The position numbers were made by a program, and so were the translations under genes. From Fulvivirga sp. M361 (GTDB lineage Bacteria; Bacteroidota; Bacteroidia; Cytophagales; Cyclobacteriaceae), in assembly GCF_007097395.1 (NCBI RefSeq), contig NZ_VKDC01000042.1:1-55028 (forward strand): 55,028 nt of DNA, written 5' to 3'. Below the pieces are notes generated by a model. That model had not been told where the DNA came from. It did no database searches and saw only the letters and a program-made list of their open reading frames with translations. Below, one piece after another: positions 1-55,028 of this stretch (position 1 is the first letter of the stretch; the number at the start of each line of letters is the position of its first letter).

Positions 1-167
1 TTATTTCTAACACCGCAACTTTTTGAAGAAAAAATAAGAAAAAAATTTCCCCGATCTAAAACTCCTCAATACATCAAATTAAATCCTCCTAACAACCTTC
101 GTCTCGTAGAGGGCTGCAAATATAAATAACATATTTTAACAGACAAGATGATAAAGAGAAAAATATC

Positions 168-1451
168 TCAGGCAAGTACTTTATTTCTCCAAATAGTCTC
201 TGTACGGTCGGGACCAATGGAAACTATATTCACGGGTACATTTAAATTGACCTCCAGAAAGTCTATATAATTCCTAAGCTCCACAGGGAGATCATCGTAT
301 TCATTTATCCCATCCAACGAGGTATTCCACCCTTTAAGCACTTCATAAACAGGCTCCAGATTTTCATCAACCACTTCGTATGGAAATATATCAATTTCAC
401 TGCCATCGGTTTTACGATATCCGGTACACACCTTTATATCTTCAAATATGCTCAACACATCTGCCTTCATCATAAATAATTGAGTAACACCATTGATCAT
501 GATAGCATATTTCAACGCCGGAAGGTCCAGCCAACCACACCTTCGGGGTCGTCCTGTAGTTGCTCCGAATTCCCGCCCTTCCTTTTGCATTCTTTCACCA
601 TCTTCATCAAATAATTCTGTTGGAAATGGCCCACTACCTACCCGGGTACAATAAGCCTTAAAAATACCAAAGACCTCCCCGATCTTATTAGGAGCTATTC
701 CCAGGCCACTACAAGCACCTGATGATGTAGTATTGGAACTGGTAACAAAAGGGTAACTTCCAAAATCAACGTCAAGAAGCGATCCTTGTGCACCTTCTGC
801 CAATATTGGAGCATTAGACTGTATTGCCTCATTAATGAAATACTCACTTTCAATTAAAGGAAACTGCTTCAAAAACTGTATAGCTTTAAAAAACTCGTTT
901 TCATATTCCGTCAAATCCAACTCCATCTCATGCGTTTTTAAAATGGTCATATGTTTTTTTGCCAACCGATCATATTTTTCCTTGAAATGGTCTGATAAAA
1001 TATCCCCTACCCTGAGACCTAGCCTGGCAATCTTATCCTGGTAAGTAGGCCCTATGCCTTTCAATGTAGAGCCTATTTTGTTATCACCCTTGGATTTTTC
1101 GTAGGCCTGATCTAATAGCCTATGTGTTGGTAAGATCAATTGTGTTTTTTTCGAAATGAAAAGATTTTTCTTTGCATCCAACTCAAACTTACTCAGCGCT
1201 TCAATCTCTTTACGAAAGATAACAGGGTCTAATACAACTCCATTACCTATAACGTTTTTAATATCATGCCTGAAGATTCCTGAGGGTATTTGATGTAACA
1301 CATGTTTGATACCATCAAACTCCAATGTATGGCCGGCATTAGGTCCCCCCTGGAACCTCGCCACCATATCGTATTTCGGGGCAAGAAAATCTACTATTTT
1401 TCCTTTTCCTTCATCTCCCCATTGAAGACCTAGTAACAAATCTACTTTCAT
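168..1451 (-). CDS. purA: Adenylosuccinate synthetase
   Basis: Catalyses the GTP-dependent joining of IMP and aspartate to adenylosuccinate, the first committed step from IMP to AMP, in the cytosol. The 427-aa length is normal for the family. The N-terminus carries the GDEGKGK loop at residues 12-18, with the catalytic Asp at 13, and NAGHT with the catalytic His at 41, so the ATG at 1451 is the right start. GATTGRPRRCGW and the C-terminal IVSIGPDRTETI segments are also family-typical. The STAS gene upstream ends only 3 bp before this start, so the two are almost certainly co-transcribed. Identification is secure. The 167 bp between its stop and the window edge show no gene. Confidence 0.97.
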   Translation of the reverse strand: MKVDLLLGLQWGDEGKGKIVDFLAPKYDMVARFQGGPNAGHTLEFDGIKHVLHQIPSGIFRHDIKNVIGNGVVLDPVIFRKEIEALSKFELDAKKNLFISKKTQLILPTHRLLDQAYEKSKGDNKIGSTLKGIGPTYQDKIARLGLRVGDILSDHFKEKYDRLAKKHMTILKTHEMELDLTEYENEFFKAIQFLKQFPLIESEYFINEAIQSNAPILAEGAQGSLLDVDFGSYPFVTSSNTTSSGACSGLGIAPNKIGEVFGIFKAYCTRVGSGPFPTELFDEDGERMQKEGREFGATTGRPRRCGWLDLPALKYAIMINGVTQLFMMKADVLSIFEDIKVCTGYRKTDGSEIDIFPYEVVDENLEPVYEVLKGWNTSLDGINEYDDLPVELRNYIDFLEVNLNVPVNIVSIGPDRTETIWRNKVLA

Positions 1452-1454
1452 ACT

Positions 1455-1802
1455 TCAAAGACTATTTTTAAGAATATCCAGCGCGTCTTCTTTTGAATTG
1501 GTGACATTGAAGATCGCGTTCAACTTGGTTATGATCAATAACTTTTTTACATTCTCGGAAGGATTGAGCAAACACACCTCCCCTCCCTTATTCCTGAATT
1601 TAGTAAGCACCGTGATCAAAACGCCAATGCCACTACTATTAATATAGCGTAAACCGGAAATATCCACTAAGCAAAGTTTAATATTATCCTTTATGTAATT
1701 ATTTACCAGTTCTATAATATCAAGGCCATTGCTTTCCCCTATTAAATCGCCACTAAGGCCAAGTTCTAAAATCTGATCGTTTAGTTGATGGCTGAATTTC
1801 AT
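1455..1802 (-). CDS. STAS-domain protein (anti-sigma factor antagonist type)
   Basis: A 115-aa stand-alone STAS domain of the SpoIIAA/RsbV type. These cytosolic proteins usually bind an anti-sigma or partner-switch kinase and are controlled by phosphorylation of one Ser. The strand-helix core DISGLRYINSSGIGVL (about 47-62) contains the usual phospho-acceptor region, Ser56/Ser57. No anti-sigma kinase or PP2C phosphatase gene lies in the window, so its partner is unknown. It lies between the Fur gene (83 bp upstream) and purA (3 bp downstream), probably as part of one transcript. The family call is firm; the pathway is not known. Confidence 0.85.
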   Translation of the reverse strand: MKFSHQLNDQILELGLSGDLIGESNGLDIIELVNNYIKDNIKLCLVDISGLRYINSSGIGVLITVLTKFRNKGGEVCLLNPSENVKKLLIITKLNAIFNVTNSKEDALDILKNSL

Positions 1803-1885
1803 GTATCTATGTTTTTTTCCGGCAGCATTATGACGTAATTATTGATGTCATTTGCATGTCATATAGGCTTCCGATGTTATCTTAA

Positions 1886-2359
1886 TTATGAGTTTTTGTT
1901 GTTTTCTGTTCTTAACTGGCAATCTCTGCATATGCCATATAAATTCAATGAATGATGTAGGATCTCGAAATTAAGTAATTCCCCCACCATAGTCTGAATA
2001 TTATGGATACGCGGGTCACAAAATTCCACCACCTTATGACATTCCGTGCAAATTAAGTGATCATGCTGCTTATACCCATATGACTTTTCATATTGAGCCA
2101 GGTTTCTGCCAAACTGATGTTTACTCACCAGGTCACACTCCACTAGCAGGTCAAGTGTATTGTAGACCGTAGCACGGCTCACACGATAGTTTTTATTTTT
2201 CATACTAATGTAGAGGGACTCTACATCAAAGTGACCTTCTCTGGTATAGATCTCTTCCAATATCGCATACCTTTCAGGGGTCTTCCTCAGACTTTTGTTT
2301 TCAAGATAGGCTGTGAAAATCTTCTTTACTTCCTGATATACCTTCTCGTTCAGTGCCAT
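1886..2359 (-). CDS. Fur-family transcriptional regulator (Fur/PerR type)
   Basis: A 157-aa metal-dependent DNA-binding regulator. Residues 1-90 form the winged helix, with the recognition region [14 protein letters not shown] at about 59-72. The dimerisation half has the HDH metal ligands at 99-101, and two Cys-x2-Cys pairs (C104/C107 and C144/C147) that normally hold structural zinc. From sequence alone I cannot decide between iron sensing (Fur), peroxide sensing (PerR) and zinc sensing (Zur). A TATATTTG match to the Bacteroidota -7 element lies on the minus strand at 2379-2386, about 20 bp before the start, with no clear -33 box. The gene heads a probable fur-STAS-purA unit. Confidence 0.88.
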
Positions 2360-2418
2360 TCTATACTTTTAAAGGATGCAAATATATAATTTCTTATAAT
2401 TATGCTTCAGTACTGCAA

Positions 2419-4638
2419 TCATTCATTGGATTCAAAGCGTGAAACCTTGACTACTCCGTCTACCTTTTCTAACCTGGTAATCAACAAATCCAAGTGAATG
2501 GTATCGTGGACGTAAAGCATTATCTCTCCCTCAAATATACCTGAGTCTGTATCTATAGACATTGACCTCATATTTACTTTAAGCTCTTCGGAGATAATAG
2601 AGGTAACATCATTGATCAATCCCACTCTATCCGTACCTATAATTTTTAACCCTACCAGGAATGAAGATTGATGCTGAGAGGCCCACTTCGCTTTTACTAC
2701 GCGATGGCCATGGTTTGATAGTAGTTCCGGCGCATTGGGGCAGCTTACGCGATGTACTTTTATCCCTTCCGTTACGGTTACAAATCCAAAAACATTATCG
2801 CCAGGTATCGGATTACAGCATTTAGCAAGCTTATAATCAATAACGTCCATGTCTTCTCCTATTAATAGAACATCATGTGATTTAGCCTTTACCAGCTCAT
2901 TTTCAAAAGTTTTGGCATCCGGGACAGCATTGGGCGGCTTACTCTTTACTACTGCAGCAGGTTTAAAATCTCTAAATTCCTTGATTTGCCTACCATCAAT
3001 AATTCCCTTTCCAACTTTAAAGAATAACTCAAACTGATTGTTGACGCTAAAATAGGCCCGCATACGATCAAAAGTATCATTGTTAGGTTCAAGCTTTAAG
3101 TGACGGAGTTTGCGATATACTATTTCCTTGCCTTCATCTACATAGAATTTTTTATTCTCCTTGAGTTCATCTTTGATCTTAGACCTTGCCTTCGATGTCA
3201 CTACGAATCGAAGCCAGTCGTCACTGGGTTTTTGCTTCGAGGAGGTTAGTATCTCAACCTGATCACCATTTTTCAGCTTATAATTAATAGGCACTAACTT
3301 CTGATTGATTTTAGCACCTATACATTTAGCCCCTACCTCAGTATGTATATCAAAGGCAAAATCCAATGCTGTGGCACCATGAGGTAAGGTCTTTAGGTCT
3401 CCTGTCGGTGTAAAGACAAACACCTCTTCATTAAACAGGTTCCCCCGGAAATCGTCCACAAATTCGAGTGCTGAAGAATCATTTTGCTCCAACATATCCC
3501 GGACTTTTGCTATCCATTGTTCCAAGCCTGATTCTTGTGAGGCATCATCTTTATACTTCCAATGTGCTGCATATCCTTTTTCAGCGATCTCATCCATACG
3601 TTTTGTTCGTATTTGGACCTCTACCCACTGTCCGTTCTTGGCCATTACCGTAGTGTGTAAAGATTCATATCCATTGGCTTTTGGAGTACTTATCCAATCC
3701 CTTAAACGATCAGGGTTAGGTTTGTAAAAGTCTGTAACTATACTGTAAACCTGCCAGCAATCCGCTTTTTCATTCTCCAATGAAGTATCCAGGATAATCC
3801 TGATCGCAAACAGATCATAAACCTCTTCAAATGGGATGTTCTGTTTTTTCATTTTATTCCAAACGGAATGAACAGATTTCGGTCTCCCTTTTATTATGTA
3901 TTTAAAATCATGATTGTTTAGTTCGCGTTGAATGGGACGTATAAAACTTTTAATGAATTTGTCACGTGTCTCTTTTGCAGCGTCCATTTTACCTACAAGT
4001 TCATCGTAGGTTTCGGATTCTGTATAACGCAGGTAAAGGTCTTCTAACTCCGACTTAATGCCATAAAGTCCCAGACGATGCGCCAATGGGGCATAAAGGA
4101 ATATTGTTTCCGAAGCAATCTTATATTGCTTATTCACCGGCATGCTTTCCAAGGTGCGCATGTTGTGCAATCTGTCAGCCAACTTGACTAATATTACTCT
4201 AACATCTTCAGAAAGTGTGAGGAGCATCTTCCTGAAGTTCTCTGCTTGCTGAGAACTGCCATGTTCAAATACTCCTGATATTTTGGTAAGTCCATCTATT
4301 ATACGGGCTATTTTTTTACCAAAACCCCTTTCGATATCCTGGATAGTCCAGTCTGTGTCTTCTACAATATCGTGCAATAGTGCAGACACTATGGAGGTTG
4401 TGCCTAAGCCAATTTCATCTACACATATTCGTGCCACGGACAACGGATGGAATATATAAGGCTCTCCGGATTTTCTCCTGGTCCCTTTATGTGCTTCAAG
4501 TGCCGCATTAAATGCTTTTCTAATCAACTTACCATCATCGTCCTTTAAAATAGGCTTCGATCTTCTCAACAATTGCCGGTACTTACGTACAATCTCTCTG
4601 TTTTCCTCCTCAACGTCAACTGCGATCATAGTACTCAT
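2419..4638 (-). CDS. Bifunctional (p)ppGpp synthetase/hydrolase (RelA/SpoT family)
   Basis: Makes and degrades the stringent-response alarmone (p)ppGpp in the cytosol. The 739-aa protein has the full long-RSH layout. The HD hydrolase domain has His64 and the HD pair at 89-90 followed by IVEDT. The synthetase domain has the RLRD motif at 311-314 and STPKANGYESLH just after it. A TGS domain follows at about 408-470, then a linker with the conserved CCNPIPGD, and a C-terminal ACT domain at about 665-739. Both catalytic halves look intact, so this is probably the single bifunctional Rel of the organism. The start overlaps the upstream region of the divergent tRNA-Leu gene. There are 59 bp between it and the downstream fur gene. 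Confidence 0.95.
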   Translation of the reverse strand: MSTMIAVDVEEENREIVRKYRQLLRRSKPILKDDDGKLIRKAFNAALEAHKGTRRKSGEPYIFHPLSVARICVDEIGLGTTSIVSALLHDIVEDTDWTIQDIERGFGKKIARIIDGLTKISGVFEHGSSQQAENFRKMLLTLSEDVRVILVKLADRLHNMRTLESMPVNKQYKIASETIFLYAPLAHRLGLYGIKSELEDLYLRYTESETYDELVGKMDAAKETRDKFIKSFIRPIQRELNNHDFKYIIKGRPKSVHSVWNKMKKQNIPFEEVYDLFAIRIILDTSLENEKADCWQVYSIVTDFYKPNPDRLRDWISTPKANGYESLHTTVMAKNGQWVEVQIRTKRMDEIAEKGYAAHWKYKDDASQESGLEQWIAKVRDMLEQNDSSALEFVDDFRGNLFNEEVFVFTPTGDLKTLPHGATALDFAFDIHTEVGAKCIGAKINQKLVPINYKLKNGDQVEILTSSKQKPSDDWLRFVVTSKARSKIKDELKENKKFYVDEGKEIVYRKLRHLKLEPNNDTFDRMRAYFSVNNQFELFFKVGKGIIDGRQIKEFRDFKPAAVVKSKPPNAVPDAKTFENELVKAKSHDVLLIGEDMDVIDYKLAKCCNPIPGDNVFGFVTVTEGIKVHRVSCPNAPELLSNHGHRVVKAKWASQHQSSFLVGLKIIGTDRVGLINDVTSIISEELKVNMRSMSIDTDSGIFEGEIMLYVHDTIHLDLLITRLEKVDGVVKVSRFESNE

Positions 4639-4670
4639 ACATGTTTTTCAAAAAATCACCGATTAAAATC

Positions 4671-4701
4671 TTTGCCTAAATTAAAAACTATATTACATTT
4701 G
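4671..4701 (+). promoter_or_regulatory. Bacteroidota-type promoter of tRNA-Leu
   Basis: TTTG at 4671-4674, exactly 19 nt, then TACATTTG at 4694-4701. This matches the -33/-7 consensus TTTG-N19-TAnnTTTG known for the primary sigma factor of Bacteroidota. The tRNA begins 16 bp further on, as expected for a short leader. Confidence 0.8.
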
Positions 4702-4717
4702 CACTCCATTTTAAAAA

Positions 4718-4799
4718 GCGGATGTGGCGAAATTGGTAGACGCACTAGACTTAGGATCTAGCGGAGCGATCCATGGGGGTTCGAGTCCCTCCATCCGCA
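4718..4799 (+). tRNA. tRNA-Leu (anticodon TAG)
   Basis: The acceptor arm GCGGATG (4718-4724) pairs with CATCCGC (4792-4798), with A as discriminator. The anticodon stem CTAGA/TCTAG encloses a 7-nt loop with anticodon TAG at 4752-4754, reading CTA. The extra arm is long, as in class II tRNAs, and the T arm contains GGTTCGAGTCC. The D arm region is TGGCGAAATTGGTAGACGC. CCA is not encoded. It lies divergently from the relA/spoT gene and upstream of tig. Confidence 0.97.
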
Positions 4800-4805
4800 C
4801 ATAAA

Positions 4806-4863
4806 AAAAACCTTCGATCGCGATTTTCCAACATTAAATGTAGGGTCGAGATTGAGGGTTTTT
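4806..4863 (+). terminator. Probable terminator of tRNA-Leu
   Basis: An 18-nt arm (4806-4823) can pair with 4846-4863 through two G-U wobbles and one mismatch. The 3' arm ends in TTTTT. The loop is long (22 nt), so this is a weaker hairpin than others in the window. Its place just after the tRNA and before the tig leader fits termination. Confidence 0.45.
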
Positions 4864-4894
4864 GTCATTAATTAACCATTAAAATTATAACGCT

Positions 4895-6226
4895 TTGGAT
4901 ATTTCATTAGACAAAAAAACTTCCACAGAAGCTTCAATTAAAGTTAAGTTAAAGGAAAGTGATTATCAACCTAATGTAACAGAAAAAGTAAAGGAGTATG
5001 CCCGAAAAGCCAACATTAAGGGATTCAGACCAGGCAAAGTACCGGCATCACTTATCAAAAAAATGTATGGCAAATCCATTATGGTTGAGGAAGTTAACAA
5101 CCTGCTTTCCAAATCATTAACTGACTATATCAAGGGAGAGAACATTCAAATTATTGGAGAACCTTTGCCGGATCAGGACAAGGCGGCTAACATAGATTGG
5201 GAGAATCAAAAAGAATTCGAATTTGATTATGACATAGGTTTGGTAGATGATTTTAAATACGATATTTCTAACAAACAAAAAGTAAAGTCTTATCAGATCG
5301 AATTAGATGATAAGACCATGGAAGAAACCCTGACTAATATCAAAAAGCAATTTGGCGAGGTTACTAATCCTGATGAGGCTGAAGAGGGAGATGGTTTTTT
5401 TGGCGAGATCAAGGAAAATGAAGGAGACCTGACAAACCAGGCACTGATCAACTGGGAAGACCTGGCTAAGAAAGAGCAGAAGAATTTCTTAAAGCTAAAA
5501 CCCAGTGATTCGATAGAATTGGATCCAAAAAAATCCTTTAAAGATGAACACACGGTTTCACATATTCTTAATGTCAGCCGTGAAAAAGCCACAGAACTTA
5601 ATTCAAAACTTACATTTACCGTTAAGAATATTAACCGCACAACACCAGCCGAATTAAATCAGGAACTGTTCGACAAGGTGTTTGGAAAAGATGCGATAAA
5701 AACTGAGGAAGAATTCCTAAACAAAGTAAGGGAAACCGTTGAAGGGAACTATAGCAAAGAAACTGATTACTTTTTAGACCAGAGCGTAAAAGACCTTTTG
5801 ATTGAAAAAACCAAAATCGAAATCCCTACCGAATTCCTAAAAAAATGGTTACTGATAAGTAATGAAGGAAAAGTGACTATTGAGGACATAGAAAAGGAAT
5901 TTGATGAATACGTCAAGTCGTTGAAATGGGACTTGATTAAGAACAAAATAGCGCAGGATGTAGAGATTAAGGTAGAAAATGAAGAGGTGGTGGACAAAGC
6001 TAAATCACTCATTCTTCAACAACTGGGAGGCGCCGGAGCAGCAGAACAGTTGAAAGATCATATGGATGGTTTTGCTGATAATTATTTGAAAGCTGAAAAT
6101 GGTCAAAACTATATGAAGCTTTACAGTGAAGTTAGGGATGAAAAAATACTCGATCATATTAAGGAAAGCGTTACCATTAGCGAAAAGAAAGTAGGGCTTG
6201 AAGAGTTTAAAAAAATAGTAGCGTAA
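4895..6226 (+). CDS. tig: Trigger factor, ribosome-associated chaperone
   Basis: Binds the ribosome exit tunnel (L23) and shields nascent chains. The protein is 443 aa. The ribosome-docking signature GFRPGKVP lies at 43-50. The central segment (about 150-245) occupies the place of the FKBP-like domain but is divergent, with no clear FKBP active-site motif. A long, charged helical C-terminal arm follows. The start is TTG at 4895: the family-typical N-terminus (MDISLDKK...) begins there, and no ATG fits. An A/T-rich leader precedes it, without a Shine-Dalgarno sequence. It heads the common tig-clpP-clpX arrangement, although a hairpin with a T-run lies between tig and clpP. Confidence 0.93.
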   Translation: MDISLDKKTSTEASIKVKLKESDYQPNVTEKVKEYARKANIKGFRPGKVPASLIKKMYGKSIMVEEVNNLLSKSLTDYIKGENIQIIGEPLPDQDKAANIDWENQKEFEFDYDIGLVDDFKYDISNKQKVKSYQIELDDKTMEETLTNIKKQFGEVTNPDEAEEGDGFFGEIKENEGDLTNQALINWEDLAKKEQKNFLKLKPSDSIELDPKKSFKDEHTVSHILNVSREKATELNSKLTFTVKNINRTTPAELNQELFDKVFGKDAIKTEEEFLNKVRETVEGNYSKETDYFLDQSVKDLLIEKTKIEIPTEFLKKWLLISNEGKVTIEDIEKEFDEYVKSLKWDLIKNKIAQDVEIKVENEEVVDKAKSLILQQLGGAGAAEQLKDHMDGFADNYLKAENGQNYMKLYSEVRDEKILDHIKESVTISEKKVGLEEFKKIVA

Positions 6227-6253
6227 TTAACGCTTTGAAGTGAATAAATAAAG

Positions 6254-6287
6254 GCCTTATCCAATACTGTATGGATAAGGCTTTTTT
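6254..6287 (+). terminator. Rho-independent terminator after tig
   Basis: GCCTTATCC (6254-6262) pairs perfectly with GGATAAGGC (6273-6281) and is followed by TTTTTT. It separates tig from clpP, so clpP probably has its own promoter or depends on read-through. Confidence 0.85.
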
Positions 6288-6361
6288 CTTTCATCAAAGA
6301 CCTTTTTAGTCAAAATCTTGTTATTATTGAGTAGTGTAGAAGATCAACTTATAGAAATAAA

Positions 6362-7030
6362 ATGCTAAATACCGAAGAATTCAGAAAGTTTGCAGTTAAA
6401 GATCAAGGCATCAGTGGAACCACCGTGGATGATTATAACAAAGCGGTACAAAATATGACTCAGTATGTCATCGAAGAAAGACCTGGCAACTTCAGGGCGA
6501 TTGACGTTTTCACCCGTTTGATATCTGATCGGATCATTTTCCTGGGAATGGGAATTGATGATCAGATTGCCAATATCATTACTGCTCAACTGCTTTTTCT
6601 GGAATCCAGCGACCCCAAGAAAGACATAATCATGTACATCAACAGTCCAGGCGGTTCTGTTTACGCAGGACTAGGTATGTATGATACTATGCAGTATGTA
6701 CATCCTGAGGTAGCCACTATCTGCACAGGCATGGCAGCCTCTATGGGGGCTGTTCTAATGAGCGCCGGTGCTAAAGGAAAGAGGGCGGCTCTACCACATT
6801 CCAGAATTATGATCCATCAGCCTAGCGGTGGTATGCAAGGTCAATCCAGAGATATGGAGATTACCTTAAAGCAAATGCAGGAATTAAGAAGGGACCTCTA
6901 CCAGATTCTGTCAGATAATACGGGTCAGAAATACGAGAAAATTGAAGAGGATTCTGACAGGGACTATTGGATGAGAGCGACGGAAGCCAAGGAATACGGG
7001 CTTATCGACGAAGTTTTAGAAAGAAAATAA
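6362..7030 (+). CDS. clpP: ATP-dependent Clp protease proteolytic subunit
   Basis: The serine protease chamber of the Clp machine, cytosolic, working with the ClpX encoded next door. The 222-aa length fits ClpP with a short N-terminal extension. The triad is intact: Ser127 in MAASMGA, His152 in MIHQPSGG and Asp201 in DSDRDYW. The spacing (25 and 49 residues) equals that of E. coli ClpP. YINSPGGSV forms the oxyanion-side loop. The clpX start follows after 6 bp, so the two genes are one operon. Secure identification. Confidence 0.97.
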   Translation: MLNTEEFRKFAVKDQGISGTTVDDYNKAVQNMTQYVIEERPGNFRAIDVFTRLISDRIIFLGMGIDDQIANIITAQLLFLESSDPKKDIIMYINSPGGSVYAGLGMYDTMQYVHPEVATICTGMAASMGAVLMSAGAKGKRAALPHSRIMIHQPSGGMQGQSRDMEITLKQMQELRRDLYQILSDNTGQKYEKIEEDSDRDYWMRATEAKEYGLIDEVLERK

Positions 7031-7036
7031 TTAGCA

Positions 7037-8272
7037 ATGGCTGAAGTTACTTGCTCCTTTTGCGGGAGAAACAAAAAAGACGTCGACCTGATGATATCGG
7101 GAATACATGCTCATATCTGTGATAAATGCATCACGCAGGCCAGTCAAATACTTTCGGAGGAGAAAAAGTCCACCACCACTCAGGGAGGAATGCCGAATTT
7201 CAATCTGGTGAAGCCGAAAGAAATGAAAAAGTTTCTTGATGAATTCGTAATAGGACAAGACGAAGCAAAAAAAGTCATTGCCGTGGCTGTTTATAACCAT
7301 TATAAACGACTCATGCAGAAACCTTCCGATGATGAAATTACGATTGAAAAGTCTAACATCATTATGGCAGGTGAAACAGGTACAGGCAAAACATACCTCG
7401 CCCGGACAATGGCTAAAATACTGCAAGTACCTTTCTGCATAGCGGATGCCACTGTACTCACAGAGGCAGGGTATGTGGGTGAAGATGTTGAAAGTATACT
7501 CACTCGCTTACTACAGGCCGCAGATTATGAAGTGGATGCTGCTCAAAGAGGCATTGTATATATCGACGAGCTGGATAAAATTGCCAGAAAATCGGACAAT
7601 CCTTCCATCACACGGGATGTAAGTGGAGAAGGTGTACAACAGGCGTTGTTAAAGTTACTTGAGGGTACGGTGGTTAATGTACCACCCCAGGGTGGTCGCA
7701 AGCACCCGGACCAAAAAATGATCTCCGTAAATACGGAGAATATTCTTTTTATATGCGGGGGTGCTTTTGATGGCATATCCAGGCATATAGCAAAACGTAT
7801 TAATGCCCGCCCTCTTGGTTTCGCTTCGGCAAGTGATGCCATTAATCCTCTTGACGTTGAAACAGACAATTTGCTGCAATATGTGACTGCACAAGATTTG
7901 AAGAGTTTTGGGCTTATTCCTGAGTTAATTGGTCGACTTCCGGTACTTACTTATTTAAACCCACTGGATGGTGCAGCTCTAAAAGAAATACTCACCAAGC
8001 CAAAAAATGCTTTGATGAAGCAATACACAAAGCTGTTTGAAATGGAAGATATAAAAATAGAGTTCAAAGAAGGTGCCCTTGATTTTATAGTGGAAAAAGC
8101 TGTTGAATATAAACTTGGTGCCAGAGGACTGAGATCTATTTGTGAAGCTATTGTAAATGACGCTATGTTTGAAATGCCTTCCAATGAAAATGCTCAACGA
8201 CTGGTCATCAACCGTTCATATGCAGAAGAGAAATTTAGTAAATCAAAGTACAGTAAACTAAAAGTGGCGTAG
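7037..8272 (+). CDS. clpX: ATP-dependent Clp protease ATP-binding subunit ClpX
   Basis: AAA+ unfoldase that feeds substrates to ClpP. The 411-aa protein starts with the zinc-binding domain: C6-x2-C9 and C28-x2-C31. Walker A is GETGTGKT at 112-119, with Glu-Thr in place of the more common Pro-Thr. Walker B is [11 protein letters not shown]. The substrate-recognition region GRKHPDQ and the ClpP-docking neighbourhood [10 protein letters not shown] are present, and the C-terminal small domain includes [11 protein letters not shown]. The ATG at 7037 is supported by the zinc finger starting at residue 6. Co-transcribed with clpP. Confidence 0.97.
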
Positions 8273-8344
8273 GTCAGGTAAATTTAAACTTCTATTATTC
8301 TTTTAAAATCAGCCTCCATTTAGGCTAAGAATAAATCCGACTCC

Positions 8345-8452
8345 ATGCATGCAGTAGATCAGATAAATGCATCTTCATTACTGGCAATTGTTATTGGGGC
8401 TATTATTTTTGTGGTTGTATTCACTGCAATTTTTAGGAAGAAGAGGAAATAA
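8345..8452 (+). CDS. Small single-span membrane peptide (35 aa), hypothetical
   Basis: A 35-codon frame from ATG 8345 to TAA 8452 encodes a short polar N-terminus, one strongly hydrophobic segment (about residues 11-30: LLAIVIGAIIFVVVFTAIF) and a basic tail RKKRK. This is a well-formed single transmembrane helix with positive-inside charges at the C-terminus. It lies 72 bp after clpX and 8 bp before the DUF3127 gene, on the same strand, which favours expression. I do not recognise the family. It could be a chance frame, but a clean hydrophobic segment plus RKKRK makes that less likely. Confidence 0.5.
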   Translation: MHAVDQINASSLLAIVIGAIIFVVVFTAIFRKKRK

Positions 8453-8460
8453 TAATAACT

Positions 8461-8850
8461 ATGAACATCAAAGGCAAAATAATCGAATTAAGCAGCACTC
8501 AACAAGTTACTAAGACATTTAAGAAAAGGGAGTTTGTTATCGAATATGCTGAAAACCCACAATACCCTGAATTTGTAAAGTTTGAAACGATACAGGAAAA
8601 ATGTGATTTACTGGATAAGCATAAAGTAGGTGATGAAGTTGATGTTCATTTCAATCTAAAGGGACGTAAGTGGACTGATCCCAAAGGGGAGGTGAAATAT
8701 TTTAACTCTTTACAAGCCTGGAGACTGGAAGCTGGCGGCGCTCCATCGGCGGCGGATGGAACTGTGTCACCAACGGCAGATACTGGTATGGAAAATATGG
8801 AAGAACCAGGGTGGATCACAGATAATGAAGAAGATGACCTTCCATTCTAA
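8461..8850 (+). CDS. DUF3127 family protein
   Basis: A 129-aa protein with the DUF3127 pattern common in Bacteroidota: GKIIELSSTQQVTKTFKKREFVIE at the N-terminus, then a small beta-rich core ending in YFNSLQAWRLE (about residue 90). An acidic, low-complexity tail ends in DDLPF. The layout (beta-barrel-like core, acidic tail, terminal DDLPF) closely resembles single-stranded DNA-binding proteins, so an OB-fold nucleic-acid or protein partner role is a reasonable inference but unproven. The next gene begins with the base after its stop codon. Confidence 0.8.
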   Translation: MNIKGKIIELSSTQQVTKTFKKREFVIEYAENPQYPEFVKFETIQEKCDLLDKHKVGDEVDVHFNLKGRKWTDPKGEVKYFNSLQAWRLEAGGAPSAADGTVSPTADTGMENMEEPGWITDNEEDDLPF

Positions 8851-9288
8851 ATGAAAGTTCTTTACATTTTCGTCATATGTAGTATATTATTCACCGATAA
8901 AACACGCCATATTGACTATAATGGCAAAAAGGTAAAGACTACTTACAACGCTCCATCAGAATTTTATGGTATCTACAAAGGAAAAAAAGAAGGTTATTTA
9001 AAACTTAACGAAGACGGTTCCGGCGAATACAAGTACGATGTCTTCGGATTTGCACCAGCCTCCTGTAAGCCTTCAGCAATAGCAATAGAATGGGGATTCT
9101 TGGTAGATGAAAAAGACTCACTAGTCTCATTTACACGCGAATATGGATTATCCTATCCCATATTGATGAAGTGTACAGGAGATATCCGGTTTCAAGGTTG
9201 CCGCAAAGAGGTCATGCTCGATTTCATAATGAAATACAATAAAGGTGGATTAGGTGTCTCTTCTTCTGACGACTGGATTAAAAATTAA
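8851..9288 (+). CDS. Hypothetical secreted protein (145 aa)
   Basis: Not a family I recognise. A short hydrophobic N-terminus (MKVLYIFVICSILFT) looks like a signal peptide. The mature part has the repeated pattern GIYKGKKEGYLKLNEDGSGEYKYD, as in small beta-sheet lipocalin-like or copper-resistance-like folds. The presumed mature part has three Cys, in APASCKPS, LMKCTGD and FQGCRKE, which could form one disulfide in the periplasm. The ATG directly follows the DUF3127 stop, implying translational coupling, although one product is predicted cytosolic and the other exported. Confidence 0.7.
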   Translation: MKVLYIFVICSILFTDKTRHIDYNGKKVKTTYNAPSEFYGIYKGKKEGYLKLNEDGSGEYKYDVFGFAPASCKPSAIAIEWGFLVDEKDSLVSFTREYGLSYPILMKCTGDIRFQGCRKEVMLDFIMKYNKGGLGVSSSDDWIKN

Positions 9289-9377
9289 ACGGCTTTATCC
9301 GTTAACTCATAGAATAATCGTTTACACGGGATTACAGATTCGCTAATATTACTGGTTTAATTACTTATGTTCGTATT

Positions 9378-10127
9378 ATGAAAAATATTGCCTTTGTTAC
9401 CACACTGTTTGTTTGTTTTACCCTCTTCACTTCAGCACTGTCCTATTCCTATGGACCGGAAGTAACCAATAAAACATTAGAATTGCCTCCTTTCCATAGT
9501 GTATATGTAAACTCTGCATACACTGTATATATAAAACAAAGTAATAAACAAGAGGTAAAGGTAGAGGCACTGACCGAAATATTCGAAATTAGTGAGTTTA
9601 AGGTAGAAGATGGCATTCTTCACATTAATATTAAACGAAAAAAAGAGGTAGCTAATAAGAGTTTGTGGTCAAAAATTGACGATATTAAGATATCCCCCAC
9701 ACTAAATGTCCGGATATCTATGAAAGACGTAAAGGAATTAAAGCTCAATGGCAGTGGTAAAATCATTGGTGAGAATTCCATTGCCTCCAGTGAATTGGAT
9801 CTGGGTGTATCCGGAGCAGGAAACATGGAGCTTGATATCAAAGGCAAGGATGTAAAGACTCAGATATCGGGTTCAGGCAGTATCGTTTTAAAAGGCTATG
9901 CTTCTGAAAATGAGATAAACTTAAGTGGTGCAGGCTCACTCAATGCTTTTAGCTGCGAACTGGAAACAGCTGAAGTTTTGGTGAGCGGTGATGGCGCTTG
10001 TGAAATTAACGTAAGTGATAAACTTGAAGCCACGGTATATGGTAGCGGATCAGTCAAGCATAAAGGTGCTACCAAAAATGTAGTCAAGAAAGAATACGGA
10101 CGCGGAGAAGTGGCCAGAGCGTACTAG
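9378..10127 (+). CDS. GIN-domain (DUF2807) exported protein
   Basis: A 249-aa exported protein with a signal peptide (MKNIAFVTTLFVCFTLFTSALS). The body is a repetitive right-handed beta-solenoid: repeated units such as LKLNGSGKI, LDLGVSGAGNMEL, TQISGSGSI, INLSGAGSLNA and VLVSGDGACEI, which are diagnostic of the 'head GIN' domain. Members are common in Bacteroidota and sit in the periplasm or at the surface; their function is not established. The stop is 1 bp from the convergent metallophosphoesterase stop. 89 bp separate it from the previous gene, so a separate promoter is possible. Confidence 0.85.
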   Translation: MKNIAFVTTLFVCFTLFTSALSYSYGPEVTNKTLELPPFHSVYVNSAYTVYIKQSNKQEVKVEALTEIFEISEFKVEDGILHINIKRKKEVANKSLWSKIDDIKISPTLNVRISMKDVKELKLNGSGKIIGENSIASSELDLGVSGAGNMELDIKGKDVKTQISGSGSIVLKGYASENEINLSGAGSLNAFSCELETAEVLVSGDGACEINVSDKLEATVYGSGSVKHKGATKNVVKKEYGRGEVARAY

Positions 10128-10128
10128 A

Positions 10129-11373
10129 TCAAGCCCTTTCCAACTCAACAATTGTAATTTCAGGCGGCATGCCTACACGACCAGGGTATCCAATATAACC
10201 AAAACCCCGGTTGACGTAGAGATATTGATTATTTTCCTGATATAATCCTGCCCATTGCTTATAGATATATTGCGATGGACTCCACTGAAAATCTCCTAAT
10301 TCCACACCGAACTGAAATCCGTGTGTGTGACCTGCAAACATTATGTCTATGTCCGGATAATTGGTACGAACTTTAGCATCCCAATGACTGGGATCATGAG
10401 AAAGTAACAATTTCACAGCTGCTTCATCAGTACCCCGATACGCCTTATCCAGGTCACCATATTTCGTAAATCGCCCGGCTCCCCAGTTTTCATTACCCAA
10501 AATAGCTATCTTCTCTCCTCCTAATTCAATAAAACGATGTTCGTTCATCAACAAATCGTATCCCATAAGTTTATGGGCCTCTTTCAGGTTTTCAAAGTTT
10601 CGAGACTTAGCAGTGGCCGAAGACCATGACTTGTAATCACCATAGTCATGATTGCCGGTAGTCGAAAAAACACCTAACGGGGCTTTTACTTTATTAAAAA
10701 TATTGATGTAATCTTCAACCTCTTTACTTTCATTATTCACCAGGTCCCCTGTAAAAAAAACTATATCAGCCTTTTCATTCATTAGCATTTCCACACCACC
10801 TTGTACTGCTGTTTTATTGAAAAAACTCCCTGAATGAATATCTGACAACTGAGCAATCTTAATACCGTCGAATTCCTTTGGTAAATTTGGCAGTTTGATC
10901 TTTTTTCGCCTGATTCGATAATCATGCGCACCTGAAATAATGCCATAGCTCATCGCCAAAAGGGGTGCGGCCCCGGCAATTAATGCTACTTTAGCCAGGA
11001 ACTCAGAACGTGGTATAGCATTGCCCTGTCCTGAAGGAGCTGGGTTTTGGAATAAGTTGATGGCCCAACGTCCTAACCGGGTAACATCTTCTACCAATAG
11101 AAATATAATACCAAATACTTTTGAAAAGTAGTTAATAAAGATACCGGTAAAAACGAGGTTGCGTGACTTACCTTCGAACAAGTCAGGATTACCAAAGTTA
11201 TACATTAAGATAATGCCAAAAGTTATAATAGTAAGCCCCCAGTAAATGGACCGGACAATTCGTATCGAAGTAGTTCCGGAGCTTTTCATCAGGAGAGATA
11301 TCGCCTGATATATATACCAGTCCACAAAAAACAGGACCACTAAAAGCACAGTGACCGTGAACATTTTATTCAT
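10129..11373 (-). CDS. Membrane-anchored metallophosphoesterase
   Basis: A 414-aa protein of the calcineurin-like phosphoesterase family (YkuE/YaeI type). The first 150 residues contain about four hydrophobic segments (residues 1-30, 43-62, 75-100 and 125-148), then a catalytic domain with the five metal-ligand blocks: LSDIHSG, FTGDLVN, GNHDYGD, LLSHDPSHW and FAGHTHGFQFG. Relatives act on lipid-linked or UDP-sugar-lipid substrates (such as UDP-diacylglucosamine) at the membrane, but the substrate here cannot be inferred. It is separated by 168 bp and a hairpin from the efflux operon upstream on the same strand. Confidence 0.87.
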   Translation of the reverse strand: MNKMFTVTVLLVVLFFVDWYIYQAISLLMKSSGTTSIRIVRSIYWGLTIITFGIILMYNFGNPDLFEGKSRNLVFTGIFINYFSKVFGIIFLLVEDVTRLGRWAINLFQNPAPSGQGNAIPRSEFLAKVALIAGAAPLLAMSYGIISGAHDYRIRRKKIKLPNLPKEFDGIKIAQLSDIHSGSFFNKTAVQGGVEMLMNEKADIVFFTGDLVNNESKEVEDYINIFNKVKAPLGVFSTTGNHDYGDYKSWSSATAKSRNFENLKEAHKLMGYDLLMNEHRFIELGGEKIAILGNENWGAGRFTKYGDLDKAYRGTDEAAVKLLLSHDPSHWDAKVRTNYPDIDIMFAGHTHGFQFGVELGDFQWSPSQYIYKQWAGLYQENNQYLYVNRGFGYIGYPGRVGMPPEITIVELERA

Positions 11374-11491
11374 TGTAGTATGATCTTTATTAATCTAAGA
11401 ACGCCTTATAGAGAAGAGTGTTTTAACAACATAGTTCTGTTACGCATAGCACTTAATACCATCCGAAAATGATTAAATAACTTGGTTCATT

Positions 11492-11524
11492 AAGGGATGA
11501 CCCAAGTTAAACAGGTCATCCCTT
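11492..11524 (-). terminator. Hairpin at the 3' end of the RND efflux operon
   Basis: AAGGGATGACC (11492-11502) pairs perfectly over 11 bp with 11514-11524 around an 11-nt loop, 18 bp beyond the stop of the RND pump gene. The T-run on the minus strand is short (TTAATG), so factor-independent termination would be weak; it could also be a 3'-end stabiliser. Confidence 0.55.
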
Positions 11525-11541
11525 TAATCTCATTTTGGGTA

Positions 11542-14500
11542 TTAATTTGTACTTAACGCAGGTTCCAATATCTCCTTTTCCTTTACCGGCTTTGGCGATG
11601 AGGCCGGAAGTCTTTTACTGTATATCCAAAACTTAAGTCGATAAACGATAGTGAAAAGAACAGGCACTATGATCAACGTGAGAAAAGTAGCTACGATCAA
11701 TCCAAAGATCACTGTCCATGCGAGTGGCCCCCAAAAGATAACATTATCTCCGCCAATATAGATCTTAGGGTCGAACTCTGTAAACAATGAAAAGAAATCT
11801 ATATTCAAGCCTATCGCCAATGGAATAAGCCCAAGTACTGTAGTTATGGCAGTAAGTATTACAGGTCGTAACCTTGCTTTTCCTCCTTTGATCACTGCCT
11901 CCGTTACATCACTTTTAGATAACATCTCTCTATCCGACAGCCCCAGTTTAACCTTTTTTCTATCAATCAGGAGTTGGGTATAGTCAAGAAGTACAACACC
12001 ATTGTTCACTACAATACCAGCAAGTGAAATAATACCCATCATGGTCATAATAATAACAAATGACCATCCGGTAATCATCAGACCACCAAATACTCCAATA
12101 AAACTCAGGAATATGGCCAACATAATAATTACCGGCTTCGAAACGCCTCCAAACTGGAATACCAGAATAAGCATAATGAGTCCGAGTCCTGAGAAGAAGG
12201 CACTTACTAAAAATGACATTTCCTTTTCCTGTTCCTCAATCTGACCGGTAAAATCAATCTTTACCGTCTTTGGAAGTCCTTTAAAGTCCTGCATCTCTCT
12301 TTGAATTTGAGTAACAATAGCGCCGGCATCGGTAAAACCTGGTTGCAAACCTGAATATACTGTCACTACACGACGTGTATCTTTATGCTTGATAGCGCTG
12401 AATCCTGAAGTATTTTTTTGTGTCGCCACTGCTGCCACCGGTACTTCTTTGATTCTACCGGTAGATTGATCGCGAAAGGTAATATTCTGATTGAACAGTG
12501 CACTGGTATTGTATCTAAGGTCTTCGTTGAAGCGTATGTTAATGTCATAATCTTCCCCATCCTTTTTATAGATACCTGCTTTTTCACCAAATAATGAACG
12601 ACGCAGCTGGTTCCCGACTTGCCCGGCACTAATACCAAGTTCTCCCGCTTTTTTACGGTCCACTTCCACCTGCATGGCAGGCTTACTTTTATTGACGTCA
12701 ATTTTCAATTCTTCAATACCAGGAATGTTTTTTGTGTTTATGTAATTCCTCATACTCTCGGCAGTAGCAATAAGTTCATCATAACTATTACCCTCCAGCT
12801 CCATATTGATAGGATAACCCGCAGGAGGTCCTACTGCATCTTTTTCCACGGAAATGGCTACTCCAGGATAAACACCTTTCAGAGCGTTCTGTATCTCTTC
12901 CCGTAACTTTTCAGAATCTTTCCCTTTTCTATATCTGAACTCTCTCATAGAAGCCGTAATCTTTCCCCTGTGCGGCATCTCGGCAGCAGAACCTCCATCT
13001 GTTTGAGGGTTTCCCGCTCCCTCTCCTACCTGTGAAACAGATGATTCTACCAGGAAATTACGAGAGCCTTCCCGGAATTCGCTACGGTTAATGATAGCAT
13101 AAACCCTGTCTTCTATGTCCTTTGTCATCTGGTTGGTCTTTTCGATTGCGGTCCCTTGTGGATACTCGATGTAGACAATGATTTGGTTAGGAGTGTTATC
13201 CGGGAAGAACTCAATTTTAGTCCTACCTGAACCTACCGATATCCCAAAAAGTACAAAAGCGGCCACCAGCATAAGTAAAGTACCCCCAAAATAGAGGTAA
13301 ACATTTCTACCTCTTAATGCTTGTGTCAATTGCCTTTCATAAAGATTCTCAAAGCGTGTTAACGTTTTCCTCTGGAACCGGTTGGCCAGTTTCTTAATGA
13401 CAAATTTATATATCCAGAACAAGACAGCCGTTACAACCATCAGGGCACCCAAACCACTGACAGATCCGCCAAAAAACAAAATGAATACTCCAAACCCAAC
13501 AAGAATAATACTCAGCCTGATGAGTTGCTTCAATGTCAGTTCTTTGTCTCCTATCTCCATGAAGTTCGACACCAGCATTGAATTCATAAAAATGGCAACA
13601 AACAAGGACGAACCTAAAACCACGGATAGGGTAATTGGGAAATAGATCATGAACTGGCCCATTAACCCTGGCCACATACCTAATGGCACAAATGCCGCGA
13701 CTGTAGTTAATGTTGAAATGATGATAGGGAAAGCTATTTCTCCAATTCCTTTTTTAGCCGCCTGAATTTTAGTGAGTCCCTCTTCCTCCATAAGTCGATA
13801 TACATTCTCTACCACGACGATACCATTATCAACCAGCATACCTAGCCCCATAATTAACCCGAACAGTATCATGGTATTCATAGTATAACCCAGAGCAGAT
13901 AACACCATGAATGACATAAACATCGACATTGGAATAGCAAAACCCACGAACAGGGCATTTCTGAACCCTAAGAAAAACATAAGTACTGTTACGACCAGAA
14001 TGATACCAAAAATGATATTATTGACGAGATCATCTACCTGGTTCAATGTTCTGGAAGAAGAGTCATTAGAGATCGATATATCCAGATTGGGTGGAAAAAC
14101 ATCAGCCTGCGCATCTTTTATAATTTCCCGTATGCTGTTGGCCGCCTCGATCATATTTTTTCCTGCACGCTTTTTCACATCCAGCATTACCACGCTGTGC
14201 TCGAATTCTCTCGCATAAGTGGTTTTGTCTTCTTCTCCAAAACTGACGGTGGCTATATCTTTCAAATACACGGGAGAACCGTTTTCAGATTTTACCACAA
14301 AATCAATTAATTCATCCGGGTCTTCAATCTCGCCAAGAATACGTACCGTTCTCCGCTGCCCACTGACCTTGAGGTTTCCTGCTGACATTGTCGTGTTTCC
14401 ATTGCTTATGGATTGTAACACATCATCGAAACTTACCTTGGCAGCCATCATTTTGTAAATGTCTACCGCTACTTCTACCTCTTTTTCCTGGGCTCCACGG

Positions 14501-15072
14501 ATATCTACTTCTTTGATTTGTGGCAGATCCTCTATTTCATCTTCCAGATATTCTGCAAATTCCTTGAGTTTATCTACTGGATAGTCCCCGGAAATGTTGA
14601 CATTCATAATGGGGAACTCCTCCGAAAGGTTTAAGTCAAAAACATTGGGTTCTACCTTGGCGCCATTAAAAAGAGGCCAATCTTCTCCCGCTTTTTCTTC
14701 ATCTACTTCATCCTTCACTTTTTGCTTCGCTGCATCTACGGCAATATCCTCATCAAACTCTACGGTTATGATAGAATAGTCTTCCTGAGAAGTGGAAAGT
14801 ATTTCCACAACATTACTCACGTTTTTAAGCTTATCCTCTAATGGATCGGTGATCAGCCGCTCAATATCCTCAGCTGTATTCCCTGGATAAGAGGTACTGA
14901 TATAGATCTTGGTTTCTTTGATCTCCGGAAAATCTTCTCGCGGCATAGAGAAATAAGAAGATAAGCCTATGAGAAAAAAGATAGCTATCATAACATAAAT
15001 AACCGATGGATTATCTATGGCCCAAGAAGATAACTTAAATTCCTTATTTACCTTTTTTTCTTGATTGTTCAT
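11542..15072 (-). CDS. RND efflux pump, inner-membrane subunit (HAE/AcrB superfamily)
   Basis: Proton-driven inner-membrane transporter that exports substrates through a tripartite complex with the adaptor and TolC proteins encoded upstream. The 1176-aa length exceeds AcrB (about 1050). TM1 follows WAIDNPSVIYVMIAIFFLIGL. The TM4 helix reads GLGMLVDNGIVVVEN: the usual Asp-Asp proton relay pair is Asp-Asn. Two extra hydrophobic stretches at about residues 518-560 (LIRLSIILVGFGVFILFF and GLGALMVVTAVLFWIYKFV) lie between the repeats and account for part of the additional length. Substrate range (drug, bile, metal or lipid) cannot be told from sequence. It begins 6 bp after the adaptor stop. Confidence 0.92.
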   Translation of the reverse strand: MNNQEKKVNKEFKLSSWAIDNPSVIYVMIAIFFLIGLSSYFSMPREDFPEIKETKIYISTSYPGNTAEDIERLITDPLEDKLKNVSNVVEILSTSQEDYSIITVEFDEDIAVDAAKQKVKDEVDEEKAGEDWPLFNGAKVEPNVFDLNLSEEFPIMNVNISGDYPVDKLKEFAEYLEDEIEDLPQIKEVDIRGAQEKEVEVAVDIYKMMAAKVSFDDVLQSISNGNTTMSAGNLKVSGQRRTVRILGEIEDPDELIDFVVKSENGSPVYLKDIATVSFGEEDKTTYAREFEHSVVMLDVKKRAGKNMIEAANSIREIIKDAQADVFPPNLDISISNDSSSRTLNQVDDLVNNIIFGIILVVTVLMFFLGFRNALFVGFAIPMSMFMSFMVLSALGYTMNTMILFGLIMGLGMLVDNGIVVVENVYRLMEEEGLTKIQAAKKGIGEIAFPIIISTLTTVAAFVPLGMWPGLMGQFMIYFPITLSVVLGSSLFVAIFMNSMLVSNFMEIGDKELTLKQLIRLSIILVGFGVFILFFGGSVSGLGALMVVTAVLFWIYKFVIKKLANRFQRKTLTRFENLYERQLTQALRGRNVYLYFGGTLLMLVAAFVLFGISVGSGRTKIEFFPDNTPNQIIVYIEYPQGTAIEKTNQMTKDIEDRVYAIINRSEFREGSRNFLVESSVSQVGEGAGNPQTDGGSAAEMPHRGKITASMREFRYRKGKDSEKLREEIQNALKGVYPGVAISVEKDAVGPPAGYPINMELEGNSYDELIATAESMRNYINTKNIPGIEELKIDVNKSKPAMQVEVDRKKAGELGISAGQVGNQLRRSLFGEKAGIYKKDGEDYDINIRFNEDLRYNTSALFNQNITFRDQSTGRIKEVPVAAVATQKNTSGFSAIKHKDTRRVVTVYSGLQPGFTDAGAIVTQIQREMQDFKGLPKTVKIDFTGQIEEQEKEMSFLVSAFFSGLGLIMLILVFQFGGVSKPVIIMLAIFLSFIGVFGGLMITGWSFVIIMTMMGIISLAGIVVNNGVVLLDYTQLLIDRKKVKLGLSDREMLSKSDVTEAVIKGGKARLRPVILTAITTVLGLIPLAIGLNIDFFSLFTEFDPKIYIGGDNVIFWGPLAWTVIFGLIVATFLTLIIVPVLFTIVYRLKFWIYSKRLPASSPKPVKEKEILEPALSTN

Positions 15073-15078
15073 GGACTA

Positions 15079-16254
15079 TTACATTAGTATTTTTACTTGT
15101 TGGCCATCTTTCACACTTCTGGCCCCTTCCTGGATCACATTCTGACCACTTGTGATACCGGAAAGTACTTCTACGTAGTCACCCTGGGTTTTTCCAGTTG
15201 TTATAATGGTTTTGTTAGCTTCTGCAATGTTATCAGAGCTCACATTTGACGCTACAAAAGCATATTGTTCTCCTTCAGCATTTTCGGAAACAATACTTTG
15301 GGGTATCAAAATGGCCTGTTCATTTTTATAATCATTGATCTGTACTTTGGCAGTCAGGTTAGGTTTTATCTTCCCGCCTTTATTAGGAACAGGGATTTCC
15401 ACTGTAAACGACCGGTTATCCGGGTTGATAAAATTACCGGTTTGTCTGACTTTGGATTCAACAGTTTCATTCAACACTGGGAAATGCACTTTAACATTTT
15501 TACCTGGTGTTACATTGACAATGTATGATTCCGGTACTGATACTTCGATATACATGTTAGAAAGGTTTACTATTCTAAACACTTCAGAACCTGGCCCACC
15601 AGGAGCAACTATGGTACCCTGGTCTTTAATGACGTCATCAATAATGCCATTAAACGGTGCACGAATGGAATACTTACCCAGCTGACTTTCCATTTGAGCA
15701 ACAGCACTCTCCTGCGACTCATAGCGCGACTTAGCCTGCAAGTATTGTATTTCTGAACCTATTTTTTGTTCCCAAAGGCGTTTCTGCCTTTCATAGGTTG
15801 TTTTTTCTAAAGCCAGTTGGGTCTTAAATTGCTGTAATTGGCTAGACATACCCCCATCATCGATAGTACCTAACAATTGCCCTTTGCTCACTCTGTCCCC
15901 TTCATTCACATATACTTTGACTAAAGGACCAGCCATTTCCGGATATATCAGCACATTTTGTTTCGTAGTAACATCGCCTTGAAGCTCTACAAAGTGCTCA
16001 AACATTTGTGTTTTAGCTGTAAATGTGGTGACAAGTGGAAATTTTTTATTCCCATCATTTGCATTGATTACAGAATCCAATAAAGCTATATCCTGCTCTA
16101 ATGCCTTCTGTTGTTTCGACATCTCACTCTTTTTAGACTGGATAGCTTTTATATCACCACTTGCGATAAGTTCTGAAATAGAGCCTTCATTTTTTTGCTC
16201 ACATGCTGTTCCAAAAACGGCAATCAGAATAATTGCACTTAATGTTTTTTTCAT
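15079..16254 (-). CDS. RND efflux periplasmic adaptor (membrane fusion protein)
   Basis: A 391-aa HlyD/AcrA-type adaptor. The N-terminus is a lipoprotein signal (lipobox GTAC, Cys18), so it is probably anchored to a membrane. A helical hairpin around residues 120-165 (LALEKTTYERQKRLWEQKIGS) is flanked by the two half-lipoyl motifs (GDRVSKGQLLGTIDD and YSIRAPFNGIIDDV), followed by beta-barrel and membrane-proximal domains ending in SVKDGQQVKILM. It bridges the RND pump and the TolC channel. It is followed at 6 bp by the pump gene and preceded at 28 bp by tolC, giving one operon. Confidence 0.93.
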   Translation of the reverse strand: MKKTLSAIILIAVFGTACEQKNEGSISELIASGDIKAIQSKKSEMSKQQKALEQDIALLDSVINANDGNKKFPLVTTFTAKTQMFEHFVELQGDVTTKQNVLIYPEMAGPLVKVYVNEGDRVSKGQLLGTIDDGGMSSQLQQFKTQLALEKTTYERQKRLWEQKIGSEIQYLQAKSRYESQESAVAQMESQLGKYSIRAPFNGIIDDVIKDQGTIVAPGGPGSEVFRIVNLSNMYIEVSVPESYIVNVTPGKNVKVHFPVLNETVESKVRQTGNFINPDNRSFTVEIPVPNKGGKIKPNLTAKVQINDYKNEQAILIPQSIVSENAEGEQYAFVASNVSSDNIAEANKTIITTGKTQGDYVEVLSGITSGQNVIQEGARSVKDGQQVKILM

Positions 16255-16282
16255 GATTTAATTATTTCTAGGATGTTTGAGT

Positions 16283-17629
16283 TCATTTAAGGAGACGGCC
16301 ATAGGCTTTGTCAAGATCAATTTTTGCCACCAGCGCGTCATAAAGTGAATTATAATAATTCGTTTGGGCTTCTTTGTAATCTGCATCTGCCTCAATTACT
16401 TCCAGGTTAGCGCCCACCCCCTCCTGGTACTTAATACGCGTTATATTATATATTTCTTCTGCCAGATCCGTGTTTTCTTTTTGTGCAGCCATATTATCCA
16501 GTGCGTTCTTCAAATTTGTTTTTGACTGTATGATTTCAAGGTCGATCGAATTTTCAAGCTGAGCAAAAGATTGGTCCAGCTGCTTCAGTTGTATCTTATT
16601 TCTCTGGATCTTGCTCTTTTTGAGAAATCCATCGAATATAGGAACACTCAATGTGGCACCAACAAACCCAAAATCAAGCCACCTGTTACCCTCAAACCAT
16701 TGATTGGCTTGATCCGCCTGGGTATTATACCCTAAGTTGAGGTTTGCATATAAATTAGGTAAGTATTGGACCCTATTATTCTTGATATCCAGATTGGTAA
16801 GAGCCAAATTAGTCTGAAGTCGTGAATATTCAATACGTTCATTATAGTTGAATGTTTCATTATCTTCTTCATCAAATAACACCTCTTCCAACACATCTGT
16901 TAACGTTATCGTGGTTTTAATAGGCATACCCATTTGAAATTTTAAAAGATCATAAGAAACCTTCAATAATTCCCTGGTATTCGTTAGTCTGACTTTTGTG
17001 TTGTTATATTCCACCTGAATTCTGCTGACATCTATCTTTTCCACAAACCCGGTTTCAAACCTGGCTTTCGTTTCTCTCAGCAAAGTATCAAGGCGACTGA
17101 AGTTAACTTCAAGAAGATCATACTGCTCTTTGGTTACCAAAACATTGTAGTAAGCTTTAGACACTGCTTCAACTACGTCTATTTGCGTTTTGATATGGTC
17201 TTTACTGGATAATTCTCGAAAGGTACGGGCTGCTTGTAAGCCAACGAAAAAAGAACCATCAAAGATCAATTGTCTGACATTAAGGGCCATATTACCATCA
17301 TACCGCCTTTGAAAGGTTATAGGTACTTCATTACCTTCCGGAACAGTCGGATCAAACGTACTGGCATCCAGAAGTTGCTTTTGAGGTTCAAAATTATGAT
17401 TAAGTGTCACTTCTCCGGTTATCTGTGGTAAGCCTGAACTCAAAGTCTCCTTCACCTGAGTTTCGGCAATATCCTTTTCATAAGATGCATTAATCACGTT
17501 TTGATTATACTCAAGAGCATAGTTTATTGCTTCCTCCAGCGAAAAGGCCGTTTTGGCCCCCTGCTGCGCATATACTGATGCATGTAATAGCATCAGGCCT
17601 GTTATCAACAGTCGAATTCTAGTTTTCAT
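16283..17629 (-). CDS. TolC-family outer-membrane efflux channel
   Basis: A 448-aa outer-membrane efflux protein. A signal peptide (MKTRIRLLITGLMLLHASVYA) precedes two repeats of the long-helix TolC fold: FSLEEAINYALEYNQNV at about 29-45 opens the first, and KIDVSRIQVEYNNTKVRL and NLEVIEADADYKEAQTNYYNSLYDALVAKIDLDKAYG are typical coiled-coil segments. It forms the exit duct of the tripartite pump. Its ATG overlaps the last 11 bp of the tetR gene, so translation of the two is probably coupled. Confidence 0.92.
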   Translation of the reverse strand: MKTRIRLLITGLMLLHASVYAQQGAKTAFSLEEAINYALEYNQNVINASYEKDIAETQVKETLSSGLPQITGEVTLNHNFEPQKQLLDASTFDPTVPEGNEVPITFQRRYDGNMALNVRQLIFDGSFFVGLQAARTFRELSSKDHIKTQIDVVEAVSKAYYNVLVTKEQYDLLEVNFSRLDTLLRETKARFETGFVEKIDVSRIQVEYNNTKVRLTNTRELLKVSYDLLKFQMGMPIKTTITLTDVLEEVLFDEEDNETFNYNERIEYSRLQTNLALTNLDIKNNRVQYLPNLYANLNLGYNTQADQANQWFEGNRWLDFGFVGATLSVPIFDGFLKKSKIQRNKIQLKQLDQSFAQLENSIDLEIIQSKTNLKNALDNMAAQKENTDLAEEIYNITRIKYQEGVGANLEVIEADADYKEAQTNYYNSLYDALVAKIDLDKAYGRLLK

Positions 17630-18260
17630 GTGTTGTTGTAATGGTTTTGGAATTGTTTTCTTGTTCTAAATATTTATCTAGGAGTTTTTTGCCTTTTTCA
17701 TTTACCAGACCATGGATAAAATGGTCGAAAAAATCTATCTGTACTTCTCTGAAATCAAATTTATCGGCCGGGAAGATCCGATCATCAAAAGCCATTTGTA
17801 CCTGCTCTACTCTTAAAATGGCCATGACTTCAGGATCTACGTCCTTTCTAAACAGGCCTTGTTCCATGCCCCGTTTTACATTATCAGAGATTGAATTTTT
17901 AATAAAATCATTTTTAAAATTGAGCCAAACCTGCCACGCCTTAGGATGATATTTCTGCAAATCAAAAAGCAGTGAGTGGTTAATGTCTCTTAAATCCCTT
18001 CTCAGGCAAGTTGACAACATTGCCATTTCTTCAATAGCGTCATGAGCCTTACTTTCAATTTCCTGATACTCCTCTTTTTCCTTTTCCATATGCAGGCTCA
18101 TCCCAATGGTGACCAGTTCATCTTTATCTTTATAATATTGATATACAGTTTTTTTTGACATTGATAAATGCCTTGCTATGTCATCCATGGAAACACTTCT
18201 GACTCCGTATTTGTGAAAAAGTTCACTGGCACCTTCTACAATCTTTCTCTTAATTTCCAC
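17619..18260 (-). CDS. TetR/AcrR-family transcriptional regulator
   Basis: A 213-aa repressor-type regulator and the first gene of the efflux operon. The N-terminal helix-turn-helix is clear: GASELFHKYGVRSVSMDDIARHLSMSKKTVYQYYKDKDELV (about 9-49). The C-terminal ligand domain is divergent, as usual. Being the leading gene of the operon it probably autoregulates it, with an efflux substrate as inducer; this is inference. A 15-bp perfect inverted repeat lies 31 bp upstream of its start. Confidence 0.92.
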   Translation of the reverse strand: MEIKRKIVEGASELFHKYGVRSVSMDDIARHLSMSKKTVYQYYKDKDELVTIGMSLHMEKEKEEYQEIESKAHDAIEEMAMLSTCLRRDLRDINHSLLFDLQKYHPKAWQVWLNFKNDFIKNSISDNVKRGMEQGLFRKDVDPEVMAILRVEQVQMAFDDRIFPADKFDFREVQIDFFDHFIHGLVNEKGKKLLDKYLEQENNSKTITTTHEN

Positions 18261-18290
18261 CGGTTTATAGGTATTCTAATCCATCTTAAA

Positions 18291-18330
18291 AACTCTGGAA
18301 ACTTTCAAATCACTCAAAGTTTCCAGAGTT
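18291..18330. promoter_or_regulatory. Perfect 15-bp inverted repeat upstream of the efflux operon
   Basis: AACTCTGGAAACTTT (18291-18305) and its exact reverse complement (18316-18330) flank a 10-nt spacer, 31 bp before the tetR start codon. Read on the minus strand it would form a hairpin followed by TTTTT. It may be an operator for the TetR protein, or a leader hairpin or attenuator in the efflux mRNA. Confidence 0.55.
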
Positions 18331-18435
18331 CCTAACGAGTCTAATTTCTTTTTGTTCAGGGTTTAGCAGATTTTTATTAAAAAAATTTCAACATTTCTAT
18401 TGCTTCATGTAAAATCATCATTCATTATTTCACAC

Positions 18436-18443
18436 TATATTTG
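18436..18443 (+). promoter_or_regulatory. Candidate -7 element of the mscS-hydrolase unit
   Basis: TATATTTG matches TAnnTTTG 30 bp before the mscS start. No TTTG is present at the expected 19-nt distance, so only half the consensus supports it. Confidence 0.35.
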
Positions 18444-18473
18444 GCGCATTAGTACTTACCTGACTTACAAACG

Positions 18474-19394
18474 ATGGAAGCAAGTATAGAACACTGGTTA
18501 GCAGAACAGCTTAATCTGGGACCTGTTGAAACAAAGCTGCTAATATCCCTGGGGATAATTATGATACTGTGGGGTTTCCGGTTTGTCACACTGCAACTGA
18601 TCTTTGCCAAGATACAGGAGGCTAAAGTGCGCTACTATTGGCGTAATGGCATTAAATATTTTACCGTTGTAGTCGGTATAATTTTGATCAGCATTGTATG
18701 GATAAAGCAAATAGATTCACTAGCGACTTTTCTAGGTTTACTGACTGCGGGCCTGGCCATTGCGTTAAAAGACCCTATCACCAACTTTGCCGGTTGGCTT
18801 TTCATCTTACTGCGCCGGCCTTTTGATGTAGGTGACCGTATTCAAATAGGAACGCATGCAGGAGATGTCATAGACCTCCGCTTTTTTCAATTTACGATAA
18901 ATGAAATAGGGAACTGGGTAGACGCCGAACAAAGTACCGGCCGCATCATTCATATTCCAAATGGAATGGTTTTCACTCAAAGTCAAACAAATTATGACCA
19001 GGGTTTTAGTCATATATGGAATGAAATAGGGGTGATGGTCACCTTTGAAAGTAATTGGAAAAAGGCAAAAGACATACTGGAAGATATCGTCTCCAAACAC
19101 TGTGCTCACTTCACAGAAGAAGCTGAAAAAAAACTGTTGGATGCATCAAAAAAATACATGATATTTTACAACACCCTGGACCCGATAATTTATGTAACGG
19201 TAAAAGACAGTGGAGTAATGCTCACGATGCGTTACCTGTGTGTTCCGAACAAACGACGTGTCACAGAAGATGCTATATGGCAAAATGTCCTGGATGCCTT
19301 TGCAAGCAGAGATGATATAGATTTCGCTTATCCCACACAACGTATTTACTATAACCTTACTGAGGGGAAACCTGATGCCCGGGCTAAAATTTAA
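18474..19394 (+). CDS. MscS-family mechanosensitive channel
   Basis: A 306-aa small-conductance mechanosensitive channel, which opens on membrane tension during osmotic downshock. Three hydrophobic segments (about 19-42, 52-72 and 77-100) are followed by the pore-lining TM3 region FLGLLTAGLAIALKDPITNFAGW and the beta domain RRPFDVGDRIQIGTHAGDVIDLRFFQFTI, the family signature. The soluble C-terminal domain follows, including IHIPNGMVFTQSQTNY. The stop is 3 bp before the alpha/beta hydrolase start, so they form one transcriptional unit. Confidence 0.93.
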   Translation: MEASIEHWLAEQLNLGPVETKLLISLGIIMILWGFRFVTLQLIFAKIQEAKVRYYWRNGIKYFTVVVGIILISIVWIKQIDSLATFLGLLTAGLAIALKDPITNFAGWLFILLRRPFDVGDRIQIGTHAGDVIDLRFFQFTINEIGNWVDAEQSTGRIIHIPNGMVFTQSQTNYDQGFSHIWNEIGVMVTFESNWKKAKDILEDIVSKHCAHFTEEAEKKLLDASKKYMIFYNTLDPIIYVTVKDSGVMLTMRYLCVPNKRRVTEDAIWQNVLDAFASRDDIDFAYPTQRIYYNLTEGKPDARAKI

Positions 19395-19397
19395 TCC

Positions 19398-20204
19398 ATG
19401 AAGGCTGACCGCCATTCTTTCCAAAATCATTTAGGTGTTCTAAGTTATAACGTATATCAAGGGGGTAAAAAGAAAATGCTAGCATTCCATGGTTTTGGTC
19501 AACGGTCTGAATCTATGAGTTCGATAATCAATGCCTTATCTTATAAATATACTATTTATGCCTTTGACCTTTTCTTCCATGGGGAAAGCACCTGGTCAGA
19601 CGTGGAAAAACCCCTTTATCCGGAAGATTGGAGAGGATTTTTGAAAAGTATATTGGAAAAACATAAGATCGATACTTTCTCTATAATAGCATTTAGCATT
19701 GGCGCTAAATTTGCCCTAAGCACCTTAACCCTTTTCCCTGGTCGTATCCAAAAAATATTTTTGATAGCACCCGATGGTATCGGCATCAACTTTTGGTATA
19801 GCCTGGCGACTCGCTTTAGCTTAACCAGGAGTTATTTTAAAAGCATAGTGCGTAAACCAAATAGGCTCTCAAACCTATTATATATGCTCAAAGCAATGCG
19901 AATCATTGACAGATCACTCTTCCGTTTTGCTTCTCACTATATGAGTACAGAAGAAAGGCGCCAACAGGTATATCATGTATGGACAGTATTTCGGCATTTA
20001 AATGTTAGTAAGGCTGACATAACACTTCATTTAAATGATAATAATGTCATGTTGAGCATTTTCCTCGGAGCATATGATAAGGTAATTGTAAAAAGAAATA
20101 TAACAAGCCTATTAAAAAGGATTAGGCTCCATCATTTGGAAATAATATGTTGCAAACATGGCCAACTACTGGAAAAGGCAACTGAGTTATTGGTCCATTC
20201 ATGA
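19398..20204 (+). CDS. Alpha/beta-hydrolase fold protein
   Basis: A 268-aa cytosolic hydrolase-fold protein. LAFHGFGQRSESM (about 28-40) is the oxyanion HG segment, and YAFDLFFHGES is the strand-4 motif. The nucleophile elbow reads AFSIG (Ser98), with Ala at the first position where most members have Gly. LGAYDKVI likely carries the acid and CKHGQLLEK the catalytic His. The substrate is unknown. Coupled to mscS; a small frame overlaps its stop codon. Confidence 0.83.
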   Translation: MKADRHSFQNHLGVLSYNVYQGGKKKMLAFHGFGQRSESMSSIINALSYKYTIYAFDLFFHGESTWSDVEKPLYPEDWRGFLKSILEKHKIDTFSIIAFSIGAKFALSTLTLFPGRIQKIFLIAPDGIGINFWYSLATRFSLTRSYFKSIVRKPNRLSNLLYMLKAMRIIDRSLFRFASHYMSTEERRQQVYHVWTVFRHLNVSKADITLHLNDNNVMLSIFLGAYDKVIVKRNITSLLKRIRLHHLEIICCKHGQLLEKATELLVHS

Positions 20205-20353
20205 CCTGCTCAACTTCCTTTCAATTCATAGAACAGAAGGTTTTCCAGTTTAATTTACCTGAAGACTTTCAAGGTTTTTGCAACAGAATGATATTATTCT
20301 TTAAATGCTTTACTTTAAACTTTGGTGATTATTGTCTGTCGACACCCGGATAA
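20201..20353 (+). CDS. Possible 50-aa overlapping small ORF
   Basis: An ATG at 20201 overlaps the hydrolase stop codon (ATGA), the classic arrangement for translational coupling, and the frame stays open for 50 codons. The product (starts MTCSTSFQFIEQK, ends DYCLSTPG) is rich in Phe and Cys and matches nothing I know. Chance is a serious alternative in AT-rich DNA. Confidence 0.25.
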   Translation: MTCSTSFQFIEQKVFQFNLPEDFQGFCNRMILFFKCFTLNFGDYCLSTPG

Positions 20354-20542
20354 ACACTTTTTATCGCTTATTATTAACAAAATAGCCCAAAAGACTGGTC
20401 TGATAACCAAACCAAGCTACCGGGTTATTTGCCGATTAAAGGAGATTGTGCAGCATTTTTACTCATCTAGAGATAGTTACATATCCGCTTACTTTTAATC
20501 CTATTCTAAATTTGCTATCATTGGCCCAAAATTACCGAGAAT

Positions 20543-20908
20543 TTGAATAGTCGCGTACGTAATAAGTTAATTCAGCTCGCTCGCACCGACGAGGGCCCTA
20601 TTTCTTACAGAAGATTAATCAACCAAGCTGATTTAGGGTTGAACATGGATATCAAACATGAGAAGCAGCTTCTGGGTGAGATACTGGATGAAATATCAGA
20701 AGAGGAACACGAGGAAAATCGTCCATTGCTTAGCGCATTGATACAAGATAAAAAAGCCGGTCAAGGGGATCGCTTCTTTAAACTTTGTGAGCAATTGGGC
20801 ATGGGCGATTGGAAAGAGCTCAAAAAGAATGAACCGTTCAGAGAAGAACATATTAAAAAGTGCCGTGAGTTCTGGAAGGAAGACACTAACTATAAAAAGT
20901 TTTTCTAG
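20543..20908 (+). CDS. Hypothetical cytosolic protein (121 aa)
   Basis: Not assigned to a named family. It is a soluble, charged, mostly helical 121-aa protein: an N-terminal segment (MNSRVRNKLIQLARTDEGPISYRRLI), then an acidic stretch DEISEEEHEENRPLLSALIQDKK, and GQGDRFFKLCEQLGMGDWKEL. The end (EFWKEDTNYKKFF) is aromatic. The likely start is TTG at 20543, because upstream ATG codons are absent and TAAATTTG (a -7 match, 20507-20514) lies 28 bp before it. Convergent to the transglutaminase-like gene with 59 bp between. The helical segment around GDRFFKLCEQLGM could be a small DNA- or protein-binding fold. Confidence 0.7.
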   Translation: MNSRVRNKLIQLARTDEGPISYRRLINQADLGLNMDIKHEKQLLGEILDEISEEEHEENRPLLSALIQDKKAGQGDRFFKLCEQLGMGDWKELKKNEPFREEHIKKCREFWKEDTNYKKFF

Positions 20909-20967
20909 GTTTTTACAACAGGCCTTTCCATTCAATAAAGCAGTAGATCTTCATTCGAAGGTGAAGT

Positions 20968-21819
20968 TCAGTCCATCTTTCTGATAGTGACCGTACTTTC
21001 CATGTTTGAAATGGCCGAGCCTCTGTAAGAACCATTTACAGGCATGGTAAATTTAGGCTCACTACCTACAGCTAAAGGCACAAAATGATCAGTAGCAAAA
21101 AGTCCAAGACTAGGGTCTACTCCTATCCAACCTCCCCCTGGTATAAACACTTCCAGCCAAGCATGTAGCTCATGACCGTTTCTCTGCTCAGGATTAAAAG
21201 AATACCCACTCACAAAACGAGTGGCCAGTTTTAAATACCTCAGCATGATCATCATCATCCATGCCAGATCCCTGCATGATCCCTTTTTTTTGTTGTAACA
21301 TTCATCTGACGACCACACATCAGGATGCAAGCGGATACTATGGTCCCAGTTTTTATGAATATGTCCTAGCAAATTGGTTAAGGTAGCAATTATATCATTT
21401 CTTGCTCCTGCCACCATATCACTAAGTAACGTTTTCATATCCTCTGTTATCATTTCTTCATCATAGCGCAAAAACGGATTTAACGCATGTGTCTTTTCAA
21501 AAGCATATAGTTCTGAGTGAGATAAATCCACTTCCGGAAATGGTAAAAAAGTAAATGGATTGAAAGGTTCTAAACTCAATACCATGTCCACTTCTATGTG
21601 CAGCATATTTTGCATTTCTGCAAACCATATCTGCTTTGTAGGATTATTAAATATATCAAGTACATCCGCAGTCCCTAATGGTTGAGGGGATATGTCAAAT
21701 GATATATGCTCTACTGTTACATAAGGCCGTTGCAATGGATACATCAGCAGGTAATGCGGCTCAAGGAAAACTGTCTTAGAATAGCTATACAGTGTGTTAT
21801 GCCTGATATTCAAGCGCAT
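20968..21819 (-). CDS. Transglutaminase-like cysteine-protease-fold protein (Anbu operon)
   Basis: A 283-aa member of the transglutaminase-like superfamily with the N-terminal beta region found in bacterial COG1305 proteins (IRHNTLYSYSKTVFLEPHYLLMYP). The Cys-His-Asp triad is visible: Cys in KKKGSCRDLAWM (about residue 180), His in HELHAWLEVFIPGGGW and Asp in GVDPSLG. Known relatives hydrolyse or form amide bonds in peptides; the substrate here is unknown. It begins 2 bp after the Anbu gene stop and is the last gene of a four-gene operon, so it probably acts on the same peptide or protein substrate as its neighbours. Confidence 0.88.
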   Translation of the reverse strand: MRLNIRHNTLYSYSKTVFLEPHYLLMYPLQRPYVTVEHISFDISPQPLGTADVLDIFNNPTKQIWFAEMQNMLHIEVDMVLSLEPFNPFTFLPFPEVDLSHSELYAFEKTHALNPFLRYDEEMITEDMKTLLSDMVAGARNDIIATLTNLLGHIHKNWDHSIRLHPDVWSSDECYNKKKGSCRDLAWMMMIMLRYLKLATRFVSGYSFNPEQRNGHELHAWLEVFIPGGGWIGVDPSLGLFATDHFVPLAVGSEPKFTMPVNGSYRGSAISNMESTVTIRKMD

Positions 21820-21821
21820 AA

Positions 21822-22565
21822 CTATAGAACTTCCTTGCGAAGGTTCAGATTTTGGAAAGCCTTATCCAGCGCTTCAGCAGGAAGCTGGTCAATAGCATTA
21901 CGCAAATGTGAATTCCAGAATTCTGAAATATGACCTAATTCTTTTTCTTCAAATCGGTTCTCCAATATAAGATAACCGTCATTTCTCATAATCACCGTAT
22001 CAATGGGATAGTCCACATCATTAGCACTTATACGAGTTGCATCAAATGACAGAAAAGCACTTTTTAAGGCAAATTCCAGATCAGTCTCATAAGTTAACGA
22101 TCTTTTTAAAATTGGATTGCCAAAACCTGTATTACCAATAATGACATAAGGTGTATTTTCTCCAACCTCTATCCAGTTCCCCTGAGGATAGAGCAAGTAC
22201 AATTTGGGTTCATTGTCCTGCTCCAATTGGCCACCCACTATGGCATACAGATTGAAGGCCATACCACTTTCCGCTAATGAAACCTTGTCTTCACGGGCAA
22301 CTCTTTTTACCTGATCTCCAAATTTATTTACCGCCTCATACAGCTTATTGAAAGTTTGGTCCTCCTCCTCTATCACTTCTTTGAAATAAGTGATGGCCTT
22401 ATCTCTCACCGAGCGCAGCCCGGACGTCATGATAAAAAAGGAATGCTTTTCTCTTTTTACTGTAAATATCTTTTTCGCAGTAGTAGTATCGCTACCGGAG
22501 GTAATACGTGTATCAGCCAGTCCAATTACACCTGATCTCGTTTTGATCCCTAAACAATATGTCAT
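21822..22565 (-). CDS. Anbu-type proteasome-like Ntn hydrolase
   Basis: A 247-aa relative of proteasome beta subunits (Anbu family, COG3484). The protein starts MTYCLGIKTRSGVIGLADTRITSG; removal of Met would expose Thr2 as the N-terminal nucleophile, the hallmark of these Ntn hydrolases. KKIFTV with the conserved Lys, and the GNTGFGNPILKRSLTY and SFDATRISANDVDYPIDTVI segments, fit the family. Family members form ring or helical multimers; proteolytic activity has been hard to show. It overlaps the alpha-E gene by 4 bp (ATGA) and ends 2 bp before the transglutaminase gene. The operon context is the strongest clue to function. Confidence 0.92.
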   Translation of the reverse strand: MTYCLGIKTRSGVIGLADTRITSGSDTTTAKKIFTVKREKHSFFIMTSGLRSVRDKAITYFKEVIEEEDQTFNKLYEAVNKFGDQVKRVAREDKVSLAESGMAFNLYAIVGGQLEQDNEPKLYLLYPQGNWIEVGENTPYVIIGNTGFGNPILKRSLTYETDLEFALKSAFLSFDATRISANDVDYPIDTVIMRNDGYLILENRFEEKELGHISEFWNSHLRNAIDQLPAEALDKAFQNLNLRKEVL

Positions 22566-23542
22566 TCTTGAAGACTTTGGATTCCGGTAAAGTTATCGGT
22601 AATCTTAAAAAAGCGGTTATGTATTTCGTCGGAAATGTTATTTATTTTTATCTGAATAGAATCCATGAACTCATGTAATCCAAAATCCATCACGTCATTG
22701 ACATCAGCAAACTCCAGCTCAGAGCGTAACGCTCCTAATTTTTTTTCTGCCACATTGGAATAACCGGATTCTTGAGATCCCGATACGCAATGTAACCCCT
22801 TTTCTGCCTGTCTCAGGCAAAAGAGTATTGATCTGGGGAAATACTGATCCAATGCCAGAAATTCCAGTACACCAGCGGGTTCGATACCTCCATAAAAACG
22901 TCGGTAAGTATTAAAGCCACCTACCGATTTCAATAAAGCAGCCCAGTGCAAAAAGTCCAATGTAGAACCTACCTCTTCCAGGGAAGGAAGCAATATATGG
23001 TATTTCACATCAAGTATTCGTGAAGTTTTATCTGCACGCTCCAGGAATTGTCCAATTTGACTAAAGTACCAGCCTTCAGTCCGGGAAACAGAATTATCTG
23101 CAATACCATAGATTAACTGAATACCGTATTTTATTTGTTCAAAAAAAACACGAGGGTCGTTCTTAAGCCAGACCTTCTTCTTTTTGGCATTTTTTACAAT
23201 GTAGTATAATTCATTGAGTTTTTCCCACGATTCACGCGCCAGGTTTTCGCGTATAATCCTTGCATTTTCGCGTGCCCTTGAAATAGATGAAATAATAGAA
23301 TTAGGATTTTCTTCATCAAACGTCATAAAAAAGACGACATTATCACGGCTGAAATTATTATACTTCGAGGTATACCAATCCTTATCACCCGTTACTGTTA
23401 CGAGTGGTTCCCATTGTTCATTTAACCCCGGAGGCAGATCCAGCAATAAGTTTAAGTTAACGTCAATAAAACGTGCATAATTTTCTGCACGTTCCACATA
23501 CCTGCCTAACCAATAAATGGAGTCTGCTACTCTGCTCAACAT
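22562..23542 (-). CDS. Alpha-E domain protein (COG2307)
   Basis: A 326-aa all-helical protein of the alpha-E family. The signature MLSRVADSIYWLGRYVERAENYARFIDVN opens the protein, and the middle segment SQIGQFLERADKTSRILDVKYH repeats the same type of motif. Members are found almost only beside circularly permuted ATP-grasp and transglutaminase genes, and in some genomes are fused to the ATP-grasp. Their biochemical role is not known; a scaffold or carrier role is inference. It ends inside the Anbu gene start (4-bp overlap) and begins 30 bp after the ATP-grasp stop. Confidence 0.93.
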   Translation of the reverse strand: MLSRVADSIYWLGRYVERAENYARFIDVNLNLLLDLPPGLNEQWEPLVTVTGDKDWYTSKYNNFSRDNVVFFMTFDEENPNSIISSISRARENARIIRENLARESWEKLNELYYIVKNAKKKKVWLKNDPRVFFEQIKYGIQLIYGIADNSVSRTEGWYFSQIGQFLERADKTSRILDVKYHILLPSLEEVGSTLDFLHWAALLKSVGGFNTYRRFYGGIEPAGVLEFLALDQYFPRSILFCLRQAEKGLHCVSGSQESGYSNVAEKKLGALRSELEFADVNDVMDFGLHEFMDSIQIKINNISDEIHNRFFKITDNFTGIQSLQE

Positions 23543-23572
23543 ACTTGACTATATTTCTATTGACTTTTTCAT

Positions 23573-25000
23573 TTAACTGTATAGGACCCATGTATCCTTA
23601 CTCCCTCCTCCCTGAGAGGAATTAACCACAAGCGAATCTTTCACAAGAGCCACCCTGGTAAGTGCACCCGGCAGTACCTCTATTTTTTCTCCGTAAAGAA
23701 CATATGGTCTCAGGTCTACATGACGGCCTTCTATGCAATTGCCATCCAGCGTAGGCACTGTAGACAAGGATAATGTCGGTTGTGCAATATAGTTTCTCGG
23801 GTTCTTTTTGATCTTATTATAAAACTCATTTTGCAGTTCTTTCGTAGATCTGGGCCCTATTAACATCCCATAACCTCCGGCTGCATTCGTTTCTTTCACC
23901 ACCAGTTCACTTAAATGTTCTAATACATATTCAAGATCTTTCTGTCTGGAACATAAATAGGTGGGCACATTAGATAGTAATGGCTCTTGGTTCAAATAGT
24001 ACCTGATCATATCCGGCACATAGGCATATACCGCCTTATCGTCTGCCACACCTGTACCAGGGGCATTGGCAAAGGCAAGATGACCGGCCTTGTAGGCATC
24101 GAAAAAACCAGGAGTCCCCAGTAGTGAATCAGGGTTAAAGTTAAGTGGGTCCAGAAACAGGTCATCAATTCTGCGATACAATACGTCGACCTGTCGTAAC
24201 CCTTGAGTTGTATGCATATACAACCTGTTGTTTTCTACAATCAAATCAGGTCCCGTCACCAGCTCAACACCCATTTGCTGTGCGAGGTAAGAGTGCTCAA
24301 AATAGGCTGAATTAAAAACACCGGGAGTAAGCACGGCAACCACAGGCTTTGCTTTACCGGATAGATACTTTAACATGCTCAATAGCTTTCCGGGATAATC
24401 CGATACAGGACGAACACCCAGTTGATAAAAGAGATCCGGAAATACGCGCTTGATTATTTCACGGTTTTCCAATAAATAAGAAACTCCTGAAGGACAACGG
24501 AGGTTGTCTTCAAGAACGTAAAACTCTCCATCCTTATCCCGTACTAAATCAGTACCTGTAATATGACACCAAATGCCTTTAGGAGGAGTGAAACCGACGC
24601 AAGGTTCCAGGTAATCTTTACTGGATAAGATAAGGTCTGAAGGCACAACTTTATCCTTGAGTATTTTTCGATCATTATAGATGTCCTGGATGAATAAATT
24701 GATGGCCTCAATCCTCTGTTGGAGACCAATTTCCAGCTTCTTCCAGTCTGTGGCATTTATAATCCTTGGTACAACATCCAAATGTAATATTTTTTCAAGG
24801 CCTTGCTTGTCATGGTATACATTGAATGTCATACCCATAGCAAGCTGAGACTTCCCTGTAGAATGTTGAAGTTGTTTAAGTCTCTTCCTTGATATTTCGT
24901 TTATTTTATCTTTGAACTTCTGATAGTGTGGGCGGCATTTTCCAGCCTGATCGAACATCTCATCATAAATTCCAGGATCGTTGGGTAAATTAAAATCCAT
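23573..25000 (-). CDS. Circularly permuted ATP-grasp protein (COG2308)
   Basis: A 475-aa circularly permuted type-2 ATP-grasp enzyme, predicted to ligate an amino group to a carboxylate with ATP, as in peptide-bond formation. Typical segments are GMTFNVYHDKQGLEKILHLDVVPRII (about 56-81), the ligand loop FYVLEDNLRCPSGVSYLLENR, LTPGVFNSAYFEHSYLAQQMGVELVTGPDL, and the C-terminal KETNAAGGYGMLIGP nucleotide-binding stretch followed by HVDLRPYVLYG. First gene of the four-gene Anbu operon and divergent from purL across a 206-bp gap. The substrate has not been established for the family. Confidence 0.92.
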   Translation of the reverse strand: MDFNLPNDPGIYDEMFDQAGKCRPHYQKFKDKINEISRKRLKQLQHSTGKSQLAMGMTFNVYHDKQGLEKILHLDVVPRIINATDWKKLEIGLQQRIEAINLFIQDIYNDRKILKDKVVPSDLILSSKDYLEPCVGFTPPKGIWCHITGTDLVRDKDGEFYVLEDNLRCPSGVSYLLENREIIKRVFPDLFYQLGVRPVSDYPGKLLSMLKYLSGKAKPVVAVLTPGVFNSAYFEHSYLAQQMGVELVTGPDLIVENNRLYMHTTQGLRQVDVLYRRIDDLFLDPLNFNPDSLLGTPGFFDAYKAGHLAFANAPGTGVADDKAVYAYVPDMIRYYLNQEPLLSNVPTYLCSRQKDLEYVLEHLSELVVKETNAAGGYGMLIGPRSTKELQNEFYNKIKKNPRNYIAQPTLSLSTVPTLDGNCIEGRHVDLRPYVLYGEKIEVLPGALTRVALVKDSLVVNSSQGGGSKDTWVLYS

Positions 25001-25206
25001 ATATTCCTTGATTTCTCTTTAAGATTTAACTAAAAAATGGATGAAAGTCAATGCAACTAGGTGCAATTGGGTAAAAAAACACCCAAATCGGATAAAATAG
25101 ATCGTATTAACATACGGATAACCTTTAAAAATTATTTTAGTCCTCATTTATTATGTATTTCTCTACTTTTGTGGCACAACCACTTACACTTCTTATATTG
25201 GAATAA

Positions 25207-28200
25207 ATGATACAGTTCTTTCATGGCCCGATGAGTTCGGTTTATGCAGTAAAAACCAATGCTCCGATTAACGAAAATGATGTCAACAAACTGGTATGGT
25301 TATTTGGCAATGCTTCTCCTGAAAAGGCTGACCAAATAACAGGGTATTTCATGGGACCCAGGAAGGAAATGATCACTCCGTGGAGTACAAATGCAGTTGA
25401 GATATGTCAAAATATGGGTATCTCGGGTATAGATCGGATTGAACAGTTTGTACAGGTAGATGGCAAAAACGTGCCACATGATCCAATGCTTTCTGTTATT
25501 TATGAAGGACTTGACCATGAAATATTCACACTTTCACATGCTCCGGAACCGGTGATAGAAATTGAAGATATTGCCGCCTACAATGCTCAGGAAGGACTGG
25601 CGCTAAATAAGGAAGAAATAGAATATCTCAATTCTGTGAGTGAACAACTGGGCAGAAAGCTTACTGACAGTGAAATATTTGGCTTTTCGCAGGTTAACTC
25701 TGAACATTGCCGACATAAGATATTCAATGGCACATTTGTTATTGACGGCAAAGAAATGGACCGTTCATTATTCCAAATGATCAAACAGACTTCGGTCGAA
25801 AATCACAACCTGATCGTATCGGCTTACAAGGATAATGTAGCCTTTGTTTCCGGGCCTACAGTAGAACAGTTTGCTCCTAAAACTCAACATCGACCGGATT
25901 ACTTTGAGACCAAAGACATAGAAACTGTTATTAGTCTTAAAGCAGAAACTCATAATTTTCCTACCACGGTAGAGCCTTTTAACGGTGCTGCTACAGGCTC
26001 CGGAGGCGAGATACGTGATCGTCTGGCCGGTGGTAAAGGCAGCCTGCCTTTGGCGGGTACGGCAGTATATATGACGTCTTATTCGCGGCTTGAGAAGGAC
26101 CGGTCCTGGGAACAAAAGACAAAAGCCCGTCCCTGGTTATATCAAACACCCCTGGACATTTTAATAAAGGCTTCTGATGGGGCCAGTGACTTTGGTAATA
26201 AATTTGGCCAACCGCTTATCTCAGGGAGTATATTAACCTTTGAACATGAAGAAGCGGATAAATTTCATGGTTTTGACAAGGTTATTATGCTTGCCGGTGG
26301 TATTGGTTTTGGCAAAAAAGAGGATAGTCTAAAAGAAGTCCCAAAAGAGGGAGATAAGATCGTTATACTCGGCGGTGATAATTATCGTATTGGCATGGGG
26401 GGTAGCGCTGTCTCTTCAGTCGCTACAGGAGAATTTGGCAATGCAATAGAACTCAACGCTATTCAACGTTCTAACCCTGAAATGCAAAAAAGAGCTATGA
26501 ATGCTATCCGTGCAATGGAAGAAAGTGCTGAAAACCCAATCGTTTCCATTCATGACCATGGCGCCGGAGGTCATTTAAATTGTCTTTCCGAACTGGTAGA
26601 AGAAACCGGAGGAAAAATTGATATAAATGCATTACCAGTAGGTGATCCCACCCTATCAGATAAAGAAATAGCCGGTAATGAATCACAAGAGCGCATGGGG
26701 TTAGTGATGCGTGATAAAGATCTTGATGTACTTAAACAAGTTGCTGAACGTGAACGGGCACCTATGTATGTAGTAGGTGATGTAACCAACGACGGTAAAT
26801 TCGTTTTTGAAAATAAAGAGACCGGTAAAAACGCTATCGACTGGAACCTTTCTCATATGTTTGGTTCCTCACCAAAATTGGTGTTAGAGGACAGCCGGAA
26901 TGATCAACAATTTGAAGCGTTAGACTACGACTCAACGAAACTCTATGTCTATCTTGAACAAGTGCTTCAGTTAGAAGCTGTTGCTTGCAAAGATTGGTTA
27001 ACGAATAAAGTAGATAGATCCGTAACGGGTAAAGTCGCCAAACAGCAAACATGCGGCGAGATACAACTACCACTGAATAATGTAGGGGTAATGATGCTTG
27101 ACTATAGCAGTCTTAAAGGAGTAGCCACTTCTATTGGTCATGCTCCGGTACCTGCATTGATAGACCCTGTGGCAGGGTCAAAACTGTCGGTAGCCGAAGC
27201 ACTTACTAACCTGGTATGGGCCCCCTTAACCCATGGTTTAAAAGGGGTATCATTAAGTGCTAATTGGATGTGGCCTGCAAAAAATAAAGGGGAAAATGCG
27301 CGCCTTTATGAAGCTGTAAAAGCATTAAGTGATTTTGCTATAGCATTAGGTATTAATGTACCTACAGGAAAAGACTCCCTTTCTATGACACAAAAGTATC
27401 CTGACGGAAAAACCGTATATTCTCCAGGTACTGTTATTGTGAGTTCCGCTGCCGAAGTTTCAGATGTGACTAAAATCATCAGCCCTGACTTGAAAAAGGT
27501 GAATGGTTCAGTACTGGTCTATATTGATTTCACAAAAGACGACTTCCATTTAGGTGGTAGTTCTTTTGCCCAGGTTATTAATCAATTAGGTAATGAAACC
27601 CCACAGGTATCTGATGCTGATTACTTTATCAAGGCATTTGAAAGCTTGCAACAGGCTATCAATCAAAACCTTGTATTATCCGGTCATGATATTTCTGCCG
27701 GGGGCATGATTACAGCATTGCTCGAAATGTGCTTTCCTTCTCTTAAATCCGGTATGACAATAGACTTATCAAAGTTTGAAGAAAATGATCATATCAAATT
27801 ACTGTTCAGCGAAAAACCGGGGGTAATTATTCAAACTGAAAAGCTTGATGAGGTAGAAAGGATATTTTCTTCTGCTAACCTGTCTTATTATGTCATTGGC
27901 TCCTATGAAGAGACCGGAAAAGTCAGCATAGGAACGGGTGATACATTACATAATTTTAACGTAGATGAATTAAGAGACACCTGGTTTAAAACCTCTTACT
28001 TGCTTGACCGTAGTCAATCTGGTAGTGAACTGGCTAAATCCAGATATGATAATTACAAGCATCAGGCACTGAACTATGTTTTTCCTGAAAATTTCTCAGG
28101 GAAACTGAATGACTACGGCATAGATGCAAAAAGAAAATCGAGGTCTAATATAAAAGCCGCTATTATTCGAGAAAAGGGCGTTAACGGGGACCGTGAAATG

Positions 28201-28926
28201 GCATGGGTCATGCATTTGGCCGGCTTCGATGTAAAAGATGTGCACATGACTGATCTAATCAATGAACGTGAGGATCTTACCGATGTTAATTTCATTGTTT
28301 TTGTAGGTGGCTTTTCTAACAGCGACGTTCTGGGTTCTTCAAAAGGCTGGGCTGGAGCTTTTCTCTATAACCCCAAGGCTAAGCAGGCGTTGGATAACTT
28401 TTATGCCAGGGAAGATACACTGAGCCTGGGGGTATGCAATGGATGTCAACTTATGATGGAGCTTGGCTTACTATATCCCGGTCTGGAGAAGCATCCTAAA
28501 ATGCATCATAATGCCTCCGGCAAGTTTGAATCTTCTTTCCTTACCCTCGATATCCCTGAAAACAACTCAGTAATGTTAAAGTCATTTGAAGGTAGTAGAT
28601 TAGGGGTATGGCTGGCCCATGGTGAAGGTCGTTTTGTATTACCGGGAAAGATCTCGGACTACAACATAGCAAGTTATTATACTTATTCACAGTACCCCGG
28701 CAACCCTAACGGCTCAGATTTTTCTACCGCGGCCTTAGCTTCATTTGATGGACGTCATCTGGCTATAATGCCTCATATTGAAAGATCACTATACCCATAT
28801 AATTGGGCTGACTATCCGAGAGTTAGGAAAGAAGATGAGGTTTCTCCCTGGATAGAAGCCTTTGTAAATGCAAAAAATTGGGTTGAAAAAAATCAAAAGA
28901 GGGCAAGTGTTGTTAAAATGACATAA
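25207..28926 (+). CDS. purL: Phosphoribosylformylglycinamidine synthase, single-chain
   Basis: Converts FGAR and glutamine to FGAM in de novo purine synthesis. The 1239-aa protein is the large, single-polypeptide form, so no separate purS or purQ is needed. The order is an N-terminal PurS-like region, linker, two AIR-synthase-type halves (with SEHCRHKIF and [25 protein letters not shown]), and a C-terminal glutamine amidotransferase with the nucleophile Cys in [10 protein letters not shown] and the LAHGEGRF and PHIERSLYP segments. TACTTTTG at 25164-25171 is a possible -7 element. Together with purA and prs it places three purine-pathway genes in this window, though not clustered. Confidence 0.97.
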   Translation: [1239 protein letters not shown]

Positions 28927-28987
28927 CATCATTTCTTAATAAAGAAAAATTGCAGTAAATTCATAAGCTGTTTAAAATTGTGATAAC

Positions 28988-29551
28988 ATGAAAAAGCCTT
29001 TATACCTGACTCTTATTGTGATCTTATCCGGATGTTTCGGCTATAAAGAACTCCCCGTAGAATACGATTATAGCTACAAGGGGCGATTCAATAAATACAA
29101 ATCTTACGATTTCATTGTAAGCAATACGTTATTGGGTTCTGATACAACACTTGTAAAGTCTTCTATTGCCCAGCATATGAAGTTCTTGGGTTACAAGCGA
29201 AAGAAGAATAAGCCAGACCTTCTTTTAAACTATGCTGTATTTTATGACAGTCTTAAATTCAGGGGTTATGATCAACCTGACATTAATGATTGGATGAAAA
29301 GCCGGGACCGTGATTTAGATTATAATCAACTCAAATTCAATCTTGACCAGGGCACATTGCTGATCCAGGTATTTGACAGGAAGCAAAATTCTTCAATATG
29401 GCAAGGATATGCTACCGATGAATACTCAAAACTCAACTTCGATAACTACCAGGAGGTACGTAATGCCGTCAAGTCAATCCTCAATAAATACCAGTTTTTC
29501 GCTGATGGTTTCATTGAAGAACAAAAGAAGCGAGCACAATTGGCTAACTAG
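28988..29551 (+). CDS. DUF4136 lipoprotein
   Basis: A 187-aa lipoprotein. The signal MKKPLYLTLIVILSGCFG has lipobox LSGC, with Cys at residue 16, so it is probably membrane anchored. The body fits DUF4136: DYSYKGRFNKYKSYDF near the N-terminus, IAQHMKFLGYKRKKNKPDLLLNYAVF in the middle and QGTLLIQVFDRKQNSSIWQGYATDE later. It ends in a conserved helical stretch (AVKSILNKYQFFAD). Function of the family is unknown. It lies 61 bp after purL and could share its transcript, but a functional link is not implied. Confidence 0.82.
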   Translation: MKKPLYLTLIVILSGCFGYKELPVEYDYSYKGRFNKYKSYDFIVSNTLLGSDTTLVKSSIAQHMKFLGYKRKKNKPDLLLNYAVFYDSLKFRGYDQPDINDWMKSRDRDLDYNQLKFNLDQGTLLIQVFDRKQNSSIWQGYATDEYSKLNFDNYQEVRNAVKSILNKYQFFADGFIEEQKKRAQLAN

Positions 29552-29595
29552 AATTATTTTTCATTCTGCTCTTTAGATTTTAGCAAATTAATTTT

Positions 29596-29603
29596 TAAAT
29601 TTG
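29596..29603 (+). promoter_or_regulatory. -7 element of tRNA-Gln
   Basis: TAAATTTG matches TAnnTTTG, 29 bp before the tRNA. A degenerate -33 box (TTTA at 29572-29575) lies 20 nt upstream. Confidence 0.5.
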
Positions 29604-29632
29604 CCACCTCAAAAAATCAGGAAAGATATTAA

Positions 29633-29705
29633 TGCCCGATGGTGTAACTGGCAACACGTCTGATTTTGGTTCAGAAGAGTCTAGGTTCGAGCCCTAGTCG
29701 GGCAA
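29633..29705 (+). tRNA. tRNA-Gln (anticodon TTG)
   Basis: Acceptor arm TGCCCGA (29633-29639) pairs with TCGGGCA (29698-29704), with A29705 as discriminator. The anticodon stem TCTGA/TCAGA encloses the loop TTTTGGT, giving anticodon TTG at 29666-29668, which reads CAA and possibly CAG by wobble. The T arm has GGTTCGAGCCC. CCA is not encoded. It is flanked by a -7 element and by a strong hairpin downstream. Confidence 0.96.
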
Positions 29706-29751
29706 CTTTAAGAGACTGTTTTTTTGAGAAACATGTAAGTGTTTTAAAATA

Positions 29752-29783
29752 AAACCGGGGTAAGCTTGAGCTTGCCCCGGTTT
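29752..29783 (+). terminator. Terminator after tRNA-Gln, or prs leader hairpin
   Basis: Fourteen-base arms AAACCGGGGTAAGC (29752-29765) and 29770-29783 pair with a single G-U wobble around a 4-nt loop, followed by ATTTTGGGTTTTC. It lies 46 bp after the tRNA and 23 bp before prs, so prs would need a promoter inside or after it. Confidence 0.8.
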
Positions 29784-29806
29784 ATTTTGGGTTTTCTACA
29801 ACGGTT

Positions 29807-30739
29807 ATGTCATCAGTAAAAATATTTTCAGGAAGTGCCACAACCTATTTATCAGAACAAATAGCTAATGCTTACGGAAAGCCTTTAGGCGAAGCAACGT
29901 TACAGGTTTTCAGTGATGGAGAAATGGCTCCGTATTTTGCTGAATCTGTAAGAGGGTGTGATGTATTTATCATACAATCTACTTTCGGGCCTTCTGACAA
30001 CCTTGTAGAGCTCTTGCTCATGATAGACGCTGCCAAGAGGGCCAGCGCCAAATATGTCACTATCGTTGTCCCTTATTTTGGATACGCACGACAAGATAGA
30101 AAAGATAAGCCACGTGTAGCTATAGCGGCTAAGTTAATGGCCAACCTATTATCCGCTGCCGGCGCTCATCGCATCATGACGTGCGATCTCCATGCGGATC
30201 AAATTCAAGGGTTCTTTGATATACCCGTTGACCACCTGGACGGCACAGCGATTTTTGTACCTTATCTTCGATCATTAAATCTTGAAAACCTCATTTTTGC
30301 TTCTCCTGATGTAGGTGGAGTGAAGAGAACCAGAAGCTTTGCTAAATTTTTCAGCGCAGAATTAGTGGTATGCGATAAGTATAGAGAAAGAGCAAATGAA
30401 GTAGCTTCGATGCGTTTAATAGGTGATGTGAAGGGTAAAGACGTAGTACTGGTAGATGACCTTATAGATACCGGTGGGACGATGTGTAAAGCAGCGGCAT
30501 TAATTAAAGAAAACGGGGCCAACTCGGTGAGAGCGGTTGTAACGCATCCTGTATTATCAGGAAAAGCCTATGAAAATCTGAATAACTCTGTTCTGGAAGA
30601 ATTGGTTGTTTCAGATAGTATTCCTTTAAAAGGAAAGTCCGATAAAATCAGAGTTTTGACACTATGTGATCTATTCGCAAAAGCGATACGTAATGTGCAC
30701 ACACACGGTTCAATCAGCTCACTTTTTATACAGAAATAA
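29807..30739 (+). CDS. prs: Ribose-phosphate pyrophosphokinase (PRPP synthetase)
   Basis: Makes PRPP from ribose 5-phosphate and ATP; PRPP feeds purine, pyrimidine, histidine and NAD synthesis. The 310-aa length is typical. Key segments are VVPYFGYARQDRKDKPRVAIAAKLMA (ATP and R5P site), CDLHADQIQGFFDIPVDHL (metal-binding family signature) and DVVLVDDLIDTGGTM (PRPP-binding loop). The ATG at 29807 gives the expected N-terminus KIFSGSATTYLSEQIA. The next gene, rplY, follows after 33 bp, so the pair is probably co-transcribed. Confidence 0.97.
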   Translation: MSSVKIFSGSATTYLSEQIANAYGKPLGEATLQVFSDGEMAPYFAESVRGCDVFIIQSTFGPSDNLVELLLMIDAAKRASAKYVTIVVPYFGYARQDRKDKPRVAIAAKLMANLLSAAGAHRIMTCDLHADQIQGFFDIPVDHLDGTAIFVPYLRSLNLENLIFASPDVGGVKRTRSFAKFFSAELVVCDKYRERANEVASMRLIGDVKGKDVVLVDDLIDTGGTMCKAAALIKENGANSVRAVVTHPVLSGKAYENLNNSVLEELVVSDSIPLKGKSDKIRVLTLCDLFAKAIRNVHTHGSISSLFIQK

Positions 30740-30772
30740 TATCAATATTTAATAGTAACCAAATTTATAATT

Positions 30773-31399
30773 ATGAAAACAGTTGAGATTATAGGGTTTA
30801 AAAGAGCAAATCTCGGCAAATCAGAAGCCAAGAGACTTAGAGCTGACAGCCAGGTACCTTGCGTTTTATACGGAGGTGATGAGCAAATTCATTTTTCAGC
30901 TCCAATGATTCTTTTCAGAGAGTTGGTATATACTGATGAAGCCCATTTTGTTCATTTGAACATAGAAGGTAAAGAGTTTCAGGCTGTACTTCAAGATATA
31001 CAGTTCCATCCTGTAAGTGAAGTAATCCTTCATGTAGATTTTCTACAGATCTTTGAAGGCAAAAAACTGAAAATGGATATCCCTGTTCACTTTGAAGGCA
31101 CATCACCAGGTGTAGCTAAAGGTGGAACACTCATTAAGAAAAGGAGACATCTGAGGGTGTTGGCATTGCCTAAAGATATGCCTGAACATATTGTTGTAGA
31201 TTTAGGTAAACTGGACTTTGGCAGAGCTGTAAAGGTCAACGAAATTGAAGTCAGCAATTTTGAAATACTTGATTCATCGATTGCTTCCGTAGCCGTGGTA
31301 GAGGTACCGAGAGCACTTAGAGGTAAAACAGATGAAGAAGAAGACGGAGTAGGAGAAGAGGTGGAAGAAGCTGCAACTCCTGAAGGCGGCGACGAATAA
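30773..31399 (+). CDS. rplY: 50S ribosomal protein L25 (Ctc type)
   Basis: Binds 5S rRNA on the large subunit. The 208-aa protein is the long, two-domain CTC form: an N-terminal 5S-binding domain (KTVEIIGFKRANLGKSEAKRLRADSQVPCVLYGG, residues 2-35) and a C-terminal TL5-like domain containing DIPVHFEGTSPGVAKGGTL, then a strongly acidic tail (EEEDGVGEEVEEAATPEGGDE) common in the Bacteroidota versions. In other bacteria the gene also pairs with prs and pth, as here: prs-rplY-pth. A strong terminator follows before pth. Confidence 0.95.
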   Translation: MKTVEIIGFKRANLGKSEAKRLRADSQVPCVLYGGDEQIHFSAPMILFRELVYTDEAHFVHLNIEGKEFQAVLQDIQFHPVSEVILHVDFLQIFEGKKLKMDIPVHFEGTSPGVAKGGTLIKKRRHLRVLALPKDMPEHIVVDLGKLDFGRAVKVNEIEVSNFEILDSSIASVAVVEVPRALRGKTDEEEDGVGEEVEEAATPEGGDE

Positions 31400-31420
31400 A
31401 TAGCAGTCATATGAAAAGTT

Positions 31421-31451
31421 AAATCCTGCTCTGATCGAGCAGGATTTTTTT
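31421..31451 (+). terminator. Rho-independent terminator after rplY
   Basis: Perfect 11-bp stem AAATCCTGCTC (31421-31431) with 31437-31447, 5-nt loop, then a run of T. It ends the prs-rplY transcript and lies 36 bp before pth. Confidence 0.9.
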
Positions 31452-31486
31452 GTTTATAGACTATTTTTAACCTCATAATTAAAAAG

Positions 31487-32047
31487 ATGAAATATTTAGT
31501 AGCTGGCTTAGGCAACATAGGCATAGAATATGAGCTAACGCGTCACAACATAGGCTTCCTGGTCCTGGACCGTCTGGCAGACGAGCATAATACATCTTTT
31601 GAACACAATCGCTATGCAGATAAAGCCGATATAAAGTACAAGGGACGGCATATTCACCTTATAAAACCCACGACCTTTATGAATCTAAGTGGGAAAGCGC
31701 TCAATTATTGGCTAAAAGAACTGAAAGTACCAAAAGAAAACTTATTGGTAATTGTAGATGAAATTGCACTACCATTTGGCAATTTAAGAATGCGTGCCAA
31801 AGGCTCCTCGGCCGGACACAATGGTCTGAAAAACATTGAACAACTTACAGGAGGGCAGGATTACCCCAGGCTTAAATTTGGTGTAGGAGATGACTTCCCA
31901 AGAGGCAGACAAGCAGATTATGTACTGAGTAATTTCACCAAGCATGAATTTGAAGAATTGCCCTTTAAAATGGATAAAGCAATTGAGATGATATTTTCTT
32001 TTTGTACTGCTGGAATAGAAAGAACAATGGGTCAGTTCAACGATTAG
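31487..32047 (+). CDS. pth: Peptidyl-tRNA hydrolase
   Basis: Releases tRNA from peptidyl-tRNAs that have dropped off the ribosome. The 186-aa protein has the family pattern: LVAGLGNIGIEYELTRHNIGF with catalytic His20, KPTTFMNLSGKAL, VIVDEIALPFGNLRMRAKGSSAGHNGLKNIEQ with the catalytic Asp, and RLKFGVGD. The ATG at 31487 is the natural start. The thiamine-binding gene begins 15 bp after its stop. Secure. Confidence 0.97.
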   Translation: MKYLVAGLGNIGIEYELTRHNIGFLVLDRLADEHNTSFEHNRYADKADIKYKGRHIHLIKPTTFMNLSGKALNYWLKELKVPKENLLVIVDEIALPFGNLRMRAKGSSAGHNGLKNIEQLTGGQDYPRLKFGVGDDFPRGRQADYVLSNFTKHEFEELPFKMDKAIEMIFSFCTAGIERTMGQFND

Positions 32048-32062
32048 CATCAGAAACAACAT

Positions 32063-32362
32063 ATGGAAAATACAATCAACGCAGCTATACAGATAATCCC
32101 CAAAACTACCCTGAAAGATTATTACCCACTGATTGACGCAGCTATCGATGTGATCAAAGATTCAGGATTGAAATATATCGTTACACCTATGGAAACAGTG
32201 ATAGAAGGTGAATACGGCAAAGTACTTGCTTTACTGGAACGTGCTCAGCGCGCATCTATTGAAGCCGGGGCTGAAGAATTGATCGTAAATATTAAGCTCC
32301 ATATCAGGAACGGTTCAGATATCACATTCGAAGAAAAAACAGCTAAACACCAGCAAGGTTAA
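32063..32362 (+). CDS. Thiamine-binding protein, MTH1187/YkoF family
   Basis: A 99-aa single-domain ferredoxin-like-fold protein of the MTH1187 (DUF77) family. [10 protein letters not shown] opens the domain, [40 protein letters not shown] is the most conserved stretch, and [22 protein letters not shown] closes it. Members bind thiamine, hydroxymethylpyrimidine or similar small ligands and form tetramers in the cytosol. No thiamine-biosynthesis genes are nearby, so the cargo is uncertain. The gene ends within 4 bp of the convergent metG stop; the two stop codons overlap in TTAA. Confidence 0.87.
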
Positions 32363-34410
32363 CTAACCATAGCACCATTATCCACTGTTTCTGAGGGCAA
32401 TACAAATTTCAAATCTCCCGATGAGTCTTCAGCCATTAATATCATTCCCTGCGACTCAATACCCATCATTTTCCTGGGGGCCAGGTTAACCAACACACTA
32501 ACCTGCTTACCAATGATCTCCTCAGGACCGTAGTGCTGTGCTATTCCACTCAGAATAGTTCTTTTGTCTATTCCGGTATCAACGAGCAGTTTCAACAGTT
32601 TTTTAGACTTGGGCATAGCTTCTGCAGTAAGTACAGTACCTATCCGGATGTCTAACTTAGAAAAGTCATCATATGTAATTCCCGGTTTGGGGGCTTTAAC
32701 AGGTACTTCCGCCTGTGCGTTCTGATCTTTGGTATTTTGTAGTTTTTGAATTTGAGCTGCTATTACGTGATCTTCTATTTTCTCAAATAGTAGCTCCACC
32801 TCACCGAGTTGATGTCCTGCCATCAACAATTCTGCCCCACCAGCACTGTCCCAGTTACTAATGGGAGTTCTCAGAATATTTAGGAGTTTTAATGACGTTT
32901 TAGGCAAAAATGGTTCTCCCAATATGGCCAGATTTGCGGCTATTTGAAGCGCAATATTTAAAATAGTGTGAACACGTTCAGGATTATCTTTTATCATCTT
33001 CCAGGGTTCGGTATCAGCCAGGTATTTATTTCCTGTCCTCGCCAGGTCAATAAATTCATTCAGGCCATCTCTGAACTTGAAGGCTTCTAACGCTTTTGCG
33101 ATCCTTTCAGGGGTTTCTTTTACCCGGTTAATAGCTTCTGTGTCTATGTCAAAAAGTTCGCGTCGTTCGGGTATCTTTCCATTATAATACTTATGAGTAA
33201 GTACCAGCGCCCTGTTAATAAAATTACCATAAATGGCCACCAATTCGTTATTATTCCTGGCCTGGAAATCTTTCCATGTAAAATCATTATCTTTCGTTTC
33301 AGGCGCATTGGCACACAATGTATATCTAAGTACATCCTCCTTGCCCGGTAGCTCTTCCAAATATTCGTGCAGCCAGACGGCCCAGTTGCGCGAAGTGCTG
33401 ATCTTGTCTCCTTCCAGGTTAAGAAATTCATTAGCAGGCACATTATCAGGTAAAATATAACTGCCTTCTGCTTTTAGAATACTCGGAAATATAATACAAT
33501 GAAATACAATGTTATCCTTTCCAATAAAATGTATCAGTCGTGTATCCTTTGCTTTCCAATAAGGCTCCCAATCTTTCCCATGACTCCGGGCCCATTCTTT
33601 AGTAGCAGATATATACCCAATAGGCGCGTCAAACCAAACGTAAAGCACCTTCCCATCGGCCCCTTCTACCGGCACTTTTACTCCCCAATCCAAATCCCGG
33701 GTCATTGCTCTGGGTCGAAGACCTGCATCCAGCCATGACTTACACTGTCCATAGACATTGGCTTTCCATTCTTTATGATCTTCCAATATCCACTGACGTA
33801 ACCAGTTCTCATAATTCTCCATAGGCAGGTACCAGTGTGTGGTTTCCTTACGAACCGGTTCCCCCCCGCTCAAGGCAGATTTGGGTTTTATCAGCTCTGA
33901 AGGACTCAATGAAGAACCACATTTTTCACATTGATCACCATAAGCCTGATCGTAATTACAATTAGGACAAGTACCTATAATATAACGGTCTGCAAGAAAT
34001 TGCCCTGCCTCTTCATCATAATATTGTGATGAGGTTTTCTCTTTAAAGACTCCCTGATCAAAGAGCTTTTTAAACAGTTGCGAAGAAGTCTCATGATGTA
34101 CTTGAGCAGAGGTTCGGGAATAAACATTGAAAGAGATTCCAAACTGTTCAAAGGAGTCTTTTATAATCTCATGGTACTCATCCACTACTTCCTGTGGGGT
34201 AACCCCCTCTTTTCTTGCTTTAAGCGTGATAGCCACACCATGCTCATCAGACCCACAAACAAATGCCACATCTCTGCCGCGGCTACGCAAATAGCGAACG
34301 TATATATCTGCAGGCACATAAACTCCTGCTAAATGACCTATGTGAACCGGCCCGTTAGCATAAGGTAAAGCAGCGGTAATGGTATATCGGTTATAACTAT
34401 TCTCTGACAT
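32359..34410 (-). CDS. metG: Methionyl-tRNA synthetase
   Basis: Charges tRNA-Met. The HIGH motif appears as [14 protein letters not shown] near the N-terminus. KMSKS is the variant KISTS in [12 protein letters not shown]. The zinc knuckle [18 protein letters not shown] is present. The C-terminal EMAP/Arc1p-like tRNA-binding domain ([29 protein letters not shown]) makes it the long dimeric form. An in-frame ATG at 34422 adds METR, but the ATG at 34410 gives the usual [21 protein letters not shown] start, and a -7-like TATCTTTG sits on the minus strand at 34433-34440, too close to the upper ATG. Reading from 34410 gives 683 aa. Confidence 0.96.
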
Positions 34411-34479
34411 CCTGGTTTCCAATTTGAATGGGCAAAGATATGTGATTCGAAAACAAATTGAGTGAAATATAAAAAGTGA

Positions 34480-34662
34480 ATGTTTTGTAATCAGGAAGGC
34501 TTTCTCACCTCGGGTTTTGACATAACGTTTTCATCAACGAGTATAATAGCCGGTGCTTATATCCAGTTATTGGATGTTAACGGCAACAAAGCAGATGGAT
34601 ATTTTGATGTTACTGCTTCTAAATTTGATATTAATGGAAGAAGGCGAAAAGGAAATATATAA
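34480..34662 (+). CDS. Possible 60-aa protein or gene remnant
   Basis: An open frame of 60 codons in the metG-kinase gap, starting [19 protein letters not shown]. Residues 14-52 ([22 protein letters not shown]... and [15 protein letters not shown]) read like a beta-rich extracellular module with amphipathic strands, and the codons look used. There is no signal peptide, so it may be the end of a decayed secreted-protein gene. A hairpin with a T-run follows 37 bp after its stop. Confidence 0.3.
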
Positions 34663-34699
34663 GAGAAAATAGTCAGTCAATCTCAGCCGTAAATTTAAG

Positions 34700-34731
34700 A
34701 AGGCCGGTTCATATTATGGACTGACCTTTTT
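34700..34731. terminator. Probable bidirectional terminator between the 60-aa frame and the sensor kinase
   Basis: AAGGCCGGTTC (34700-34710) pairs with GGACTGACCTT, with one mismatch and two wobbles, and is followed by TTTT on the plus strand. It lies 19 bp beyond the sensor-kinase stop on the minus strand, and could end either transcript. Confidence 0.45.
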
Positions 34732-34749
34732 CATACATTGAACGCAGAA

Positions 34750-36786
34750 CTATCCCATTGGAAGACCTACGGTAAACTGAGTATGTCCTTCTCTTGTTTT
34801 TGAGTGATTAATCGTACCCCTCAGCTTTTCTACTGCCAGCCTGACCAGGTATAAGCCCAGGCCAGCACTATCGGACACCTCTGAGGCTTTAGAAAAAATA
34901 TCAAAGATCTTACCCGCCACCTTATCATCAATTCCAATACCATTATCTATCACCTTAAGCTCTACACGACCATTAAGCCTTGTGGCCTCTATTTTGATCC
35001 AAGATTCTATTCGGTCCGAACTGTTGTAGAACTTAGAGGCATTTGAGATCAGATTGTTCAAAATAATCTTGACCAATGCATCATCTGATTTGAAAGCAGG
35101 AACTTCTTCAATCTTATTTTCTACCTTAATATATTTTGCGACCAACTCCTTTTTATATTCTTTCAGGATGTCTTTCACCACTTTTCTGATATCAATTTCG
35201 TGAAGTGTGATTAAAGAGTTATTGATTTGATTAATAATCAAAAGTTTTGAAAGGATAACATTTAACCGATTAGCAGTCATTCCAATCTTTTGAAAATAGT
35301 CCAATGACTGGGCATCATCTATATCGATCAACGCTACATTGCACATACCTTGCAACGTAGCCAGTGGACCACGGATATCATGAGAAGTCTTATATATAAA
35401 GTTATCCAGATCTATATTGGACTGTAATAAGGCCTCGTTGGTTTCTTTTAGTTCCTTGGTCCGTTCCTTAACTTTTTCTTCTAATACACTGTTAATGTCG
35501 TTCAGCTCTTTATTTTTAGTTTCAATTATTGCATTGGCATCAGACAATTGCCGGTTAATTTTCTTTCTTAATTTATTAACACGATACAAAATGACCAGTA
35601 TAACAGTGATTAAAACAATGATGATCGCGAACAGGGCGAGCAACGTTGTCCTCCTGGAAATTTCTTCATCCTGTGATTGGATAGTTTCAAGATTCTCTCG
35701 TTCCTGATAATTGGCCTGACTACTGGCCATCCGAATGATAACATCTTCATTAATGATCAGATTTTTTAAGGAATCATTTATCGTTTGATACTTATAGGCT
35801 AACTCAAAGTCTTCTTCCAGAGCATAGATCCTGGCTAACAGTCCATAATTCTTACTACTCCAGTGCTTATAATTATGTTTACTTGCTATTTCCTGACCTT
35901 CCCACACCTTTACCAAAGCACTATCCATTTTACCCATATCTACATCCAGCCTGGCCAGATTATAGAGTACAGAAGTTATTCTGATCTTCAAGTCATACTC
36001 CCGAGCAATTTTAAGCGCTTTCAAAAAATATTCCCTGGCCAATTTCTGATCTCCATTGGCATAATGACTTAATCCAATACCTCTGTACGATTCAAAGGCT
36101 ATATTTTCACCACATTCATTTTCACAAAGGTCCAGCGCCTCCTCGTAATATTGCAGCGCTTGATCATGTCTGTTTAAAGAAGTCATACACAGGGCCAAAT
36201 TGACTAAGGCCGGTAATTCACTACCGGGTTTAGCTTCTCTGTACAGGCTAACGGATCGCGTCAGGTAATCTGCCGCTAACACGTAATTGCGGATTTGATA
36301 ATAGATCAAGCCGATATTGTTAGCTGATATAGCTACATCCAATTTGTTACCTTGACGTTCACGTAAACCCAGGGACTCCAGGTGATAGACGAGGGCCTGA
36401 TCATATTCACCATTTTCATAATGGATAATACCCAAACTATTTAATGCATAGATTACCCTGTCTTCAAACCCATTATTTTTAGCCACTTGCAAACTGATTG
36501 AATAATGCTTGATTGCTTGCTCAAAATCACCTTTCTTTTGGTATATCCAGCCGACTGCTCGTTCCGCCCGAACCACCATCATGCTGTCTTGAGATTCATA
36601 GCCAAGATTCAACGCAACTTCAGCATAATATAAGGCACTATCCAAGTCCGTTTGTCTGTATGAAACAAACTTCTTAAAGGCTTCGTCTGCCGCAGGCTTT
36701 TTATTCTGACCAAGCAGAACACCAGCTGCTAAAATGGAGCTTAAGACGAAGAAGCTTATTAAACAAATGATGTGTTTACTAAACAT
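34750..36786 (-). CDS. TPR-containing sensor histidine kinase
   Basis: Transmembrane sensor kinase. The frame opens at 36825, but the Met at 36786 is the likelier start, because a signal peptide (MFSKHIICLISFFVLSSILAAG) begins there. Residue numbers below use the upper start. Residues about 50-360 are tetratricopeptide repeats (such as YALNSLGIIHYENGEYDQALVYH), predicted periplasmic. One transmembrane helix lies at 394-416, a coiled coil at 420-475, HisKA has phospho-acceptor His482 (YKTSHDIRGPL), and the ATPase has N-box NNLISNASKF, DNGIGID at 627-633 and AGLGLYL at 654-660. No response regulator is adjacent, so its partner is elsewhere. It is divergent from the peptide genes at 36949-37615. 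Confidence 0.9.
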   Translation of the reverse strand: MFSKHIICLISFFVLSSILAAGVLLGQNKKPAADEAFKKFVSYRQTDLDSALYYAEVALNLGYESQDSMMVVRAERAVGWIYQKKGDFEQAIKHYSISLQVAKNNGFEDRVIYALNSLGIIHYENGEYDQALVYHLESLGLRERQGNKLDVAISANNIGLIYYQIRNYVLAADYLTRSVSLYREAKPGSELPALVNLALCMTSLNRHDQALQYYEEALDLCENECGENIAFESYRGIGLSHYANGDQKLAREYFLKALKIAREYDLKIRITSVLYNLARLDVDMGKMDSALVKVWEGQEIASKHNYKHWSSKNYGLLARIYALEEDFELAYKYQTINDSLKNLIINEDVIIRMASSQANYQERENLETIQSQDEEISRRTTLLALFAIIIVLITVILVILYRVNKLRKKINRQLSDANAIIETKNKELNDINSVLEEKVKERTKELKETNEALLQSNIDLDNFIYKTSHDIRGPLATLQGMCNVALIDIDDAQSLDYFQKIGMTANRLNVILSKLLIINQINNSLITLHEIDIRKVVKDILKEYKKELVAKYIKVENKIEEVPAFKSDDALVKIILNNLISNASKFYNSSDRIESWIKIEATRLNGRVELKVIDNGIGIDDKVAGKIFDIFSKASEVSDSAGLGLYLVRLAVEKLRGTINHSKTREGHTQFTVGLPMG

Positions 36787-36948
36787 GCGTAATGATAGCT
36801 CAAATATTGCTTCATATATGTACAAAAAAAGAATGACCTTCGTATCAAATCATTTCAACTTATTTCGATGTCCACATTTGACAACTTGTAAGAGATGATA
36901 AAAATTTCAAAGTGAATAATAGTTAAATAACCAGCTAAAACCAATAAA

Positions 36949-37083
36949 ATGAAAAGAACATTAACATTCGCCTTTCTTGTATTAACTATCACCATTGTCT
37001 CCAGTTGTTCAGAAGAGGCAGTAGAACCATCAACATCAACTTCAGATGCTACCGGCGTCACTGTTCACGATGAAAACTGGTAA
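36949..37083 (+). CDS. Small predicted surface lipopeptide, copy 1 (44 aa)
   Basis: Not a family I recognise. ATG 36949 to TAA 37083 encodes 44 aa: a basic-hydrophobic signal (MKRTLTFAFLVLTITI), lipobox VSSC with Cys20, then a 25-residue mature part beginning CSEEAVEPSTSTS and ending SDATGVTVHDENW. Ser-Glu-Glu right after the lipid-bearing Cys resembles the export signal that sends lipoproteins to the cell surface in Bacteroidota (established for Flavobacterium and Bacteroides). An A-rich leader (ACCAATAAA) precedes the ATG. It is the first of three tandem copies with an identical last 13 residues, and it starts 162 bp from the kinase start on the other strand. Confidence 0.75.
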   Translation: MKRTLTFAFLVLTITIVSSCSEEAVEPSTSTSDATGVTVHDENW

Positions 37084-37115
37084 ACTTTTCTCTTTCAAAT
37101 TATTAAACCAAAAAT

Positions 37116-37253
37116 ATGAAAACTAAAATTATACTCCTTACAATTCTCAGTATCACTGCTATCGGCTTCTCCTCGTGTTCAGAGGAAGCGATCGAACCTT
37201 CTACATCTACTTCGGATGCCACAGGCGTCACCGTTCACGATGAAAACTGGTAA
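37116..37253 (+). CDS. Small predicted surface lipopeptide, copy 2 (45 aa)
   Basis: 45 aa from ATG 37116 to TAA 37253: signal MKTKIILLTILSITAIG, lipobox-like FSSC with Cys21, then SEEAIEPSTSTS and the invariant tail SDATGVTVHDENW. The signal differs from copy 1, while the mature part differs by one residue (Ile for Val at position 26). Codons in the tail differ from copy 1 only at silent positions (TCG/TCA, GCC/GCT, ACA/ACC, ACC/ACT), as expected if the peptide is held by selection. It lies 32 bp after copy 1, probably in one transcript. Confidence 0.75.
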   Translation: MKTKIILLTILSITAIGFSSCSEEAIEPSTSTSDATGVTVHDENW

Positions 37254-37279
37254 AAACTAACCTTATAAACCTTAAAAAT

Positions 37280-37417
37280 ATGAAAACCAAAATTATACTC
37301 TTTACTATTCTTTGTATCACTGCCATCGGCTTCTCTTCTTGCTCTGAAGAAGCAATCGAACCTTCTACGTCGAGATCAGATGCCACAGGCGTCACTGTTC
37401 ACGATGAAAACTGGTAA
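37280..37417 (+). CDS. Small predicted surface lipopeptide, copy 3 (45 aa)
   Basis: 45 aa from ATG 37280 to TAA 37417. The signal MKTKIILFTILCITAIG is near-identical to copy 2, the lipobox is FSSC (Cys21), and the mature part is SEEAIEPSTSR then the same SDATGVTVHDENW tail. It differs from copy 2 in the mature part only by Thr to Arg at position 32. It is 26 bp downstream of copy 2; copies 2 and 3 look like the most recent duplication. No independent promoter is evident between copies. Confidence 0.75.
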   Translation: MKTKIILFTILCITAIGFSSCSEEAIEPSTSRSDATGVTVHDENW

Positions 37418-37447
37418 AAATTAACAACTTATTTAAATACTAAAACT

Positions 37448-37615
37448 ATGAAATCTAAATTAATAATTGCCCTTGTTTCTATGGCTGTAGCCCTATCATT
37501 TGCATTTACAATAATTAACAAAGGAGAGCGAGCCAATAATAAAAATCAATCTATCGACAGCAAGCAAGAAAGAGCATTACCAGGTTTTGTTGCTGAGGAT
37601 GAAGATTCATTCTAG
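37448..37615 (+). CDS. Related small exported peptide (55 aa)
   Basis: 55 aa from ATG 37448 to TAG 37615, 30 bp after lipopeptide copy 3. A signal or membrane anchor (MKSKLIIALVSMAVALSFAFTII) precedes a polar mature part rich in Asn, Lys and Gln. It has no Cys, so it is not a lipoprotein. Its end, GFVAEDEDSF, resembles the lipopeptide end GVTVHDENW: Gly-x-Val, an acidic cluster with Asp-Glu, then a single aromatic as the last residue. The resemblance is short, so a common origin is inference. No family recognised. Confidence 0.6.
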   Translation: MKSKLIIALVSMAVALSFAFTIINKGERANNKNQSIDSKQERALPGFVAEDEDSF

Positions 37616-38254
37616 GCTTATTAATTCCTTTAATATCAGGATTTTAATATGACAAAAATAGATGGAGTTAAAAAGTTCTTGTTAGTATTCATAATTAAAT
37701 AATAACAAGGCGATGAAACCTGGATATTCATGTATCTATGGAAAACCATGGTGGTTTTTCAAAATGCCAAATGAAGTCGTCCATGATATAACGCACGTAT
37801 TGCCTAAGACGGTATAACTTATGAATTTCACTTTGATTTCACCGTTTTATTCTTTGAAAGGCAATGCATATTGAATTCATATTGTTTAGAATGGCATAAA
37901 ATCCTACAAGTTACTCATCAATGTAGAAATAGTTATATTCAATCATACATTTAAAAAAAAGCACCTATATAACTAATTATAAACGACTTATAGCCCTGGA
38001 GTCATATAAGTTTTAGTCCTTTTCTCAATATATATCCCGCCAATGTGCAATTTCGAAAGCAAAACTTACATGCTTTTGTAACACCCTGCGGTTACCTATT
38101 CAAAAGTTTTATTCGATCTGAAAAAATTAGATCGACACCATTTTCCAGGCAAAAAAAAGCTACTTTACCCCGCTTTACAGACCGTAAAAACTATCCCAGA
38201 CCTACACTATAAATTTTGCCAGACTTTAGTAGCTTTGCTGCTTAAATATACACT
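37616..38254. other. 639-bp gap without a convincing gene
   Basis: Between the peptide cluster and typA. It holds only short frames (for example 34 codons at 37713-37817) and a small hairpin, TCGATCT/AGATCGA at 38113-38135, with no T-run. A -7-like TAGCTTTG at 38230-38237 could belong to typA. No tRNA, repeat array or transposon end is visible. A small RNA or decayed peptide gene cannot be excluded. Confidence 0.6.
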
Positions 38255-40063
38255 ATGCAAAACATCAGAAACGTGGCTATTATTGCCCACGTTGACCACG
38301 GCAAAACTACGCTGGTAGATCAAATCATCCATGCTTCTAAAATCTTAAGGGAAAATCAGGAATCAGGAGAGCTTATTCTTGACAATGAAGATTTAGAAAA
38401 AGAGCGAGGTATCACAATCGTTTCAAAGAATGTTTCTGTTCGTTATAATGATGTCAAAATCAATATAATCGATACCCCCGGCCACGCCGACTTTGGAGGT
38501 GAGGTAGAGCGTGTGCTCAAAATGTCTGATGGTGTTCTACTCTTGGTCGATGCTTTCGAAGGACCTATGCCCCAAACACGTTTTGTATTGAGCAAAGCGT
38601 TGGCTTTAGGGTTGAAACCTATTGTAGTTGTTAATAAAGTCGATAAGGAAAATTGTCGTCCTGATGAGGTCCATGAACAGGTTTTTGACTTAATGTTTAA
38701 TCTCGATGCCACGGAAGATCAGTTAGATTTCCCTACACTTTACGGCTCATCCAAGCAAGGTTGGATGAGCGATGACTGGAACAAACCTACCGATACGATT
38801 TTTCCTTTACTGGACGCTATAATAAAACATATTCCGCCTGCACCTCAGAAAGACGGGGTACCCCAAATGCAGATCACCTCACTGGACTTCTCCTCTTACG
38901 TTGGCCGTATTGCCATAGGCCGGATTAGTCAGGGTGTCATAAAAGAAGGGGCTACCCTGGGATTGAGTAAGAAAGATGACAAACTGAAACGAATAAAAAT
39001 AAAGGAAGTACATATTTTTGAAGGGCTTGGAAAGGTAAAGGTGCCTGAAGCTGCCTCAGGTGAAATATGTGCACTTGTTGGCGTTGAGGATTTCGACTTA
39101 GGTGATACAGTCACAGATTTTGAAAATCCTGAACCACTACCACGGATCGCTATAGATGAGCCAACAATGAGTATGTTATTTACCATTAACAACTCACCAT
39201 TCTTTGGTAAAGAGGGCAAGTTTGTTACTTCAAGGCATCTTAGAGAGAGACTGTTTAAAGAAACTGAAAAAAACCTCGCTCTGCGTGTTGAAGAAACTGA
39301 CTCAGAAGATCGTTTTAACGTATTTGGACGTGGTATATTGCATTTATCCGTGCTTATAGAAACCATGAGAAGGGAAGGCTATGAACTTCAGGTTGGTCAA
39401 CCTCAGGTTCTGATCAAAGAAGTCGACGGAGTAAAGCATGAGCCGATTGAACACTTGGTAGTCGATGTACCGGAAGAGACTTCGGGAAAAGTAATTGAGC
39501 TGGTAAGCGCCAAAAAAGGAGAAATGACCATCATGGAACCCAAGGGCGATTTACAGCATTTGGAATTTGATATTCCGGCAAGAGGATTAATTGGATTAAG
39601 AAATAATGTGCTGACAGCTACAGGTGGAGAGGCTATTATGACTCACCGCTTTAAAGAATATGCGCCCTTCAAGGGCGATATCCCCGGACGTATTAATGGG
39701 TCTCTGATTTCTATGGAGTCAGGTCCGGCTACACCCTACACGCTCGATAAACTCCAGGACAGAGGTATATTTTTTGTAGAACCAGGTATAGATTTGTATA
39801 CAGGTCAGGTGATAGGTGAACACTCCAGGGATAATGACCTGGTGGTAAATGTTCAGAAGGGAAAAAAGCTCACCAACATGCGCGCTTCAGGTTCGGATTC
39901 AAACGCGAAGATTGTTCCTCCAAGGAAATTCTCCCTTGAGGAAGGAATGGAATACATCCAAAAAGATGAGTACCTGGAAATCACGCCTAAATCTATACGA
40001 ATGAGGAAGATCTACCTGGATGAAAACGAACGCAAACGAATGAGCGGAGGACAGAAAATCTAA
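38255..40063 (+). CDS. typA: Translational GTPase TypA/BipA
   Basis: Ribosome-binding GTPase of the EF-G family that supports 50S assembly, stress and cold growth. The 602-aa length is normal. The G motifs are [10 protein letters not shown] (G1, 11-20), RGITI (G2), DTPGHADF (G3), NKVD (G4) and the GSSKQGW G5 region. Domain II, III and V and the BipA C-terminal domain follow, including [38 protein letters not shown] and [23 protein letters not shown]. Preceded by the long gene-free gap, so its promoter is probably its own. Confidence 0.97.
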
Positions 40064-40113
40064 AGCAATGGTAATAGTGGTGGGCTGAACTGAGTTCACC
40101 ATTAGGTAGTAAA

Positions 40114-40149
40114 ACCCTGAGTCGTATGATAAGTTATAAGACTCAGGGT
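40114..40149 (-). terminator. Hairpin between typA and bioB
   Basis: ACCCTGAGTC (40114-40123) pairs perfectly with 40140-40149 around a 16-nt loop. On the minus strand the stem runs into GGGTTTT, so it fits a bioB terminator, and it may also stop typA read-through. Confidence 0.6.
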
Positions 40150-40170
40150 ATGTATAAACTTCTCTAGAAA

Positions 40171-41157
40171 TCAAGATTCCAATACAGGCTCCTTTTCATT
40201 TTTAAAAGATTTCCTCGGCTTAAGATTAAGTACCTGAAACATTTCCTGGTCTTTTACTACTTTCGGATTAGGAGTAGTAAGTAACTTATCTCCGGCAAAT
40301 ATTGAGTTAGCACCGGCCATAAAACACAATGCTTGTTCTTCCAGGTCCATCATAACTCTTCCGGCAGAAAGTCGTACCATGGATTTTGGCATCAGTATGC
40401 GTGCTGTGGCTATCATACGTACCATCTCCCATACGCTCACACGTGGCTGGTCTTCCAATGGTGTTCCTTCAACAGGAACGAGTGCATTGACAGGCACCGA
40501 TTCTGGATGTTGTGGTAAGTTCACTAAGGTGAGTAACATACTGATCCGGTCTTCTTCCTTTTCTCCGAGACCTATAATACCCCCTGAACAAACAGAAATA
40601 TCTGCCTTCCTTACGTTTTCCAGGGTGTCTAAACGGTCATTGTAAGTACGGGTACTGATAATCGTATCATAATGTTCTTCACTGGTGTCCAGGTTATGGT
40701 TGTAGGCATACAGGCCTGCTTCCTTCAGTTTTGTAGCTTGCTCTTCCGTAAGCATTCCTAACGTACAGCAAACCTCCATACCAATGGAATTCACACTTTT
40801 CACCATTTCCAACACACTGTCAAAATCACGGTTGTCACGAATTGCTCTCCAGGCTGCTCCCATACAAAAGCGTGTACTACCGGCTTCTTTAGCTTCAAGG
40901 GCTCTACCAAGTACCTCCTGGGTATCCAATAGCTTATGAACCTGAACGTCGGTATTATACCTGGCTGCCTGCGGGCAATAAGAACAGTCTTCCGGACACC
41001 CACCTGTCTTTACTGACAACAGTGTGCATACCTGTACCTCACTTGCATCATTATATTCTCTGTGTACGGTAGCTGCTCTGTAAATCAGCTCCATAATAGG
41101 CGAGTGGTAGATCTCTGCTACCTCTTCTTTTGTCCAGTTATTTCTAATACTACTCAT
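40171..41157 (-). CDS. bioB: Biotin synthase
   Basis: Radical-SAM enzyme that inserts sulfur into dethiobiotin, the last step of biotin synthesis. The SAM cluster motif is CPEDCSYC (three Cys of Cx3Cx2C). [29 protein letters not shown], the metal-site neighbourhood RLSAGRVMM and [17 protein letters not shown] are diagnostic. The frame opens at 41193, but the ATG at 41157 gives the usual [13 protein letters not shown] start and 328 aa. No other bio genes are nearby. Upstream lies sppA on the same strand, 78 bp away from the longer frame's start. Confidence 0.96.
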
Positions 41158-41235
41158 AGTTTCAAATCTAATTACATTCCTTTTGAAATACACATGATCA
41201 AAAGCATAATTCCCTGACCAAGCCTATGACCTTCA

Positions 41236-42981
41236 TCATTGTATTGTCATATCAAATGGCAGCCTGCTTTGCAGGCCCTGAAGGTTTTTGATCTTATCGT
41301 ATTGTTTTAAATAGGGATAAAACTGACCTAGTTGCTCCTGCATCATCCTGGTCTTTGTTTCTCCTTCAAGATCACTTAATAATTGTTCAATGAACGGCTT
41401 TTGCCGGGGGTAATATTTAACTTTATAATCCTCGTTAACACCGGACTTTTCTGCTGCCAAGGTGATCGCATCATCTATACCTCCCAATATATCTACTAAT
41501 CCATTGTTTAACGCCTGCTCGCCAGTCCATACCCTGCCGGACGCAATCACCTTAATCGCATCCGGGCTCATCCGTCTCCCTTCTGCAGCCTTTGAGATGA
41601 ACGTTTCGTAACCTTCGTCCGTGTTCTTTTGAATAATTCTTTGCTGTTCCTCAGAAAGTGGTTTACTCATGGTATAGAGTGTGGATATCTCACCAGTAGC
41701 TACTTCCTCCGTTGTAATGCCTAATTTATTATTCAAAAAACCCTGCGCATTGAATATAACGGAAAATATACCGATTGATCCGGTAATAGTATTTGGCTGG
41801 GCCAGTATGGTATCACAAGCCATGGCCAAGTAATAACCACCAGATGCTGCCACATCTGACATGGAAGCTATAACAGGCTTTTCTTGTGCCGCCAGTTTTA
41901 TCTCCCTCCACATAACATCCGACGCTATGAAACTACCCCCCGGAGAATTAATACGCATTACTATAGCTTTTACTTTATCATTTTCACGTGCCTTCCTGAT
42001 CTCTTTGGCAAATTTATCCGACCCAACCGTGTTGTCATCTCCCTTGCCTGAAATAATATCACCCGAAGCAACGATAACTGCTACTACATTTTTGGAGTTA
42101 ACATAGCTGGAAAAAGTCTTTTTGTATTTATCATAGTTAATGATTTCTAATTCATCTTCTTTTTCCAGTCCAGTCAACTGCTTCAACTCGTTATACACCT
42201 GATCAAGATAGTAGGTGTCATCAATGATATTTACACGCTTGGCATCCTGCGCATTACGTATAAGCATTTTATTGGAAATATTTTTAACTTGTTCCAATTC
42301 CATCCCACGGGATTCAGCAATGTTACTCAGCACATGATCATTAATAGAATTAAGTATGGATTCCAACTGCAACCTGTTTTCCGGACTCATATCTGTTCTT
42401 AAAAAAGGCTCTACTGCACTTTTAAAATCCCCCACTCTGAATACCTGGGGCTCTACTTCAAGTTTATCCAGCATTCCTTTAAAAAATGTGACATTAGCAG
42501 CTAATCCATTAAGTTCCAGTTCGCCTTCAGGGTGTATGTAAACTTTATCTGACACGGAAGCCAGGTAATAAGCACCCTCGGTATAAAACTCACTATAGGA
42601 TATCACAAACTTACCAGAGTCCTTAAATTCGATCAGTGCATCCCGTATTTCTTCTATTATAGCTATGCCCGACATCATAAACGGGGTTTCCAAAAATATC
42701 CCTTTTATCTTATCGTCTTCTTTGGCGTTGAGTATCGCTTCTTTCAATTCTTTCAGACCAATGTTCTCCGCTATCGCCGGAAATATACCTTCTAACGGGC
42801 TTTGCTTTTCGAGCTCACCTACCTGTCTGTTCAGTTTTAAGTGCAATATAGAATTAGATTCCAATGTCACAGGTTCCTCCGAAGAAATTACACCTACTAT
42901 ACCTACCACCACTACTAGCACTAATCCACTAAAAATGATCAATGCCGTTAAGGCAGAGAGCATATTTTTCAAAAAACTCAT
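41236..42981 (-). CDS. sppA: Signal peptide peptidase SppA, protease IV type (67K)
   Basis: Membrane-bound serine protease that degrades cleaved signal peptides. The 581-aa protein has an N-terminal membrane anchor (about 9-31, LTALIIFSGLVLVVVVGIVG) and two tandem ClpP/crotonase-like halves, as in the long form. The Lys general base lies in the N-terminal half (SYSEFYTEGAYYLASVSDKVYIH), and the nucleophile Ser in the C-terminal half (ASGGYYLAMACDTILAQPNTITGSIG). The divergent folK lies on the other side of a 70-bp gap that holds facing -7 elements. Confidence 0.94.
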   Translation of the reverse strand: MSFLKNMLSALTALIIFSGLVLVVVVGIVGVISSEEPVTLESNSILHLKLNRQVGELEKQSPLEGIFPAIAENIGLKELKEAILNAKEDDKIKGIFLETPFMMSGIAIIEEIRDALIEFKDSGKFVISYSEFYTEGAYYLASVSDKVYIHPEGELELNGLAANVTFFKGMLDKLEVEPQVFRVGDFKSAVEPFLRTDMSPENRLQLESILNSINDHVLSNIAESRGMELEQVKNISNKMLIRNAQDAKRVNIIDDTYYLDQVYNELKQLTGLEKEDELEIINYDKYKKTFSSYVNSKNVVAVIVASGDIISGKGDDNTVGSDKFAKEIRKARENDKVKAIVMRINSPGGSFIASDVMWREIKLAAQEKPVIASMSDVAASGGYYLAMACDTILAQPNTITGSIGIFSVIFNAQGFLNNKLGITTEEVATGEISTLYTMSKPLSEEQQRIIQKNTDEGYETFISKAAEGRRMSPDAIKVIASGRVWTGEQALNNGLVDILGGIDDAITLAAEKSGVNEDYKVKYYPRQKPFIEQLLSDLEGETKTRMMQEQLGQFYPYLKQYDKIKNLQGLQSRLPFDMTIQ

Positions 42982-43004
42982 AATTCTCCATTTAATATCA
43001 ACTT

Positions 43005-43042
43005 CAAAATTAATAAGTTAAACGCCATTTGTTTTAAGTTTG
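43005..43042. promoter_or_regulatory. Divergent -7 elements for sppA and folK
   Basis: TAATTTTG on the minus strand (43005-43012) precedes sppA by 24 bp. TAAGTTTG on the plus strand (43035-43042) precedes the folK ATG at 43052 by 9 bp. Both match TAnnTTTG; neither has a clear TTTG at 19 nt. Confidence 0.4.
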
Positions 43043-43051
43043 ATCACAATT

Positions 43052-43561
43052 ATGACGGAAGGAATATATCTACTGTTAGGTTCCAATTTGGCTGATAAAA
43101 AGGCTAATCTGACTTCTGCCAGAAAGGAAATTGATCTGCGCTTAATGAAGGAATCACCAACGTCCGTCTTAAGACAGTCTACCATTTATGAAACCGCTGC
43201 ATGGGGTAAAACCGACCAACCTTCTTTTTATAACCAGGTTATAGAAGTACGCACGAATTTATCTCCTGAACTCCTGCTTCATGAACTGCTTACCATTGAA
43301 GAGAGAATAGGCAGGGTAAGAAAGGAAAAATGGGGAGCCCGGATCATTGATATTGATATACTTTACTATCATCAAACCATCCTTTCATCGGTTACATTGC
43401 AACTTCCGCACCCAGGCATTCCTGAAAGGCGCTTTACTTTAGTACCATTGGTAGAACTGGCCCCCCGTTTTATACACCCTGTACTGAACAAGACCCAGCT
43501 AACATTACTGGATGAATGCAATGATCCATTGGACGTAACTGAGGCAGAGGTTAAGATTTAA
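43052..43561 (+). CDS. folK: HPPK, 6-hydroxymethyl-dihydropterin pyrophosphokinase
   Basis: Transfers pyrophosphate from ATP to hydroxymethyl-dihydropterin in folate synthesis. The 169-aa protein (from ATG 43052) shows YLLLGSNLADKKANL (N-terminal pterin site), ETAAWGKTDQPSFYNQVIEVRTNLSPELLLHELLTIEERIGRVRKEKWGARIIDIDILYY (the family signature around RxxKWGxRxIDIDIL), and LPHPGIPERRFTLVPLVEL. A TTG four codons upstream (43040) falls inside a TAAGTTTG -7 element, so ATG 43052 is preferred. Convergent with the ABC-F gene. Confidence 0.93.
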   Translation: MTEGIYLLLGSNLADKKANLTSARKEIDLRLMKESPTSVLRQSTIYETAAWGKTDQPSFYNQVIEVRTNLSPELLLHELLTIEERIGRVRKEKWGARIIDIDILYYHQTILSSVTLQLPHPGIPERRFTLVPLVELAPRFIHPVLNKTQLTLLDECNDPLDVTEAEVKI

Positions 43562-43589
43562 AGGTATGGTTATAAGATAGTTGTAAGAT

Positions 43590-45455
43590 TTATTCTAACT
43601 CTGAAAGTTCGAGCCATCGCATCTCTTTTGTATCAATTTTATCTTCCAGCATTTTTAGTTCTTTCCCCCATTGAGCCAATAACGCATGATCACCTTCACC
43701 TGAGTTAAGCATAATTATTAATCTTTCTTTTTCGCCATTTATCGTTTCCAGCTCTTTTTCAATTTCTTCGAGTTCTCTTTTTTCCTTGAAAGACATTTTT
43801 CTTGCCTCCGTTTTTACCCGTTCCTTTACCTCCCGGGTGGCTTCTACTACAGTTTTTTCTGTAGAGTGACGTTCTGCTTGCCTGTAGTCAGAATAATTTC
43901 CGGTAAAGGGTCGGATAGCTTTACCTTTCTCAAATACAAAAAGCTGTTCAACCAGACGATCCATAAAATAACGATCATGAGAAACGATGATCACACATCC
44001 TTTAAAACCAGCCAGAAAATCTTCCAGCACACGGAGTGTAATCAAATCCAGATCATTCGTCGGCTCATCCAAGATCAAAAAATTAGGATTGCGTATAAGT
44101 ACCAGCAGTAACTGAAGCCTACGCTTTTCTCCCCCACTGAGCTTGTCCACATAATCATATTGGGCTTTTACGGAAAAATTAAACAGGGTCAGGAATTTTG
44201 ATGCAGAAACGGTGCTTCCGTCCGACAGGCTCACTATTTCGGCAATCTCTTTAACGACATCAATTACTTTAAGTCCAGCCTGAAAGTCAGGTTCCTTTTG
44301 CTCATAATACCCTATAAGAGTGGTCTGACCAAGTATCACCTCACCTGAGTCAGGCATAATTTTTTGATTGATCAGATTAAGAAAAGTAGACTTACCACTG
44401 CCATTTTCACCGACTATACCTATTTTCTCTCCTTTCTTAAATATATAGCTAAATGACTGGATCACTTGTTGACCATTAAAAGCCTTTGTCACTTTTTCCA
44501 GCTCTACTATCTTACCTCCCTGACGGCGGTCACTCACCTGAAGCACTACATCCGACTTTTCCAGGTTTACATGAGCGCGTTTCTTTATGTCATCAAAGGC
44601 CTCTACCCTGTATTTAGCTTTTGTTCCTCGTGCTTTTGGCTGCCGGCGTATCCACTCCAGCTCTTTTTTATATTGACTTCGGGCTTTATCCTTTTCTATT
44701 TGGGCATTTTGTTCTCGCTCTGTCTTCTTTTCAAGGAAATAGGCATAATTACCCTGATAATGATACAGTCCCTCATTTTCGAGCTCAATAATCTCGGTAG
44801 TTACGTTATCCAGAAAATAACGATCGTGTGTAACCATGATCAGTGCCAATTGAGAAGAAGAAAAATAGTTTTCTAACCATTCTATGGCTGCCAGGTCCAG
44901 ATGGTTTGTAGGCTCATCTAATATGATGAGATCAGGCTTCTCTATTAATGTCTTTGCCAGGCCTACACGCTTTTTCTGCCCTCCGGAAAGCTCGCCTATC
45001 TTTTGCTCCAGATTGTGAATGCCTACTTTACCAAGTATTTCTTTTAACTGACTTTCATAATTCCAGGCATCCGCCTCTTCCATTTGCTCTATGAGTACAG
45101 TCAGCTTCTCTGCACTTTCAGCATCAGTATCAACTCGCGCTACGTGGTATTCATATTTTTTTATCAACTGTGATACAGCATCATCGCCGGCAAGTATAGC
45201 TTCTAAAATAGTTAGATCAGGTTCAAAATCCGGTTGCTGCCCAAGGTAAGCCAACTTTACCTCACTATTAATCACCACCTGACCACGATCCGGACTATCT
45301 ATGCCGGCCAATATCTTAAGTAAAGTGGACTTACCACTACCATTTACACCTACAAGCGCAATCTTTTGCCCCTGACTGAGTCCAAAAGAAATATTCTCAA
45401 ATAAAGTACGCTCTCCAAAGGATTTGGAAAGTTGATCAACTGACAGATAATTCAT
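43590..45455 (-). CDS. ABC-F family ATPase (Uup-like)
   Basis: A 621-aa cytosolic ABC protein with two ATPase cassettes and no membrane domain. First Walker A GVNGSGKSTLLK (about 36-47), signature LSGGQKKR, Walker B LIILDEPTNHLD. Second Walker A GENGSGKSTFLN, signature LSGGEKRRLQ and FLILDEPTNDLD. The inter-domain linker is rich in charged residues (EKDKARSQYKKELEWIRRQPKARGTKAK). A C-terminal coiled coil (EKRELEEIEKELETINGEKERLI) makes it resemble Uup, which acts on the ribosome or on DNA-structure tolerance. No antibiotic-resistance role is indicated. Confidence 0.92.
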   Translation of the reverse strand: MNYLSVDQLSKSFGERTLFENISFGLSQGQKIALVGVNGSGKSTLLKILAGIDSPDRGQVVINSEVKLAYLGQQPDFEPDLTILEAILAGDDAVSQLIKKYEYHVARVDTDAESAEKLTVLIEQMEEADAWNYESQLKEILGKVGIHNLEQKIGELSGGQKKRVGLAKTLIEKPDLIILDEPTNHLDLAAIEWLENYFSSSQLALIMVTHDRYFLDNVTTEIIELENEGLYHYQGNYAYFLEKKTEREQNAQIEKDKARSQYKKELEWIRRQPKARGTKAKYRVEAFDDIKKRAHVNLEKSDVVLQVSDRRQGGKIVELEKVTKAFNGQQVIQSFSYIFKKGEKIGIVGENGSGKSTFLNLINQKIMPDSGEVILGQTTLIGYYEQKEPDFQAGLKVIDVVKEIAEIVSLSDGSTVSASKFLTLFNFSVKAQYDYVDKLSGGEKRRLQLLLVLIRNPNFLILDEPTNDLDLITLRVLEDFLAGFKGCVIIVSHDRYFMDRLVEQLFVFEKGKAIRPFTGNYSDYRQAERHSTEKTVVEATREVKERVKTEARKMSFKEKRELEEIEKELETINGEKERLIIMLNSGEGDHALLAQWGKELKMLEDKIDTKEMRWLELSELE

Positions 45456-45630
45456 AGAACAAAACTAATAAGAATAGAGCAAGAGAGTCGTAATGTTTGC
45501 TTCAAGTACTGAGGTCATATTGGAAAAGGTTGTTTATATCGTTCATATGGGATATACAGTCACCTCATCAGGGGTATTGCAGGCTTAGTTTTTTGATATT
45601 AACTTGTAGTCCAACCAAAACTATTTGAAA

Positions 45631-46245
45631 ATGAAAGTATTAAAAGTTATTGGAATCATCCTGGCTGTGGTTGTGGTTATTTTTGCCGCCACATTTTTTA
45701 TCGTTTCTTCAGGACAACCTGCTGAAGGAAACCTGGAAAGCTCTATCGTCATATCAGCCTCTCCGGAAACCATTTATGAAGAAGCTGTAAATATAAAAAA
45801 GCTGGATGCCTGGTCACCCTGGTATGCCATGGACCCTGGGGCATATACATATGAAGGGCCGGAAGAAGGTGTAGGCGCTACCTCAAAATGGAGCTCTGAA
45901 AACCCCGAATTAGGTATAGGTAGTCTTAAAATAATAGAAGCCGTTGAAAACAAAAGCATTAAAACCCAAATGAAGTTTGAAGGCTTTAATGGAAACTTCA
46001 GCAGTTATCTCAACCTGGAACCTGCAGAGAATGGTACTAAAGTGGTATGGGGTTACAATTATAAGGACATTGACCAGGTAGGTAGGTTCTTTATGGGGCT
46101 TATGGACGTAAATGAGGAAATGATGCCAATGTTTGAAAAAGGTCTGAGCGATCTCAAACAAATCGCTGAAGCCAAACCCGTGCCGACAGCTGAAGTGATG
46201 GAACCTGTCACCGAAGCATCTGACAGTACCATAGCGGAAGAATAA
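45631..46245 (+). CDS. SRPBCC-family (polyketide cyclase-like) membrane-anchored protein
   Basis: About 204 aa. The N-terminus is a membrane segment (MKVLKVIGIILAVVVVIFAATFFIVSS), then a START-like SRPBCC domain: SIVISASPETIYEEAVNIKKLDAWSPWYAMDPG (about 38-70), VGATSKWSSENPELGIGSLKIIEAV, and the long C-terminal helix GLMDVNEEMMPMFEKGLSDLKQIAE. The last 30 residues are acidic and low in complexity. Ligand unknown. The open frame also allows TTG at 45625, but ATG 45631 is more likely. Convergent with the phospholipase-like gene. Confidence 0.8.
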   Translation: MKVLKVIGIILAVVVVIFAATFFIVSSGQPAEGNLESSIVISASPETIYEEAVNIKKLDAWSPWYAMDPGAYTYEGPEEGVGATSKWSSENPELGIGSLKIIEAVENKSIKTQMKFEGFNGNFSSYLNLEPAENGTKVVWGYNYKDIDQVGRFFMGLMDVNEEMMPMFEKGLSDLKQIAEAKPVPTAEVMEPVTEASDSTIAEE

Positions 46246-46252
46246 ATGTCTT

Positions 46253-46289
46253 ATCTATGAGCTTTCAAATAGGTTGAAAGCTCATAGAT
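46253..46289. terminator. 16-bp perfect hairpin, probable bidirectional terminator
   Basis: Positions 46253-46268 pair perfectly with 46274-46289 over 16 bp, with a 5-nt loop. It sits between the convergent SRPBCC and phospholipase-like genes and overlaps the latter's stop codon. No strong T-run follows on either strand, so it may act as an mRNA 3'-end barrier rather than a classical terminator. Confidence 0.6.
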
Positions 46290-47265
46290 CAACCCCACTT
46301 TCATGTTTTCTTTTACTCTTTAAGCGTCTCTTCTTCCATTCTTCCAGTTCTTTATAACGCTGAGCTAATTCCTCTTCGCTAAATTCAAAATCTATCATTT
46401 CCTGCAAATCAGGCTGACCAGCATCAACCCAGCAGGTATACCAAAAATCGCCGGTCATTTTCACAGAACGCAGCATCTGACGTTCAACCATACCATTCAA
46501 TACACGATGATATGCCTGGGAAAATTTATATGAATAGGTCTTTATAGTTTGGTTACCACGCGTTTCATATCCATATTTTTTGTCCGGTCCAAATTTTGTT
46601 GTAAGCTCTTTTTCAAAAAACAGCACAGAATCCAGTGCCTCATGCGCTTGGATGACAGCATTCCATATGGTTACTTGAGGTCGTTCGAGATAACTCGCTT
46701 TCCCTACAAAAAAGTCATATTCCGTTGCAAACAGTTCTGTCAAACGCGACTCCCACAAACCGTGAATGCCTTTTTGACCGGTCAGCTGACCATTATAATT
46801 TTCCGTAGTATGTAGAGGCACATTGGCATCCGCAACATAATGACCCAACTCAGCCGATAAACGCAATATTGAAGCAGCATCACGAACTCTCATAGCATCT
46901 GTCAGTCTGTATCGCATTTTATTCACATACCAGGGCACAATGCCGTACATTTTCAATGTATCCTCCGGGTACCTTTGTACTGCATCTTTCCAGTATCTGG
47001 GCATATGATAAACAGCACTATCTCCGTAAACATCTATATCAATGTAATGACGTGCAGCTTCTTCTTCCACAGCATATCGACGCTTGTCCGGATTCACAGC
47101 ATTTTCAGAAAGATATTGAACATGGTGTTTATAGAAACCGATCATTTCGGGTGGCAAGGTAAATACTGCCATACGGTTGATCATTTGATGAGCATAAAAC
47201 CCCCAAAAATTGGCTTTGATGGGAAGGCTTAAGCAAATTAGCGTAACTACGAGATATCGGGTCAA
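46282..47265 (-). CDS. Zinc-dependent phospholipase C-like (S1/P1-nuclease fold) exported protein
   Basis: A 327-aa exported protein. The signal MTRYLVVTLICLSLPIKANF is followed directly by WGFYAHQMINRMAVFTLP (Trp at the mature N-terminus, then His), the pattern of the zinc-dependent phospholipase C family, where the N-terminal Trp and several His and Asp residues bind three Zn ions. HYIDIDVYG, LSAELGHYVADANVPLHTTENYNG and IHGLWESRL carry the other His, Asp and Glu ligands. The tail is basic (RRLKSKRKHE). Activity on phospholipid versus nucleic acid cannot be judged. Confidence 0.85.
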   Translation of the reverse strand: MTRYLVVTLICLSLPIKANFWGFYAHQMINRMAVFTLPPEMIGFYKHHVQYLSENAVNPDKRRYAVEEEAARHYIDIDVYGDSAVYHMPRYWKDAVQRYPEDTLKMYGIVPWYVNKMRYRLTDAMRVRDAASILRLSAELGHYVADANVPLHTTENYNGQLTGQKGIHGLWESRLTELFATEYDFFVGKASYLERPQVTIWNAVIQAHEALDSVLFFEKELTTKFGPDKKYGYETRGNQTIKTYSYKFSQAYHRVLNGMVERQMLRSVKMTGDFWYTCWVDAGQPDLQEMIDFEFSEEELAQRYKELEEWKKRRLKSKRKHESGVDL

Positions 47266-47322
47266 GGTGGCTTCTTTGAATTGTTTAAGTACTGATTTAC
47301 ATTAAATATTAAAAGGTTCAGT

Positions 47323-47353
47323 TTTGCAAATAAAATAATTACCCTTAACTTTG
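47323..47353 (+). promoter_or_regulatory. Bacteroidota-type promoter of rpsT
   Basis: TTTG at 47323-47326, 19 nt, then TAACTTTG at 47346-47353. A full match to TTTG-N19-TAnnTTTG, 38 bp before the rpsT ATG. Confidence 0.82.
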
Positions 47354-47391
47354 CACACTCAAAATTAAAGAGCAGTTGAAATAAACCGGAT

Positions 47392-47646
47392 ATGGCAAAT
47401 CATAAATCAGCACTAAAAAGGATCAGGTCTAATAATGCGAAGAGGTTACGAAACAGGTACCAACATAAGACCACAAGAACCTATATTAAACAACTGGGCC
47501 AGACTACTGACAAAAGTGAAGCATCCGAACTGTTAAAGAAAGTTGTTTCAATGATTGACAAGTTGGCTAAGAAAAACATTATTCACAAGAATAAAGCAGC
47601 TCACAACAAGTCGAAACTCACTAAATATGTAAACGGTCTGGCATAG
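47392..47646 (+). CDS. rpsT: 30S ribosomal protein S20
   Basis: An 84-aa, very basic helical protein that binds 16S rRNA early in 30S assembly. MANHKSALKRIRSNNAKRLRNRYQHKTTRTYIK and the C-terminal HKNKAAHNKSKLTKYVNGLA match S20 throughout. A full -33/-7 promoter lies upstream and a 21-bp perfect terminator hairpin downstream, so it is a monocistronic unit. Confidence 0.97.
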   Translation: MANHKSALKRIRSNNAKRLRNRYQHKTTRTYIKQLGQTTDKSEASELLKKVVSMIDKLAKKNIIHKNKAAHNKSKLTKYVNGLA

Positions 47647-47675
47647 AAGACAGATCCTGTAGCATTTAATCTTAT

Positions 47676-47720
47676 AAATTAAAAAGCCCTGCCATCAATG
47701 ATGGCAGGGCTTTTTAATTT
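47676..47720 (+). terminator. Strong terminator after rpsT
   Basis: Arms 47676-47696 and 47700-47720 are perfectly complementary over 21 bp, around a 3-nt loop, with T-runs on both strands. The strongest hairpin in the window; it isolates rpsT from radC. Confidence 0.95.
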
Positions 47721-47778
47721 ATACTCATTCACCACATATTTGTACACTATAGAAATCAGGCAAAAATTTGGGTAATTA

Positions 47779-48474
47779 ATGAAGACATACCGCTATTTGA
47801 ATATCAAAGATTGGGCAGAAGAAGATCGTCCTAGAGAAAAGCTTTCCCTGAAGGGAAAATCGGCCTTGTCAGAAGCAGAGCTTATCGCCATCATTATAGG
47901 TTCAGGTACACCCTCGTTGAATGCAGTCGACGTAGCCAAAGGTATACTAAGTTCTATTGAAAATGACCTTAACCGGCTTGCAAAGTTGTCTGTAAACGAT
48001 CTTAAAAAATTCAAAGGTATAGGAGAAGCTAAAGCTATTGGTATCGTGGCAGCTATGGAATTGGGACGCCGGCGAAAAGAGGCCGAGGTTTCTAAAAAAC
48101 CCAAGATTACCTGCAGTAATGATGTGTATAAGCTAATGGGCCAAGAGCTTATGGATTTATCCCATGAAGAGTTTTGGTGTGTCTTGCTCAGTAAGAGTAA
48201 TATTGTCATTAAAAAACAACTCGTAAGCAGTGGAGGTGTATCAGGTACAGTTGCAGATCCCAGAATCATTTTTAAAGCAGCCCTGGAAGAATTAGCTTCG
48301 GGCATTATATTGGTCCATAATCACCCTTCCGGAAATCTGAAGCCGAGCCAGCAAGATATAAGGCTTACACAAAAAATGAAAGAGGCCGGCAAAACGTTGG
48401 ATGTATCGCTCCTGGATCATTTGATATTTACTGATAATGGGTATTTTAGCTTTACAGATGAAAATCTGCTTTGA
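47779..48474 (+). CDS. radC: RadC family JAB1/MPN metalloprotease-like protein
   Basis: A 231-aa protein: an N-terminal helix-hairpin-helix region (SLKGKSALSEAELIAIIIGSGTPSLNAVDVAKGIL and LKKFKGIGEAKAIGIVAAMELGRRR) and a C-terminal JAMM/MPN domain with the metal site HNHPSGNLKPSQQDIRLTQKM. The EFWCVLLSKSNIVIKK and SGTVADPRIIFKAALEELASGIILVHNHPSG segments are typical. The name comes from an old DNA-repair assignment that did not hold; its activity is not settled. The DUF1684 gene starts 2 bp after its stop. Confidence 0.95.
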   Translation: MKTYRYLNIKDWAEEDRPREKLSLKGKSALSEAELIAIIIGSGTPSLNAVDVAKGILSSIENDLNRLAKLSVNDLKKFKGIGEAKAIGIVAAMELGRRRKEAEVSKKPKITCSNDVYKLMGQELMDLSHEEFWCVLLSKSNIVIKKQLVSSGGVSGTVADPRIIFKAALEELASGIILVHNHPSGNLKPSQQDIRLTQKMKEAGKTLDVSLLDHLIFTDNGYFSFTDENLL

Positions 48475-48476
48475 GC

Positions 48477-49085
48477 ATGAAAAGGAATAGGATTGTATTG
48501 ATTATTGTATTGGTCGTTATTGGAGGTATTGTTTTTTATGCCGGTTCAGGTGATCAAACCCCCGAAGAATATGCTGAGTACATAGAAAAAGAGCGGGAGG
48601 AGCAAGATAGATTTATGAGATACTCGGATGAATCACCATTTGCTAAAGATAGTGTTACCTTCCAGGGATTGAATCACTACCCGGCAGATAAGTCCTTTAA
48701 GGTTAAAGGACGTTTTGAACCTATCCCTAATCCTAAAATAATTACACTTGGAACTAACGATGGCAAAAAAGAGCAATACCTTGAATACGGATATGCTATT
48801 TTCCCTCTGTTAGATAAAGAAAACAAATTGCTCATTCTGGAAAATGTTACTGAAAATGTATTATTTCTTGCTTTCGGAGATGCCACCAGTGCTATAGATA
48901 CTTATGGTGCCGGGCGCTATCTGGATGTAGATCATGCCGGTGATAAAACCATCATTCTGGATTTCAACCTGGCATATAATCCATATTGTGCGTATTCAGC
49001 AGGTTTCAGCTGTCCGTTTCCTCCAAAAGAAAACCTTTTGGATATTGCTATCACGGCTGGAGAAAAAAGTTACCTTACGGATTGA
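48477..49085 (+). CDS. DUF1684 membrane-anchored or exported protein
   Basis: 202 aa from ATG 48477. A hydrophobic N-terminal anchor (MKRNRIVLIIVLVVIGGIVFYAG) precedes a coiled, charged linker (EEYAEYIEKEREEQDRFMR), then the DUF1684 domain: SPFAKDSVTFQGLNHYPADKSFKVKGRFEP, LFLAFGDATSAIDTYGAGRYLDVD, and ILDFNLAYNPYCAYSAGFSCPFPPKENLLDIAITAGEK, the most conserved block. Function unknown. Two bp after radC, so the genes are co-transcribed, but no functional link is known. Confidence 0.87.
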   Translation: MKRNRIVLIIVLVVIGGIVFYAGSGDQTPEEYAEYIEKEREEQDRFMRYSDESPFAKDSVTFQGLNHYPADKSFKVKGRFEPIPNPKIITLGTNDGKKEQYLEYGYAIFPLLDKENKLLILENVTENVLFLAFGDATSAIDTYGAGRYLDVDHAGDKTIILDFNLAYNPYCAYSAGFSCPFPPKENLLDIAITAGEKSYLTD

Positions 49086-49254
49086 TCACCCCTTCAAAGC
49101 CCTTATAATATCATTGATCCGTATCACAGTGTGCCTGTGTATGCTAAACATATCTCTTACAGGTTCATTATGATTAAAATTTTGAGTAACAAGCCAAAGT
49201 AACCAGAGGAATAAACAACCATTTATAATCCCTCTATCAAATCGTTAAAATAGT

Positions 49255-49262
49255 TAACTTTG
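49255..49262 (+). promoter_or_regulatory. Candidate -7 element of pheT
   Basis: TAACTTTG matches TAnnTTTG, 33 bp before the pheT ATG. It is the same octamer as in the rpsT promoter, but no TTTG lies 19 nt upstream. Confidence 0.45.
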
Positions 49263-49295
49263 CACGCTTCAACTTAACAGTATTCTGAGTACAAT

Positions 49296-51713
49296 ATGAA
49301 AATATCCTTAAACTGGCTCAAGACGTACATTGATCTAAATGATACGCCTGAAAAAATAGGTCAAATACTTACAGACACAGGGCTTGAAGTAGAAGGTATA
49401 GAAAAAATTGAATCGGTGAAAGGCGGGCTCGCGGGTATAGTGATAGGTGAAGTCCTCACTTGTGAAAAACATCCTAATGCAGACAAACTTAAGATAACTA
49501 CAGTGGATATAGGAGAAGAAACTCCATCTCCCATAGTCTGTGGCGCCCCTAATGTTCAATCAGGTCAAAAAGTGGTAGTTGCAACGGTAGGCGCTACACT
49601 ATACCCTACGGGTCATGATGCTTTTAAAATTAAAAAAGCAAAAATAAGAGGAGAAGTATCTGAAGGAATGATTTGTGCTGAAGATGAAATAGGCTTGGGT
49701 CAAAGTCATGATGGGATTATGGTGCTTGATACTGACGTACCAAATGGTACACCAGCATCTGATTATTTTGACCTGGACGATGACCACGTTTTCGAAATTG
49801 GATTAACACCGAACCGGGCAGATGCTGCTTCTCATCTGGGTACAGCACGGGACCTGAAAGCTGCTTTGCAAACCGAAGTCAAATGGCCTGCTGTTGATGA
49901 GTTCGTTGTAGAAAATAATGATCGCCCCATTACTATTAAAGTAGAAAATCAAGATGCCTGCCCAAGATATGTAGGGCTGACTATTAGCAATGTAACCGTC
50001 AAGGAATCTCCGGAATGGTTACAACAGCGATTAGTTGCCATAGGACTAACTCCAATTAATAATATTGTTGATGTTACCAATTTCGTCCAGCATGAGGTAG
50101 GACAACCACTTCATGCTTTTGATGCCGATGAAATTGCAGAAGACACAGTGATCGTCAAAACTTTGCCGGAGGGAAGCAAATTTACTACCCTGGATGAAAA
50201 AGAGCGATTACTCAGCGCTGCCGACTTAATGATCTGCAATGGAAAGTCAGAAGGGATGTGTATTGCCGGTGTGTTTGGTGGAATAGGTTCCGGTGTGAAA
50301 GAAACTACTCAAAACATTTTCCTGGAAAGTGCTTATTTCTCTGCTGACAGTATCAGAAAAACAGCCCAACGTCACCAGCTAAAAACGGACGCATCGTTCA
50401 GGTATGAGCGAGGTACGGACCCAAGGGTTTGTGTATATGCTGCGAAAAGAGCTGCCCTGTTAATTAAAGAACTTTCGGGGGGCGAAGTGTCTTCTGAGAT
50501 CATAGATCTATATCCTAAAGAAGTTGAGAACTTCAGAATTGAAGTAAAATTCAAAAACATTTATCGGCTCCTCGGCATCGAACTCGAGAGGCAACGTATT
50601 TTTGAAATATTAGGCTCACTTGATATCGAAATTGAAGAGGAGAGCAAAGACAAGTTTCTCGCTTCTGTCCCACCTTATCGTGTAGATGTACAACGTGAGG
50701 CAGATATAGCTGAAGAAATATTGCGTATTTATGGTTTCAACAATATTACCATCCCTGAAAGCTTCAATAGTGACTACCTGGCTGAGTTCCCTCAAAAAGA
50801 CGCCAGTAAAACACAGAAAGGCATCACAGAGTTATTAGTAGCTAATGGCTTCTATGAGATTATGACTAACTCACTCACAAAACCTGTTTATGCTGAAAAA
50901 GCAGAAGACCTTGATAGTGCGCAAAGTGTAGAAGTTCTGAATAAATTGAGTGAAGACCTTGGTGTACTAAGACAAAGCCTATTATATAACGGTTTGGAAG
51001 TGGCTGCCTACAACATTAACAGAAAGCAAACAAACCTTAAATTTTTTGAATTCGGCAAGAACTACTTCAGGCAGGATAAAGACTACAATGAGAGAGTTAG
51101 GTTAGGTTTATTTATGAGTGGATACAGGCAAGCTGAAAGCTGGACGGCCCGGGCAGAAAAAATAAAATTCCATGATTTGGCCAGCGCTGTTCAACTTGTA
51201 TTAAAACGACTGGCCGATTCAAAGTTGGAGTCTGATGTAATTCATCAGTATCCTTATGATTATGCGTTGGAAATGTCACTGAATAAGCAGGTGTTGGTTA
51301 CATATGGGAAAATAAAGGATACATTGTTAAAAGAATCAGGCATTAAACAAGAATTATTTTATGCTGACATGGATTGGGACTTGCTTTTGAAGCTTACAAA
51401 TAATAATATAGTATATCAAGAAGTATCAAAGTTTCCAGAAGTAAGACGAGACCTTTCTTTAGTCCTTGACAAAAGTGTTGCTTTCCAGGAAATCCAGGCC
51501 ATTGCGAAGAGGCATAATCAACATCTTGTGAGAAACATAAATGTGTTTGATGTGTATGAGGGGGAGAAAGTAGGCAAAGATAAAAAAGCCTATGCGATGA
51601 GCTTTGTTCTTCAGGATAAAGAAAAGACACTCACTGATAAGGTCATTGATCGCGTTATGAACAAAATGATGCAGGCCTTTGAAAACGAACTTGGAGCTAT
51701 AATAAGAAAATAA
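49296..51713 (+). CDS. pheT: Phenylalanyl-tRNA synthetase beta subunit
   Basis: The beta subunit of the heterotetrameric PheRS that charges tRNA-Phe. The 805-aa length is normal. The order is an N-terminal region (MKISLNWLKTYIDL), an EMAP-like tRNA-binding domain (about 40-150, GLAGIVIGEVLTCEKHPNADKLKITTVDIGE), the B3/B4 editing domain, B5, and a C-terminal ferredoxin-like anticodon-binding domain (SKFPEVRRDLSLVLDKSVAFQEI). HPNADKL and TPNRADA are visible. pheS is not in the window, so the subunits are encoded apart, as is usual in Bacteroidota. The next start follows 2 bp later. Confidence 0.97.
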   Translation: MKISLNWLKTYIDLNDTPEKIGQILTDTGLEVEGIEKIESVKGGLAGIVIGEVLTCEKHPNADKLKITTVDIGEETPSPIVCGAPNVQSGQKVVVATVGATLYPTGHDAFKIKKAKIRGEVSEGMICAEDEIGLGQSHDGIMVLDTDVPNGTPASDYFDLDDDHVFEIGLTPNRADAASHLGTARDLKAALQTEVKWPAVDEFVVENNDRPITIKVENQDACPRYVGLTISNVTVKESPEWLQQRLVAIGLTPINNIVDVTNFVQHEVGQPLHAFDADEIAEDTVIVKTLPEGSKFTTLDEKERLLSAADLMICNGKSEGMCIAGVFGGIGSGVKETTQNIFLESAYFSADSIRKTAQRHQLKTDASFRYERGTDPRVCVYAAKRAALLIKELSGGEVSSEIIDLYPKEVENFRIEVKFKNIYRLLGIELERQRIFEILGSLDIEIEEESKDKFLASVPPYRVDVQREADIAEEILRIYGFNNITIPESFNSDYLAEFPQKDASKTQKGITELLVANGFYEIMTNSLTKPVYAEKAEDLDSAQSVEVLNKLSEDLGVLRQSLLYNGLEVAAYNINRKQTNLKFFEFGKNYFRQDKDYNERVRLGLFMSGYRQAESWTARAEKIKFHDLASAVQLVLKRLADSKLESDVIHQYPYDYALEMSLNKQVLVTYGKIKDTLLKESGIKQELFYADMDWDLLLKLTNNNIVYQEVSKFPEVRRDLSLVLDKSVAFQEIQAIAKRHNQHLVRNINVFDVYEGEKVGKDKKAYAMSFVLQDKEKTLTDKVIDRVMNKMMQAFENELGAIIRK

Positions 51714-51715
51714 AT

Positions 51716-52006
51716 ATGAGTCAGGATCTTCTAAAATCACATCTATCCACACTAGAACGCAAACTCAATTTATTACTCAAAGAACATCGATCCTCCAAAG
51801 ATCACATCGCTTCTTTACAGCAAGAAAATGACGAACTTAGGTCTTTTTTGAAGGCAAAAGACGAACAAATTGCCAGCTTTCAAAATAAGATTAAAATTAG
51901 TAAGATTGTAAGGGAAATAGATTCTGATGAAGATACGTCAGAGCTTAAGAGGAAGATAGACGAATATATCAAAGAGATTGATAAATGCATTACGCATTTA
52001 AGCTAA
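51716..52006 (+). CDS. Coiled-coil protein between pheT and zapA (96 aa)
   Basis: A 96-aa protein that is almost entirely a predicted coiled coil: SHLSTLERKLNLLLKEHRSSKDHIASLQQENDELRSFLKAKDEQIASFQNKIK, then a charged linker and a second helix ending ECDKCITHLS-like (KEIDKCITHLS). No enzyme motif. The gene sits 2 bp after pheT and 18 bp before zapA; in many Bacteroidota a similar coiled-coil gene precedes zapA, so a role in cell division as a ZapA or FtsZ partner (ZapB-like) is plausible but inferred from position only. Confidence 0.8.
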   Translation: MSQDLLKSHLSTLERKLNLLLKEHRSSKDHIASLQQENDELRSFLKAKDEQIASFQNKIKISKIVREIDSDEDTSELKRKIDEYIKEIDKCITHLS

Positions 52007-52024
52007 TAATAACATCAGCCGGAA

Positions 52025-52312
52025 ATGGACATACTCTCGATCAAAATAAAAATAGCTGACAGGGAGTATCCTATGAAAGTGAAGCCTGAAGATGAAGAAA
52101 GGGTAAGGAAGGCCGGCAAAAAGATCAATGAAAGGCTACGGTCTTACAGAGAACAATTTGGCATCAATGACAACCAAGACCTGCTCGCAATGGTGGCTTT
52201 TGATAGTTTGGTGGACAAACTGGAAATGGAAGATAAACAGTTAAGTGCTGATGACTCCGCTACCATAGAACGAATTGAACATCTTAATAAGTTGATTAGC
52301 AAATCCCTTTAG
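52025..52312 (+). CDS. zapA: Cell division protein ZapA
   Basis: A 95-aa small FtsZ-associated protein. SIKIKIADREYPMKVKPEDEERVRKAGKKINERLRSYREQFGINDNQDLLAMVAFDSLVDKLEM is the ZapA fold: a short N-terminal beta-hairpin head, then a long coiled-coil helix. In the family it bundles FtsZ protofilaments at the division ring. The pheT / coiled-coil / zapA order and short gaps suggest one transcript. A structured non-coding stretch follows. Confidence 0.92.
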   Translation: MDILSIKIKIADREYPMKVKPEDEERVRKAGKKINERLRSYREQFGINDNQDLLAMVAFDSLVDKLEMEDKQLSADDSATIERIEHLNKLISKSL

Positions 52313-52321
52313 AATTTTTCT

Positions 52322-52470
52322 TTCCCTCAGCACCTCTCTTTAGAGTCTATTTTAAAGATCTGGCTTAGGTTAAATACCGGAAAGCTCTGTTTCTATCACT
52401 CTCTGAATGTATTGAAACAGCTTCATTTCATATCATTACCTAGCGACCAGTCTGATGAATTTTAAGATTA
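52322..52470 (+). ncRNA. Candidate structured RNA between zapA and rny (6S RNA-like)
   Basis: The 173-bp gap can fold into one long, interrupted rod. CTGTTTC (52387-52393) pairs with GAAACAG (52414-52420), extended by GAAA/TTTC. CTTAGGT (52364-52370) pairs with ACCTAG (52438-52443) with one bulge. AGATCTGG (52356-52363) pairs with CCAGTCT (52447-52453) with one bulge. A rod with internal loops, placed next to zapA, is what 6S RNA (which binds RNA polymerase holoenzyme) looks like in many bacteria. Ends are approximate; an untranslated rny leader structure is the alternative. Confidence 0.45.
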
Positions 52471-52485
52471 ACTACATATAGAAAA

Positions 52486-54054
52486 ATGGACTTATTGATT
52501 GTTTATCTGGTCATCACAGCAGTAGTTGCCTTGGGAACAGGTTTGTTTATAGGAAAAACCCTGGTGGCAAAAGCCAATAAGGCTAAAGAACTCGAGCTGG
52601 AAGAAAAAGCCAAGTTGATTATAAAGGAAGCAGAAATTTCAGCTGAGAATATTAAAAAGGATAAAATTTTAGAGGCTAAAGAAAAGTTCCTGAAACTAAA
52701 ATCTGACTTTGAGGAAGAAAGTAACCGTAAAAAGAGCCAACTCATCAGCAATGAGAATAAATTAAGGCAAAAAGAGCAAACTCTGTCCAAAGAGTTTGAA
52801 AAGGTCAATCGTAAAGAATCAGATATAAAAAGCCTCCGGGAAAAGCTTGAGACACAACTGGAAGTGGTGAACAAAAAGAAAGTTGAATTGGACAAATTCA
52901 ATCAGCAGAAGGTGAGTATTCTGGAAAAGATATCAAATCTTACGGCGGACGATGCACGTGAACAATTAGTAGAGTCCATGAAGGTAGAAGCAGAATCCAA
53001 GGCATCTTCTTTCATTAAAGACATCATTGAAGAAGCTAAACTTACCGCAACGAAAGAAGCTAAAAAGATTGTAGTTGAAACCATACAACGTACTGCAACT
53101 GAACATGCCATTGAAAACTGTGTATCTATCTTTAATATTGAAAGTGATGATATCAAAGGTAAGATAATAGGTCGTGAAGGGAGAAACATTCGCGCGCTGG
53201 AAGCCGCTACCGGTGTGGAAATTATCGTCGATGATACACCGGAAGCTATCATCATCTCTGGTTTTGATCCGGTACGCAGAGAAATAGCACGGCTATCGCT
53301 GCACCGACTCGTGGTGGATGGTAGAATACACCCTGCAAGAATTGAGGAGATTGTAGCTAAAACCAAGAAAAACATTGAAGAAGAGATCGTAGAAACCGGT
53401 GAGAGAACTGCCATTGATCTTGGTATCCATGGACTTCATCCGGAGTTGATCAAGATGGTAGGTAGAATGCGCTTTCGTTCATCTTATGGTCAAAACCTGT
53501 TACAACACTCACGTGAGGTGGCTAACTTATGTGCCACCATGGCCTCTGAGATTGGCATGAACCCAAAACAAGCCAAACGAGCAGGACTGCTCCATGATAT
53601 CGGTAAAGTATGGCCGGAAGAACCGGAAAAGCCTCATGCCATCCTGGGTATGGACCTCGCCAAGAAGTACAAGGAACACCCGATAGTATGTAATGCCATC
53701 GGGGCGCACCACGATGAAATAGAAATGACAAGTCTTATTTCTCCCATTGTGCAGGCTTGTGATGCTGTTTCAGGTGCTAGACCTGGCGCGAGACGTGAGA
53801 TTATGGAAAGCTATATTAAGCGCCTGAAGGAGCTCGAGGAACTGGCGCTAAGTTTCGACGGGGTCAACAAGTGCTATGCAATTCAGGCAGGACGAGAGTT
53901 AAGGGTGATGGTAGATGCAGATACTGTCAAGGATGATCGCGCCGGTCAGCTTTCTTTTGATATTTCTCAGAAAATTGAAAAAGACATGCAGTATCCGGGG
54001 CAGATCAAAGTCACTGTGATACGGGAAATGCGATCTGTCGCTTACGCTAAATAA
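52486..54054 (+). CDS. rny: Ribonuclease Y
   Basis: Membrane-anchored endoribonuclease that initiates mRNA decay. The 522-aa protein has an N-terminal membrane helix ([23 protein letters not shown]), a long coiled coil (about 30-150), a KH domain ([29 protein letters not shown]), and a catalytic HD domain ([20 protein letters not shown] ... [21 protein letters not shown], His-Asp at the centre) with a C-terminal region ending in [15 protein letters not shown]. All parts are intact. Last housekeeping gene before the mobile-element region. Confidence 0.97.
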
Positions 54055-54336
54055 GACTGCGAATCAAATATGAAGCAGTTATACATATTCTATGTATAGC
54101 ACCCATGATAATTTATATAAAATTGTAAGGCTGGTGGTTTACGGTTGGTGTGGTTCGCTTGCGGGCAGTGTATAAGCAGGCATAAGGGGTTGATTTTTAT
54201 CCTTTGCAAGGAAAACGGACTTTAGTCTTTTCTCTATGTAAAATGGAAAAATCATGTGTGTTGATTTGTCTGTTTATAATTTCAAACACTAATTTCCCTA
54301 AAGGAAAGCAGATTGTGAAATTTACATTTTATAAGG

Positions 54337-54562
54337 TCAAAGATCAAGTACAGCCCGGTCAAGATGGACATACCCTCCATCTACAAAAAAATATTGACCT
54401 GTAGTATGCGAAGATCTCTCCGAAACAAGAAACAAAGCGACATCGGCAATTTCCTGCGGAGTAGTCATTCTGTTACCCAACGGAATTTTAGACTTGATAC
54501 TTTTTAATAGTCCTTCACCATTTTCCTGGTTATCTGTAAACGTCCGAGGAACCCATATCGGA
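54337..54562 (-). pseudogene. C-terminal remnant of a short-chain dehydrogenase (SDR), cut by IS66
   Basis: Reading the minus strand to the stop at 54337, the last about 70 residues are the conserved SDR C-terminus: KIPLGNRMTTPQEIADVALFL, then SERSSHTTGQYFFVDGGYVHLDRAV. The end HLDRAV resembles the Bacteroidota SDRs near sugar (fucose or rhamnose) use, but the exact enzyme cannot be named. The N-terminal Rossmann half with TGxxxGxG and the catalytic YxxxK are absent: upstream the frame runs into transposase sequence. The boundary near 54562 is approximate. Confidence 0.8.
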
Positions 54563-55028
54563 CTATTTGGGAGCGTCCCTGTAGTTAGCCCAGTTATTTG
54601 GCAGAAGCTGATAGAGGTCCTTTTGCTTATGGGACTGGATTCGCCCGAAGACGTCAGTGAGCCATTCGAGTTCGTTGACATTGTTCTTTTTGCATGTGGC
54701 CATAAAGGAGTACATCGCAGCAGTAGCTTCTGCTGCATCATGTGAGCCGACGAAAAGGTAGTTCTTCCTGCCGATGGCAAGCGGTCGTATCGCGTTTTCC
54801 ACAAGATTGTTGTCGATTTCCAGCTGCCCGTGCTGCACATAAGCGCTTGGCCCCTTCCACCGCGGTAAGCTGTAGTCGATAGCTTTACCCAAGGGACTGC
54901 CCGAGAGAGTTTTGAGGGCATGTTCCTTCAGCCAGGTTTCCAGGCGATCTAAAACAGGCGTAGCTTCTTGCTGCCTTCTTTGGGTCCGCGCTTCCCAGCC
55001 CAGTCCTTCTTCTCGCATATCTTCCTCC
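54550..55028 (-). mobile_element. Right-hand end of an IS66-family insertion sequence
   Basis: Inferred from the transposase C-terminus directly abutting the SDR remnant. The element's inverted repeat must lie around 54545-54590, but with the other end outside the window I cannot fix the terminal bases or the 8-bp target duplication usual for the family. The start coordinate is approximate. Confidence 0.7.
54563..55028 (-). CDS. IS66-family transposase, C-terminal part (runs off the window)
   Basis: Encodes the catalytic-end segment of an IS66-type DDE transposase. LDRLETWLKEHALKTLSGSPLGKAIDYSL and GQLEIDNNLVENAIRP (with the final catalytic Glu in DNNLVEN), RKNYLFVGSHDAAEATAAMYSF, and the C-terminal element ELEWLTDVFGRIQSH, then KDLYQLLPNNW match the family. 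The frame is open through base 55028, so the N-terminus lies beyond the window. The stop is TAG at 54563-54565. Confidence 0.92.
   Translation of the reverse strand, partial: EEDMREEGLGWEARTQRRQQEATPVLDRLETWLKEHALKTLSGSPLGKAIDYSLPRWKGPSAYVQHGQLEIDNNLVENAIRPLAIGRKNYLFVGSHDAAEATAAMYSFMATCKKNNVNELEWLTDVFGRIQSHKQKDLYQLLPNNWANYRDAPK

Follow-up and report, generated by a model that had tools for sequence, protein, structure and literature searches.

Three adjacent open reading frames (ORFs) in the genome of Fulvivirga sp. M361 encode products of 44, 45, and 45 aa, each with a lipobox-like signal end and a 25-residue mature part that closes with the same tail (SDATGVTVHDENW), and they raise the question of what such a small lipopeptide does in three copies. 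The preliminary description of this locus suggested a signaling, adhesion, or contact-dependent factor; signaling is the best reading of the data presented here, and adhesion and contact action found no support of their own. The window (i.e., the whole stretch of DNA analyzed) is 55,028 nucleotides long, and the features under discussion are listed in Table 1.

Table 1. Features of the lipopeptide locus, with positions in the window
Feature	Positions	Strand	Description or basis
metG, flanking marker	32359..34422	-	domain search; synteny
TPR sensor histidine kinase	34750..36786	-	Pfam domains, orthologues, structure model
Divergent intergenic region, kinase/lipopeptide 1	36787..36948	.	162 bases, assuming ATG start
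Lipopeptide gene 1	36949..37083	+	44 aa; mature part CSEEAVEPSTSTSDATGVTVHDENW
Tail, copy 1	37042..37080	+	13 codons, SDATGVTVHDENW
Lipopeptide gene 2	37116..37253	+	45 aa
Tail, copy 2	37212..37250	+	13 codons, SDATGVTVHDENW
Lipopeptide gene 3	37280..37417	+	45 aa
Tail, copy 3	37376..37414	+	13 codons, SDATGVTVHDENW
Second peptide	37448..37615	+	55 aa; N-terminus hydrophobic; lipobox absent; ends in GFVAEDEDSF
typA/bipA-like GTPase, flanking marker	38255..40063	+	synteny; own sequence

Lipopeptide genes in the window

The signal peptides of the three copies end in VSSC, FSSC, and FSSC, and all three carry, by pattern, the positive start, hydrophobic segment, and lipobox Cys of bacterial lipoproteins. 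The signals diverge (copy 1 is identical to copies 2 and 3 at 4/19 and 5/19 residues; copies 2 and 3 are identical at 18/20), and the mature parts share 23 to 24 of their 25 residues. The 39 bases (13 codons) of the tail differ at four sites, all of them third positions and all silent. Silent changes make up 22% of the possible single changes in the tail, and four silent differences out of four would arise by chance with p of approximately 0.002. These silent differences, together with pN/pS ratios well below 1, support purifying selection, and the proposal of the preliminary description that the peptide rather than the DNA is conserved is borne out. The same description pointed to a resemblance between the Ser-Glu-Glu after the lipid Cys and a surface-export signal. 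Indeed, all three copies read C-S-E-E, and passages of PMC5080379 describe the Bacteroidetes lipoprotein export signal (LES) as a polar residue followed by acidic residues after the +1 Cys (i.e., SDDDD and SDDFE). The window lipopeptides agree with this sequence pattern; their surface location is putative.

The family of three genes had been described as running to position 37615, a span that also takes in a fourth, undescribed ORF (the second peptide in Table 1). The earlier description was silent on this peptide and on the key neighbor, a divergently oriented TPR histidine kinase, which are the carriers of the mechanism proposed below. The likely start of the kinase is the ATG at 36786, and the mechanical ORF begins at a TTG at 36825. 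The name typA/bipA for the downstream GTPase is our assumption from its sequence, not from a family search. No convincing promoter consensus was found on the lipopeptide side of the intergenic region; the motif TAnnTTTG occurred in 7 (lipopeptide strand) and 16 (kinase strand) of 78 such regions, compared with 4.7 in shuffles. A search of positions 34000 to 40200 against Rfam returned nothing at gathering score, and neither an exporter nor a protease was seen directly beside the window copies, the neighbors being metG and typA. Two antisense ORFs from the mechanical ORF list (36855-37061 and 37228-37395, minus strand) overlap the lipopeptide genes and were taken as chance.

Conserved pairing with a divergent TPR histidine kinase

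The kinase matched the Pfam domains TPR_12 (1.6e-31), HATPase_c (1.8e-17), and HisKA (6.3e-6, just under its cut-off). Its layout consists of an N-terminal hydrophobic helix, the TPRs, another long helix that crosses the membrane, and HisKA/HATPase_c; Pfam and the structure model thus place in one protein the TPRs, membrane segment, HisKA, and HATPase_c of a TPR sensor histidine kinase. The TPR superhelix is predicted to be periplasmic. Its model (pLDDT 86, pTM 0.55) is closest in fold to the TPR domains of LGN/Pins, several of which have been solved with partners, and profile searches with the sensor matched engineered TPRs best, followed by LGN, and also kinesin light chains and the Rap phosphatases 3q15 and 4i9c.

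An orthologue of the kinase was present in all of the 15 genomes that belong to the same genus as the window and, at E 1e-75, in 23 of the 148 genomes sampled from the family. Among the best named matches listed, the genus Fulvivirga is represented by F. marina, F. imtechensis, F. kasyanovii, F. sediminis, and F. lutimaris, and the wider set includes Chryseolinea, Ohtaekwangia, Chryseosolibacter, Dawidia, and many Cyclobacteriaceae or Cytophagales MAGs. From the best matches listed, we compiled 78 named loci, 73 of which have at least 200 bases upstream of the kinase (L070, L098, L121, L128, and L133 fall short of this length and were left out). In 70 of these 73 loci, one to four lipopeptide genes are divergent from the kinase. 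A stricter rule placed a lipopeptide beside the kinase in 68/73 loci, compared with 1/365 shuffled regions, 0/73 on the other strand, and, as a rule-based count, 8/186 upstream regions of other genes. Lipopeptides were likewise found in all 12 genus loci with upstream DNA (one gene is cut by a contig end; two further loci, cut at the kinase, lie outside the 12) and in 17 of 18 loci from the rest of the family (the 19 matches there, less G079), these sets being partly the same genomes as the named loci. No peptide was detected beside the kinase orthologue in L057, L113 (Marivirga), L137, and L139. The homologues in related genomes that the preliminary description called for are thus present in the genus, in the family, and among the named loci. 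The recurrent order is metG, the TPR histidine kinase, one to four tandem lipopeptides divergent from it, the small non-lipid peptide, and often typA.

The ORFs are short, as would be expected if they were chance or annotation artifacts that are left untranslated. The single hit in 365 shuffles, the pN/pS values well below 1 in every comparison, and the four silent tail differences out of four make this explanation scarcely credible.

We examined 10 further TPR kinases encoded in the same genome as the window (73 kinase matches gave 30 loci, of which these were 10), and none had such a neighbor. Six paralogous TPR-kinase loci (L038-L043) are without a lipopeptide of this type. In two members of the genus, single-domain response regulators lie near the kinase (L025:1605-2012 and L030:12043-12513); they are candidate partners of the otherwise orphan kinase. 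We also observed a stand-alone Peptidase_C39-like domain between the kinase and metG (L031:9664-10077; E 3e-17), in which the usual catalytic Cys position looks, by eye, like Ser. Apart from this lone C39-like domain, no exporter was found beside the pair in the genus and family loci listed.

Protein searches returned 352 lipopeptide clusters and 64 second-peptide clusters; no listed cluster carries a Pfam domain, and nearly all of the named ones are hypothetical proteins. At E < 1e-8, the lipopeptide profile matched only members of the window's own family, in 14/390 genomes order-wide and 4/395 genomes phylum-wide, in searches that scored only the best first-look candidates and that may have missed others. 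Weaker matches, which include L205 and L206 (see below), lie nearly all in longer frames; L009 and L012 were dropped as homologues, being the starts of longer lipoproteins. No described family was found above any cut-off for the peptides in Pfam, PADLOC, or NCBIfam, in agreement with the preliminary description. Three NCBIfam candidates were rejected, namely, the PG1828 family lipoprotein (NF050142; 18.8, 23.1, and 22.4 bits versus a curated 50), the PhrA family for the second peptide (NF033799; 20.7 bits over residues 1-34 versus a curated 40), and FimS for the kinase (NF053520; 92.8 bits versus a curated 600). The better-scoring members of the PG1828 family have other bodies, and 0 of 30 PG1828 loci have a kinase like the two query kinases in the DNA examined.

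Entericidins and colicin lysis lipoproteins are of comparable size and tandem order, and the window genes, which recall them in both respects, could be bacteriocin-like or lytic small lipoproteins whose production is under kinase control. We consider this very unlikely. A search of 45 members against Pfam at E 0.05 revealed no entericidin or other toxin family (the best E value, 0.005, was to an unrelated family, and LPAM_1 matched 4/45 members weakly); moreover, the bodies are acidic, Gly-rich, and non-amphipathic, and no immunity gene or exporter was noticed beside the peptides.

Tail variation, the sensor, and the second peptide

Across 117 of the best 120 of the 352 relatives, the mature core C-T-E-E-E-V-x-P is near-fixed and is followed by a Gly-rich hinge and a free end; entropy is at most 0.14 bits at C+2 to C+4 and 3.4 bits at the last residue. 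Because the relatives listed are the best scorers, the conservation of the core is, if anything, overstated. Within genomes, pN/pS was 0.16 for the tail, 0.09 for the core, and 0.36 for the signal peptide (L106, a near twin of L101, was left out of these pairs). Since pS within genomes was 0.46 to 0.58, the copies do not stem from recent duplication, nor has their DNA been freshly homogenized. The last 12 residues are without amino-acid change between copies in 15 of 21 multi-copy loci (59 pairs, L106 included), and the very end differs in 6 of the 21; the C-terminal alignment used for this comparison understates identity in L047, L051, L107, and L118, in which the inner tail is shared and the very end differs.

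Between species, pN/pS for the tail and the signal peptide, respectively, was 0.48 and 0.45 at kinase identities of 0.55 to 0.65, 0.33 and 0.29 at 0.65 to 0.75, 0.23 and 0.24 at 0.75 to 0.90, and 0.23 and 0.27 above 0.90, with synonymous sites near saturation in the wider comparisons. The core remained at 0.05 to 0.15 throughout (0.15 at identities of 0.55 to 0.65). The tail is, in other words, about as free as the signal peptide between species, and yet, at 0.23 to 0.48, it does not vary as neutral sequence would. The invariant tail of the preliminary description is therefore a property of this genome; across species, it is in the tail that the mature peptide varies. Because most species fix one tail in all copies while species differ, the pattern is pherotype-like.

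Two variants of the peptide deserve mention. Tails with two Cys residues (e.g., DPCQFGGPGCK), perhaps forming a disulfide-closed end, occur upstream of the kinase in L072, L074, L075, L078, L088, L102, L120, and L134, and a metagenome protein of 67 aa (P0003) contains the Cys-to-tail unit twice in one chain.

We compared tail divergence with that of the kinase in 66 of 76 loci, i.e., those with metG in the stretch. Tail distance correlated with TPR sensor distance, given the kinase domain and MetG (r = 0.52, in a Mantel test whose permutation p-values ignore phylogeny), and the correlation of the tail with the kinase domain, given the sensor and MetG, was 0.06 (p 0.20). Given the kinase domain only, the tail-sensor value was 0.58, versus r = 0.33 for the control (MetG and sensor). 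With MetG corrected for, tail divergence hence tracks the TPR sensor, not the kinase domain. The tail correlation is stronger for concave TPR positions than for convex ones (0.35 versus 0.19; 66 loci); when only the closest kinases are compared, the convex face does no worse than the concave one (convex, 0.38; concave, 0.28). Asn residues at TPR positions 5/6 (N129, N169, N170, and N209) are 88 to 97% conserved, and the concave positions, taken as one set, show the same variability as the other surface positions of helix B (2.54 bits each). TPR proteins in general often have conserved Asn residues; their combination here with variable concave positions would be in keeping with a groove that grips the backbone and varies in its side-chain pockets.

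These correlations bear on the possibility that the kinase merely regulates the lipopeptide operon while the peptides do an envelope job (e.g., coat, adhesion, or lipid packing) without binding to it. Divergent regulator-target arrangements are common, and the divergent genes, the lipid anchor, and the export-signal-like start would all be at home in such a scheme. It gives no reason, however, for a tail that tracks the sensor domain and not the kinase domain or for one tail per genome across copies while species differ, and we regard it as rather improbable.

The second peptide (approximately 46 to 65 aa, without a lipobox) follows the lipopeptides in most loci. Among the 68 loci with both peptides, the last residue is shared by the lipopeptide and the second peptide in 29, compared with 12.2 by permutation; after thinning to <50% kinase identity, the match persists (10/23 versus 4.9), and matches at the positions before the last residue are not significant. 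In 34 independent pairs on a tree from kinase residues 371-691, the end of the second peptide differs in 12 of 17 pairs in which the lipopeptide end differs and in 2 of 17 pairs in which it is the same (Fisher p 0.0006; branch length unmatched). The last residues of the two peptides change together. Examples of matched ends are SERI/SERI in L087, DGPY/DQAY in L076 beside DDAF/DQAF in L122, and SDRL/ETRL in L109 beside SDKF/ESQF in L101; the window's own pair is mismatched, with the lipopeptides ending in W and the second peptide in F.

On balance, we consider it probable that the lipopeptides and the second peptide are ligands of the divergent TPR kinase, which would serve as their receptor. 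The peptides would leave by the Sec and lipoprotein route, the three lipopeptide genes giving one C-terminal peptide on lipid-anchored carriers and the fourth ORF giving a related peptide on a non-lipid carrier. The predicted periplasmic TPR superhelix would grip the tail, on its carrier or cut free, and kinase activity would change. Several identical genes or repeats would raise the peptide dose, and joint changes of tail and groove would keep the signal private. The peptide may also undergo proteolytic trimming, perhaps after the conserved Gly, and release for species-private use between cells. We infer binding, the direction of the effect, trimming, release, and cell-to-cell use from these patterns. 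If the lipopeptide were flipped to the cell surface, the periplasmic sensor would meet it only after release or re-entry.

The main rival to this reading is an in-cell envelope sentinel, in which the kinase would sense a misplaced small lipoprotein and the tail would be a contact site, with no signal between cells. NlpE and RcsF report lipoprotein trafficking in E. coli, and the peptides are lipidated, adjoin the kinase, and have an export-signal-like acidic start; a periplasmic sensor could, moreover, meet a periplasmic lipopeptide directly. A sentinel nevertheless calls for neither a changing tail nor several identical copies, and neither for a non-lipid partner with a co-changing end nor for the repeat precursors of the Flavobacterium-like lineage described below, and we judge it unlikely. 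If the peptides are ligands, species-specific peptide ligands of TPR kinases plausibly constitute a class of peptide signaling new for Bacteroidota. A species-private peptide signal would be unexpected for this bacterial group, and the pairing and co-variation provide a list of testable peptides across many genera.

Known signaling systems and other TPR-kinase neighborhoods

Peptide signaling through histidine kinases is a Gram-positive theme. In ComX-ComP, CSP-ComD, and AgrD-AgrC, a small precursor with a conserved carrier and a variable signal end is encoded beside a membrane histidine kinase, and specificity is at the species level. These Gram-positive peptide-pheromone two-component systems are also named in PMC8895600. 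The module shares with them the precursor gene beside the histidine kinase (in 70 of the 73 named loci from the best matches listed), the conserved carrier with a variable end, and a putative species-level specificity. It differs in its lipoprotein precursors and non-lipid carrier, its TPR superhelix sensor, and its Gram-negative host; furthermore, no dedicated exporter or processing enzyme was seen beside the window genes, and no homology was found.

Peptide sensing by a TPR superhelix, as proposed here, is the likeness to the RRNPP receptors (Rap, NprR, PlcR, and PrgX, with Phr-type peptides), of which RapH (3q15) and RapF (4i9c) were among the profile matches. RRNPP receptors, which are not histidine kinases, reside in the cytoplasm, whereas the sensor here is part of a histidine kinase, with its TPRs between two membrane segments and predicted to be periplasmic, and the peptides are lipoproteins; it is not a cytoplasmic TPR receptor for a re-imported peptide. 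Enterococcal sex pheromones come from lipoprotein signal peptides and thus likewise have a lipoprotein precursor as the source of a short signal. In the module, by contrast, it is the signal peptide that diverges between copies (4-5/19 identical; pN/pS 0.36) and the C-terminal tail that is fixed (0.16). The Gly-rich hinge before the variable end recalls double-glycine peptides with C39 ABC exporters, and some Fulvivirga TPR-kinase paralogues lie near C39 exporters and GG-leader ORFs. Here, however, a lipoprotein signal replaces the N-terminal GG leader, and several Fulvivirga tails, including that of the window, lack GG; cleavage after a double glycine is only an idea. In the Fulvivirga stretches L030:1-4442, L038:2906-8999, and L039:1-6428, TPR kinases or paralogues are found near C39-peptidase ABC exporters or similar, together with HlyD proteins and small ORFs with double-glycine leaders.

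Searches of the open-license PMC literature brought up no comparable peptide-kinase system in Bacteroidota. Because no peptide component matches a described family and no such pairing turned up in these searches, we regard the module as new in kind; under a broader view that puts all peptide-kinase pairs together, it would be a novel variant within that one kind. The nearest studied sensor type is FimS of Porphyromonas gingivalis, which likewise has a periplasmic TPR sensor on a histidine kinase; according to passages of PMC11053733, FimS carries eight periplasmic TPRs, its signal is unknown, and a polypeptide ligand is considered possible. The peptides described here suggest what kind of ligand might be tried on TPR kinases of the phylum with unknown signals, FimS being the studied example.

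L205 and L206, weak matches of the lipopeptide profile, come from a genus outside the window's family; its ribosomal protein L2 has its closest match in PDB 7jil, which we take to be from Flavobacterium johnsoniae. L205 (3764-4786) and L206 (3831-5488) encode four and seven tandem lipopeptides ending in DPVIIPKKD or DPIIIPKKD. Next in order come a non-lipid peptide of 60 aa, whose tail (PILIIKND) mirrors theirs, a HisKA_3-class TPR kinase, and a response regulator. The TPR-HisKA_3 kinase family is present in 101 of 121 sampled genomes. Among the best 30 of the 101 genomes with a match (29 loci were used, L231 being edge-cut), a small signal-peptide-like ORF lies within 700 bases upstream on the kinase strand in 27/29 loci, compared with 0/29 on the other strand and 1/580 in shuffles.

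Since a different kinase class shows the same logic, a shared principle is more likely than a Fulvivirga quirk. It is quite possible, and we advance it tentatively, that Bacteroidota possess a large peptide-signaling class of their own, in which TPR histidine kinases are the receptors of species-private peptides made in several identical doses and delivered from tandem lipopeptide genes, on a non-lipid carrier with a mirrored tail, or as repeat precursors. If so, the window locus would represent this class in Cytophagales, and FimS and other orphan TPR kinases would await their peptides. In the Flavobacterium-like genus, 13 of the 27 precursors repeat an internal stretch of 8 or more residues exactly (in L230, a 14-residue unit occurs six times), and 22/27 end in [KR]xD, versus 1/130 long ORFs. 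Across L209-L238 (e.g., L230, L218, and L224), we observed secreted precursors with two to six identical internal repeats, such as IIGGNATGGNMKLD, upstream of TPR-HisKA_3 kinases.
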